DNA of 38,399 bases, taken from the IMG/VR virus record IMGVR_UViG_3300050124_000017, positions 1-38,399 of that record, one strand, 5' to 3'. The number at the start of each line of letters is the position of its first letter. The stretch's first letter is position 1. Source of the stretch: a virus. This document shows, in pieces, positions 1 to 38,399 of the stretch. The position numbers and the translations under genes were made by a program. The notes under the pieces were generated by a model. It worked only from the letters and a program-made list of their open reading frames with translations. It ran no database searches and was not told the origin of the DNA.

Positions 1-127
1 ACTGCCATGTAAGTGCCATCCGTACTGAATGCTACCCTATATCCGTAGCCTGCTGGCAAAATTGCAGGGTCTGCTAGCTTAGTAGAAGTATCCTGACTAT
101 ACACACCAGTAATATAAACAGGGTCGT
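1..127. repeat. Terminal direct repeat, left copy (circular closure)
   Basis: Bases 1-127 are identical to bases 38273-38399. The match lies inside the tail-fibre gene and the reading frame is preserved across the join. A length of exactly 127 is the usual largest k-mer of short-read assemblers, so this is best read as the overlap of a circular contig and not as a biological terminal repeat. Circular permutation by headful packaging, or an excised circular form, would both give this. Confidence 0.93.
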
Positions 128-920
128 TTTTGCTTATTGCCCCAGCGAATGTTGCAGTTATTTCAACCTGCCCTGCTATTTTAATTTCACCGGAGCTATC
201 GGCCAAAAAACTTGTACCGACTTTTTTGAAGGAGTAAGGTTTTCCTGCAAGCATTACTTTTGGTGTAGTTCCATCCTGTTCAAAAAGAGGTATTGCCCCC
301 AATGCCCCCCAAGCGAATGTAGGTGATGCACCGCTGTCAACATGAGGAATGATAGTTACACCAACCCCTTCGGAATAGGCACTCAAAGCAGGAGTTGTGC
401 TACCTGTATAAGCTGTAGATGTACCTGCTGTCGGATTGATATAGGCTGGTTGGCGAACATAATCCGCCAAATGCGTAGTAACTGTATCCTTTATCTGCCC
501 TGCTGCATTAGATAACTTAACGTCTAGGAGCGAACCGTCAGGAACTTGACCAAGGACAACTCCTGAAATTACTGAATCCACATATCCCTTTGTAGCAGGA
601 TTATATTGAGTGGCAGGAACATAGACGGTTGTATTTGCCATGAGCAATACCTTGGATACTAAGTCGTTAAATAACGCTTGAGAGGTTGCACCAACTAATC
701 CAGCAGGAGCAGTTGCCCCGATACCATCAGCTCCACTTGTCCCTGCTGTGATTGATGCTAATTGAGCTAAATGAATGTTATTGAAATAAGTTGTAAACTC
801 TGCTCCAAACTTATCAAATAAATACTGAAATTGGGTTGCTGTTAATCCCCCTACATCATTAGGTAGAGGATTTAGTGTTGATATATTGTTTGTTACTACT
901 GTGCTTTGAGTTAATGCCAT
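1..920 (-). CDS. Tail fibre / receptor-binding protein, N-terminal part (continues at 38272)
   Basis: The start codon ATG is at 920-918 and overlaps the stop of the upstream tail gene by one base (TAATG), implying translational coupling. The frame stays open to base 1 and continues at 38272 down to 37270, giving 641 codons (640 residues) on the circle. The N-terminal ~300 residues contain a segment with PATKGYVDS, a motif common near the virion-proximal end of trimeric phage fibres, then a Gly/Ala/Thr-rich region and a compact beta-rich domain. The C-terminal half holds seven 46-residue repeats. Role inferred: host recognition at the tip of a short tail. The exact receptor cannot be told from sequence. 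Confidence 0.85.
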   Translation of the reverse strand, partial: MALTQSTVVTNNISTLNPLPNDVGGLTATQFQYLFDKFGAEFTTYFNNIHLAQLASITAGTSGADGIGATAPAGLVGATSQALFNDLVSKVLLMANTTVYVPATQYNPATKGYVDSVISGVVLGQVPDGSLLDVKLSNAAGQIKDTVTTHLADYVRQPAYINPTAGTSTAYTGSTTPALSAYSEGVGVTIIPHVDSGASPTFAWGALGAIPLFEQDGTTPKVMLAGKPYSFKKVGTSFLADSSGEIKIAGQVEITATFAGAISKNDPVYITGVYSQDTSTKLADPAILPAGYGYRVAFSTDGTYMA

Positions 921-2710
921 TAAGTCACCCTTCCCCCTCTGCGCGCGGGCATGTTGATAGATAAAACTGTGCAATTTTCATTAAGGCTACTATTGCTTAG
1001 GATAAGCCTGAAATAAGTGAAACCCATTGCTTGTAATTCAAGATAAAAAGGTTGTGGATTATATGAAGTTAAAAAGCTCCAATGTGCAAAGTCTGCATGA
1101 ACAAATGTTGCTAGATTATAGAATACAGATTGAAGTACGCCTGTTCCTTCATTGTTTGTGACAGAATTAATATCTAATCTTACCTTCGGATCTGGCTTAA
1201 CAGATACCCAAACATTATTCATATATTTATTGAGCCATTCTGCTTCAAAGTCGTAGAATCCCATTTCCCAAACCGCTAGTATTGCAATGCCATTGTCATT
1301 ACGAAGTGCTGTGTCGAACTTCTCAATAGATCCTGTTTTGCCAAAGTACATCTGACCACTAATTGTGATAAAGTTCTTAGCAGGAATGTTGTCAAAGTCA
1401 TAGAAAGTATCGTTAAGATAGTTCCAAACCCATACTTTTGAGCCAACACACAGCCAATATTCAGACATTTCCTTCCAGTTATAAGTGATTGCCTGTGTTA
1501 AGTCTTGCGATATGAGCGAGTCTTGCGTTCGTTGGCTCATTAACTTCTCATTTGTCTGATCTCTTACCGTTGTATTCGCCCATTCGTGGATGCCGTTGAA
1601 TATTGTCATCATTTTATTGTTGATAATCTGCGTTTGTGCTTGTGCTACGTTCCCTATTTCGTCGTTGAGTTCAAACACTGGGAAGTTGACAACATCTAAA
1701 CCGCCAACAACAGGCGTTGAGGAATAATAGGAGAACATGACTCCATTTTCAAAGCAGATTTTTTGTCTGTCATACTGCTTTTCAATGCCTGTGATGGCAT
1801 ATTGACCATTGCCAGGATCATCAAATGAAGTTGACTCGAAATACTCTGCCGAAGGAATGCCGTTAGCAAGTCCTGTCCATCGTCTGCGATTTTTGTTAGC
1901 GGTATCTCCCCAAATGAATAAGCGAGAATCCGTCTGCCCACTGTAGTCCATAACAAAGCGGCATTTCTCTACAGAAGCGCGATTGCCTAAGCCTTTTGTC
2001 CAGCCTATGTCAACACTACCTGGAACTCCTGTTAGTGGCGCGACTGTGAAGGTCACTTTGCCTAACACTAAATCAACGGTGTAATCTGTTGTAATTACTT
2101 TAAGGACTCCATTGATATAGACAAAATCTAATGAAGTAATGTTATTCTCTGCAAGGAAGAAGGCTGTTTTTACTCCATCGGGAGAGAATGTCATGTGTTT
2201 TACACCTGTTAAGTCATTGTTGAGTTCATATGCCGTACCTCCACCATCAGGAGGCGCATTGATATACACTTTAGGCCGATACCCTGCCACTACAGCAAAG
2301 GTTGTGCCGTCAAATGACTTATACTCAAACCCATTCCATAGATAAACCTTAGTGCCAAAGGATTGAAAGCGAGTAGGAGCATCGGTGAGGGTTCCAAGGT
2401 CCGTCTTTGCGCCTGTTGCTAGGTTGCCACTCCATAAATGTCCATTGTTGGCAAAAAGAAAGAAGTTAACATTGTTTAGTTTCCCATACCACATACCCAT
2501 AACATCACCAATTAGAGCAGAAAAGAGTGTTTTGTAGCCTTCTCGCTTTTTCATTTGGTTGTTTGGGCTAATCCGGAAGTTAACCATTTTTGATGCTTCA
2601 CCGAGCTTTAGCCCATAATTTCCATCGACGTTTTCGTTCTTCCCGAGGAATTTCTTTATTTCAGATGGACTCATTTGTTTAGGGATTGTTATCTTAGCTA
2701 TGTCTCTCAC
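920..2710 (-). CDS. Tail/head-closure structural protein (P22 gp10-like position)
   Basis: 596 residues, beginning at GTG 2710-2708 directly after a purine-rich AAAGGTGG site; the spacing is very short, so the exact start is uncertain. The sequence is rich in beta-strand-like segments and short WG/NG turns (for example LWSGNLATGAKTDLG and LWNGFEYKSF), in keeping with propeller-like tail-hub or stabilisation proteins of podoviruses. It lies between the adaptor and the tail fibre, with a mobile HNH gene inserted upstream, and its stop overlaps the fibre start. Assignment rests on length, fold flavour and gene order, not on a recognised motif. Confidence 0.6.
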   Translation of the reverse strand: MRDIAKITIPKQMSPSEIKKFLGKNENVDGNYGLKLGEASKMVNFRISPNNQMKKREGYKTLFSALIGDVMGMWYGKLNNVNFFLFANNGHLWSGNLATGAKTDLGTLTDAPTRFQSFGTKVYLWNGFEYKSFDGTTFAVVAGYRPKVYINAPPDGGGTAYELNNDLTGVKHMTFSPDGVKTAFFLAENNITSLDFVYINGVLKVITTDYTVDLVLGKVTFTVAPLTGVPGSVDIGWTKGLGNRASVEKCRFVMDYSGQTDSRLFIWGDTANKNRRRWTGLANGIPSAEYFESTSFDDPGNGQYAITGIEKQYDRQKICFENGVMFSYYSSTPVVGGLDVVNFPVFELNDEIGNVAQAQTQIINNKMMTIFNGIHEWANTTVRDQTNEKLMSQRTQDSLISQDLTQAITYNWKEMSEYWLCVGSKVWVWNYLNDTFYDFDNIPAKNFITISGQMYFGKTGSIEKFDTALRNDNGIAILAVWEMGFYDFEAEWLNKYMNNVWVSVKPDPKVRLDINSVTNNEGTGVLQSVFYNLATFVHADFAHWSFLTSYNPQPFYLELQAMGFTYFRLILSNSSLNENCTVLSINMPARRGGRVT

Positions 2711-2728
2711 CCACCTTTCAGGGCATAA

Positions 2729-2751
2729 GAAAAAGCACCATCTAGGTGCTT
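2729..2751 (-). terminator. Rho-independent terminator after HNH gene
   Basis: A 7-bp perfect stem (AAGCACC / GGTGCTT, loop TAGAT on the minus strand, 2733-2751) is followed by a T-rich run reading TTTTTCTTATG. It follows the HNH endonuclease on the minus strand and so insulates the inserted gene from the tail gene downstream. Confidence 0.75.
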
Positions 2752-2764
2752 AGTTCGGTTTAGA

Positions 2765-3412
2765 TTATATTACTAACTTTTTGCCTGGTGTACTCTTACA
2801 TTTTAAGGACTGCTCAATTGTATATCCAATTCTTAATCTATTCCTTACAATACCAGTAGACACACCAAATATTCTACATAGATTGGCTACCGTATCTGTT
2901 ATTCCGTCCACTGTTTCAACTCTGTTGTTCCTCATATTGTTGCGTTGTTGCGTTAATGTTGCCCATCGGCAATTAGACAATTCATAGTTACCATCGTTAT
3001 CTATCCTGTCAATGGATAATTTATCATCATGTGTCGGGAACATGTCCTCATAAAATCCTTCAAACTTCAACCATTTTTCACATACCTTAATTCCTCTACC
3101 ACCATAATATTTAAAGTCTTGGCTTCTTGGATTAAGACAACGGTCTTTCATTCTTCCCCATATCTTATGCAACCTTGTTTTGTTCATGCCATGAGTAGTA
3201 TTATCGCTGATCACCTTATCTACCTTATAGCACCCACAACTTAGCGTAGCTCCCCTATTAAGGACTTTCGAGATTACTACTTTTTCATTCCCACACGAAC
3301 ATAGGCACAACCATTGAGTTCCTTCTTTTCCATTTCCGTAGATACTCTTAGCCGTTAATCTCCCGAATACTTTTCCTGTTAAATCCTTGAAACTCTTTTC
3401 ACCTTTTGGCAT
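2765..3412 (-). CDS. HNH homing endonuclease (free-standing)
   Basis: About 215 residues from ATG 3412-3410, chosen because GGAGG lies 10 nt upstream and the protein then starts MPKGEKSFKDLTGKVFGRLT, the usual opening of this family. Two CxC/CxCG-type metal-binding pairs (LCSCGNEK, LSCGCYK) precede a central HNH-like core (KYYGGRGIKVCEKW, LSIDRIDNDGNYELSNCRWAT), with a C-terminal DNA-binding region. It cuts DNA to promote its own spread. It sits between adaptor and tail gene and ends at its own terminator, consistent with a recent insertion. Upstream 3413-3511 contains no convincing gene. Confidence 0.88.
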   Translation of the reverse strand: MPKGEKSFKDLTGKVFGRLTAKSIYGNGKEGTQWLCLCSCGNEKVVISKVLNRGATLSCGCYKVDKVISDNTTHGMNKTRLHKIWGRMKDRCLNPRSQDFKYYGGRGIKVCEKWLKFEGFYEDMFPTHDDKLSIDRIDNDGNYELSNCRWATLTQQRNNMRNNRVETVDGITDTVANLCRIFGVSTGIVRNRLRIGYTIEQSLKCKSTPGKKLVI

Positions 3413-3511
3413 AAGAAAAAATACCTCCTTCGTATTCCTTCCTGATTTCATGTGGGAGCCGGTCAGGAAAACCGTGTTAACAAGGTAATTACTCCTCGTT
3501 CTCCCCCTCTA

Positions 3512-4432
3512 TTATACCATATTCATACTTCCGACACCATATACGTCCTCTATCTTTTGCATAGGTGCCGGCTGTTTTCTTCGAGATTCAATTCTTAATT
3601 CCTCGAATACTTGTTGGAAGAAACTAGCAGAAGCGGGATCTTCAATTAATAAGAGGTGGCTTGCTAGATAATAACTTCCAGACATAGCTACGATGTCGTC
3701 CACTTGTAACGTCTGTGTTAAAGCAGTTATGGTAATCGGTACAGGTTTATAGATAACTCTAACCTTGCCAATATAGTTATAGTCGACAAGCAGAGTGCTT
3801 CTACCTTCCCATGCAAAATCTGTATCCCTTGCATAACCCTGTATAGGAGATTCATTGACTATCTGATCTATGCTCTTGAAATCATCCGGCATCTTATGTT
3901 TTACCATGGGTGCATAGTCAGGTATGCGATCAGCGAGCACAGGATAAGGGTATAGAGCCATATTAATAACTTTGTAGTAAGTTGGTCCACTCAATCTGAA
4001 TCGTGTCTTAGTAGCCCCATATGTTGGCGTGACAAGCGCTTTATATTGAGTAAAGGCAGTTACCGCAGATGGTACAGTAATGGTTGCTAATGCGTTCCAT
4101 GCAATAGCATAGTCCTCGACATAGATTGTGCCGGGTGCATCAACTTCTATGCAATACGCCTTCACAATTCCAGGGACTTCAAAGGTCTTGTCCATATCAA
4201 TGTGTTCCTGTATTTCAAAGCCATTACTGATTAGATTTGGAATTGGTTTGCTATCAAATTCAAAGGTTGAATAGATATTTCCTGTTCTACTCATAATATT
4301 CTGCCATAAAGTGAGTAGCCCAAGGGAACGAGCGCGATATGATGCGGTTTTCCCTGCGTCTATTGTGCCGTTGGGGCTACGCTTGCTTATTAGATCCATG
4401 GAAAAATTAAAGATGTCTTGTGCGGTGAACAT
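3512..4432 (-). CDS. Head-tail connector / adaptor protein (P22 gp4-like position)
   Basis: 306 residues from ATG 4432-4430, preceded by GGGAGGTGGCAC. It begins MFTAQDIFNFSMDLISKRS and carries helical N- and C-termini around a beta-rich middle that includes VDAPGTIYVEDYAIAW. Proteins of this size directly downstream of the coat gene in short-tailed Firmicutes phages act as the adaptor joining the portal to the tail. I recognise no catalytic residues. Function is inferred from order and size. Confidence 0.55.
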   Translation of the reverse strand: MFTAQDIFNFSMDLISKRSPNGTIDAGKTASYRARSLGLLTLWQNIMSRTGNIYSTFEFDSKPIPNLISNGFEIQEHIDMDKTFEVPGIVKAYCIEVDAPGTIYVEDYAIAWNALATITVPSAVTAFTQYKALVTPTYGATKTRFRLSGPTYYKVINMALYPYPVLADRIPDYAPMVKHKMPDDFKSIDQIVNESPIQGYARDTDFAWEGRSTLLVDYNYIGKVRVIYKPVPITITALTQTLQVDDIVAMSGSYYLASHLLLIEDPASASFFQQVFEELRIESRRKQPAPMQKIEDVYGVGSMNMV

Positions 4433-4463
4433 GTGCCACCTCCCTTATTTACATAAAAATAAA

Positions 4464-4487
4464 GGCAGGAGAAGTTAATCCCCTGCC
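4464..4487 (-). terminator. Hairpin terminator after the coat operon
   Basis: Stem GGCAGG / CCTGCC (4464-4469 and 4482-4487) with a 12-nt loop. On the minus strand it is followed by TTTATTTTTATG. It lies just after the 53-residue gene and before the adaptor, so it may attenuate transcription after the highly expressed coat gene. Confidence 0.65.
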
Positions 4488-4503
4488 TATGGTGAAAGCA
4501 GTT

Positions 4504-4665
4504 TTACTCTTCATCTGCAATTTGTTCTATTACTGGAATAACTTTGCCCTTTTTGTCAAACTCAACTTCTCCAACGAGTGTAAAGCCTTCGCGCTCGATC
4601 ATGCTCTTTTGGCTTTCATCACGGATTACGATGGTTGCGCCGTCTTCATTTTTATATTTCCACAT
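4504..4665 (-). CDS. Small hypothetical protein next to the coat protein
   Basis: 53 residues from ATG 4665-4663, with AAGGAGA 6 nt upstream. It begins MWKYKNEDGATIVIRDES and ends in an acidic IADEE tail. The segment SMIEREGFTLVGE resembles short regions in minor capsid accessory proteins of other phages. It lies between the coat gene and a terminator, which would give co-expression with coat. It could be a decoration protein, but nothing in the sequence proves this. Confidence 0.72.
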   Translation of the reverse strand: MWKYKNEDGATIVIRDESQKSMIEREGFTLVGEVEFDKKGKVIPVIEQIADEE

Positions 4666-4704
4666 AAGCGTTCTCCTTATACATTATTGTGATTTCACGT
4701 TGCT

Positions 4705-5535
4705 TTACAGATTTTTGTGGCAATATGTCGCTTTCTTCTTGGATGTGAGCACGAATGCGTCATAAATAATCCTGCCCTCGATCAATGAACCGGACACGCC
4801 GGGAGGATTGTCATGCACCTTATAATCTTCTAACTTCTTAGGTGCTACAGTTGCGGATGGGTGGCATCCCACAAAATCAACATTGGCCGGAAGATAAATA
4901 GAAGGTACGCGAACGATCTTCACTCCGTCAACTTCCCCGATTTGTCCATTAATCAACATCCCCTGAGCCAATTCAGAAGCCTTAATGAAGTTATTGTCTA
5001 ACTTAATCAAGGTATAGAAGGCAGGGGATACAAACGAAATCAGGGAAGCGAGAGGAACCTTATTATTAGAAAAATACTCGCTCATTGCAAGGAACGCAGC
5101 GTATGCGGTTGATGCGGTTAGAACCGCAGCTACAGGAGATCCACCGCTTGCGATTGCAGAGGTAACCATAGTAGCCAAGCGATAAGAATCCAACTCAGGT
5201 ACAATTACTTCGTCTTGTTGGCGAGCCAAGGCTTTCCCTGCGTCCATTGCTCCGACTGTTTCCTCAGCGTTTCCTTTATCAATTGTAAAGGTGAAGCCAC
5301 GGTCTTTAAGTAGTTGATAACTCGTCTTGTTGTTTTGAAGTTCACCTGGTACTCCATAACGATTTGCACCAGTACGAACATAGTCAGCCATTGCCACAGT
5401 TGGGATGTCATAGACGGTTACTGTGTCTACGCCAGACCATTCATAAGATTGATTGACCGCTGCTTCTGTCATTGATTTGAGTTTGAATCGTTCGTCTACC
5501 ACTGGACTATATTTTGCCGCTAAATTTACAGCCAT
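4705..5535 (-). CDS. Major capsid (coat) protein
   Basis: 276 residues from ATG 5535-5533 (MAVNLAAKYSPVVDERFK). AAAAGGA lies ~10 nt upstream; the in-frame GTG at 5544 is too close to it. Motifs typical of HK97-fold coat proteins of this group are visible: an N-terminal DERF segment, a central FTFTIDKGNAEET stretch, helices with Ala/Ser-rich turns, and a C-terminal KIVRVPS...VDFVGCHP domain ending in YDAFVLTSKKK. It directly follows the scaffold gene. This is the main shell subunit. Confidence 0.85.
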   Translation of the reverse strand: MAVNLAAKYSPVVDERFKLKSMTEAAVNQSYEWSGVDTVTVYDIPTVAMADYVRTGANRYGVPGELQNNKTSYQLLKDRGFTFTIDKGNAEETVGAMDAGKALARQQDEVIVPELDSYRLATMVTSAIASGGSPVAAVLTASTAYAAFLAMSEYFSNNKVPLASLISFVSPAFYTLIKLDNNFIKASELAQGMLINGQIGEVDGVKIVRVPSIYLPANVDFVGCHPSATVAPKKLEDYKVHDNPPGVSGSLIEGRIIYDAFVLTSKKKATYCHKNL

Positions 5536-5557
5536 TGTATACACATCCTTTTAATTT

Positions 5558-6397
5558 TTACTTAATACTGTTGAAACCCTTAATAAACGGATCTTCCTCC
5601 GCTACCTCTTGACTCCCATGTTCTGTCACAGAGCCTACAGGGGCCTTTCCTGCCACTTCGCTATTGTGTTCGAGTAGTTTTATCCTCTCCCTAAGTGAAG
5701 CGTTGTCATGCTTGGCATAAGCCGCTATGAGTGGAACCCCATTCGCGTTCTCTTGCCATACTTCTTGAGGAATAATGTCTGTCTTTCCGTCGAAGTCTTT
5801 TCCGTTTTGCTCTTTGAACCAAGTTAAGAAGGTGACTTGATCAGCTTGCTTGGCTTGTTCAGCTTGTGCGTCTGTTTCCTTCTGAGCCTGTTCATCATCT
5901 TTGACCTTGCGCTGTTCACGGTCTTGCCTTGATGCTATGAGTTCATCCTGTACGGATTGAGGAAGTTCTTTGTACTCTTCACGCATCTTCTGTTCGGCAA
6001 GTGCCTGTTTGTACTCGGCTTCTGTCGTGATGAGTTTTCCGTTCCACTCATACTTCTGTTCAGAGATATAAGCGTCTCGCGCTTCTTGTTTGGCACGTTC
6101 AACGGCTTTGTCTGCGTTCATACCCTTCTGCGCATACTCGCGTGCTTCAGCTTGGGTTATCTCCATATCAGTGTGGTTGAACTTCACTTTGAATTTAGCT
6201 TCTGTCTCTACTGGTGCGGTTGGTGTTTCCGGATCAGCTTTGACTTCATCTGTTTTAGTTTCCTCTGTCGTTGTTTCAACTACTGGTGTGGTAGTCTCTG
6301 CTAAGTCAGAGTTGAATGAACTTACGTCTGTGCCTGGGCTTGCTGTGTCGGTTTCTGCGGCCATGTATGGTTTCATGTGCAGTTTAAAATTAAACAT
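5558..6397 (-). CDS. Scaffold protein
   Basis: 279 residues from ATG 6397-6395 (MFNFKLHMKPYMAAETDT), with AGAGG 7 nt upstream. The protein is very rich in Glu, Gln, Lys and Ala. It has a disordered Thr/Glu-rich N-terminus (about residues 15-80), a long charged coiled-coil-like middle (residues ~90-210) and a C-terminal helix ending FIKGFNSIK. This composition and the position immediately before the coat gene are the signature of a capsid assembly scaffold, which is lost from the mature head. Confidence 0.82.
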   Translation of the reverse strand: MFNFKLHMKPYMAAETDTASPGTDVSSFNSDLAETTTPVVETTTEETKTDEVKADPETPTAPVETEAKFKVKFNHTDMEITQAEAREYAQKGMNADKAVERAKQEARDAYISEQKYEWNGKLITTEAEYKQALAEQKMREEYKELPQSVQDELIASRQDREQRKVKDDEQAQKETDAQAEQAKQADQVTFLTWFKEQNGKDFDGKTDIIPQEVWQENANGVPLIAAYAKHDNASLRERIKLLEHNSEVAGKAPVGSVTEHGSQEVAEEDPFIKGFNSIK

Positions 6398-6438
6398 ATC
6401 TATACCTCTTTCTTGCCTATGGTTGGGCAAAAGTTTTA

Positions 6439-6462
6439 CATAAGAAAAGGGCCTTTCGGCCC
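6439..6462 (-). terminator. Strong terminator with GNRA loop before scaffold
   Basis: The minus strand reads GGGCC GAAA GGCCC followed by TTTTCTTATG (stem 6449-6453 with 6458-6462). A GAAA tetraloop and a T-rich tail make this a good intrinsic terminator. It lies upstream of the scaffold-coat pair. Confidence 0.8.
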
Positions 6463-6471
6463 GGTGTTAAT

Positions 6472-6540
6472 CTAGCAAGATTTTCCACCCTTCTTAGGTG
6501 TTGGTTTAGGAGTTGGTTTCTTCGGAGCTGCCTTAGCCAT
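6472..6540 (-). CDS. 22-residue Lys/Pro-rich peptide
   Basis: ATG 6540-6538 is preceded by GAGAGGAAG with good spacing. The product MAKAAPKKPTPKPTPKKGGK plus SC is strongly basic, like the N-terminus of the 85-residue protein at 6698-6955. It ends just before a strong terminator. It could be a short DNA- or capsid-associated peptide. Support is the ribosome site and the non-random composition only. Confidence 0.5.
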   Translation of the reverse strand: MAKAAPKKPTPKPTPKKGGKSC

Positions 6541-6575
6541 GTAATCACTTCCTCTCAATGCACATAAAAATAAGC

Positions 6576-6695
6576 CTATTGGCTCAGTTCTGTCTCACTT
6601 TTAATAGAAGCACAGGCTGGACACTCTTCTCCTTCGAGATACATACCGCAATAATCATCACTGTCGGAATTACAGGGGCCACTACACATAATCAT
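6576..6695 (-). CDS. 39-residue cysteine-containing peptide
   Basis: ATG 6695-6693 follows the stop of the upstream gene by 2 nt, with GGGGATG just upstream; a second in-frame ATG is at 6689. Four cysteines are present (MCSGPC, YCGM, EECPACAS), suggesting a metal- or disulphide-stabilised fold. A short hairpin with a T5 tail (about 6565-6585) overlaps its end. I do not recognise the family. Confidence 0.55.
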   Translation of the reverse strand: MIMCSGPCNSDSDDYCGMYLEGEECPACASIKSETELSQ

Positions 6696-6697
6696 AA

Positions 6698-6955
6698 TTA
6701 CATCCCCATACCTTTCTTCTTAGCTTGCATCTTATCGAAAGGTGAGAGTTTATCCTTTTTAGTTGCCTTGCCCTCCATCTTTGGTATTGCACCCTTGACT
6801 ATACCTAAGCCATTCTTCGCCATAGGTTTTTTATTTGGCTTTGCTTTAGGTGGCATACCCGGCATTGGCATCATAGGTTTCATGGGTGCAGGTGTACTCT
6901 TTTGGGCTAGTGCTTGGAATTGACTGATTGCTTTTTGTGACGGTTTCTTAGCCAT
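6698..6955 (-). CDS. Lys/Met/Pro-rich virion-associated hypothetical protein
   Basis: 85 residues from ATG 6955-6953, with AAGGAGGG close upstream; the longer in-frame extension lacks a ribosome site. The sequence begins MAKKPSQKAISQFQALAQKS, then has a Pro/Met-rich linker (MKPMMPMPGMPP) and a basic tail (KKDKLSPFDKMQAKKKGMGM). The high positive charge suggests nucleic-acid or portal binding. It sits between portal and scaffold. The role is unknown. Confidence 0.7.
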   Translation of the reverse strand: MAKKPSQKAISQFQALAQKSTPAPMKPMMPMPGMPPKAKPNKKPMAKNGLGIVKGAIPKMEGKATKKDKLSPFDKMQAKKKGMGM

Positions 6956-7088
6956 TATGTATTCCCTCCTTAAATTTCTTATAGCATTTAGTGATAATAC
7001 ATTCGTCGCATACGCTTTGTGGCCCACTACATTCAGTACACGCATTATAGGCACACTCAATCAACTCTTTAAGTTCTTCCAAGTCCAT
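6948..7088 (-). CDS. 46-residue protein with CxxC pairs
   Basis: ATG 7088-7086 lies 7 nt after the portal stop; no strong ribosome site is seen, so it is probably coupled to portal translation. The product starts MDLEELKELIECAYNACTEC and continues to a second cluster (VCDECIITKCY), giving a zinc-ribbon-like spacing. It overlaps the start of the next gene by 8 nt. Function unknown. Confidence 0.6.
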   Translation of the reverse strand: MDLEELKELIECAYNACTECSGPQSVCDECIITKCYKKFKEGIHNG

Positions 7089-7095
7089 CTCAATC

Positions 7096-8940
7096 TTAGG
7101 CACTCTGTTGCCCTCCTTGTGCCTGTTGCATTAACTGCATTAAGATTTGTTCCATCTGTGCATCTGGCATTGATTTTAGTTTAGCTTGAACATCAGGTGG
7201 TAGAGTATTCATAAATTGAGCTAACTTTTCATATAAAGCTGTGTTATCTTGTTGTGGCGGTTGCTGTGGTCCTCCTTGAGGTTGTGTTGGTACAATAGGA
7301 GGATTTGCCTTAGTTGCTTGTGCTTGTTGCTGTGCATCTAACCTAGCTTTGATGCCATCAATTAACTCTTGCTTGTCAGTAATGTAGCCATCAGGTAAAG
7401 CATCGAGATAATCAAGAATATCAATAGACCCTTGTTTAAGGAGATTGTCAAGTGTTTCAACTTGGCTAACCTCTGACCAATAGTTTGCAGCCCCAACATC
7501 ACATTTAACATTAAGCCATATATTTTTGAGTACACTGAAATCAAAATCCTCCTTCGTCTTACTACCTTTGCCATCATCTATAACAATAGGACGCTTGCCG
7601 TAATACGTTCCCATCATATCTAAGAGGATTCTGCTTATGTCAGATACCCACTCATACAAGTTTGCCTTGACGTTGCCTAGAGGGGCTTGTGCTGCTGTTT
7701 GCATTGCTACTACTGCTCGATAATTTAAGGCGTGCATTGAACCTGTTAGAGCATCATTTATGCCTAGAGATTCTTTTGTCTGTGAGATAGCTAGTTCAAT
7801 GACTTGTACAATCTGATTAGACATATTGCCAGGTTGAAGGTAGGTCGCAGCATTCGATATGTTCTCTCCTGGGTTCATGCCACTTAAACCAATTGCTGTG
7901 CCAATCTCGTTACTCCAACCTGATATTCTGTCTGAATCATACACAGCCTTTGGGAAAGCTGTCATCATAAGATTGTACATGACCATAGCGAACATTCGAT
8001 TGATGAAGATTTGGTTAGGTATCATACCTGTGGCTACTGCTCTACCGTGGTATTGGTTCTTCTGCTTCTCCCAACATAACCAAGCGACAGGATAGTTATT
8101 AAGGCCAGTGTCAATGTCTTTGTAGATGTAAACGTTTTCTAAGCACTTCGACACTTTGATTGTCTTTGTCTTCTTGTCGAATTTGTAGATGATGATATAC
8201 AAGGCTTTGCCGTAGTTATCGCCGATGATCTCTATCTTGCCTGCATCCCCAGCTTGACCGTCAACCATCTTATCTGTTGTGATACTGTCAATGTCGCTTT
8301 GCTTCTGCTTATAATACTTAGCTTGGTCCCTCAGATTATCCACTGTGTCCCTACCGGAAAGTATGATATATGGCTGAGTCTTAGTATCTATCTTCGGGTT
8401 GTTGGCATTGCCTAGCATGACGTTTGTGCCATCGACTAACTCAAATTCAATCTCACCTTTGATGTCCTGAAATGCACCATTATATGGCTTAAGCTCAGGG
8501 TCAAACCTCATATGTGCAGCAACATCACCCATGATTGCAGCATCGAAGAGCGCATCACGAATACGGTTGTCCATGCCGAACTTATGAAAGAGATTGCCAA
8601 TCTCTGATGTTGCTATGTCTGATGTGTGCTTATCATCCTGCATTTGCGGGTCTACTACGTTACCAGCGTCGTCCTCGGCATAGGTTAGAGGCTCACAGTT
8701 GGTTGCTACTGCATTAGTTGTGATGATTGCAACGAAGAATGTTACTGCTCGTTTGATGATGTTAAACACGGGCTTAGGAAGTCCGTCAGCAACTACATTA
8801 CGCCACTGGTTACCTGATGCAAACGCGATGTTGGTATCAACTGTGGTGTAGTAATCAGGTACACATTGATGATTATATGTGCGTCCTTTGGTATACTTCT
8901 GCCAATCTTCCGTTTGTTGGCTTACATTGTAGTTATCCAT
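7096..8940 (-). CDS. Portal protein
   Basis: 614 residues from ATG 8940-8938, after GGTGAGG. Length and layout match the long portals of P22-like podoviruses: an N-terminal wing region (QWRNVVADGLPKPVFNIIKR), a middle with KTKTIKVSKCLENVYIYKD and a CWEKQKNQYHGRAVATG clip/stem region, and a Pro/Gln-rich C-terminal barrel-like tail (residues ~520-614). It forms the dodecameric DNA gate at one head vertex, with terminase upstream and scaffold and coat downstream. Confidence 0.88.
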   Translation of the reverse strand: MDNYNVSQQTEDWQKYTKGRTYNHQCVPDYYTTVDTNIAFASGNQWRNVVADGLPKPVFNIIKRAVTFFVAIITTNAVATNCEPLTYAEDDAGNVVDPQMQDDKHTSDIATSEIGNLFHKFGMDNRIRDALFDAAIMGDVAAHMRFDPELKPYNGAFQDIKGEIEFELVDGTNVMLGNANNPKIDTKTQPYIILSGRDTVDNLRDQAKYYKQKQSDIDSITTDKMVDGQAGDAGKIEIIGDNYGKALYIIIYKFDKKTKTIKVSKCLENVYIYKDIDTGLNNYPVAWLCWEKQKNQYHGRAVATGMIPNQIFINRMFAMVMYNLMMTAFPKAVYDSDRISGWSNEIGTAIGLSGMNPGENISNAATYLQPGNMSNQIVQVIELAISQTKESLGINDALTGSMHALNYRAVVAMQTAAQAPLGNVKANLYEWVSDISRILLDMMGTYYGKRPIVIDDGKGSKTKEDFDFSVLKNIWLNVKCDVGAANYWSEVSQVETLDNLLKQGSIDILDYLDALPDGYITDKQELIDGIKARLDAQQQAQATKANPPIVPTQPQGGPQQPPQQDNTALYEKLAQFMNTLPPDVQAKLKSMPDAQMEQILMQLMQQAQGGQQSA

Positions 8941-9091
8941 CTACCTCACCCCGCTCTATCTCTACAATTAGCTTTTCACATGCCATCTTTATTATCTTGG
9001 TGTCCCAGAGTACTTCATCGTTATCTTTGGCGTGTGCAATATTCAAAACGCCTGCCATTAGACAACTAGACCATTGATCTTTATCAATCAT
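8933..9091 (-). CDS. 52-residue hypothetical protein
   Basis: ATG 9091-9089, with AGGGGTGA 7 nt upstream. The product begins MIDKDQWSSCLMAGVLNIAH and ends VEIERGEVDG. It overlaps the portal start by 8 nt. The helical amphipathic pattern suggests a small folded protein, but I do not recognise it. Confidence 0.65.
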   Translation of the reverse strand: MIDKDQWSSCLMAGVLNIAHAKDNDEVLWDTKIIKMACEKLIVEIERGEVDG

Positions 9092-9298
9092 TTACTTATC
9101 ACCCCTCGCTACTCCTGCATCATAATTGAGTATGTTCTGCCATCCCTGTTGCATATCTTTAGCTTTGCGTTGTTGTTCCTCGGTTAGTAAGGGTACGATT
9201 GGCTTTGTTTTACCGCCGACTTTGTATCCTGCATAGAAGGAAGATATAAGGGCAACAAAAAAGACTAAGCTAGTGCCTAGTCCAATGAGGATATTCAT
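9092..9298 (-). CDS. Small single-pass membrane protein
   Basis: 68 residues from ATG 9298-9296, with AGGAGG 6 nt upstream. Residues 3-27 (LIGLGTSLVFFVALISSFYA) form one hydrophobic helix. The rest is a short cytoplasmic tail with EEQQRKAKDMQQGWQNILNY and is similar in flavour to small phage proteins of unknown role. It abuts the 52-residue gene (stop and next ATG are adjacent). Confidence 0.72.
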   Translation of the reverse strand: MNILIGLGTSLVFFVALISSFYAGYKVGGKTKPIVPLLTEEQQRKAKDMQQGWQNILNYDAGVARGDK

Positions 9299-9308
9299 TT
9301 AGTACCTC

Positions 9309-9452
9309 CTATATTATGGTGTAACCTTCGTCCTCTTCGGAATTAACAACTTGGCTAATAGATAGGTCATAGCCAATTTCATTATCCATGTGACTTATCT
9401 CTTTTTCTGGATCCAATTTAGTCAATATCTCTATCAACTCTTTGACCTTCAT
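9309..9452 (-). CDS. 47-residue acidic hypothetical protein
   Basis: ATG 9452-9450 follows AGGGGTGAG. The product starts MKVKELIEILTKLDPEKEIS, an opening widespread in small phage proteins of unknown function (KELI-LL-KLDP-KEI, followed by D-E-G-D-). It ends in an acidic segment NSEEDEGYTII. Tightly packed with its neighbours. Confidence 0.72.
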   Translation of the reverse strand: MKVKELIEILTKLDPEKEISHMDNEIGYDLSISQVVNSEEDEGYTII

Positions 9453-9542
9453 TTATCTCACCCCTATTATCAATAAGATAATAACCAATTCTGTAAGCAC
9501 TATAAATCCATCTATCCATGTATTGCGTACAAGTTTATTCAT
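9453..9542 (-). CDS. 29-residue membrane peptide
   Basis: ATG 9542-9540, with GGTGAGGTGA upstream. The product starts MNKLVRNTWIDGFIVLTELV and continues with IILLIIGVR, i.e. one transmembrane helix. Its stop directly abuts the next ATG. Too short for family assignment. Confidence 0.5.
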   Translation of the reverse strand: MNKLVRNTWIDGFIVLTELVIILLIIGVR

Positions 9543-9551
9543 AATTTCACC

Positions 9552-10007
9552 TCACCAATGATTTTTAACGTATTCTCTTATACCATTCTTTGGGTTGTAT
9601 GGAGGATAGAGTAATCTGAACTGTTCTTCCGCTTCCTCAAAGTTATCTGGTAGTTCATCCCTCATATATAGCATAGCGATTGAAGGTGAGCGGCTGCCAC
9701 CAAGATTACAGTGGACAAGAACTTTCATCCCAAACCCTAAGTGCCTTTCGATAAAGGTTAGTGCTGTATTAATCATGCTCTCTGCGAAGTATTCCTTGTT
9801 GTCAGCATCTATTATGTTAAGAGCTATTTCTTTACCCCTAATGGCCCATAAATATTCTTTGTGGTCTTTCGGTAGTTGCTTTGCATATCCCACAAATGAT
9901 CTATGATATGGGTATTTGCAAGCATGTACTACAGCGAAGTCTTGTCCTTCTAGCCCTTTGCAATCGTTTTGATTACCAACGAATAAATAATGACTAACCT
10001 CGATCAT
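9552..10007 (-). CDS. Dual-specificity protein phosphatase
   Basis: 151 residues from ATG 10007-10005. The cysteine-phosphatase signature HCxxGxxRS is intact as HCNLGGSRSPS (His99, Cys100, Arg106). An upstream Asp in NIIDADN (residues ~67-69) is placed to be the general acid. Length equals a minimal dual-specificity phosphatase domain with no extra domain. Substrate unknown: a phosphoprotein, RNA 5'-triphosphate or phosphoinositide-like molecule is possible in this superfamily. It lies within the packaging operon, immediately after large terminase, so it is made late with virion genes. Confidence 0.85.
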   Translation of the reverse strand: MIEVSHYLFVGNQNDCKGLEGQDFAVVHACKYPYHRSFVGYAKQLPKDHKEYLWAIRGKEIALNIIDADNKEYFAESMINTALTFIERHLGFGMKVLVHCNLGGSRSPSIAMLYMRDELPDNFEEAEEQFRLLYPPYNPKNGIREYVKNHW

Positions 10008-10019
10008 TTCACCGCCACC

Positions 10020-11486
10020 TCACTTAAACGTCAAGAAGCCCTTTGGAACACTCCCCCCAGTAAAATCCTTAACCATTTGTCTATGCTTTTGCTCAGGTGT
10101 TAGGTTGAAGGGATCAACCGGCTTAGGCTTAGTGAATACCTTCCTCTTGGAGTAGTCTGCTAATCCTGTGATAGAGTCAGGTGCATCATCGTGCTTGTTC
10201 TTGCCCATCTTCACATAACTCGTAAGTTGTCGCATGAATTTATCATAATCGCTCCCAGGTTCATAGTCTGAGCGAAAATAAAAGTATTCCTTGACATACC
10301 CGGCACTCATTAACATGCGAGTCTCTTTGTTGGTAGATTGATTCTCTCCAACTATTGAGCAATGGCTCTTATCTTTAATTAGGTTACGCACGTTACGAAT
10401 GAATCCATAGCCGCCATTGTTTGACTCTATCCTCATTACATCACACTTAGTATCTATAATCTGCTGTGCAACTAATGGCTCTGTGATCTCCACACCGTCT
10501 TGAGTAAACACAACATCTGTAATGTAGGTGTACTCTCCATACTTCCTTCCTATAGGACTTGCAAGGTAGTCCTCGCCCTTGTCTGCTGTATCTGTGAATC
10601 CTACTACTCCGTCAGCTTGCTTGGTTGACAGGTCCTTCATTGTGAAGCGTTTAAGTTGTTCAATAGGGAAGAGTAGTCCTTTTGCTTCTATAGGATGCTG
10701 CATAAACTCTGCTTCCCATATGAAGTCTTCTGTGATCTTCCTTAGTAAGTGATATTCCTCCGTTGTCTTGACTTCCTCGCAGAATGTTTCTCCATCATCA
10801 GTAAGAGCAGGAACATTGATAACCTTCATGTTAGGGTTGTATGCTTCACTCTCTGGGTCTGTGAGGTGTCCTATGGGGTCTTTGCGTGTCCATCTAGTAG
10901 CAATGTGTATCTCCGGACATCCTGTCTCTAATCGGCTCATGTGCGTTGATGTGTACCAGTTCCATACGTTCTCGATCACTGTCTCAGATAGTGCTTCCTC
11001 AATGTTCTTAATTCCATCATCGAGTATAGCTAACGTGCGGCAACCAAAGCCTGTAATGGGACCACCTACACCAGCGCAGAAATAAGCAGGTTGAGTGTTC
11101 TTGTTGATACACCAGTTATCTATAGCACCCTTGGCTATTACGCCAGGGAAAACTAACTTATACTTTGTACTCGCCATGATACCGTCACGAATGTCTTTGC
11201 TGAACTTCTCGGCTAGTTTAGCTGCATAACTATTACGCATGATTGATCCGTCCGGTTCTTTACCTAATAGCCATGCACAGAGAAAGGATGTTAGATAACT
11301 CTTTCCTGCTCTTGGCGGTAGTGATACTGCTAAGGAAGGGATTAGTCCGTCTGCTACCTCTTGAAAAGCATCAGCAATTAGTTTTAGATGAGGTTTCTTG
11401 GTTGTGAAAAATGCCGGGTCCATATATACGCAGAAGTCGTAGAAAACTCTTCTTGCTAGTTCTATCTGTAGTTCATCAATGACCAC
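10020..11486 (-). CDS. Terminase large subunit
   Basis: 488 residues, GTG start at 11486-11484 overlapping the small-terminase end by 11 nt. The N-terminal ATPase has a Walker A LPPRAGKSY (residues ~56-64) and Walker B LAILDD (~152-157). The C-terminal RNase H-like nuclease has Asp near GFTDTADKGEDY (~297) and a DDAPDS motif near residue 440. It drives DNA into the head and cuts the genome, docking on the portal encoded downstream. Confidence 0.93.
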   Translation of the reverse strand: MVIDELQIELARRVFYDFCVYMDPAFFTTKKPHLKLIADAFQEVADGLIPSLAVSLPPRAGKSYLTSFLCAWLLGKEPDGSIMRNSYAAKLAEKFSKDIRDGIMASTKYKLVFPGVIAKGAIDNWCINKNTQPAYFCAGVGGPITGFGCRTLAILDDGIKNIEEALSETVIENVWNWYTSTHMSRLETGCPEIHIATRWTRKDPIGHLTDPESEAYNPNMKVINVPALTDDGETFCEEVKTTEEYHLLRKITEDFIWEAEFMQHPIEAKGLLFPIEQLKRFTMKDLSTKQADGVVGFTDTADKGEDYLASPIGRKYGEYTYITDVVFTQDGVEITEPLVAQQIIDTKCDVMRIESNNGGYGFIRNVRNLIKDKSHCSIVGENQSTNKETRMLMSAGYVKEYFYFRSDYEPGSDYDKFMRQLTSYVKMGKNKHDDAPDSITGLADYSKRKVFTKPKPVDPFNLTPEQKHRQMVKDFTGGSVPKGFLTFK

Positions 11487-11883
11487 CTTTAATCAACTCT
11501 CTTATTTCATCTGTTGTTAAGTGGGATAGATCAACTTTGTTATTGACTGTTGTCTCTCCGGATTGCTCTATCTTCTCTGTGAATAGTTTCAAGTGCTTGC
11601 CGAGAAGTTCAAACGCTTTGAGTGTATCGTTCTCTTTAATCCCTTGTCTGTCTGCTATATCCCTTATGCCATTGAGAACATACTCTGCTGTAATTCCTGT
11701 CCTCTTAGAGCGTTCTTCCATGGCCTTTTCAACCAAAATAGCAATACTAGGACTTACTAGCAGTTTATATCCATCAACATCAGGGTTTTTTGATTGATAA
11801 CCCGCTCTAAGTATTGCGGCACTAGCGTTTAGGTCTACTAGGTATTCTTGGACGAATCTCTCTTGCTTTGCCGATAAAGCCAT
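11476..11883 (-). CDS. Terminase small subunit
   Basis: 135 residues from ATG 11883-11881 (MALSAKQERFVQEYLVDLNA); an in-frame TTG two codons earlier is unlikely. The KQERFVQEYL--LNA-AA--RAGY opening is diagnostic of the Terminase_2-type small subunit, a helix-turn-helix DNA-recognition protein. The C-terminal LTTDEIRELIKGGH segment would contact the large subunit. First gene of the late operon. Confidence 0.92.
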   Translation of the reverse strand: MALSAKQERFVQEYLVDLNASAAILRAGYQSKNPDVDGYKLLVSPSIAILVEKAMEERSKRTGITAEYVLNGIRDIADRQGIKENDTLKAFELLGKHLKLFTEKIEQSGETTVNNKVDLSHLTTDEIRELIKGGH

Positions 11884-11920
11884 TATCAATCAACCCCTTT
11901 ATTGTACCTTTTGAGCATAA

Positions 11921-11966
11921 GAAAAGGCCTGCGTGACCCAATCGTTGATCGGGGTGCAGACCTTTT
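11921..11966 (-). terminator. Long stem-loop terminator between early and late blocks
   Basis: The outer stem is AAAAGGCCTGC (11922-11932) with GCAGACCTTTT (11956-11966), one G-T wobble, and the loop holds a second short stem. On the minus strand it ends CCTTTTCTTATG, just upstream of small terminase. It could be read through late, by antitermination, to switch on late genes. The terminal A/T tracts make it potentially bidirectional. Confidence 0.78.
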
Positions 11967-11993
11967 ATTAAAAATGTGTGTACGAATACGTCT

Positions 11994-12002
11994 ATCATAA
12001 CA
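11994..12002 (-). promoter_or_regulatory. Candidate extended -10 late promoter
   Basis: The minus strand reads TGTTATGAT, an extended -10 element, upstream of small terminase. A perfect TTGACA lies only 8 nt upstream, too close to serve as its -35. The terminator at 11921-11966 lies between this site and terS. No gene is convincing in 11890-12027. Confidence 0.35.
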
Positions 12003-12027
12003 TGGATTGTCAAATAATTCTATACTC

Positions 12028-12417
12028 TTACTGTCCAAACAATTTTAAATATTCCGGCATTTTATAAGGTGGCTTTGGAGGAACCTTGCTCTTACTTCCT
12101 CCACCCGGTTCCGATGGTCCTCCGTTGAGTGGCTCCTTATAATTAATATCGCCTGGTCTTCTGTACTTAGCCATCCACTCCCATATCCCACCTTCTGGCA
12201 ACTGGTCAAACTCTTTCATCCACGTTCCTCTGATCTTCTCGACGCTTTCTATCGCCTCTTTTGTGACGACTTGCTCCGCGATCTTTGCCGCTATAATGAC
12301 GATATCTAAGTCAGATTTAGGTTCATACAGGCAAGTATTAGTGAGGCTGACATATCTACACAATGAGCAATCTGGCCATAATTCAGGGCATGGTCTGATC
12401 GATTTAGGACATTTCAA
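12028..12417 (-). CDS. Hypothetical protein with N-terminal Cys cluster
   Basis: 129 residues from TTG 12417-12415, with GGAGG 10 nt upstream and AAAGG nearer. The N-terminus CPKSIRPCPELWPDCSLCRY has cysteines spaced like a metal-binding site, followed by a helical middle (IIAAKIAEQVVTKEAIESV) and a Pro/Gly/Lys-rich tail. It is the last gene of the early block and is followed by the large terminator. I do not recognise the family. Confidence 0.7.
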   Translation of the reverse strand: MKCPKSIRPCPELWPDCSLCRYVSLTNTCLYEPKSDLDIVIIAAKIAEQVVTKEAIESVEKIRGTWMKEFDQLPEGGIWEWMAKYRRPGDINYKEPLNGGPSEPGGGSKSKVPPKPPYKMPEYLKLFGQ

Positions 12418-12437
12418 TTGCCTTTAACCTCCTTGGC

Positions 12438-12515
12438 TTACTTTACGATTACCCAAAACATGAATCCCATCAGAATAAAAAAACATATAATTGTAATTGT
12501 TTCAGGCCAACTCAT
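12438..12515 (-). CDS. 25-residue membrane peptide
   Basis: ATG 12515-12513, with AAAGGA upstream. The product begins MSWPETITIICFFILMGFMF and ends WVIVK, one hydrophobic helix. Supported by ribosome site and tight packing only. Confidence 0.45.
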   Translation of the reverse strand: MSWPETITIICFFILMGFMFWVIVK

Positions 12516-12533
12516 ACTTCCTTTATCCCCCTT

Positions 12534-12728
12534 TTAACCTCTTGTATAGCATCCTGCCATTCTTTGATAATCTTCGATTTCTTGCGCTTCAAGTATTCTT
12601 CGAGTTGTCCATGTTTCACTATTCGGGTACTGATACATCAGCCAAACATCAAGAGATCCCGCACTTAGTCTTTTGCCAGCCCACTTTATGCCGTTACCAT
12701 CGGTTAGTTCGAATAACATTTTACTCAC
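12534..12728 (-). CDS. 64-residue hypothetical protein
   Basis: GTG 12728-12726 is 6 nt after GGAGGA; an in-frame ATG three codons later is the alternative. The product includes LFELTDGNGIKWAGKRLSAG and EDYQRMAGCYTRG, a small mixed alpha/beta protein. It overlaps the upstream membrane gene by 8 nt. Function unknown. Confidence 0.65.
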   Translation of the reverse strand: MSKMLFELTDGNGIKWAGKRLSAGSLDVWLMYQYPNSETWTTRRILEAQEIEDYQRMAGCYTRG

Positions 12729-12873
12729 TTCTTGTCCTCCTCAATACGGCCATCCACACCGCCCAAAGTAAGGCATATATGGCATCTGCAACATTATTCC
12801 ACGCGAAGAAAATAATGCTCGTTATCCCTAGGAGTATGGTTGCTAAGATCAGAAATGCATTTAACATCTTCAT
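12721..12873 (-). CDS. 50-residue two-helix membrane protein
   Basis: ATG 12873-12871 overlaps the preceding stop (ATGA). Two hydrophobic stretches (FLILATILLGITSIIFFAW and AIYALLWAVWMAVL) predict two membrane helices, followed by a basic tail. Unrecognised. Confidence 0.6.
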   Translation of the reverse strand: MKMLNAFLILATILLGITSIIFFAWNNVADAIYALLWAVWMAVLRRTRSE

Positions 12874-13073
12874 GAGAATTGGCTCCATCCTTCCTGCTCA
12901 ACCTCACTTAACGCATTTTTCCAGCAATCCCGACAAGTACCACTACAGTCCGGACTATCTTTTAGCCCCACTTGGTTAGGGCAATCACCATGCCCAACCA
13001 GTTTACCAAGCACGTCTAATGCTTTATCTAATTGCCGTCCTAGTTGAGCAATTTCGTCCGTATTTTCACTCAT
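12870..13073 (-). CDS. 67-residue Cys-containing hypothetical protein
   Basis: ATG 13073-13071 has AAAGGA 8 nt upstream, so the longer frame is not used. An N-terminal helix (ENTDEIAQLGRQLDKALDVL) precedes a cluster CPNQVGLKDSPDCSGTCRDC, which looks metal-binding. It ends in an ATGA overlap with the next gene. Confidence 0.65.
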   Translation of the reverse strand: MSENTDEIAQLGRQLDKALDVLGKLVGHGDCPNQVGLKDSPDCSGTCRDCWKNALSEVEQEGWSQFS

Positions 13074-13087
13074 GTTTTTCATCCTTT

Positions 13088-13306
13088 CTACGAGCATTTA
13101 CTCCAACCACATTCCACGCAATGGCTACAACCGCTGCCCTTGATCATCTTTCCTCCGCACTCATCGCACCCTTTACCTTGGCGCTGGAAGAAGCAGGTTC
13201 CTTTCCACTTGGGACGCGTTACCATCATAAGTTCTTTGCAATCTTGGGCATCAGTTTCACTTTTTATATTTGGATTTGAGCAGAATTTATCTCCGCATTT
13301 AAACAT
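13088..13306 (-). CDS. Small zinc-ribbon-like protein
   Basis: 72 residues from ATG 13306-13304, with GGAGG 6 nt upstream; a second ATG one codon earlier (13309) is possible. Cysteines cluster at both ends: KCGDKFCSNP near the start and CDECGGKM/GCSHCVECGWSKC at the end, a typical four-Cys zinc ribbon. It partly overlaps the upstream 55-residue gene in another frame. DNA or protein binding is likely; target unknown. Confidence 0.68.
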   Translation of the reverse strand: MFKCGDKFCSNPNIKSETDAQDCKELMMVTRPKWKGTCFFQRQGKGCDECGGKMIKGSGCSHCVECGWSKCS

Positions 13307-13466
13307 CATTGGCCTCCGTCTCAGCCCCTTCTTCACCCTCTTTGGCACAATCACTCCCCGATACATCCTCTACCTGCTCTAATGTGTCTTCTAGCCCCTG
13401 TAGCGAGGTAATATCAAATGCCATACCTACTCCACTTGTCATTGGGATTCTATTTCGTCCGCTCAT
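13299..13466 (-). CDS. 55-residue acidic hypothetical protein
   Basis: ATG 13466-13464, with AAAGGGAGA about 10 nt upstream. The product begins MSGRNRIPMTSGVGMAFDIT and has an acidic second half (EDTLEQVEDVSGSDCAKEGE). It overlaps the downstream zinc-ribbon gene by 8 nt, as do many neighbours here. Unrecognised. Confidence 0.55.
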   Translation of the reverse strand: MSGRNRIPMTSGVGMAFDITSLQGLEDTLEQVEDVSGSDCAKEGEEGAETEANDV

Positions 13467-13483
13467 TTCTTTTCACTCTCCCT

Positions 13484-13648
13484 TTAATCTAAATATCCGT
13501 CTTCGTCTAACCGTTCCCTTATCCATTTTTCTCTCAATTCATTTCTCTCAACTGTGCACGCATGTCTAATTGTCCAATTTTCCGCAACCCATTTACCGCA
13601 GTATTTACAAGTCACACGCCGGTATATGAATTTAGTTCCTGCTTTCAT
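13484..13648 (-). CDS. 54-residue protein with a CxxC knuckle
   Basis: ATG 13648-13646, with AAGGA 9 nt upstream. It contains RRVTCKYCGKWVAENWTIRH followed by another Cys, an arrangement (CxxC...HxC) that fits a small zinc finger, then a charged helix. Function unknown. Confidence 0.62.
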   Translation of the reverse strand: MKAGTKFIYRRVTCKYCGKWVAENWTIRHACTVERNELREKWIRERLDEDGYLD

Positions 13649-13650
13649 TT

Positions 13651-14067
13651 CTAAACATCCTTCCAGTTGCTTCCTAGACCCTTTAACGCCTGCCCGCAGA
13701 ACGGACAATTTGGCATACTATATGTTACTTCGTTACACGTTGGGCACGTTGGGGCCTTATAGGGTTTATCATCCAACCCAACTACTTCGTTGTCCCATAT
13801 CCACGGTTTAGGTATTTCAAGTTGACAGGGTTCAGTTATTGACATAATTACATGTCCATCTTTAGCGTATGGCTCCCTAAGTAGGTATGGTACTCCCTTA
13901 ACGATTTCATCCCCTGTGTATTCCTGTTTGTCAGGATCAAACTCTTGAAGTGTCAGTGTGTCCCCAACTTCATAACCTCTATCATCTAGCCGTTCCTCAA
14001 ATGTCTTTTTTCCCGATTTAACCTCTTGGTAAAATATTGGCCATGTTTTCAGATTGTGATTTTTCAA
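13651..14067 (-). CDS. DUF3850 / ASCH-like protein with C-terminal zinc ribbon
   Basis: 138 residues from TTG 14067-14065, overlapping the preceding stop (TTGA) and following GGAGGGATTAGG. The segment LKTWPIFYQEVKSGKKTFE followed by RLDDRGYEVGDTL is the hallmark of DUF3850, a small ASCH-like (PUA-related) fold thought to bind nucleic acid. A four-Cys ribbon (CPTCNEV...MPNCPFCGQ) is added at residues ~112-130. Common in phage early regions; biochemical role unestablished. Confidence 0.82.
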   Translation of the reverse strand: MKNHNLKTWPIFYQEVKSGKKTFEERLDDRGYEVGDTLTLQEFDPDKQEYTGDEIVKGVPYLLREPYAKDGHVIMSITEPCQLEIPKPWIWDNEVVGLDDKPYKAPTCPTCNEVTYSMPNCPFCGQALKGLGSNWKDV

Positions 14068-14429
14068 CCTAATCCCTCCTCCAAATATCTCTTTATAACC
14101 TCGCTCGCCTCAACCCATCCAAAACAAACCACTGAATAATACCCCTGCTTGGTCGTTTCCTCGATCCACCACTCCTGGCTAAGAGATGTCTTCCCACCTT
14201 TTACCTTGAGTTCGATATACAACCCGTGGAATTCTCCCCTTGCTACAGGTAGAAATATATCACTAACCCCAGCCAAGACCCCTTCACGCTTCATTCTGAC
14301 CGCTTCGATTAGGTTTCGTTTCCCGCCGTTGCCGATGGCGTGAAGAAGTTTGAGTTCTGGGTGTTGGGCTTGCATCAGTTTGGCCCAGACGAAGAGGGCT
14401 TGTTGGTGGTCGCTTTCTTGGTGCTTCAT
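14064..14429 (-). CDS. VRR-NUC domain nuclease
   Basis: 121 residues; ATG 14429-14427 overlaps the YopX stop (ATGA). It begins ESDHQQALFVWAKLMQAQHP and has the catalytic pattern AGVSDIFLPVARGEFHGLYI followed by ELKVKGGKTS, i.e. the GxxD...ExK core of PD-(D/E)XK nucleases, and a C-terminal GW-EA helix. Stand-alone phage VRR-NUC proteins are thought to cut branched or damaged DNA during replication and recombination, which fits the position near SSB, ERF and helicase. Confidence 0.9.
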   Translation of the reverse strand: MKHQESDHQQALFVWAKLMQAQHPELKLLHAIGNGGKRNLIEAVRMKREGVLAGVSDIFLPVARGEFHGLYIELKVKGGKTSLSQEWWIEETTKQGYYSVVCFGWVEASEVIKRYLEEGLG

Positions 14430-14866
14430 TTAGACTCCAAGAACTCAGGATTATCGTGAATGTTACCGATAACTTCAAGGTCAAAAGCAGAAGATTCTTC
14501 CCAGCAACATTCCAAATATAATACTTGCAAAGAATACACATGGTCATTTATTCCGCCTATTTTACCAATCATTAACCCTGCCACGTCGAGCAATCCAAAT
14601 CCGCCTATTTCATAAATTATTTGATATTCATATTGACCAAATTTGACAATATCCCCCTCATAGATTTCCTTGCCATTTTTATCCTTGAGGCCGGTGAATT
14701 GGCCTACGGTGTCATTGTCAACCTCTTCGCTTCTATTTTCCAAGGATGTGATATAACTTCCGCATACGTCTCTTTGACCGTCGTTGAAATCTAATTTATT
14801 GAGCGATCCATAAAACCATTCGCCTGAGTAGATACTTTTACCACGGAACTTAATCTCTCTGCTCAT
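14426..14866 (-). CDS. YopX family protein
   Basis: 146 residues from ATG 14866-14864, with GGAGGGG 7 nt upstream. REIKFRGKSIYSGEWFYGSL and TVGQFTGLKDKNGKEIYEGD followed by IVKF are the defining YopX motifs. The family is widespread in Firmicutes phages; its role is unknown. It overlaps both neighbours. Confidence 0.93.
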   Translation of the reverse strand: MSREIKFRGKSIYSGEWFYGSLNKLDFNDGQRDVCGSYITSLENRSEEVDNDTVGQFTGLKDKNGKEIYEGDIVKFGQYEYQIIYEIGGFGLLDVAGLMIGKIGGINDHVYSLQVLYLECCWEESSAFDLEVIGNIHDNPEFLESK

Positions 14867-15206
14867 CTATTTTCCCCTCCTCCTTTCCGCAAGTTTCCTT
14901 GTGGCCGCCCCAATCGAATAATCCCACATTTGAACCCATGCCGTTTTCCTCTCTAAACTTCCAGACGGTTATGGTTGAACATTTCAACTCTTTGGCTATT
15001 TCGCTGTCTTTTAGACCGTTTTCCCACAACTTAGTTATTTGTTCACGGCTTACTAAGTTTTTCACAATTGCTTTATTTCTGAGTAAGTTGTTTTGCTCTC
15101 TCCATTTTTGTACCGTTATTTTCGCGCAGTTAAAATGTTCAGCTATCTCCGTGTCGAGCTTTCCAGCACGCCACAACCACATTGCCTCTAGTTTGTTGAT
15201 CTTCAT
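14850..15206 (-). CDS. Tandem helix-turn-helix DNA-binding protein
   Basis: 118 residues; ATG 15206-15204 overlaps the upstream stop (ATGA). Two similar HTH units are visible: MWLWRAGKLDTEIAEHFNCA with ITVQKWREQN (residues ~9-40), and LWENGLKDSEIAKELKCSTI with TVWKFREENG (~60-90). This resembles resolvase/sigma-4-like HTH_7 repeats. The C-terminal tail is short and polar. Likely a transcription regulator; target unknown. Confidence 0.75.
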   Translation of the reverse strand: MKINKLEAMWLWRAGKLDTEIAEHFNCAKITVQKWREQNNLLRNKAIVKNLVSREQITKLWENGLKDSEIAKELKCSTITVWKFREENGMGSNVGLFDWGGHKETCGKEEGKIDEQRD

Positions 15207-15439
15207 TTGGCTTGCCCCTTTCTTTGTATTTTGGCTTTCTTCTCCCTTTTCCTAAATGCATTTGATATAGCATATTCTTCTGCCGTTTTAGGGACATACC
15301 CCCACGCTGTAATAGCAGCGGATATGTCCGGTCTTACCCCAGCTCGCTTACATAGTTTGGCGCCTTTGGTTAGTGCCTTGAGAAATCGCTCCATTTCTTC
15401 CGCTTGGTTTGGCATAAGTACATCATGATAATTTGCCAT
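15203..15439 (-). CDS. 78-residue hypothetical protein
   Basis: ATG 15439-15437, with AGGA 7 nt upstream. The product starts MANYHDVLMPNQAEEMERFL, is helical, and ends in a very basic tail (FRKREKKAKIQRKGQAK) suited to nucleic-acid binding. Not recognised. Confidence 0.65.
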   Translation of the reverse strand: MANYHDVLMPNQAEEMERFLKALTKGAKLCKRAGVRPDISAAITAWGYVPKTAEEYAISNAFRKREKKAKIQRKGQAK

Positions 15440-15494
15440 AGCTTATTCCTCATCTTCCTATGCTTTTGATAAGATCTCTAAAGCTTTGTCCCTC

Positions 15495-15734
15495 CTAACA
15501 TAAAATAGTAGCTGCTGTTTTAAACTCTCCGGCCAGTATGCAATCAACTAAATCCTTGTTGTTTAAATCCCACGGTGTTATGTGTACCGATAATTCCATA
15601 GCGTGTTCATTTTTCTCCATTTTCTCCGTGATGTTTCCAAGGATATTAAACTCTTCTTCTGTGATAAATCCCTTTAGGCGCATTTCGAGATAAGTTGTTT
15701 GTAGTTGTTTTATTAAGTCTGTTGTCGTGGTCAT
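15495..15734 (-). CDS. 79-residue hypothetical protein
   Basis: ATG 15734-15732 overlaps the helicase stop (ATGA). The product has helices with TTDLIKQLQTTYLEMRLKGF and ends EFKTAATILC. The tight coupling to DnaB suggests a replication accessory such as a loader or modulator, but no motif shows this. Bases 15440-15494 hold an AGGAGGG site without an obvious start. Confidence 0.62.
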   Translation of the reverse strand: MTTTTDLIKQLQTTYLEMRLKGFITEEEFNILGNITEKMEKNEHAMELSVHITPWDLNNKDLVDCILAGEFKTAATILC

Positions 15735-17029
15735 ACATTACTCACATCAATTACTTGCATTTTGTTTTTATCGAATTTCACAGGAATCATTACCTCCCCT
15801 TGCCCGTCTCTGTTTTTGTCTAAGTAGACCCAGTAATCAGGTTTTACTTTGTACCCTTTACTTAGTGCATCAATCTGTTCGTCATTTGTCATGGGTTGAA
15901 TTTTGAGCATTATATCTGCTTCATTTCTCATTCGTTTGGCTGCCTGTAACCCTCCATCGTCATTGAGTTGTGCTAAGACAATTACCGCTATTTCCAATTC
16001 CTGCGCTATTGTTTTGAGCGTTTTGCATATTTGATGAAGTTCTTCCCATTCCTTCGCTTCTTTGTCCACTCGGTCCATGCGCCCGATGTAGTCCAGAACA
16101 ACTAGCTTAATCCCCTTTTGCACATACAGTTTACGGATCATACTCACTACTTTGTTAATGTTCAGGGAGGGTGAAGGATAATGGTAAAACGGGGCTCTCG
16201 TTATTACATCCATGTTGTCGAATATTTTTTGCTTCTCTTCTTCAGTAATTTCACCAAACTTGATTCTGTCAGCTTCCGTATTGCTAACCATCGACGCAAA
16301 CCTAAGAATCACCTGTTGTTTGGACATTTCAGAGTTGATATATAGAGTCGGGCATTCATGGATGAAACAACCGTTGGCGATAAAGTTTTGAGCAAAGGCG
16401 GTTTTCCCTATTCCGCTTCCTGCCGTTAAGAGGATTAAGTCTCCATCTTTCCATCCAGACGTTAAGCGGTTTAATTTACCTATGCCTGTTGATATGCCGT
16501 GAAGCTCCCCTTTGTGTGTCATACGCTCTTCTATGACTTCTCTGCCTATCTTAGTAAGTTCCGCGCCAGTGTCGATCGTCTCTGTGGTTTCTGTTGTTAG
16601 GCCGGAAATGTCTTTGCTTGCATCTTGCACCAACTTATCCACGTCAACCGCAGGATGTTTCATGTCCTCGGCTAATTGCATTAAGGTTTTTCTTAATCTT
16701 CTAAGTTTGGATTTATCCTTGACGTTTTTAAACCAGTAAGGCAAGGAAGATGTTGACACATGATATCCGATTGTCTGTTTGGCATATTCCCGGTCTTCGA
16801 GTGATGATAAGGTTCCTTGCTTAACTCCCTCTTTGAGCATTTCCAAGTAAGTTGGTTTGATAGATTTTATAAACAAGCCACTAAGAATTGAATACATTGC
16901 CTGGTGTCTCGGTTCATAAAAGTCCTCTGTCTGCATAGTTGAGCATGTTTCAATCATGGATTCATCGGAGGATAACATGGCTGCTATAATGCAACGCTCA
17001 CTTTCTATGTCGTGGTAAATAATAATCAC
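15731..17029 (-). CDS. dnaB: Replicative DNA helicase (DnaB type)
   Basis: 432 residues if it starts at GTG 17029-17027. The N-terminal DnaB domain begins ESERCIIAAMLSSDESM; a linker precedes a RecA-like ATPase with Walker A AGSGIGKTA (~203-211), Walker B KLVVLDYIG (~308-316) and the DnaB-type HDDGGLQAAKRMRN-like segment LNDDGGLQAAKRMRNEADI. It unwinds DNA at the fork. The GTG overlaps the GGAGG ribosome site; the best-spaced codons downstream are ATT, so the true start may be ATT at about 17020-17024. Confidence 0.93.
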   Translation of the reverse strand: MIIIYHDIESERCIIAAMLSSDESMIETCSTMQTEDFYEPRHQAMYSILSGLFIKSIKPTYLEMLKEGVKQGTLSSLEDREYAKQTIGYHVSTSSLPYWFKNVKDKSKLRRLRKTLMQLAEDMKHPAVDVDKLVQDASKDISGLTTETTETIDTGAELTKIGREVIEERMTHKGELHGISTGIGKLNRLTSGWKDGDLILLTAGSGIGKTAFAQNFIANGCFIHECPTLYINSEMSKQQVILRFASMVSNTEADRIKFGEITEEEKQKIFDNMDVITRAPFYHYPSPSLNINKVVSMIRKLYVQKGIKLVVLDYIGRMDRVDKEAKEWEELHQICKTLKTIAQELEIAVIVLAQLNDDGGLQAAKRMRNEADIMLKIQPMTNDEQIDALSKGYKVKPDYWVYLDKNRDGQGEVMIPVKFDKNKMQVIDVSNV

Positions 17030-17032
17030 CTC

Positions 17033-17779
17033 CTACCACAGCTTTGTGGGACCGATTTCTTCTGTGGGTTTTTCCACCTGATTGAGATAGTTTTCAAAGT
17101 TTGTCGGGCTGAATAATGTATTTGGCCTGAGAAAGTTAGCTAACGGTTTACCCTCTCTGTCATTTTTACCAAGCCACTCCTTGCACTTTGTATCAATCAC
17201 TCGCTTGAAGTCTTCTAGGGTTCTACCATCTTCCCATCTTCCATTTATGAATTTGACAGTAGCATCTGTTTTAGGAGAGAAACTTTTACCCGTTTTTTCA
17301 TTCAAATAGTTGATGATTTCGGAGTACGGTATTACTTCTTTACTTTCATTTACTTTACTTTCATTTACTTTAATGGTTGAACTGATGTCTAACGTCTGTT
17401 GAACATCCGTTGAACGTCCGTTGAGTAGTTGCCTTGCTTCTGCTGATTTCTTTCCCGCATATGAAGCTTGAATACGCTTTTTGTCAAGGTGTTCCATTCT
17501 TCTCAAGAGAGAAAGGCTAAAAAAATCTTTTTCATCAAGTCCAAATAATCCATAGTTATTAACGACTGTTTTGACCTTTTCTGTAGTAGTGTTGTACCTT
17601 CTCGATATAGCAGGGATTAAAGATAGGGGATATCTATAACCTGGCTGATCTCTCAACATTTCAATCAAAATCCAATAGATGCCATAACCCTCTAGCCCTA
17701 ACTGTTCTATGAGTAAAACACACTTTGGATCATCCTTAGCATTACTATCATGTGAAAAATAGTAAGCATCTACCGCCAT
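17033..17779 (-). CDS. Phage replication initiator (DUF4373 / Phg_2220_C type)
   Basis: About 248 residues from ATG 17779-17777 (MAVDAYYFSHDSNAKDDPK); GTG and ATG codons 3-4 codons upstream are alternatives. The N-terminal half is the Lin1244/Lin1753-like winged-helix domain (VLLIEQLGLEGYGIYWILIE followed by MLRDQPGYRYPL). The C-terminal half has IINYLNEKTGKSFSPKT and WEDGRTLEDFKRVID, the Phg_2220 domain. A repetitive linker (KVNESKVNESKE) separates them. It probably binds the origin and recruits the helicase encoded immediately downstream. Confidence 0.88.
   Translation of the reverse strand: MAVDAYYFSHDSNAKDDPKCVLLIEQLGLEGYGIYWILIEMLRDQPGYRYPLSLIPAISRRYNTTTEKVKTVVNNYGLFGLDEKDFFSLSLLRRMEHLDKKRIQASYAGKKSAEARQLLNGRSTDVQQTLDISSTIKVNESKVNESKEVIPYSEIINYLNEKTGKSFSPKTDATVKFINGRWEDGRTLEDFKRVIDTKCKEWLGKNDREGKPLANFLRPNTLFSPTNFENYLNQVEKPTEEIGPTKLW
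17339..17371 (-). repeat. Tandem 15-bp repeats inside initiator gene (candidate origin iterons)
   Basis: Two perfect copies of TTTACTTTCATTTAC (17339-17353, 17354-17368) plus the start of a third. They encode the KVNES repeat in the linker of the initiator. In lambdoid and many Firmicutes phages the initiator binds direct repeats within its own gene, in the linker region, so this is a good origin candidate. Confidence 0.55.
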
Positions 17780-17816
17780 ATTTCTCATCACCTTCTCGCC
17801 TCAATTCTGTGAGAAT

Positions 17817-17836
17817 AGCCCGGGATTAACCGGGCT
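17817..17836. other. Perfect 7-bp hairpin upstream of initiator
   Basis: AGCCCGG / CCGGGCT with a 6-nt loop lies in the gap between the HNH gene and the initiator. There is no U-tract on either strand, so it is a weak terminator at best. It could be a leader structure or part of an origin. Confidence 0.4.
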
Positions 17837-17878
17837 ATGTTTAGTTACTCGATCAGCCATTTTCCGTTTTAGAATTAT

Positions 17879-18388
17879 TTAAAATGGGATGTTACCAGTA
17901 CAGATATGCGAATATTCTTCGACCCTTGTATATGTCCTTCGTGTCTCCGAATGACAGGAAATACACAACCATCTAACCTCTAACGGTTTTAGGTAGTCAT
18001 CGTGGTGAGCTTCTAAGTCTTTTGTGACTACTCCACATGCCGAACACGATCTAGGTATTAATATTTTTCCATCTCTTTTGGCAGCGTTCAGGATATTATG
18101 AGCAGTATACTTGTCTGGATACTTTTCTCTATATCTAGTTTGTGATGCAGCGTGGCGGCCATCCTCTACCCATACTCTCGACACCTGCTTCCTAAGCTCT
18201 ATCCGATGTGGCATGTTAGCTCTTTCTCGATCATACGCCTGGCAACTCTCTAAATTATCCGCTCGATGTTTATTGGCATATTTTTTTAGGCACTCTTTGC
18301 ATTTACTACCACGCCTATCTTTTGTTGCCCACGAATGATAAAAATAATCGAGAGGTTTTAATTCCCCACATTCTTTACATTTTTTCAT
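17879..18388 (-). CDS. HNH endonuclease with SSB-like C-terminal tip
   Basis: 169 residues from ATG 18388-18386, with GGGAG 10 nt upstream. An N-terminal zinc motif (KKCKECGELKP, CKECLKKYA) is followed by the HNH core SCSACGVVTKDLEAHHDDY and LKPLEVRWLCISCHSETRR. The last residues are GNIPF, matching the DIPF tip of the SSB gene just upstream, and the DNA around both stops is similar (ACATCCC-TTTTA). It probably inserted after ssb and kept or copied the ssb 3' end. Confidence 0.85.
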   Translation of the reverse strand: MKKCKECGELKPLDYFYHSWATKDRRGSKCKECLKKYANKHRADNLESCQAYDRERANMPHRIELRKQVSRVWVEDGRHAASQTRYREKYPDKYTAHNILNAAKRDGKILIPRSCSACGVVTKDLEAHHDDYLKPLEVRWLCISCHSETRRTYTRVEEYSHICTGNIPF

Positions 18389-18412
18389 TTTATACAAACT
18401 CCCTTTATTTCC

Positions 18413-18796
18413 CTAAAACGGGATGTCACTATCTAGGTCAACTTCTGTTCCAAATGAACCAACAGAAGGGTGTTCCCCTTGTTCTCCCTTTGGCTTGCTA
18501 TCCATAAACTCAACCCTATCCGCTAGTATTTCTGTCTTATAATGTTTAACCCCATCCTTCTCCCATGTAGAGGTCTGGACGGACCCTGTAACCCCTGCCT
18601 TGCTTCCTTTGGTAAGATAGTTAGCCGTGTTCTCTGCTGTAGCCTTAAAGCATAGGCAAGGCAAGAAGTCTGCTTGTTTTTCTTTACTGAATGGCCTATC
18701 CACAGCTAATGTAAACTTGCAAACTGCGACACCTGCTGCCGAAAATCTTAACTCTGGATCAGCGCACAGTCTCCCGACAAGTGATACATTATTCAT
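18413..18796 (-). CDS. ssb: Single-stranded DNA-binding protein
   Basis: 127 residues from ATG 18796-18794, after GGAGG. The OB fold is recognisable from MNNVSLVGRLCADPELRFSA, FTLAVDRPFSKEKQADFLPC and the YKTEILADRVEFMD strand. The acidic tail ends DLDSDIPF, the conserved tip that recruits partner proteins. It coats single-stranded DNA at the fork and works with the adjacent ERF annealase. Confidence 0.96.
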   Translation of the reverse strand: MNNVSLVGRLCADPELRFSAAGVAVCKFTLAVDRPFSKEKQADFLPCLCFKATAENTANYLTKGSKAGVTGSVQTSTWEKDGVKHYKTEILADRVEFMDSKPKGEQGEHPSVGSFGTEVDLDSDIPF

Positions 18797-18815
18797 ATTA
18801 TTTTCCTCCGATATT

Positions 18816-19481
18816 CTATTTATTTGGACTTTTGTAAAGTCCGCCAGCCGCGGGGATGTTGGCCGTGGGTTTATTCTTTAATGCCTTGAGCTTTTCCATC
18901 AACTCATTAACCTGATCTCGGTTCCATGTTGCTATACTCTCAACTCCGGACACCTCATGGACTTGTGCCTCTGTGTATCCATGTTTTTTGATATTAGCCC
19001 AGACGGCTGGCCAGTTAATGGGGTTATTCTTTGGTTTAATTGGCGCAGGCTTTGGTTTAGCTTTCAGATTTTCAGTTTTATCCTCATTCCCTGTCGCATG
19101 GTTCCCGTCATCGTCGTCTTCTGAGGCAATACCCAAAATTGCCGATAATCCGTAACGTCTGCCATAGGTAATCGCTGATCCAGCTCCTTGAGCAGTAATC
19201 TTGTCCGCCTTTAGTACTAATGGTTCCCCTTCTATCCATTCTCCCGATGAGTGCATTAATAGGGTGGTGACAATTATGTGTTCTCCGTCGCCAGAAGGAC
19301 TCTGCAAGACGCTTAATCCGTGTTTGGCAAGTAATGACTTAGTTGTGTTAATAATCTCACTTAGAGGTGCATATTCACTTTTAAAAAATGGGTTACTTGC
19401 TGTGTTCTTGGGGTTAGTTACTTCTCCTTGGAAGAGACATAATGCTTGGGCTAGATTTGATATTGACTCGCTTTTATTCAC
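18816..19481 (-). CDS. erf: ERF-family single-strand annealing recombinase
   Basis: 221 residues from GTG 19481-19479, 6 nt after GGAGGG. ERF-type motifs are clear: NPFFKSEYAPLSEIINTTKS, GEHIIVTTLLMHSSGEWIEG and the GAGSAITYGRRYGLSAILGI segment followed by acidic DDDDG. It anneals complementary strands for recombination and possibly genome circularisation. It lies between SSB and the Gam-like gene, a common recombination cassette. Confidence 0.94.
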   Translation of the reverse strand: MNKSESISNLAQALCLFQGEVTNPKNTASNPFFKSEYAPLSEIINTTKSLLAKHGLSVLQSPSGDGEHIIVTTLLMHSSGEWIEGEPLVLKADKITAQGAGSAITYGRRYGLSAILGIASEDDDDGNHATGNEDKTENLKAKPKPAPIKPKNNPINWPAVWANIKKHGYTEAQVHEVSGVESIATWNRDQVNELMEKLKALKNKPTANIPAAGGLYKSPNK

Positions 19482-19483
19482 GT

Positions 19484-20062
19484 TTAGCCCTCCAATGTAA
19501 TTTTTAAGACAGGATCTTGTTTCACAAAACTAATCTCAGGAATTACTTCCCCGGTTTCCGTATTAATAAGATTGCTTCCCTTTATCGGAAATAGCTTTTT
19601 AAGATCATCCTTAATTGGAGTTTTCACGGTTTTAATGAGTTGGAGAAATCCGTTCGTCTCAAGATATTTAACGAGCTTTTCTTCATCACCATAGCTGATT
19701 TTATCTTTAGGAGTTTTGTAGGTTACCTTACCGTGTGGAGATTCTACTCCCTTCCACTCGGGATCTTCTTTGTGCTGACCCCTTGCATATTCCTCAACTA
19801 GTCCCTCTAAAAACTCCTTCCCAAGTTGGGACTTGTGGGACTGTTGACCGAGCCATTCAGTCAATCGCCCCACCTCTTCATCGAAGACCCTTACATCCTC
19901 ATTGTGTGCGCTCTCAAGAGCTTTTAGCTTGCGAAGTACCCAACTCATTGAAGCTGTGTCAGTGATCTTAAAGCGTTTCTTAAGTTCTTCTCCTTGTTCA
20001 TTCGTAGCGGTTGACAATACTCCAACTATTTCTTCAAGTTCAGCAGTTTGCAACCAATCCAT
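19484..20062 (-). CDS. Gam-like host nuclease inhibitor
   Basis: 192 residues from ATG 20062-20060, after GGGGGAAATT. A long N-terminal helical hairpin (SMSWVLRKLKALESAHNEDV followed by a second helix), then EDPEWKGVESPHGKVTYKTP and KISYGDEEKLVKYLETNGF, ending in GEVIPEISFVKQ. This layout matches the Mu Gam-like family in Firmicutes phages, which binds DNA ends and protects them from host exonuclease. Position next to ERF supports it. Confidence 0.8.
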   Translation of the reverse strand: MDWLQTAELEEIVGVLSTATNEQGEELKKRFKITDTASMSWVLRKLKALESAHNEDVRVFDEEVGRLTEWLGQQSHKSQLGKEFLEGLVEEYARGQHKEDPEWKGVESPHGKVTYKTPKDKISYGDEEKLVKYLETNGFLQLIKTVKTPIKDDLKKLFPIKGSNLINTETGEVIPEISFVKQDPVLKITLEG

Positions 20063-20235
20063 TATTTAATTTCCCCCTCAATTTTTACTTCTTCTAATTC
20101 TTCCCTTGACTCATGTTGCTCCAAATAAATCTCGTTACGTGTAGGCAATGCCTGTAATTCAACCGGTTCTTGCTGGACAAAATCAGTTAGGATTTGATCA
20201 AAGATGGGGTGTAATGCGGGTTTAGAATGTGTCAC
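20062..20235 (-). CDS. 57-residue hypothetical protein
   Basis: GTG 20235-20233 has GAGAGG 7 nt upstream. The product starts MTHSKPALHPIFDQILTDFV, has an acidic C-terminus (SREELEEVKIEGEIK), and its stop overlaps the Gam-like start (TAATG). Unrecognised. Confidence 0.62.
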   Translation of the reverse strand: MTHSKPALHPIFDQILTDFVQQEPVELQALPTRNEIYLEQHESREELEEVKIEGEIK

Positions 20236-20248
20236 CTTTCTGCCTCTC

Positions 20249-20629
20249 TCATATTTTTTTCACAAGCCACGGTTTCAGCGACGATTGCGGTTTAGCAACA
20301 TTTATCATATAATCAGGGTGTAATATTTCCCTTGGGTCCTCCATAGCAGTGGGGGACTTTTTCATCATCAAATTTATGAGCGTTTTGCCATCAACATCAA
20401 TCGAGTAGTAATCGCCATCCACATCCTCATCGACTGAACCGCGATATTCTTTGTGTGGAAACGCATCTTCAAGCAAAGCATCTACGCTATCAAAATCGGC
20501 ATCATCTGTTGATATGACTGTTACGCGAAGTAGACCGTCGCTGTGCATGTCGATTGACACCTGATTAATTTGTGGGTTTTTGAATAGAGTTTTCAGTGAA
20601 TTGAATTGAGCGTTTGTAAGGTCTTGCAT
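20249..20629 (-). CDS. 126-residue hypothetical protein
   Basis: ATG 20629-20627, with GGAGGAGGG 6-8 nt upstream; the longer frame has no ribosome site. It begins MQDLTNAQFNSLKTLFKNPQ, has an acidic middle (DEDVDGDYYSIDVDG) and a basic end (SLKPWLVKKI). No family recognised. Confidence 0.7.
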   Translation of the reverse strand: MQDLTNAQFNSLKTLFKNPQINQVSIDMHSDGLLRVTVISTDDADFDSVDALLEDAFPHKEYRGSVDEDVDGDYYSIDVDGKTLINLMMKKSPTAMEDPREILHPDYMINVAKPQSSLKPWLVKKI

Positions 20630-20645
20630 TAAGATTCCCTCCTCC

Positions 20646-20804
20646 TCATCTCGCATTTATCAGTGTTCTCGTTGCACCCGATACCCGATGAACCAACACA
20701 AGGCGCTCTGGACAGTCCACCGAGATTAGCCAGTTATCAGGGTTTGGTATCAGCTTTTTAATTCTGACCCGCTGCGCTACCGTTGGATTTACACCATGCT
20801 TAAT
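20646..20804 (-). CDS. DUF6906-like small phage protein with ATT start codon
   Basis: 52 residues. The frame reads KHGVNPTVAQRVRIKKLIPN then PDNWLISVDCPERLVLVHRV and ends RTLINAR. This closely follows the pattern of small phage proteins opening MKxGxxPT--Q---I----LNP-NWL--, so residue 1 falls exactly on an ATT codon at 20804-20802. There is no ATG, GTG or TTG in frame before it (a stop lies three codons upstream). The ATT overlaps the stop of the upstream gene (TATTAA), with GAGGGG upstream, so initiation would be coupled. Domain assignment is from memory. Confidence 0.65.
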   Translation of the reverse strand: MKHGVNPTVAQRVRIKKLIPNPDNWLISVDCPERLVLVHRVSGATRTLINAR

Positions 20805-20937
20805 AGGTCATTCCCCTCTCGTTCATTTCTTCCAAGTCCGCTACAGTAAATACGTCTCTGCCCGTCTGCGCTAATTTGGATATAGCACAATAATCGGCGT
20901 CACATAGTGGGATGATGATATTAGGGGTGTCTGGCAT
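20800..20937 (-). CDS. 45-residue hypothetical protein
   Basis: ATG 20937-20935, with GAGGGTGA about 8 nt upstream. The product starts MPDTPNIIIPLCDADYCAIS and ends LEEMNERGMTY. Its stop overlaps the ATT start of the next gene. Two cysteines; unrecognised. Confidence 0.58.
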   Translation of the reverse strand: MPDTPNIIIPLCDADYCAISKLAQTGRDVFTVADLEEMNERGMTY

Positions 20938-20956
20938 AGTTATTCACCCTCGCTTT

Positions 20957-21112
20957 CTACAGCTTCACGGACCCGCCTCTGAAAATTGCCGATAATAGGT
21001 GTTCCACCTCGCGTTCTTTCTTCATTCGCGAGCGATAATCATCCACGGCGCGGCTGAACCAGTCAATCTTGAGTGACTGGTTGCGGATTGATTTCATTAG
21101 TTTATTTGGCAT
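20957..21112 (-). CDS. 51-residue basic hypothetical protein
   Basis: ATG 21112-21110, with AAAGGA upstream. The product starts MPNKLMKSIRNQSLKIDWFS and is helical and basic (DYRSRMKKEREVEHLLSAI). Possibly DNA-binding. Not recognised. Confidence 0.6.
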   Translation of the reverse strand: MPNKLMKSIRNQSLKIDWFSRAVDDYRSRMKKEREVEHLLSAIFRGGSVKL

Positions 21113-21129
21113 TTTGGTACCGTCCTTTC

Positions 21130-21336
21130 TTACCTCCGATTCCGTTTCCGTGATTGCTTGGCGATCTTGCTCCGAGATTTGCGTTTGTTCCACTGTGCGC
21201 CGGTTAGACCGTTGGGCATGATATACTCACGCTCTGTAGTTTGCGGCATCATCTCGGCGATAATCTCCTGTGGCAATCCTAATAAATGCTTTGGTCCGCT
21301 TATGTCCTGCATGTCTAGCATCATAGGGCGTTTCAT
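21130..21336 (-). CDS. 68-residue basic hypothetical protein
   Basis: Start taken at ATG 21336-21334; a GTG three codons upstream (21345) is nearer the GAAGGG site but too close to it. The product ends in a very basic tail (WNKRKSRSKIAKQSRKRNRR), suggesting nucleic-acid binding. Unrecognised. Confidence 0.58.
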   Translation of the reverse strand: MKRPMMLDMQDISGPKHLLGLPQEIIAEMMPQTTEREYIMPNGLTGAQWNKRKSRSKIAKQSRKRNRR

Positions 21337-21352
21337 GGGCTTCACATCCCTT

Positions 21353-21514
21353 CTAAATTAATCTAAGTTGTGTAATCGTTTCGCGAAGTCCGAATGTTTG
21401 ATTCATATAATCCGCGACCTCTTTCTCACTCACACTCACATTCACATCACGGCTGTCGTGTTTCAGAGACTTAGACAACTCCTTGAACAACTTTTTGCTC
21501 ATTCGGTAGATCAA
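21353..21514 (-). CDS. 53-residue hypothetical protein
   Basis: Start taken at TTG 21514-21512, with GAGGTGA 5-6 nt upstream; the GTG of that site itself overlaps the ribosome site, and an ATG four codons in is a further option. The product includes RMSKKLFKELSKSLKHDSRD and VSEKEVADYMNQTFGLRETI. Unrecognised. Confidence 0.5.
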   Translation of the reverse strand: MIYRMSKKLFKELSKSLKHDSRDVNVSVSEKEVADYMNQTFGLRETITQLRLI

Positions 21515-21519
21515 TTTTT

Positions 21520-21675
21520 TCACCTCACTTTCTCTTCCCTCAACGGGAGATTATGAAAGACTCTCGCTCGGAAACGCAACCTTCGGCAAACGCTTAGAAT
21601 AGAATTTATCTTTGCTCCGTTTCCCTTGCCTTGCTCATCCCAAGCCCACTGGATTAATTCGCTAACTGCGTTCAT
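21520..21675 (-). CDS. 51-residue hypothetical protein
   Basis: ATG 21675-21673 overlaps the upstream regulator stop (TAATG), so it is translationally coupled. The product begins MNAVSELIQWAWDEQGKGNG and ends in a basic stretch (CRRLRFRARVFHNLPLREEK). Unrecognised. Confidence 0.58.
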   Translation of the reverse strand: MNAVSELIQWAWDEQGKGNGAKINSILSVCRRLRFRARVFHNLPLREEKVR

Positions 21676-22004
21676 TATCTGTCTCTCGCCTCTTTCCCAC
21701 GTTCACACATAGTTTCAACTATCCCTTTTAGCAATTTCCGATCTTTGGCAGTAAGGCCTTGAATATCTCGTGTCAATGTTCTGATGCTGTCATCTATCAA
21801 ATCGGGTTCTGTTCGTCCAAGAAGGTAATCAGTAGATACGGAAAAATAGTCAGCAATTCTTTCTAAAACATCGAAACTGGGCTTTCTTGCATTGATTTCG
21901 TACATGCCTATCATTGATGTACCAACTCCGGCTATTTTTCCGAGATCTTTTTGGGTTAGTCCGCGTACAGTACGTAGCTCCCTTATTCTTGTTCCGATAG
22001 TCAT
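21675..22004 (-). CDS. XRE-family helix-turn-helix regulator
   Basis: 109 residues from ATG 22004-22002, with AAGGAGGG upstream; the longer frame overlaps the neighbouring gene. A classic HTH is present: IGTRIRELRTVRGLTQKDLG then KIAGVGTSMIGMYEINARKP and LERIADYFSVSTDYLLG (residues 3-66). The C-terminal part is short. As a second Cro/CI-type protein in the early operon it may tune late early-gene expression. Confidence 0.88.
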   Translation of the reverse strand: MTIGTRIRELRTVRGLTQKDLGKIAGVGTSMIGMYEINARKPSFDVLERIADYFSVSTDYLLGRTEPDLIDDSIRTLTRDIQGLTAKDRKLLKGIVETMCERGKEARDR

Positions 22005-22026
22005 GGTTCCCTCCTTACTAATCTCT

Positions 22027-22248
22027 TCACATACTACTAACTCGTTCAGCCTTCTCTCCCTTTCGTGCTTCAATCCATTTAACGAAGTCTTTCTTCTCGA
22101 CCCGCTTAGACTTCCCAATGGCGAAGTTCGGTATCCCTCCGGCAGCTGGGTTAATTTGAAACAGCGTGTAGATTTTCCCCCTCGAAATACCTAAGTAATC
22201 CGAAATGTGCTGGGCCGTGATAATCTCGGGGAGTTCGTTTATTGACAT
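22027..22248 (-). CDS. MerR-type HTH (excisionase-like) DNA-binding protein
   Basis: 73 residues from ATG 22248-22246, with GGAGGG upstream. The pattern ITAQHISDYLGISRGKIYTL followed by GIPNFAIGKSKRVEKKDFVK matches HTH_17 excisionase-like proteins. The size suits a recombination directionality factor, and it could act on the attP region at 25143-25386, though many such proteins are simple regulators. Confidence 0.8.
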   Translation of the reverse strand: MSINELPEIITAQHISDYLGISRGKIYTLFQINPAAGGIPNFAIGKSKRVEKKDFVKWIEARKGEKAERVSSM

Positions 22249-22269
22249 AAGTTGTCACCCTCCCTTCAC

Positions 22270-23031
22270 TTATGCAACCGCATATTTCGCTTGATATTTC
22301 CGCACAATTCCCTCGAAAATGGGTTTTAACTTCGGGTCGCGTTCGATAACCTCAAGCTTTGTTATAGCCTTGCAAGCGGTTTTGGTTGCGCCCTGCGCTT
22401 GTAACCTCGTGCGTAACCGTGCTAAACGAGCCTTGAGGTCTATCCTCGCCAGGTTCTCTAATTCTTCATAGAGGTCATGATAAAACGTAAGGTAACTTAA
22501 TTCGTATTCTTGACAAATCCCACGCATTTTGGAGTTCATGGCCTGCCTCCAATCCTTGTCAATTGGAGCTGTGAAAATATCAAGGGCATTAGTTATTTGC
22601 CGACTCGCCTTGTTTGCGACTTCAATAGCTGTATTTGCCTTGCGCTCAATCTCTACGGTAACTTGGGCAAGCCCGGCCAGTATTTCTGCTTGTGACATTT
22701 GCTTGGGTTGTCTTGCTCTTTTTTCGACCTCGATAAAATATTTACGAATTATGTGACCCTGCTCATTGTTTTCTACCATTGCAATTTCCTTTGCGGTGTC
22801 GATCGTTAGGGTGTATTCGGTTGATGGTCTGCCGCCGGTACTTTTTGATAAAATTATCGTAAAGTCCTCATTTTCAATAAATCCGTATTTTTCTACCCTG
22901 CCCTTGATCCAGTTGGTAAACTCTTGTTTGCTTTCTAAAAACTCATGCAATTCTCTTGCGTCAACAACTTGCCCGCTTTCACCTTTGTAAATCGGTATTA
23001 ATCCATTTTCCACGATCGTTAAATTATCCAT
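22270..23031 (-). CDS. Antirepressor (AntA/AntB plus ORF6C domains)
   Basis: 253 residues from ATG 23031-23029, with GGAGG upstream. The N-terminal AntA/AntB domain is seen in LIPIYKGESGQVVDARELHE, TNWIKGRVEKYGFIENEDF and TEYTLTIDTAKEIAMVENNE. The C-terminal ORF6C domain has ITNALDIFTAPIDKDWRQAM and the SYLTFYHDLYEELE segment. Proteins of this type inactivate the phage repressor and favour lytic growth. It is the second gene of the early operon, fitting a role in induction. Confidence 0.92.
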   Translation of the reverse strand: MDNLTIVENGLIPIYKGESGQVVDARELHEFLESKQEFTNWIKGRVEKYGFIENEDFTIILSKSTGGRPSTEYTLTIDTAKEIAMVENNEQGHIIRKYFIEVEKRARQPKQMSQAEILAGLAQVTVEIERKANTAIEVANKASRQITNALDIFTAPIDKDWRQAMNSKMRGICQEYELSYLTFYHDLYEELENLARIDLKARLARLRTRLQAQGATKTACKAITKLEVIERDPKLKPIFEGIVRKYQAKYAVA

Positions 23032-23050
23032 GATTTTTCCTCCTTTTCCA

Positions 23051-23284
23051 TTAACCTACTTCCGTTAATTCCGGCTTGAAGGTTTCTAGGGGAACATCTA
23101 ATACTTCACAAATTAAGAAATATTCCTCTGCATTCAACCTTCTCTTTGAATTTAAAATGAAATTTAATGTGTTTGTTGGGATATTAGTTTTTGACGATAC
23201 AAATGATTGGTTGATGCCCCTATCTAGCATGTATTGTTTAATCATTGCTCCCACCGTTTTATTTGGTAATGCGTTCACGTCCAC
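23051..23284 (-). CDS. Cro-like HTH regulator, first early gene
   Basis: 77 residues from GTG 23284-23282, with GGAGG 8 nt upstream; the GTG at 23293 overlaps the ribosome site. An HTH covers MIKQYMLDRGINQSFVSSKT with NIPTNTLNFILNSKRRLNAE. It is transcribed divergently from the repressor from the operator-containing promoter at 23327-23355, the position of Cro. Confidence 0.82.
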   Translation of the reverse strand: MDVNALPNKTVGAMIKQYMLDRGINQSFVSSKTNIPTNTLNFILNSKRRLNAEEYFLICEVLDVPLETFKPELTEVG

Positions 23285-23326
23285 TGTAATCACCTCCGGT
23301 TGTTCATGTTTTGTGAAGTTATCTTA

Positions 23327-23355
23327 ATATTACTTCATGATTTATGAAGTGTCAA
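23327..23355 (-). promoter_or_regulatory. Early (Cro-side) promoter
   Basis: The minus strand has TTGACA (23355-23350), a 17-nt spacer and TAATAT (23332-23327). The second operator exactly fills the spacer, so repressor binding would block polymerase. Confidence 0.78.
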
Positions 23356-23386
23356 GATAAATGTTCACGAATTATGAATATTTATC

Positions 23387-23416
23387 TTGATATTAGGTAA
23401 GGATATGATGTATAAT
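23387..23416 (+). promoter_or_regulatory. Repressor promoter
   Basis: TTGATA (23387-23392), 18-nt spacer, perfect TATAAT (23411-23416), upstream of the GTG start at 23451. The weak fourth operator (23420-23434) covers the likely transcription start, suggesting autoregulation at high repressor level. Confidence 0.78.
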
Positions 23417-23450
23417 AACTTCATAAAATGAGAAAGAAAGGGGTTTAATA

Positions 23451-23837
23451 GTGAACAATATCAAGAAAAACATAGCCAAAAACTTAAAAAGCCTTAGGGA
23501 AGAAAGAAAAATAACTCAAATACAACTAGCTGAAGTGCTAGGCGTAAAGCATAATACGGTTTCATCATGGGAAAATGGTACAAACTCTATTGATATATCT
23601 TTGGTTATGCAAATATGCAAATACCTAAATGTATCCCTTGATGATATGTTTGGCAGAAAAAGCAAAGACATCCCCACGTTGGAGATGTCAGAAGTTGAGA
23701 AGAAATTAATTTTTAGTTACCGCAATCTTTCCCGCGATAACCAGTTGAAGGTTACTGGCATAATTGAATTTATGTTTGATGAGGAATCAGCTGCAAAAGA
23801 AGAACATGAGGACAAGATTAAAAGAATGGGGAAGTAA
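23451..23837 (+). CDS. CI-like phage repressor (no protease domain)
   Basis: 128 residues from GTG 23451, with AAAGGGG 7 nt upstream. An XRE HTH occupies residues ~7-60 (IAKNLKSLREERKITQIQLA then EVLGVKHNTVSSWENG and LVMQICKYLNVSLDDMFG). The C-terminal ~55 residues form a short helical dimerisation region. No S24/LexA Ser-Lys peptidase domain is present, so RecA-driven self-cleavage is not expected; relief by the antirepressor is more likely. Divergent from the early operon across the operators. Confidence 0.9.
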   Translation: MNNIKKNIAKNLKSLREERKITQIQLAEVLGVKHNTVSSWENGTNSIDISLVMQICKYLNVSLDDMFGRKSKDIPTLEMSEVEKKLIFSYRNLSRDNQLKVTGIIEFMFDEESAAKEEHEDKIKRMGK

Positions 23838-23881
23838 TATACGTAAATTTTGGGAAGAGATAACGAGAGGGGGTCACTATT

Positions 23882-25096
23882 ATGGAGGGTCATTTTTATA
23901 AACCAAATTGCAAGTGTCCCAAGGATGCTAAAAAGTGTACCTGCGGAGCCACGTGGTCTTATATCGTCGACATTGGTGTAGATCCCCAAACGGGTAAGCG
24001 CAAACAAGGCAAAAAAGGCGGGTTTAAAACAAAAAAGACTGCGCAACTTGCGTGCGGTCTAGTTATTCAGGAAGTTGAGCAAGGAACCTATATCAAAGAG
24101 TCGGAAATTACCTTTGAAGATTTTTCTAAGGATTGGCTAACAAACTATGAGAATTCCGGGGAGGTCAAAGAAAGCACGGTCAGAACAAGGAAGTATGAGA
24201 TTAATAGGCTCCTCACTTATTTAGCACATATTAAGCTAAAAGATGTCACACGAAAGCGATATCAAGGTGCATTGTATGACCTCAATGAACATAGACTTTC
24301 TAAATCATCAATCATTGGTGCGCACGCAACCGGACGGATGATATTCAAAAAAGCAATCGAGCTTAAACTTATTAAAAGTGATCCTACGCAATTCACCACT
24401 GTGCCAAAAAAAATAAAGACAATTGAGGAATTAGAGGAAGATGAGATTGTAAAGTACCTCGAAAAAAAAGAACTATCCCTATTTCTTAAAACAGCAAAAG
24501 AAAAAGGGCTTGAGAATGATTACCCTATCTTCCTTCTTCTGTCCTACACAGGCATGAGGGTTGGAGAAATGTGCGCCCTCAAATGGAAGGACATTGACTT
24601 CAAGGAAAAGTCAGTCAATATCACAAAGACTTATTACAACCCAACAAGCAACGCGAGGAAATACAAGTTAACTCCACCAAAGACGACGGCATCGAAACGA
24701 AAAATATCAATTGATGAAGTTGTGCTGGATGAATTAAGGAAACACAAGGCCCATCAGAATATAGTCCGGATGAAAAATAGAGCAACATATCACGAAAAGA
24801 ATTTTATCTTTGCAAGGGAAACAGGATACCTGGGATATCCCGAGACCGTAAAGATCGTCGAACGCAGGATGTTCCGACTATTAAAACTAGCAAAGTTAAA
24901 CGAGAGTCTAACGCCTCACTCGCTGAGGCATACTCATACTTCGCTCATGGCAGAGGCCGGGGTAAGTCTTCCAGAGATCATGGAACGGCTCGGGCATAAA
25001 GATGATAAAACAACCAAATGGGTCTATACACATACCACAAAGACAATGAAAAAAGAGGCTTCCCGAAAGTTCAGCGAACTCATGAAAAGCCTCTAG
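23882..25096 (+). CDS. int: Tyrosine recombinase integrase
   Basis: 404 residues from ATG 23882, after GAGAGGGGG. An N-terminal arm-binding domain includes a Cys-rich insert (NCKCPKDAKKCTCGATW) and GKRKQGKKGGFKTKKTAQLA. A SAM-like core-binding domain follows (FEDFSKDWLTNYENSGEVKE). The catalytic domain has Arg226 (TGMRVGEMCAL), Lys267, His346 and Arg349 (HSLRHTHTS), His372 (LGHKDDKTTKW) and Tyr382. All six catalytic residues are in place. It integrates the phage at a host site through the attP region directly downstream. Confidence 0.96.
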   Translation: MEGHFYKPNCKCPKDAKKCTCGATWSYIVDIGVDPQTGKRKQGKKGGFKTKKTAQLACGLVIQEVEQGTYIKESEITFEDFSKDWLTNYENSGEVKESTVRTRKYEINRLLTYLAHIKLKDVTRKRYQGALYDLNEHRLSKSSIIGAHATGRMIFKKAIELKLIKSDPTQFTTVPKKIKTIEELEEDEIVKYLEKKELSLFLKTAKEKGLENDYPIFLLLSYTGMRVGEMCALKWKDIDFKEKSVNITKTYYNPTSNARKYKLTPPKTTASKRKISIDEVVLDELRKHKAHQNIVRMKNRATYHEKNFIFARETGYLGYPETVKIVERRMFRLLKLAKLNESLTPHSLRHTHTSLMAEAGVSLPEIMERLGHKDDKTTKWVYTHTTKTMKKEASRKFSELMKSL

Positions 25097-25098
25097 TT

Positions 25099-25125
25099 AT
25101 TCCACACTTCCATTAGGTGTGGAAT
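25099..25125 (+). terminator. Perfect 9-bp hairpin after integrase
   Basis: ATTCCACAC / GTGTGGAAT with a 9-nt loop begins 3 nt after the integrase stop. Only ATGTTTT follows, so termination may be partial. Confidence 0.6.
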
Positions 25126-25142
25126 ATGTTTTATCAGATTAT

Positions 25143-25386
25143 GTTACCTTTTCGTTACCTTTGGGGTATTTTAGGTATATTTAAACAACTGATATCCTTG
25201 GTATGGGCTAGTTCTAGTATTAAACTTCTGTAATGGTCGCGGTAACTCCTTATGATAAATTAATACTGTAACATCTTATCTCCTGTGCTACAAGGCGCAT
25301 ACAGCAAGAATTTCTCCTTTTTAGCATTGTAACATGTTTAGTCTGTTTCATCACCTTTATTTTGATTACGTTACCTAAATGTTACC
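25143..25386. other. attP region with paired integrase arm-type sites
   Basis: The hexamer GTTACC occurs as two pairs: 25143 and 25154, then 25370 and 25381. In each pair the starts are exactly 11 bp apart (one helical turn), and the pairs flank ~210 bp without genes. An inverted copy GGTAAC lies at 25241. Paired direct repeats either side of a crossover site are typical arm sites for integrases with this N-terminal domain. The core overlap sequence cannot be fixed without the host junctions. The rest of 25097-25460 holds no convincing gene. Confidence 0.72.
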
Positions 25387-25431
25387 CAAATGGGTATGAG
25401 TAGAATAATTAATATTATCACATAGCAGGAA

Positions 25432-25475
25432 ATTAGCCTTATGGCGAGAAAGCTATAAGACTAATGGCTTTTTTT
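25432..25475 (+). terminator. Terminator at end of attP region
   Basis: Stem ATTAG-C-CTTAT-GGC with GCT-ATAAG-A-CTAAT, loop GAGAAA (25432-25465), then GGC and seven Ts (25469-25475) on the plus strand. It would stop rightward transcription before the CWB2 gene. Its 3' arm overlaps the end of the minus-strand RHH gene. Confidence 0.7.
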
Positions 25476-25589
25476 CCAAAGTTCTAATCCTTGCTTAACT
25501 GCTACCTGAAAGTCCATTTCCTTATTAATGCAGATGATCTTAATTTCCTTAATCAATTCTTCGGGTAGACGAACAGTAACGGCTTTCAT
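25461..25589 (-). CDS. Ribbon-helix-helix (CopG/Arc-type) regulator
   Basis: 42 residues from ATG 25589-25587, after AGAGG. The product MKAVTVRLPEELIKEIKIIC then INKEMDFQVAVKQGLELWKK is a bare RHH fold: a beta strand with alternating polar residues followed by two helices. It has its own promoter (25640-25668) overlapping palindromic sites, divergent from the CWB2 gene, so it likely controls itself and possibly that gene. Confidence 0.78.
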   Translation of the reverse strand: MKAVTVRLPEELIKEIKIICINKEMDFQVAVKQGLELWKKSH

Positions 25590-25610
25590 AAAGATACCTC
25601 TTTCTAGTGT

Positions 25611-25668
25611 GCTTGCTATATTGCTTGCAGTATGATACTACTATACTATGAAAGGATGAATCAGTCAA
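25611..25668 (-). promoter_or_regulatory. Promoter and operator-like repeats for RHH gene
   Basis: The minus strand has TTGACT (25668-25663), a 17-nt spacer and TATAGT (25645-25640). Just downstream are a perfect palindrome AGTATGATACT (25629-25639), a second ATACT 8 bp away, and two GCTTGC repeats 12 bp apart (25611, 25623). Short repeated sites at this spacing suit cooperative RHH dimers. Confidence 0.7.
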
Positions 25669-25743
25669 TATTTAAGGGGGTGAGGGAAAAGAGATAGTTC
25701 ACCAAAAAAGAAGATCCAAAATTGAGAGGAGAAAACAAACTAA

Positions 25744-28311
25744 ATGAAAAAAACTAAAAAAGCCTTAGCATCCTTAACTATCGCAGGTATGATCCTGACA
25801 ATGGTTCCCTTTAACGCATTTGCTACAGGGACAGTCCCAACTCGCTTATTTGGTACAACTGCTGCTCAAACTGCGGTAGCAATCGCAGATCAAACAGGCT
25901 GGACAGGTACAGCAATTCTCGCGTCCTCAGCTTCTTATGGTATGGTTGATGCCCTGACATCTGGCCCGCTCGCTAAATTCTTGAATGCTCCGATCCTTCT
26001 GCAAGAGCCTGGCGCAGTATTGAATGCTTACACCAAAGCTGAACTTCTTAAACTCAATGTTACGAAGGTTTATGTGACTAGTGGAACTGCTGTCATTAAC
26101 CAAGCAGTGCTTAATGAATTAGCAACTATGAATATCACTGTTGAGTCCCTCGGTGGAGCTGATCGCTTCGAAACTTCCGTAAATATCGCTAAGAAAATGG
26201 TCGCTCTCGGCGCACCTGTAACCAAAGTTGCAGTCGCTTACGGCTGGCTGAACCAAGATGCTCTTTCGATTGCGTCGATTGCATCTGCTGCCAATGAGCC
26301 AATTCTCTTAACCGAGAAAAATGCAGTTCCTGCTAGTGTCAAGGCATTCTTAACCGCAAACATTACATCTTCAGATGTTATTGGTGGAACAGGCGTTATT
26401 AGTGATGCTGTAGAAGCTCAATTCCCTAGTGCAACTCGCTATTTTGGAAACACAGCATATGATACAAATGTTGCAGTGCTTAAAGGATTTGACAGTGTAC
26501 TAAAATATGATCATGTCTTTATAGCAAACGGTGAAACAGCAGTTGATGCTTTGACAGGTGCACCTCTTGCTGCAAAATATAATTCTGGGATTGTTCTCAC
26601 CAATGGAACCGTAAATGAGGGAACAACTTATGTGAGTAGCAAACTATCCGCTACCAGCATTGTATCAGCTTTGGGTGGTACAGCGGTTGTTTCGGAAGGC
26701 GTACTCGCAAGTACATCAACCCCTTCTATTACGCCCCCAGTTACACCTCCAGTTACTCCCCCTAGTAACAATGGAGACGGAGGTGCTTATGCCGCAGCAC
26801 AAAGAGTTCAAGTGGCGACAGATGCAGTAGCTAAAGCAGAATTAAGTAAGCTACAAGCAGATGTAGTTTCTGCAAAAGTATTAGTTGATGCTCTTCCTAA
26901 TGACGTTGCAGGAGTTACAAAAAAAGTAGATTTATTAGCAAGACTTGCCACTGTAACCGCACCAGTAATTAGTAATGTAAGTTTTGTATCTAATAATCCA
27001 AACAATACGAAAGCCATGAATGGGGATACTATCACATTAACATTTACGTCAGATAAACCTGTTAATAAATTAAGTAGCTTTAAGATCAACGGAAGCAATC
27101 CCGACACATTCACGGTTTCAGGAAATACTTATACCGCAACGCATTTAGTAGATTCTGGAGATAAAGTAGGAGATGCTGTATTCCAGATCAACGTCCAAAC
27201 TAACGTACTTAATCCAGCATATTCAGTAGATCCAACAGTACCACAATGGTTAGAAGGTATCTATTCGCAAACTATTGAAACAACAACAGATAGTAGTAAG
27301 GTTGGCATAATCGCACAATATGCAAGAATTACAAATGTAAATATTTCATCTAGTAATGCGAATAATACAAAAGCTATGAACGGAGATACTATTACCTTAA
27401 CATTTACTTCTGATGAGTCGGTTACAAAACTCAGCAACTTCAAAATTAATGGTAGCAATCCTAACACATTTACAAATGTTGACAATGTTTATACTGCAAC
27501 ACATTTAGTAGATGTTGGGGATATAATTACCGGGATTCCAGCGACATTCCAAATTAACGTGAAGAATGCGGCAGGTATCGATTCGTTAACTGTTGAAGGG
27601 ACTACGGATGGTAGTTCAGTAACAATAAATCCATCAGTAACGTTAGGGGTGGCAACGGCAACAGCGGGAAAATTTGCAAATGAAGCAAATATTAATGAAA
27701 TGATGACAGCTTTATTCGCAACTGGAGATAGCACAGTACAGGGAATCGCTATTAAGCCAGTGTTCAGTGTTGCAGGTACTACATTAACAATCAAGGGAAA
27801 TAATGTATCACCGGGTTTATTGCAATGGATTGACACCCAATGGGGTGGAAGTTCAATTCCAGTAGCAATTAGCTTTAATAACGGAACACCTCCCATAAGC
27901 ATGACAACGGATCTAAACTGGAATAATGGCTACACAGTATGGGTAGATCTTAATACGCTTGTAACTGGAACAGTGCCAGTAGAAGTTACAATGACCAATG
28001 GGAAAAAAGCTACTTATTCGATAGTAGTATCACCAACAGCAGCAGAATTAGCAGCTTTGACTACAACTCCCTCAGCTATCATGACCGCAGGAATTTCCGT
28101 TGGTGGATATACACCCTATACAGGAGTAGATTTCTCTACAACTAATGCTACGGAAATATATGGAATACAACTTGATGGTATAGTTATAAAACTTCCACAG
28201 GATTCAGATTCTACCCTCTATTTCAATGATCTTAGACCTGCTGGAACTTACTATTTCTATCTCCACTTAAGAACAAGTGGACTTTGGGAGAAAGTTACAA
28301 TTGTAAAGTAA
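25744..28311 (+). CDS. S-layer-type surface protein with CWB2 repeats (lysogenic conversion gene)
   Basis: 855 residues. A signal peptide (MKKTKKALASLTIAGMILTM to about NAFA, residue 27) is followed by three cell-wall-binding type 2 repeats (~residues 32-315; motifs LGGADRFETSVNIAKKM and GNTAYDTNVAVLK). CWB2 domains anchor proteins to secondary cell-wall polymer. A Pro-rich linker (TPPVTPPVTPPSNN) leads to a helical segment, two ~80-residue Ig-like repeats (each with NNTKAMNGDTITLTFTS) and a beta-rich C-terminus. No peptidase or glycosidase motif is seen. The position next to integrase on the repressor strand, with its own flanking signals, marks it as a moron likely expressed in the lysogen. 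It may alter phage adsorption, adhesion or the S-layer. Confidence 0.9.
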   Translation: MKKTKKALASLTIAGMILTMVPFNAFATGTVPTRLFGTTAAQTAVAIADQTGWTGTAILASSASYGMVDALTSGPLAKFLNAPILLQEPGAVLNAYTKAELLKLNVTKVYVTSGTAVINQAVLNELATMNITVESLGGADRFETSVNIAKKMVALGAPVTKVAVAYGWLNQDALSIASIASAANEPILLTEKNAVPASVKAFLTANITSSDVIGGTGVISDAVEAQFPSATRYFGNTAYDTNVAVLKGFDSVLKYDHVFIANGETAVDALTGAPLAAKYNSGIVLTNGTVNEGTTYVSSKLSATSIVSALGGTAVVSEGVLASTSTPSITPPVTPPVTPPSNNGDGGAYAAAQRVQVATDAVAKAELSKLQADVVSAKVLVDALPNDVAGVTKKVDLLARLATVTAPVISNVSFVSNNPNNTKAMNGDTITLTFTSDKPVNKLSSFKINGSNPDTFTVSGNTYTATHLVDSGDKVGDAVFQINVQTNVLNPAYSVDPTVPQWLEGIYSQTIETTTDSSKVGIIAQYARITNVNISSSNANNTKAMNGDTITLTFTSDESVTKLSNFKINGSNPNTFTNVDNVYTATHLVDVGDIITGIPATFQINVKNAAGIDSLTVEGTTDGSSVTINPSVTLGVATATAGKFANEANINEMMTALFATGDSTVQGIAIKPVFSVAGTTLTIKGNNVSPGLLQWIDTQWGGSSIPVAISFNNGTPPISMTTDLNWNNGYTVWVDLNTLVTGTVPVEVTMTNGKKATYSIVVSPTAAELAALTTTPSAIMTAGISVGGYTPYTGVDFSTTNATEIYGIQLDGIVIKLPQDSDSTLYFNDLRPAGTYYFYLHLRTSGLWEKVTIVK

Positions 28312-28347
28312 TTTAGCGCTACTCCATAACCAATTAGCTAAACAATC

Positions 28348-28382
28348 AGAGGGTCCTTGTGCAAAATGTGCAGGGACTCTCT
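28348..28382 (+). terminator. 15-bp hairpin after CWB2 gene
   Basis: The stem pairs 28348-28362 with 28368-28382, with several G-U wobbles and a 5-nt loop (AAAAT). No U-run follows on the plus strand, so it may act with the next hairpin. Confidence 0.55.
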
Positions 28383-28394
28383 AACTATTAGAAC

Positions 28395-28428
28395 AAAAAA
28401 AACCCTCCCCCACCGAAGTGAGAAAGGG
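28395..28428 (-). terminator. Strong terminator of the lysis operon
   Basis: On the minus strand CCCTTTCTCAC, a UUCG tetraloop and GTGGGGGAGGG form an 11-bp stem followed by eight Ts. The G-U pairs exist only on the minus strand, so it is directional, ending the holin transcript; a T5 on the other side may help stop the CWB2 transcript. Confidence 0.88.
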
Positions 28429-28442
28429 CCTTTTTCATGCGC

Positions 28443-28649
28443 TTATTTAATTGTCTTACTAGCCTTCACCCTGCCGTATATGGCGACAGCACTACTTACT
28501 ACACCAACAATAACTGTAGCAAGCTCCACGATGCCTTCCTGGGTCTGTGTGTCGATGGTGAGGTTAAACCCTCCTGCGATAAGTGCAATGACTGTGACGA
28601 GTGATGCTAGGATAGTTTTTGATAGATACCAGGCTTTTTGATCTTCCAT
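28443..28649 (-). CDS. Putative holin (second holin)
   Basis: 68 residues from ATG 28649-28647, with GAAGGA 6 nt upstream. Two hydrophobic segments (LSKTILASLVTVIALIAGGF and TVIVGVVSSAVAIYG) flank a short polar loop with the conserved-looking TIDTQTQEGIVELA, and the C-terminus is basic (RVKASKTIK). This is the layout of small Firmicutes phage holins. Last gene of the lysis operon. Confidence 0.72.
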   Translation of the reverse strand: MEDQKAWYLSKTILASLVTVIALIAGGFNLTIDTQTQEGIVELATVIVGVVSSAVAIYGRVKASKTIK

Positions 28650-28693
28650 TTTAATTCCTTCTTTCTTATTTTTGGATGAAATTGGACAAAGTA

Positions 28694-28864
28694 TTATTCC
28701 TTGTTCTGCATAACGCACGCAAGGACAACGGTTCCGGCTCCTTGATGACCATTAACCTTGGAAGTGTTGTGGATTGTGTCAATGGCTACCTTGATGTCGA
28801 TACGGTCGCTACAAGTTTTTTCCTTTGAACAGTTGTAGCACGGAGTATTTAAACTATAAGACAT
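28694..28864 (-). CDS. 56-residue Cys-containing protein
   Basis: ATG 28864-28862, with a perfect AGGAGGTGA 4-6 nt upstream. The product begins MSYSLNTPCYNCSKEKTCSD, has the CxxC...C spacing of a metal site, and continues IKVAIDTIHNTSKVNGHQGA. Similar short proteins are found near lysis genes in Clostridia prophages. Role unknown. Confidence 0.68.
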   Translation of the reverse strand: MSYSLNTPCYNCSKEKTCSDRIDIKVAIDTIHNTSKVNGHQGAGTVVLACVMQNKE

Positions 28865-28908
28865 TTCCTTCACCTCCTTTCATTTTTTGGGACAAAATAA
28901 ATAGCAGG

Positions 28909-29070
28909 TCATTTCCTGCTAAAGCTGTACTGGCATCCAAGGTTTCCTTTTGTTTTGTCACAACTTTGACAACCGGCATACTCACAGATGGATGCTTTTA
29001 TCCCGCATAAGCTACAAACACATTTGGGATTGCAACTACATCCAAAAACAATATAAGGATAACTTGCCAT
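28909..29070 (-). CDS. 53-residue cysteine-rich protein
   Basis: ATG 29070-29068, with GGAGGG upstream. Nine cysteines in 53 residues (FGCSCNPKCVCSLCGIKASI, CEYAGCQSC, GCQY) suggest a compact zinc-binding or disulphide-bonded protein. It lies between endolysin and holin. Unrecognised. Confidence 0.66.
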   Translation of the reverse strand: MASYPYIVFGCSCNPKCVCSLCGIKASICEYAGCQSCDKTKGNLGCQYSFSRK

Positions 29071-29107
29071 CTTATCCCTCCATTATAAAATAAATGGGCC
29101 ACTAGGG

Positions 29108-29932
29108 TTATCCTAGATATTTTCCAACTGCTGTGGCTGTGTCGTATTTTGTGTTGCCGCTCAAAAGAGTCTGGTTTGGATGATTAATTGAACCTCCTCC
29201 CACTACGATCAAATGTTTGGCACTCATGGCATCGGCAGGTACTGAATGATCAGCGGGACGAACAAACACCGCGCAATTACCATTCTTAGCGGCCACATCT
29301 GCCCCGGCCCAATAATCCTCCTTTGTAAATAACAAAACCGCTACATTTAACACGTCTATTACCACCTTCTCTTTATACTGAATACCAAAGTAATCACAAA
29401 TGCCTTTAGCGTGTGCTATGGAAATACCTTGAATAAATGCAGGGTCCTTGAGTTTAACGGAATCAGAAGCAGAGTCAATAAATCCATTTTCAGTCAAAAT
29501 AGCAGGAGCATCAGTATATTTCAGGACATAATCATTAGTAGTTTTAACGCCACGATTCGCCCAACCGCAAGATGCGATTAGACGAGCGAGGACAGCGTTT
29601 GAGGCCTTCTCTGCTCTGCCGCCTGTAGATACTACCCAAACCTCTGAACCTGTCCCACCGCCAGCATTAATATGGATGGCAACAAATAAGTCAACTACAG
29701 CATTATTAGCAATGTCACATCTTGCTTGGAGTGAATCAGTTACGCTATTAATAACTCCGGGTACTTGGCCGCCTGTTCGCGTCATCACGACTTGAATTCC
29801 ATTTGCCTCAAGAAGAGGTTTAAGGCGCAGACCGATATTGAGCGTTATATCTTGTTCGAGAAGTCCATTGCCTTGGGCTCCAGTGTCGAAGCCGCTAGAT
29901 TGATGGCCTGGGTCAATACATACTTTTGGCAT
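29108..29932 (-). CDS. Endolysin: N-acetylmuramoyl-L-alanine amidase with CWB2-like domain
   Basis: 274 residues from ATG 29932-29930, after GGAGG. The Amidase_3 zinc site is visible: His10 (CIDPGHQ), Glu26 (GLLEQD), His87 (VAIHINAGGG) and a catalytic Glu in ILTENGF. It cuts the amide bond between muramic acid and L-Ala. Residues ~190-274 form a second domain ending HLIVVGGGSINHPNQTLL then SGNTKYDTATAVGKYLG. The GNT-YDT--AV-K motif also occurs in CWB2 repeat 3 of this phage's surface protein, so the domain probably binds the same wall polymer. Confidence 0.9.
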   Translation of the reverse strand: MPKVCIDPGHQSSGFDTGAQGNGLLEQDITLNIGLRLKPLLEANGIQVVMTRTGGQVPGVINSVTDSLQARCDIANNAVVDLFVAIHINAGGGTGSEVWVVSTGGRAEKASNAVLARLIASCGWANRGVKTTNDYVLKYTDAPAILTENGFIDSASDSVKLKDPAFIQGISIAHAKGICDYFGIQYKEKVVIDVLNVAVLLFTKEDYWAGADVAAKNGNCAVFVRPADHSVPADAMSAKHLIVVGGGSINHPNQTLLSGNTKYDTATAVGKYLG

Positions 29933-29943
29933 AATAAATCCTC

Positions 29944-30216
29944 CTATTTTTCCTTTAGCTTTTCTACATCCCTTTGTAGATACCCCATACTCTTATCTAT
30001 GGTGTTCAACGTCTCGCCTATCTTAGCTAAACTAGCTGCGAATTGATTAAGGGTTTCATCTGATTTTGCGATATGTTCCATGAGTTGTTGCTCGCGTGTC
30101 TGTGAACTTTCTCTAGAAATCTTGTGCTCTTTCTGGGTATTAAATAATAGCCAAATAAATAGACCAGGTACTACGCCAAATTGCAAAAGCAGTTGAGATA
30201 TAACCTCTGTTGTCAT
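29944..30216 (-). CDS. BhlA/UviB-type holin
   Basis: 90 residues; ATG 30216-30214 overlaps the HhH gene stop (ATGA). One N-terminal membrane helix (LLLQFGVVPGLFIWLLF) is followed by a long charged coiled coil (NTQKEHKISRESSQTREQQL to VEKLKEK). This is the BhlA/UviB holin plan. It directly precedes the amidase and would permit its release. Confidence 0.82.
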   Translation of the reverse strand: MTTEVISQLLLQFGVVPGLFIWLLFNTQKEHKISRESSQTREQQLMEHIAKSDETLNQFAASLAKIGETLNTIDKSMGYLQRDVEKLKEK

Positions 30217-30476
30217 TTTACTACCACCTTACCTATTATTTTTTCAATTGTCTTAGGGCCAATTCCCCTAACTCTGTCTAACGCATAGACATCCGCATAA
30301 GGCCTATCCTGGATGATTCGTACCGCTAACACATTCCCGATGCCTGGTAGTGCCTCTAGGGCCTGTACAGATGATGTGTTGATGTTTACCTTAGGGGTAT
30401 CTCGACTGTGGAGGAATAGAAAAAGGGATGTACATAATGTGATGATTAACATGGTAACGATTAGAATCTTCTTCAA
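30213..30476 (-). CDS. Membrane-anchored ComEA-like helix-hairpin-helix protein
   Basis: 87 residues from TTG 30476-30474, with GGGGTG 5 nt upstream. An N-terminal membrane anchor (ILIVTMLIITLCTSLFLFL) is followed by a full HhH domain: KVNINTSSVQALEALPGIGN, VLAVRIIQDRPYADVYAL and VRGIGPKTIEKIIGK. ComEA HhH proteins bind double-stranded DNA outside the membrane during competence. Here it is fused to nothing else and sits first in the lysis operon. Function in the phage is unknown. Confidence 0.85.
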   Translation of the reverse strand: MKKILIVTMLIITLCTSLFLFLHSRDTPKVNINTSSVQALEALPGIGNVLAVRIIQDRPYADVYALDRVRGIGPKTIEKIIGKVVVK

Positions 30477-30495
30477 TAATGCACCCCATTTCTTT

Positions 30496-30531
30496 CATAA
30501 GAAAAAGAGACACCGATTTCTCGATATCTCT
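30496..30531 (-). terminator. Terminator upstream of lysis operon
   Basis: The minus strand has AGAGATATCGA, a GAAA tetraloop, TCGGTGTCTCT (11 bp with two G-U pairs, 30506-30531), then TTTTTCTTATG. It ends the ncRNA/initiator transcript just before the HhH gene. Confidence 0.82.
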
Positions 30532-30640
30532 CTTGGGCGCAATATGCACCCCACTGTCTATGGGTTGTCCGGGGAATACTGGGAAGCTCGGACAAAGAGC
30601 TTTTGTCAGTAAGAATCATCTGGCCAGACAATCCCTACCT
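30532..30640 (-). ncRNA. Candidate structured non-coding RNA
   Basis: The 180-nt gap between the Rep-like gene and the HhH gene folds well on the minus strand. P1 pairs 30624-30635 with 30562-30572 (11 bp, one bulged A). P2 pairs 30607-30611 with 30577-30581. P3 is AAGCTC/GAGCTT (597-602 with 584-589). P4 is GGGTGC/GCGCCC (546-551 with 535-540). An intrinsic terminator follows. The P3 loop UUUGUCC can also pair with the 3' strand of P1, giving two exclusive folds. A rival reading is a ~48-residue ORF (ATG at 30620) running through the terminator, which makes it less likely. No known class recognised. Confidence 0.45.
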
Positions 30641-30660
30641 ATCCCAGTTAAATTAGCATA

Positions 30661-31347
30661 TCAATTATAAGCGTTTGTGTCTACCTCAAAATATCTTCTG
30701 GATGCTGTTAAAAAGGCTATGATGCTACCGTTGTTACTTTTTGGCAAGTTGTCAAAATGGTTTTTTACTTCTTCCTCGAATATTTCTCTATCTACATCAC
30801 ATCCAATTAATTCATTTAGTTTGTTATTAACATCATCCAGTTGTTCAGGAGTTAATCGCATATGCTTTTTACCAAACTTACTGTAGAAGTATTCCCCGTA
30901 AATCTTAAAAAAGATATGATCGTCAATCGGCAGATTGATGTATAAATCTTTTTTATTACTTTTATTAATATTAGTTACGTTATTATTAGTAGTAGCGGAT
31001 TCCCCCTTATTGGATTTACCTACAATGGATAATCCGCTTTTGGTAGGAATCTCGTAGACACAGTAGGTGTAGCCTTTTAATTGACCCGATGGGTTCCTTA
31101 TTCTTTCCCTTTCAATATAGCCATTTTCAATCAATTCCTTAATAGCACTCTTTAAACTGTCCTTGCCATCTTTGGCATGTTTAACTATTTCATCCTCATA
31201 TATTTTCCAATTATCAGGAAGACTGAGTAAATATGTGAGCAATCCTTTACTCTTCCAACTTAACTCCGTATTGTTAAGTGATTCCTTATTGACCATGACG
31301 TAGGGATTGTCTTTGTCTTTCTGTATCCTAAAGATACTTTGTTCCAT
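30661..31347 (-). CDS. Plasmid/phage replication-initiator-like winged-helix protein
   Basis: 228 residues; ATG 31347-31345 overlaps the stop of the RHH gene (TAATG). The N-terminal winged helix reads YVMVNKESLNNTELSWKSKG then LLTYLLSLPDNWKIYEDEIV and ELIENGYIERERIRNPSGQL, a pattern common in Firmicutes plasmid and phage replication or DNA-binding proteins. A polar Asn-rich linker leads to a helical C-terminal domain. It is distinct from the initiator at 17033-17779. The role (replication or transcription) is inferred. Confidence 0.75.
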   Translation of the reverse strand: MEQSIFRIQKDKDNPYVMVNKESLNNTELSWKSKGLLTYLLSLPDNWKIYEDEIVKHAKDGKDSLKSAIKELIENGYIERERIRNPSGQLKGYTYCVYEIPTKSGLSIVGKSNKGESATTNNNVTNINKSNKKDLYINLPIDDHIFFKIYGEYFYSKFGKKHMRLTPEQLDDVNNKLNELIGCDVDREIFEEEVKNHFDNLPKSNNGSIIAFLTASRRYFEVDTNAYN

Positions 31348-31475
31348 TACTTCTTTTTCATCTCCTTATCAAAAATCCTGCGAACTAACTCCGACTTTCT
31401 TATTTCTAGTTTCTCGGACTGTTCTTCTAACCACTTATTTTGGGCTTTTGTAATATACAAATCTATCCTTTTCAC
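31347..31475 (-). CDS. CopG-like ribbon-helix-helix protein
   Basis: 42 residues from GTG 31475-31473, with GGTGGTGA just upstream. The sequence KRIDLYITKAQNKWLEEQSE then KLEIRKSELVRRIFDKEMKK is a minimal RHH fold. It is coupled by TAATG to the initiator-like gene and preceded by a strong promoter, the same arrangement as CopG-RepB copy-control operons. Confidence 0.75.
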   Translation of the reverse strand: MKRIDLYITKAQNKWLEEQSEKLEIRKSELVRRIFDKEMKKK

Positions 31476-31495
31476 TCAATCACCACCATACATCA

Positions 31496-31524
31496 ATTAT
31501 ACACCATAGGCAGGGACAATACAA
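31496..31524 (-). promoter_or_regulatory. Promoter of RHH-Rep operon
   Basis: The minus strand has TTGTAT (31524-31519), a 17-nt spacer and a perfect TATAAT (31501-31496), ~20 nt before the GTG start. Confidence 0.78.
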
Positions 31525-31586
31525 GTATAATTCCCATATTTAAGAACAAAAAAAGCCCTCTCATTGGAGTCCATATAAAAATAATC

Positions 31587-31615
31587 TCCACAAGGAAGAT
31601 TAAAAGTTGTATAAT
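31587..31615 (+). promoter_or_regulatory. Promoter of small membrane protein gene
   Basis: TCCACA, a 17-nt spacer and a perfect TATAAT (31610-31615) lie upstream of the gene at 31645. The -35 is a partial match. Confidence 0.6.
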
Positions 31616-31644
31616 AATATTAAAAAATTAAGGAGGGTAACAAC

Positions 31645-31854
31645 ATGAAAATATACAGTCAAGACGTTAAGGATATAGGTGTTTGGATTTCATTTATATT
31701 GTTTCTTTTTGCAGTAAGTTATCTCGCAGAAGGAGGGTCAAACCTATTAGTAATCTTATTTGTGATTGCTTTTAGCGCACTTGCTATTGGAGGAATTATG
31801 CAAAGTTTAAGCGAATACCTCAAGAATATTATTCCAAGAAAAAGAGTGCACTAA
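31645..31854 (+). CDS. Small two-helix membrane protein (possible superinfection exclusion)
   Basis: 69 residues from ATG 31645, with AAGGAGGG ~6 nt upstream. Two hydrophobic helices (VWISFILFLFAVSYLA and LLVILFVIAFSALAIGGI) precede a basic tail (LKNIIPRKRVH). It is one of only four plus-strand genes and has its own promoter and terminator, so it can be expressed in the lysogen. Small prophage membrane proteins expressed this way often block superinfection, but this is only an inference. Confidence 0.72.
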   Translation: MKIYSQDVKDIGVWISFILFLFAVSYLAEGGSNLLVILFVIAFSALAIGGIMQSLSEYLKNIIPRKRVH

Positions 31855-31874
31855 AGCAATAAAGAGTAAAGGAT

Positions 31875-31907
31875 AAAGCAAGAGACTATTTAAGTCCCTT
31901 GCTTTTT
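31875..31907. terminator. Convergent terminator
   Basis: Stem AAAGCAAGAGAC / GTCCCTTGCTTT (31875-31886, 31894-31905; one mismatch), 7-nt loop, then Ts on the plus strand. It lies between the plus-strand membrane gene and the end of the late minus-strand operon, and overlaps the last codons of the ejection gene. Confidence 0.75.
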
Positions 31908-34900
31908 AGTATCTCTTTCTTAGCTGTTGCCTTTGAATCAGAGATTGCCGTTGCTAATAAATCAGCCCTTAATTCATCGGGGGATTTTAATTTTGTTTGA
32001 TGAGCGTTGTTATACTTCCCCTGGTTCATAAGTTTATCAAAGGCAGTTAATGTTAATTGGCCTACTCGTTGTTGATATTGTGTCGTTTCTACAGGTGATA
32101 GTGATATTTTTGGATGAGTTTGGGTTTTTTCAATATAGTTCGGGACCATCGTCGGGAACTGGTTTACTAACCCTGATTCGTTCAATCTTCTTAGTTCAGT
32201 ATTTATCTTAGGGCTTACATTCCCTTGACCCTTGGCGATAATACCAGGACTTAGGAACTGTGAGAACGCCCGGCCTAATGGGTTCTCAATCTTCTTCATA
32301 TTTTCACCATAAGGCGTTTGTTTAGGTTGCAGGGTTTCGCTTGCAAAAGGTATCTTTGAGATTAAGGTATTTTTTAATGATGCAGGAAGATTACCGGGAA
32401 CATATGTGTTTCTAACGAGAGGATCAATTGTTCCAGCTAATTGACTTGATAACGTAGGGATAAATTGTGTCGCGTAGTTTTGGGGTAATTGTGCCAAACC
32501 CTCCATGAATCCCTTAGTTCCGCTACCAAGTAAAGTTTTAATTCCCTTCATAATAGACATATTAAACACTGTGTCGCCCGAGGCGTTAAGACCGTCCATT
32601 ATTCCATTTGCTGCGGTTAATGCCATTTGAGTAAGGCTTGAAGTGTCATTTTTTGCCATAATGCTATTCATCTTTGCAGTATCTTTTGGGTTGTCCTTAA
32701 TGGCGTTATAGATTTCTACCCCGACCGATAGGGGGACGCTGAACGGCTGCATCCAATCGTAACTAAATTTACCTAGCACAGAAAAGGGAGAATTGCCAGT
32801 GTTTGTGTCATACGCCCTTAAGTCTGGATCGCTCGAAGCCTTACCCGTTAGTATCCCTTTACTTGCTAACAAATACCCCAATCCTAATATACCTGTACCG
32901 GTTAATCCTTTTGCTATTTCATCAATTGCAACAGCCGCACCCTTGGAGGATTTTATTCCAGCCAATCCGTTTGCTATCCCAATTGGACTATACTGAATAC
33001 CACGTTTGATAATATTTATAGGAGTTTTAGTGAATGGTAAGGCGGCCTCGGTTAATACCGCCCCAGCCTTTCTTCCCAAACTTGCGTTTTTATCTGTACG
33101 CTTAACCTTATTCACAAATTCAGCAATAACGCTAGCATCTTTATATGTTGCTTGCTCGGCTTCTTTTTTTGCGGTGTCAAAGGCAACCTGATCCAGTTTA
33201 GAGAAATCCTTTATACCCTTTGCCTGAGCATAAGAAGCAAGCCTATCTATATAGGCATTTTGAAAGAAGGGGTTATCGCCCTTTTGCAGCAAATCATAAG
33301 TTAACGTGCGGGTTTTTTCCAGTGCGTTGTTTTGGAATACTCTTTTGTTTGGCATATTTAGACCTATACCCTCTTGATACTTATTCGCTCCGCCCAACAA
33401 GTCCTTCTTATTAACCTCAAAATAATCACCTGCTAACTGCTTATACTCTTTATTGACAAGAACAGATTGCGTTCTATCTGCTTGGGGTAACACTTTTTGC
33501 AGTATTCCCGATATACTTTGTGCGGATTTTCTCATACCCATCATAATCGCATTACCGCCGACATTACGAATCTGAGTTTTTGGGTTGAGTAGCATGGAGA
33601 TATGCCGCCATGCATTGATTTTTTCCATTGCTGTAGCGGGCATTTCATTAGCTATTCTAGCCTGTATTTGTTCAAATGCCGAATCATAACTAGCCTGATT
33701 ACCACGCTCAATTTTGGATACCATACTTAATTCGTCAGGAGTTAAATCAACAGTTTTCCAATTCTTGCCGTACTGATCTAACCCTTCCTTATTCAACTTA
33801 TTTAATTGCTTATCGAACGTCATTAAGAAGGTTTGAGGGTCTGCATCTCTCAATATTCTAAACGCCTGCCCGAATTGCCCTGATTCAGTCGCCTTTGTAG
33901 CAGCATTGGATAATAATTCTCTCGCCCTTACGATGTTTCCATCATTTGTAAGCTTGTCTGCTATCATCTTTACTAATGGTGCGGATTCAGGCTTCATGTT
34001 TTTAAGCAAGTCGTCTAACTGAGTGATTGCAGGTTCAAGTCCTTGGTCAAAAACGCTTTGTGCTTTAGCTAAAGTCTCTTTGTTACCAAGTTGCTTATAG
34101 ACTAATGGGTCTGCTGAATAACTATCTCGCAATACATCAGGACGATTAGCATCTGTTCTAATGTTTTCCGATACGCCCCTTTCTTTTAGCCCTGCTGGAA
34201 TTATGGGTTCCGCGCCAACAACCTTTGCATTCCCAATCGGCGCATTAACCGCTTCATTTGGAGTAATGGTGGGAGCAATCTTACCCTTACCGATTGGAGC
34301 AGGTATCGTCTCATTTGGCACAATGGCAGGAATATCCTTTGACAATAAATCATTCTTTGGCAACTGCCCTAAATTTTGTTCAGTGATCGAACTAATAGGA
34401 GCAGGACCGGCATTTTGAATTCCTTCTCGGTTGGTCCAGGTTAGGGGACCAGGTTGTTCAGGAAGAGTTCTTTGGAGGAAAGGAGGTTCCAGGTTTGAAG
34501 TGACCGGAGGTCTTCCAAATACGTTCTTTGCATCTAATCTATTTTGTTGAAGTAACTCGTTTCCAGACATGCCTTGCCTTGGCAGAGTGGGTCCTGTGCG
34601 CCCTAGATTGCCTGTGGTATCTGCGAAGGTTCTGTTGAGTTGTTGAGCTTGTATATCCCTAAGATTAATAGGGGTTCTATATGCATTTTGTATATCTTGA
34701 AGAGGATTTTGTGTTACCTCTGGAAGTTGAGTTGCTTTTCCGAATCTAGCAGAGTCTATTCCTGCTCCTATGCCTTTTCCAATAAGTTGACCTGCACCAT
34801 GTAATGCAGTACCGCCGGCCATGATATAAGGAGTTTGCTTTTCTAGTTCTCCAAGGTTCTGCCCTGTAATAGCGGATTGCAAAGGAGCAATACCTGCTGA

Positions 34901-35389
34901 CCATGTAGCTCCTGCCCTTACCCCTGTTCCAAGTGCAGGTGCTAGTCTTCCAAACTTACCTATTACATTCGCAACGGGTGCTGTTTTGGCTAAAGGTGCT
35001 AATACTTTCCCTGCCAACGCATCCCCCGCCATCCACAGACCCGCGTCACCAGCATTGCTACCGATGAATTGTAACGCCTTATCTCCCAATGTTTTTGGTT
35101 GGTAATTGGGAAGATAAGGTGTTGGTGTTCGGAAATCTCCATTCCTTAAGGCAGCACCTAGTTTATACCCTAATCCTCCTGTTACCGATTGTGTTAAACC
35201 TTGACCTAACTTTTGAAGTACATTTGGTTGTGATGTTGGTGCTTGGGTAGGAACATGGGAAGGGAGAAGGTTAGACTCATCAATATGAAAAGGAGCAGGA
35301 GCAGGAGCTTGAACTAGGCTTGGGAATCTATTATTCTGCTCATCATCTTTATTATTACCACCTAATAAGCTACCAAATCTGTTAGCCAT
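31886..35389 (-). CDS. Large internal virion / DNA ejection protein
   Basis: 1167 residues from ATG 35389-35387, with AGGGGG 8 nt upstream. A Pro/Gln-rich disordered N-terminus is followed by a Gly/Ala-rich hydrophobic segment (ATWSAGIAPLQSAITGQNL), a Pro/Ile-rich linker with two PNE(T/A)(I/V) repeats, a long helical middle (residues ~420-800, including MMGMRKSAQSISGILQKVLP) and further hydrophobic helices (GTGILGLGYLLASKGILTG). Such large helical proteins near the end of podovirus late operons leave the head with the DNA and form a channel across the host envelope. No lytic transglycosylase motif is seen. Confidence 0.72.
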   Translation of the reverse strand: MANRFGSLLGGNNKDDEQNNRFPSLVQAPAPAPFHIDESNLLPSHVPTQAPTSQPNVLQKLGQGLTQSVTGGLGYKLGAALRNGDFRTPTPYLPNYQPKTLGDKALQFIGSNAGDAGLWMAGDALAGKVLAPLAKTAPVANVIGKFGRLAPALGTGVRAGATWSAGIAPLQSAITGQNLGELEKQTPYIMAGGTALHGAGQLIGKGIGAGIDSARFGKATQLPEVTQNPLQDIQNAYRTPINLRDIQAQQLNRTFADTTGNLGRTGPTLPRQGMSGNELLQQNRLDAKNVFGRPPVTSNLEPPFLQRTLPEQPGPLTWTNREGIQNAGPAPISSITEQNLGQLPKNDLLSKDIPAIVPNETIPAPIGKGKIAPTITPNEAVNAPIGNAKVVGAEPIIPAGLKERGVSENIRTDANRPDVLRDSYSADPLVYKQLGNKETLAKAQSVFDQGLEPAITQLDDLLKNMKPESAPLVKMIADKLTNDGNIVRARELLSNAATKATESGQFGQAFRILRDADPQTFLMTFDKQLNKLNKEGLDQYGKNWKTVDLTPDELSMVSKIERGNQASYDSAFEQIQARIANEMPATAMEKINAWRHISMLLNPKTQIRNVGGNAIMMGMRKSAQSISGILQKVLPQADRTQSVLVNKEYKQLAGDYFEVNKKDLLGGANKYQEGIGLNMPNKRVFQNNALEKTRTLTYDLLQKGDNPFFQNAYIDRLASYAQAKGIKDFSKLDQVAFDTAKKEAEQATYKDASVIAEFVNKVKRTDKNASLGRKAGAVLTEAALPFTKTPINIIKRGIQYSPIGIANGLAGIKSSKGAAVAIDEIAKGLTGTGILGLGYLLASKGILTGKASSDPDLRAYDTNTGNSPFSVLGKFSYDWMQPFSVPLSVGVEIYNAIKDNPKDTAKMNSIMAKNDTSSLTQMALTAANGIMDGLNASGDTVFNMSIMKGIKTLLGSGTKGFMEGLAQLPQNYATQFIPTLSSQLAGTIDPLVRNTYVPGNLPASLKNTLISKIPFASETLQPKQTPYGENMKKIENPLGRAFSQFLSPGIIAKGQGNVSPKINTELRRLNESGLVNQFPTMVPNYIEKTQTHPKISLSPVETTQYQQRVGQLTLTAFDKLMNQGKYNNAHQTKLKSPDELRADLLATAISDSKATAKKEILKSKGLK

Positions 35390-35401
35390 CCTTCAATCCC
35401 C

Positions 35402-36622
35402 CTATCCATTCCACTTAAAACTAGAATCTATAGCTTTATAAAGAGCGTCCATATCTGCCCCACCATTCGAGAAGTTAGAGTAGTTATTGTCATACGCTGT
35501 TATAATCTGGTCTCTTGTTTTTCCTTGGTTCGCTAACTCATTTAGCCTAGCGAAAGCGTCTGCCGTTGCTGCCTGTGTATTTTGTTTAGCTGATGCTGCT
35601 TGTTGTGCTGCCGTTGGTCCTTTTGGTGCGCTACTTCCCCCACCAGACGATGCTTTAGATGCGGATAATGCTAACTGTGCTTTTTGCAATGCTAAGTTTT
35701 GATCGAACTGTGAAGTATCTTGTGCTTGGCTTGCTGCAAACTGAGCTTGTTGAATGGTCTGTGCCTTAGCTGCTAAGGTAGGGTTCCCCTGATAATTCCC
35801 TATTGCTTCACCTACCGATAACCCGAACTGCTGTTGAAACTGTGCTGCCTGTAAGTCTGCTTGTTGCGCTGCAAATGTCTTTTGACCATTAAATGTACCT
35901 GTTAATCCTGCCTCTTGCAATCCATAATTTTTATTAAATTGATCTGTATTTTGATTAAATGCCCTATCAGCATTCATCTGTGTGATTGTATTCTGCAAAG
36001 CCGTTGCCTCTGCCCCTGCGTTAGCACTAGCCACATCAGAATTATATGCATTGCCAACATCTGTAGTTCTACGAGCTATATCTGTGTTAGCTCCTAATTC
36101 CTGTTGATTAAGTGCACCTAATCCACCTTGTAGAGCTACATCAGAGGCAATCTGCCCCTGACCTGCCAAACCTGAGTTTGTCTGGCCACGATTTGCGAGG
36201 AATTCTGCGAAGTTTTTTGCACCCAAAAGTGATTGTGTTGATTCTGTATTACGCTTAGCGTAGTATTCTGGTGCTATTGTTGCTTTTTCTGCATTGAGAT
36301 TAGAGAGGGATGCATCTCTGCTTTTGCCTAATGATGCTATATTTGCACTTATTTGTGCTTGCTTTAGTGCTTCAATATTAGCTTTTGAGTCGGCTTGCGT
36401 TTGAAGTTGTGCTTGACCACCTTGATAGTCTTTATAGGCGTTCGCCGTGTCTTGAGCAGTATTCCCATAGATCCGCTGTGCCCCATTCAACTGAGCATCA
36501 CTAATCCCTGTGCCAGTTCCCCCTAAAAATGTATCTCCTGCGCCCATCTGGCTTTGCCCCGGGACGTATAACGTTGCCCCTTTATTACCCATATCTCCCG
36601 CTGTAGCCCATGTTGTTGCCAT
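35402..36622 (-). CDS. Gln/Ala-rich internal virion (ejection) protein
   Basis: 406 residues from ATG 36622-36620, with AAAGGAG 8 nt upstream. It is extremely rich in Gln, Ala and Asn (DVALQGGLGALNQQELGANT, FAAQQADLQAAQFQQQFGLS), predicting long coiled coils, plus a Gly/Ser linker and a C-terminal helical region (LNELANQGKTRDQIITAYDN). This composition and its place just before the 1167-residue protein fit a pilot/ejection protein. Confidence 0.72.
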   Translation of the reverse strand: MATTWATAGDMGNKGATLYVPGQSQMGAGDTFLGGTGTGISDAQLNGAQRIYGNTAQDTANAYKDYQGGQAQLQTQADSKANIEALKQAQISANIASLGKSRDASLSNLNAEKATIAPEYYAKRNTESTQSLLGAKNFAEFLANRGQTNSGLAGQGQIASDVALQGGLGALNQQELGANTDIARRTTDVGNAYNSDVASANAGAEATALQNTITQMNADRAFNQNTDQFNKNYGLQEAGLTGTFNGQKTFAAQQADLQAAQFQQQFGLSVGEAIGNYQGNPTLAAKAQTIQQAQFAASQAQDTSQFDQNLALQKAQLALSASKASSGGGSSAPKGPTAAQQAASAKQNTQAATADAFARLNELANQGKTRDQIITAYDNNYSNFSNGGADMDALYKAIDSSFKWNG

Positions 36623-36659
36623 TGTTTCAACTCCTTTGAGGATATACATCGTTATAGAA

Positions 36660-36698
36660 GGGCAGAAAAAATAGGCTATCTAAGCCCATCATCTGCCC
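36660..36698 (-). terminator. Nested hairpin / terminator in late operon
   Basis: The inner stem GGCT/AGCC (36674-36677, 36683-36686) is followed on the minus strand by TATTTTTTC, a simple terminator. The outer stem GGGCAGA/TCTGCCC (36660-36666, 36692-36698) encloses that U-run, so the two pairings could compete and set read-through into the ejection genes. Confidence 0.6.
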
Positions 36699-36705
36699 TA
36701 TTGAA

Positions 36706-36948
36706 TTAAACTATGGGAATCAATGCCTTTATCTCGTCATACTCCTGTTGATTTATCCATGTCATGGCGAGTGCGTTATTAATGTCTGTTAAGGTGTAGT
36801 TTGTTGCGATATACTGCTCTACTGGAATGTAGTACCCCGCTGCTACGCCTGTGAAGCCGTCTCTTGCTGTGAGCCTTTGAGTACCATACATAATGATGTT
36901 TCTCGCATAGGTAGATGTTCTGAATGGATAAATTGCTAATACTTCCAT
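36706..36948 (-). CDS. Small tail-associated protein (XkdX-like C-terminus)
   Basis: 80 residues from ATG 36948-36946, with AAGGAG 8 nt upstream. It begins MEVLAIYPFRTSTYARNIIM and ends TLTDINNALAMTWINQQEYD then EIKALIPIV. The W-xxQEYDEI ending recalls XkdX-type small tail proteins. Located just after the fibre genes. Function uncertain. Confidence 0.65.
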   Translation of the reverse strand: MEVLAIYPFRTSTYARNIIMYGTQRLTARDGFTGVAAGYYIPVEQYIATNYTLTDINNALAMTWINQQEYDEIKALIPIV

Positions 36949-36963
36949 GTTTACCACTCCTTC

Positions 36964-37257
36964 TTATAATGTTGGATTTACTGAAAAGAATAGGTCTTGG
37001 AATGCCATAAGGTCTGCGCTCGTTGATTCAAGGTTGATTTTATTGGCCGTTATGCGTTCTTCTAGGGTTGATGTTGGCACTGGTTTCTTGGTTAAATCTT
37101 CAACGTAAGCCGTTCCATTCCAAGTGTACCATCCCCCGTTAATCCCAGCTGGTAGTTGCGTATCGGGTAATTGTACTTCAATATATCCCTCAAATGGATA
37201 TTCGATCGCATCAAGAATAATAGTATTCACATCAACCTTTAAATACCATGTTTTCAT
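36964..37257 (-). CDS. Small fibre-associated / tail assembly protein
   Basis: 97 residues from ATG 37257-37255, after GGAGGGG. It starts MKTWYLKVDVNTIILDAIEY and has GGWYTWNGTAYVEDLTKKPV, then a helical C-terminus (ERITANKINLESTSADLMAF). Proteins with the Y-Vd---I-----YP-EGY-EV opening follow fibre genes in many Firmicutes phages and may act in fibre assembly or attachment. Confidence 0.65.
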   Translation of the reverse strand: MKTWYLKVDVNTIILDAIEYPFEGYIEVQLPDTQLPAGINGGWYTWNGTAYVEDLTKKPVPTSTLEERITANKINLESTSADLMAFQDLFFSVNPTL

Positions 37258-37269
37258 ATCATCCCCTCC

Positions 37270-38399
37270 TTAACCCCATAATTGAATTACTTTTTTAACT
37301 TCGTTTAGTACCCCGCTTTCCTTTGCGTACCCTGCGCCAAGAGAATTTGTTAATTCTGTAAGTAGATTGTTACTTTTGTTTACAAAAAGACCTAAATAAG
37401 TTCCACCTTTATAAATAGTAACAAATGGTGTTGCACTGTGAACTACTGCCATGTAAGTGCCATCATAACTAAATGCTACACCAGCCCCTGCGCCTACTGG
37501 CAAAATTGCAGGGTCTGCTAGCTTAGTGAATACATCACCTGCACGTTTGTATATAGTAACAAATGGGGTAAGATCATGTGCTACCGTCATATAAACACCA
37601 TCTGTGCTAAAAGCTACGCCACGTCCTGCGCCTGCTGGTAAAATTGCAGGATTAGCTAGCTTAGTAAATACATCACCAGCACGTTTGTAGATTGTGGCAA
37701 ATGGTGTTGTATCATATGTTACCGTCATATAAACACCATCTGTGCTAAAAGCTACGCCAAGCCCTGCCCCTGCTGGTAAAACAGTTGGATTAGCTAGCTT
37801 AGTAAATACATCACCAGCACCTTTATAAATAGTAACAAATGGGGTTGCACTGTGAACTACTGCCATGTAAGTGCCATCATAACTAAATGCTACACCAGCC
37901 CCTGCGCCTACTGGCAAAATTGCAGGGTCTGCTAGCTTAGTGAATACATCTCCTGCACGTTTGTATATCATAATATAGGGTGTTGTGCCAATCGCTACTG
38001 CCATGTAAACACCGTCTGAGCTAAATGCTACACCATTACCAATCCCTGTTGGCAAAATTGCGGGGTTTGCTAGCTTAGTGAATACATCTCCACTCCTTTT
38101 ATATATTGTGATATACGGTGTTATATCATGTGCTACTGCCATGTAAGTGCCATCATAACTAAATGCTACACCACGTCCTGTGCCTGTTGGTAGAGTAGCG
38201 GGGTTTGCTAGCTTAGTGAATACATCTCCACTCCTTTTATATATTGTGATATAGGGTGTTGTGGCATGCGCTACTGCCATGTAAGTGCCATCCGTACTGA
38301 ATGCTACCCTATATCCGTAGCCTGCTGGCAAAATTGCAGGGTCTGCTAGCTTAGTAGAAGTATCCTGACTATACACACCAGTAATATAAACAGGGTCGT
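37270..38399 (-). CDS. Tail fibre, C-terminal seven-repeat propeller-like domain (continues from position 1)
   Basis: This is the 3' part of the fibre gene that begins at 920. It encodes seven consecutive 46-residue repeats with the pattern DVFTKLA(N/D)PA-LP-G-G-GVAFS-DG-YM-V followed by TP---IYK. The unit length and the VAFS-DG-YM-V core resemble blades of WD40/YncE-type beta-propellers, and seven is the commonest blade number. A ~45-residue tail follows the last repeat. Repeats 4 and 7 are identical at protein level over ~44 residues, which suggests recent unit duplication or gene conversion. A GTG codon at 38376 is not the start; the frame is open upstream across the contig join. Confidence 0.85.
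   Translation of the reverse strand, partial: DPVYITGVYSQDTSTKLADPAILPAGYGYRVAFSTDGTYMAVAHATTPYITIYKRSGDVFTKLANPATLPTGTGRGVAFSYDGTYMAVAHDITPYITIYKRSGDVFTKLANPAILPTGIGNGVAFSSDGVYMAVAIGTTPYIMIYKRAGDVFTKLADPAILPVGAGAGVAFSYDGTYMAVVHSATPFVTIYKGAGDVFTKLANPTVLPAGAGLGVAFSTDGVYMTVTYDTTPFATIYKRAGDVFTKLANPAILPAGAGRGVAFSTDGVYMTVAHDLTPFVTIYKRAGDVFTKLADPAILPVGAGAGVAFSYDGTYMAVVHSATPFVTIYKGGTYLGLFVNKSNNLLTELTNSLGAGYAKESGVLNEVKKVIQLWG
37399..38364 (-). repeat. Seven tandem 138-bp coding repeats
   Basis: Seven in-frame 138-bp units encode the 46-residue repeats of the fibre. Units 4 and 7, offset by 414 bp (three units), differ at only about two positions over ~135 bp (compare from 37832 and 37418). The other units are more diverged. 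The array is an obvious substrate for recombination and also for mis-assembly. Confidence 0.9.
38273..38399. repeat. Terminal direct repeat, right copy (circular closure)
   Basis: Second copy of the 127-base identity described at 1-127. Removing one copy gives a 38,272-bp circle. The copy spans part of the first propeller repeat of the tail fibre plus unique sequence just upstream of it, so the identity is not merely one repeat unit matching another. Confidence 0.93.

What the first reader, a model, noticed from the sequence alone, without database searches (positions are those of the whole stretch)
25744..28311. Prophage-encoded S-layer-like CWB2 protein as lysogenic conversion factor
An 855-residue secreted protein with three wall-polymer-binding repeats and Ig-like modules lies next to integrase on the lysogeny strand, with its own regulator and terminators. 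It would recoat the host surface in the lysogen. It may mask the phage receptor, and so exclude superinfection, or alter adhesion.
Basis: inference. Interest (0 to 1): 0.75.

Follow-up and report, generated by a model that had tools for sequence, protein, structure and literature searches.

The report
Phage-carried, host-derived wall-anchored surface protein
A virus of Desulfosporosinus-type bacteria carries a secreted protein, borrowed in part from its host, that should coat the surface of cells in which the virus lies dormant; this resembles genes already seen in C. difficile viruses, and probably keeps rival viruses out or changes how the cell sticks.

Summary
Window 25744-28311 (+) encodes 855 aa: Sec signal, three CWB2 repeats (PF04122, E 2e-42), a Pro linker, two 64%-identical Ig-like repeats and a novel C-terminus. 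The record is circular (127-bp identical ends). The integrase is related to Desulfosporosinus elements, and the CWB2 module sits inside that host's CWB2 clade (up to 78% identity); the C-terminus does not. 'Next to integrase' needs correcting: attP (core TAAACTTCTGTAAT, 25221-25234, flanked by GTTACC arms) lies between the two genes, so in the lysogen the gene sits at the opposite prophage end, beside lysis genes. A Desulfitobacteriaceae genome shows the matching junction. Related phages fill this same att-to-lysis slot with other exported proteins (9 of 10 genes exported by a simple heuristic, against 2 of 31 other ORFs). C. difficile phages phiCDIF1296T, LIBA6276, CD2301 and phiCDKH02 carry CWB2 proteins in comparable places. 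Best reading: a lysogenic-conversion surface protein, host anchor plus phage-specific passenger, most plausibly CwpV-like superinfection exclusion. Expression, location and antiphage effect are untested; receptor masking is only one option. 'S-layer-like' overstates it: CWB2 is a generic anchor here. The 'own regulator' is a sub-threshold 42-aa RHH-like ORF. New member of a known kind.

The parts
23451..23837 (+). CI-like HTH repressor of the lysogeny module
   Evidence: Pfam HTH_3 5e-17
23882..25096 (+). tyrosine integrase (arm-binding, SAM-like and catalytic domains)
   Evidence: Phage_integrase 2.5e-28, Arm-DNA-bind_4; 70-73% identical to integrases of Desulfosporosinus acididurans and related records
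25098..25126 (+). terminator-like hairpin behind int
   Evidence: z -5.3
25141..25400 (.). attP: P arm (GTTACCTTTTCGTTACC, about 25146), core, P' arm (GTTACCTAAATGTTACCC, about 25370-25387)
   Evidence: conserved with L005, L006 and L018 up to 25412-25432, where homology stops; pattern scan
25221..25234 (.). inferred att core TAAACTTCTGTAAT, identical to the first codons (ITEVY) of a host MBL-fold hydrolase gene
   Evidence: exact only in the window, G087, G051 and G084 at the MBL start, among 319 loci; junction alignment A3
25461..25589 (-). 42-aa RHH/CopG-like ORF, candidate divergent regulator
   Evidence: PF12441 E 0.001, below cut-off; sequence
25640..25668 (-). sigma70-like promoter of the RHH ORF (TTGACT-17-TATAGT)
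   Evidence: consensus match only
25671..25743 (+). leader kept from host CWB2 genes (TTTAAGGGGGTGAGGG ... GAGAGGAGAAA), without the host palindrome TTTAGATATTGCGCAATGTCTAAA
25744..28311 (+). secreted CWB2 surface protein, 855 aa: signal 1-27, CWB2 x3 about 33-321, Pro-rich linker 324-346, helical stretch about 350-400, Ig-like repeats 406-640, unique C-terminus 641-855
28348..28382 (+). hairpin behind the CWB2 gene (no T-run)
   Evidence: z -6.7
28388..28442 (-). terminator of the lysis cassette, facing the CWB2 gene
   Evidence: z -5.4, T-run
28443..28718 (-). holin-like protein
   Evidence: phrog_34682 holin 3e-06
29108..29932 (-). endolysin: Amidase_3 plus a C-terminal domain resembling the CWB2-derived binding domain of C. 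difficile phage endolysins
   Evidence: Amidase_3 2.8e-37; phrog_435 endolysin; weak match to the phiCDKH02 amidase C-terminus (31% over 35 aa)

Best explanation
This is a lysogenic-conversion gene of a temperate phage of Desulfosporosinus-type bacteria. The phage took the export-and-anchor half (signal peptide plus three CWB2 repeats) and the 5' leader of a host surface-protein gene, joined it to a different C-terminal passenger (two Ig-like repeats and a domain with no relative found), and placed it in a variable cargo slot between attP and the convergent lysis cassette. After integration into the start of a host MBL-fold gene, it sits at the prophage end away from the integrase. In the lysogen the protein is secreted, its CWB2 repeats hold it on a secondary wall polymer, and the passenger projects outward. 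The most likely benefit to the prophage is exclusion of superinfecting phages, at adsorption or more likely at DNA injection as for CwpV; altered adhesion or aggregation is the main alternative outcome. Shown by sequence: domains, host origin of the anchor, att geometry, slot and strand. Inferred: expression in lysogeny, surface location, repression or autoregulation by the RHH ORF, and the antiphage effect (I give exclusion about 0.4 by itself).
For: CWB2 x3 and signal; phage CWB2 module nested in a fully supported Desulfosporosinus clade, 78% identical to a chromosomal gene with homology ending at residue 321; C-terminal 221 aa absent from 46 family genomes. attP between int and the gene, and an MBL-gene/core/P'-arm junction followed by a CWB2 gene in G087. 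Ten other family genomes have no CWB2 gene upstream of the MBL gene. Slot cargo in relatives is exported: 9 of 10 slot genes against 2 of 31 other window ORFs (heuristic), including homologous membrane proteins in L018 and a D. acididurans prophage. C. difficile phages phiCDIF1296T and LIBA6276 place a secreted CWB2 protein between the lysis genes and the integrase; CD2301 and phiCDKH02 place one directly behind the endolysin. CwpV, a CWB2 protein with a repeat-bearing C-terminus, acts as superinfection exclusion, with activity in the C-terminus (PMC4737114).
Against: No expression, localisation or phenotype data. No consensus plus-strand promoter was found upstream. None of 100 integrase or portal relatives carries CWB2, so the particular protein is not conserved cargo. 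The G087 CWB2 gene groups with another paralogue of its own genome and its contig returns to host genes within about 3.5 kb, so it may be a relic, an independent capture or a host gene. The passenger matches no curated family and no PADLOC model; it was not aligned directly with CwpV. CwpV is host-encoded.
Confidence: 0.7

Rival explanations
1. Adhesion or aggregation conversion factor: the passenger benefits the lysogen (biofilm, mineral or cell attachment) and has no antiphage role.
For: Ig-like repeats are common in adhesins (general knowledge); the same Ig-like repeat occurs in a non-phage surface-type protein of G065. CwpV also promotes aggregation (title of Reynolds et al. 2011, cited in PMC6127314).
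Against: No ligand-binding domain recognised. Slot neighbours in relatives are small lipoproteins and membrane proteins, which recall known exclusion proteins more than adhesins.
Confidence: 0.35
2. Passive hitchhiker: a host surface gene picked up by imprecise excision, without selected function.
For: The anchor module is clearly host-derived and the gene lies directly beside attP; it is absent from relatives.
Against: No CWB2 gene lies upstream of the MBL gene in ten genomes; the C-terminus is not host-like; the 855-aa frame is intact; the host palindrome upstream is gone while leader and RBS remain; the slot holds exported cargo in relatives.
Confidence: 0.15
3. Endolysin shield: the lysogen's CWB2 coat limits access of released endolysin, whose binding domain is itself CWB2-related, protecting lysogens from lysis from without.
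For: The endolysin C-terminus weakly resembles the CWB2-derived binding domain of C. difficile phage endolysins; the S-layer obstructs that domain in C. difficile (PMC9045149).
Against: In C. difficile, CWB2 and the endolysin binding domain did not compete for polymer (PMC9045149).
Confidence: 0.1
4. Lytic-phase or virion-associated protein.
For: The gene adjoins the lysis cassette.
Against: Opposite strand to all late genes, hairpins between, Sec signal, host-type wall anchor.
Confidence: 0.05

Closest known systems
C. difficile CwpV (host CWB2 protein, superinfection-exclusion-like)
   Same: Signal peptide, three N-terminal CWB2 repeats, linker, repeat-bearing C-terminus; surface exposed; plausible exclusion role
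   Different: CwpV is host-encoded and phase-variable (PMC4737114); passenger not aligned with CwpV and in no known family; function here untested
CWB2 proteins of C. difficile phages phiCDIF1296T/phiCD211-like, LIBA6276, CD2301, phiCDKH02
   Same: Phage-encoded secreted CWB2 protein between lysis genes and integrase or prophage end
   Different: 28-31% identical over the CWB2 part only; other passengers (none, short tail, or N-terminal leucine-rich repeats); codirectional with the lysis genes there, convergent here
Desulfosporosinus chromosomal CWB2 surface proteins
   Same: Up to 78% identical over residues 1-321, shared leader sequence
   Different: C-terminus unrelated; host palindrome upstream replaced by an RHH ORF region
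C. difficile S-layer protein SlpA
   Same: Three CWB2 repeats
   Different: NCBIfam SlpA equivalog score 63.9 against cut-off 650; no evidence of lattice formation

Membership tests
CWB2 (PF04122) wall-anchored surface proteins | Three tandem CWB2 repeats over the curated cut-off | tested here: met
CWB2 (PF04122) wall-anchored surface proteins | Export signal | tested here: met
   sequence shows a signal-peptide-like N-terminus shared with host CWB2 proteins; no dedicated predictor run
CWB2 (PF04122) wall-anchored surface proteins | Binding to secondary wall polymer | not testable with these tools
   needs a binding assay
S-layer protein (SlpA-type) | SlpA equivalog model over cut-off | tested here: not met
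   63.9 bits against 650
S-layer protein (SlpA-type) | Forms the main surface lattice | not testable with these tools
   no imaging or proteomics
Lysogenic-conversion (moron) gene | Separate transcription unit on the lysogeny strand fenced from lytic genes | tested here: inconclusive
   strand and terminator hairpins met; no plus-strand promoter detected
Lysogenic-conversion (moron) gene | Slot with variable, non-essential cargo in relatives | tested here: met
Lysogenic-conversion (moron) gene | Expressed from the prophage | not testable with these tools
   needs RNA-seq of a lysogen
Superinfection exclusion protein (CwpV-like) | CWB2 anchor plus repeat-bearing C-terminus, exported | tested here: met
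Superinfection exclusion protein (CwpV-like) | Blocks phage DNA entry without blocking adsorption | not testable with these tools
   needs infection assays
Superinfection exclusion protein (CwpV-like) | Sequence match to a known defence family | tested here: not met
   no PADLOC hit; no Pfam family over cut-off in the passenger

The most novel reading that the evidence does not exclude
Temperate phages of CWB2-bearing Firmicutes repeatedly capture a host export-and-anchor module, swap in a phage-specific passenger, drop the host's upstream control element and keep the result in an att-to-lysis cargo slot, giving modular, phage-encoded CwpV-like exclusion proteins.
Probability: 0.3. Interest if true: 0.65.

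Novelty: new member of a known kind. Interest (0 to 1): 0.42.

Why it matters
CWB2 proteins are known as surface and S-layer anchors, and one (CwpV) as an antiphage protein, yet I found no functional study in the papers held of CWB2 proteins that phages themselves carry. A clear att-to-lysis slot of exported cargo in Desulfosporosinus phages, matched by C. difficile phages, makes the question testable: do phages recruit host wall anchors to display exclusion or adhesion modules on lysogens?

Tried and rejected
Full-length AlphaFold model without alignment: mean pLDDT 36.5, unusable. Ig-repeat model from two rows: pLDDT 55.7, only non-significant Ig-fold hits. IMG/VR scans for relatives of the protein or of its CWB2 module: none confirmed. 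No near relative of the phage in INPHARED. RHH palindrome AGTATNATACT at 25629-25639: not above chance genome-wide, dropped as evidence. No Rfam match. 'CWB2 was the host gene beside attB' rejected: not upstream of the MBL gene in ten genomes. Rejected as evidence: CWB2 hits in phage records MT835786 and MT837017 (unverified contigs, no phage genes recognised by eye). Endolysin competition as main mechanism rejected on published binding data.

Full report
WHAT IS THERE. The window is an IMG/VR record of 38,399 bases whose first and last 127 bases are identical, so it is most simply a circular 38,272-bp assembly. It has a terminase, portal and major head protein, an antirepressor, a CI-like repressor and a tyrosine integrase: a temperate tailed phage. 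Nearly all genes run on the minus strand; only the repressor, the integrase and the gene in question clearly run on the plus strand. The ORF at 25744-28311 is intact (855 aa). PF04122 matches it three times. It starts with a signal-peptide-like stretch; after a proline-rich linker and a helical stretch come two Ig-like repeats that are 59-64% identical and a C-terminal 215 residues without recognised family.

HOST AND ORIGIN. The integrase is 70-72% identical to those of Desulfosporosinus acididurans and a Peptococcaceae MAG. All 46 genomes of that family match the CWB2 part, most with many copies. In a tree of 40 CWB2 modules the phage row sits inside a fully supported Desulfosporosinus clade. 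The nearest listed match, a chromosomal gene near valS- and folC-like genes, is 78% identical, and the similarity stops at residue 321, the end of the CWB2 module. The C-terminal 221 residues match nothing in the 46 genomes. The Ig-like repeat recurs in one other genome (G065). So the phage gene is a host export-and-anchor module with a different passenger.

LEADER. Many host CWB2 genes share a leader: a palindrome TTTAGATATTGCGCAATGTCTAAA, then AAGGGGGTGAGGG with a short hairpin, then the ribosome-binding site. The phage gene keeps TTTAAGGGGGTGAGGG (25671-25686; expected 0.03 by chance) and the binding site, but has no copy of the palindrome. A 42-aa RHH-like ORF with its own promoter-like site on the minus strand lies there instead. 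That this ORF controls the CWB2 gene is inference; a consensus plus-strand promoter was not found.

ATT GEOMETRY. L005, L006 and L018 keep the integrase and the stretch to about 25412-25432, with GTTACC repeats on both sides, and then diverge. In genome G087 the sequence from 25221 to about 25397 lies directly against the start of an MBL-fold hydrolase gene, with unrelated DNA to the left of the shared 14 bases TAAACTTCTGTAAT. Those 14 bases occur at the first codons of the same gene in G051 and G084 and in no other of the 319 loci held. This is what an integrated end looks like, so attP lies between the integrase and the CWB2 gene. In the lysogen the CWB2 gene is therefore at the far end from the integrase, beside the lysis genes and next to host DNA. 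A CWB2 gene follows the G087 junction as well, but it groups with another paralogue of that genome and host-like sequence resumes about 3.5 kb on, so it is a relic, an independent capture or a host gene. Ten other genomes have no CWB2 gene upstream of the MBL gene.

THE SLOT. Between the P' arm and the convergent lysis cassette, relatives carry other plus-strand genes: a TM2 protein and a lipoprotein (L005), a membrane protein (L018) with a homologue in a D. acididurans prophage (L307), a lipoprotein (L310), a secreted protein with a copper-amine-oxidase N-domain (L009); the related element L224 has a lipoprotein and a membrane protein; L006 has none. By a hydrophobicity rule 9 of 10 of these slot genes are exported, against 2 of 31 other ORFs of the window. 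This rule is crude and the sample small, but the contrast is large. CWB2 itself is rare: none of 100 integrase or portal relatives has it and two IMG/VR scans found no further carrier.

PRECEDENT. phiCDIF1296T and LIBA6276 carry a secreted CWB2 protein between lysis genes and integrase; CD2301 and phiCDKH02 carry one with leucine-rich repeats right behind the endolysin. They share only the CWB2 part (28-31% identity). PHROGs hold CWB2-type families of unknown function. So a phage-encoded CWB2 surface protein in this kind of place is not new.

MECHANISM. Shown by sequence: domains, host-derived anchor, att geometry, separate unit by strand and hairpins, slot habit. Inferred: expression in the lysogen, wall attachment, and effect. 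CwpV of C. difficile has the same plan (three CWB2 repeats, repeat-bearing C-terminus), its C-terminus carries antiphage activity, adsorption is normal and DNA injection appears blocked (PMC4737114). That makes superinfection exclusion my first choice and a DNA-entry block more likely than receptor masking; adhesion or aggregation is a close second. An endolysin shield is less likely, because published binding tests found no competition between CWB2 and the CWB2-derived endolysin domain (PMC9045149).

VERDICT. New member of a known kind; moderate interest.

Noticed in passing
window 25221-25234; L182, L190, L192, L178: The att core lies in the first codons of a conserved MBL-fold hydrolase gene. 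The phage P' side brings an RBS-like sequence, so integration probably replaces the gene's promoter and start region rather than sparing its end.
   Followed up: partly
L151, L152, L155, L157, L160, L167, L170, L172 (upstream of CWB2 genes): Desulfosporosinus CWB2 genes share a palindrome TTTAGATATTGCGCAATGTCTAAA and an SD-like AAGGGGGTGAGGG 70-145 nt before the start codon: a possible common operator and mRNA leader for host surface proteins.
   Followed up: partly
window 37270-38399 joined to 1-about 850: A protein of about 640 aa crosses the circular junction; it has six 46-aa repeats (138 nt) of YKRAGDVFTKLANPAILP..GVAFS type, beta-propeller-like, perhaps a tail or receptor-binding protein.
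   Followed up: no
window 31886-35389 (-): An 1167-aa late protein without Pfam or PHROGs match beyond chance.
   Followed up: no
L224 / G105 (IMGVR_UViG_3300015611_000015): An element with the same attP carries, after a lipoprotein and a tRNA_anti-like membrane protein, genes resembling corrinoid protein, uroporphyrinogen-decarboxylase-type methyltransferase and a Na+ symporter: unusual metabolic cargo (named by eye).
   Followed up: no
L018 5319-5960 and L307 2949-3767: Homologous single-pass membrane proteins (IPGFRS..KW...IIGYL) fill the same att-to-lysis slot in a metagenomic phage and a D. acididurans prophage: candidate exclusion proteins.
   Followed up: partly
L171 / L179 (G065:C8): An Ig-like repeat array related to the phage passenger lies just before tandem tyrosine-recombinase and DNA-binding genes, which may be a variable surface locus.
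   Followed up: no
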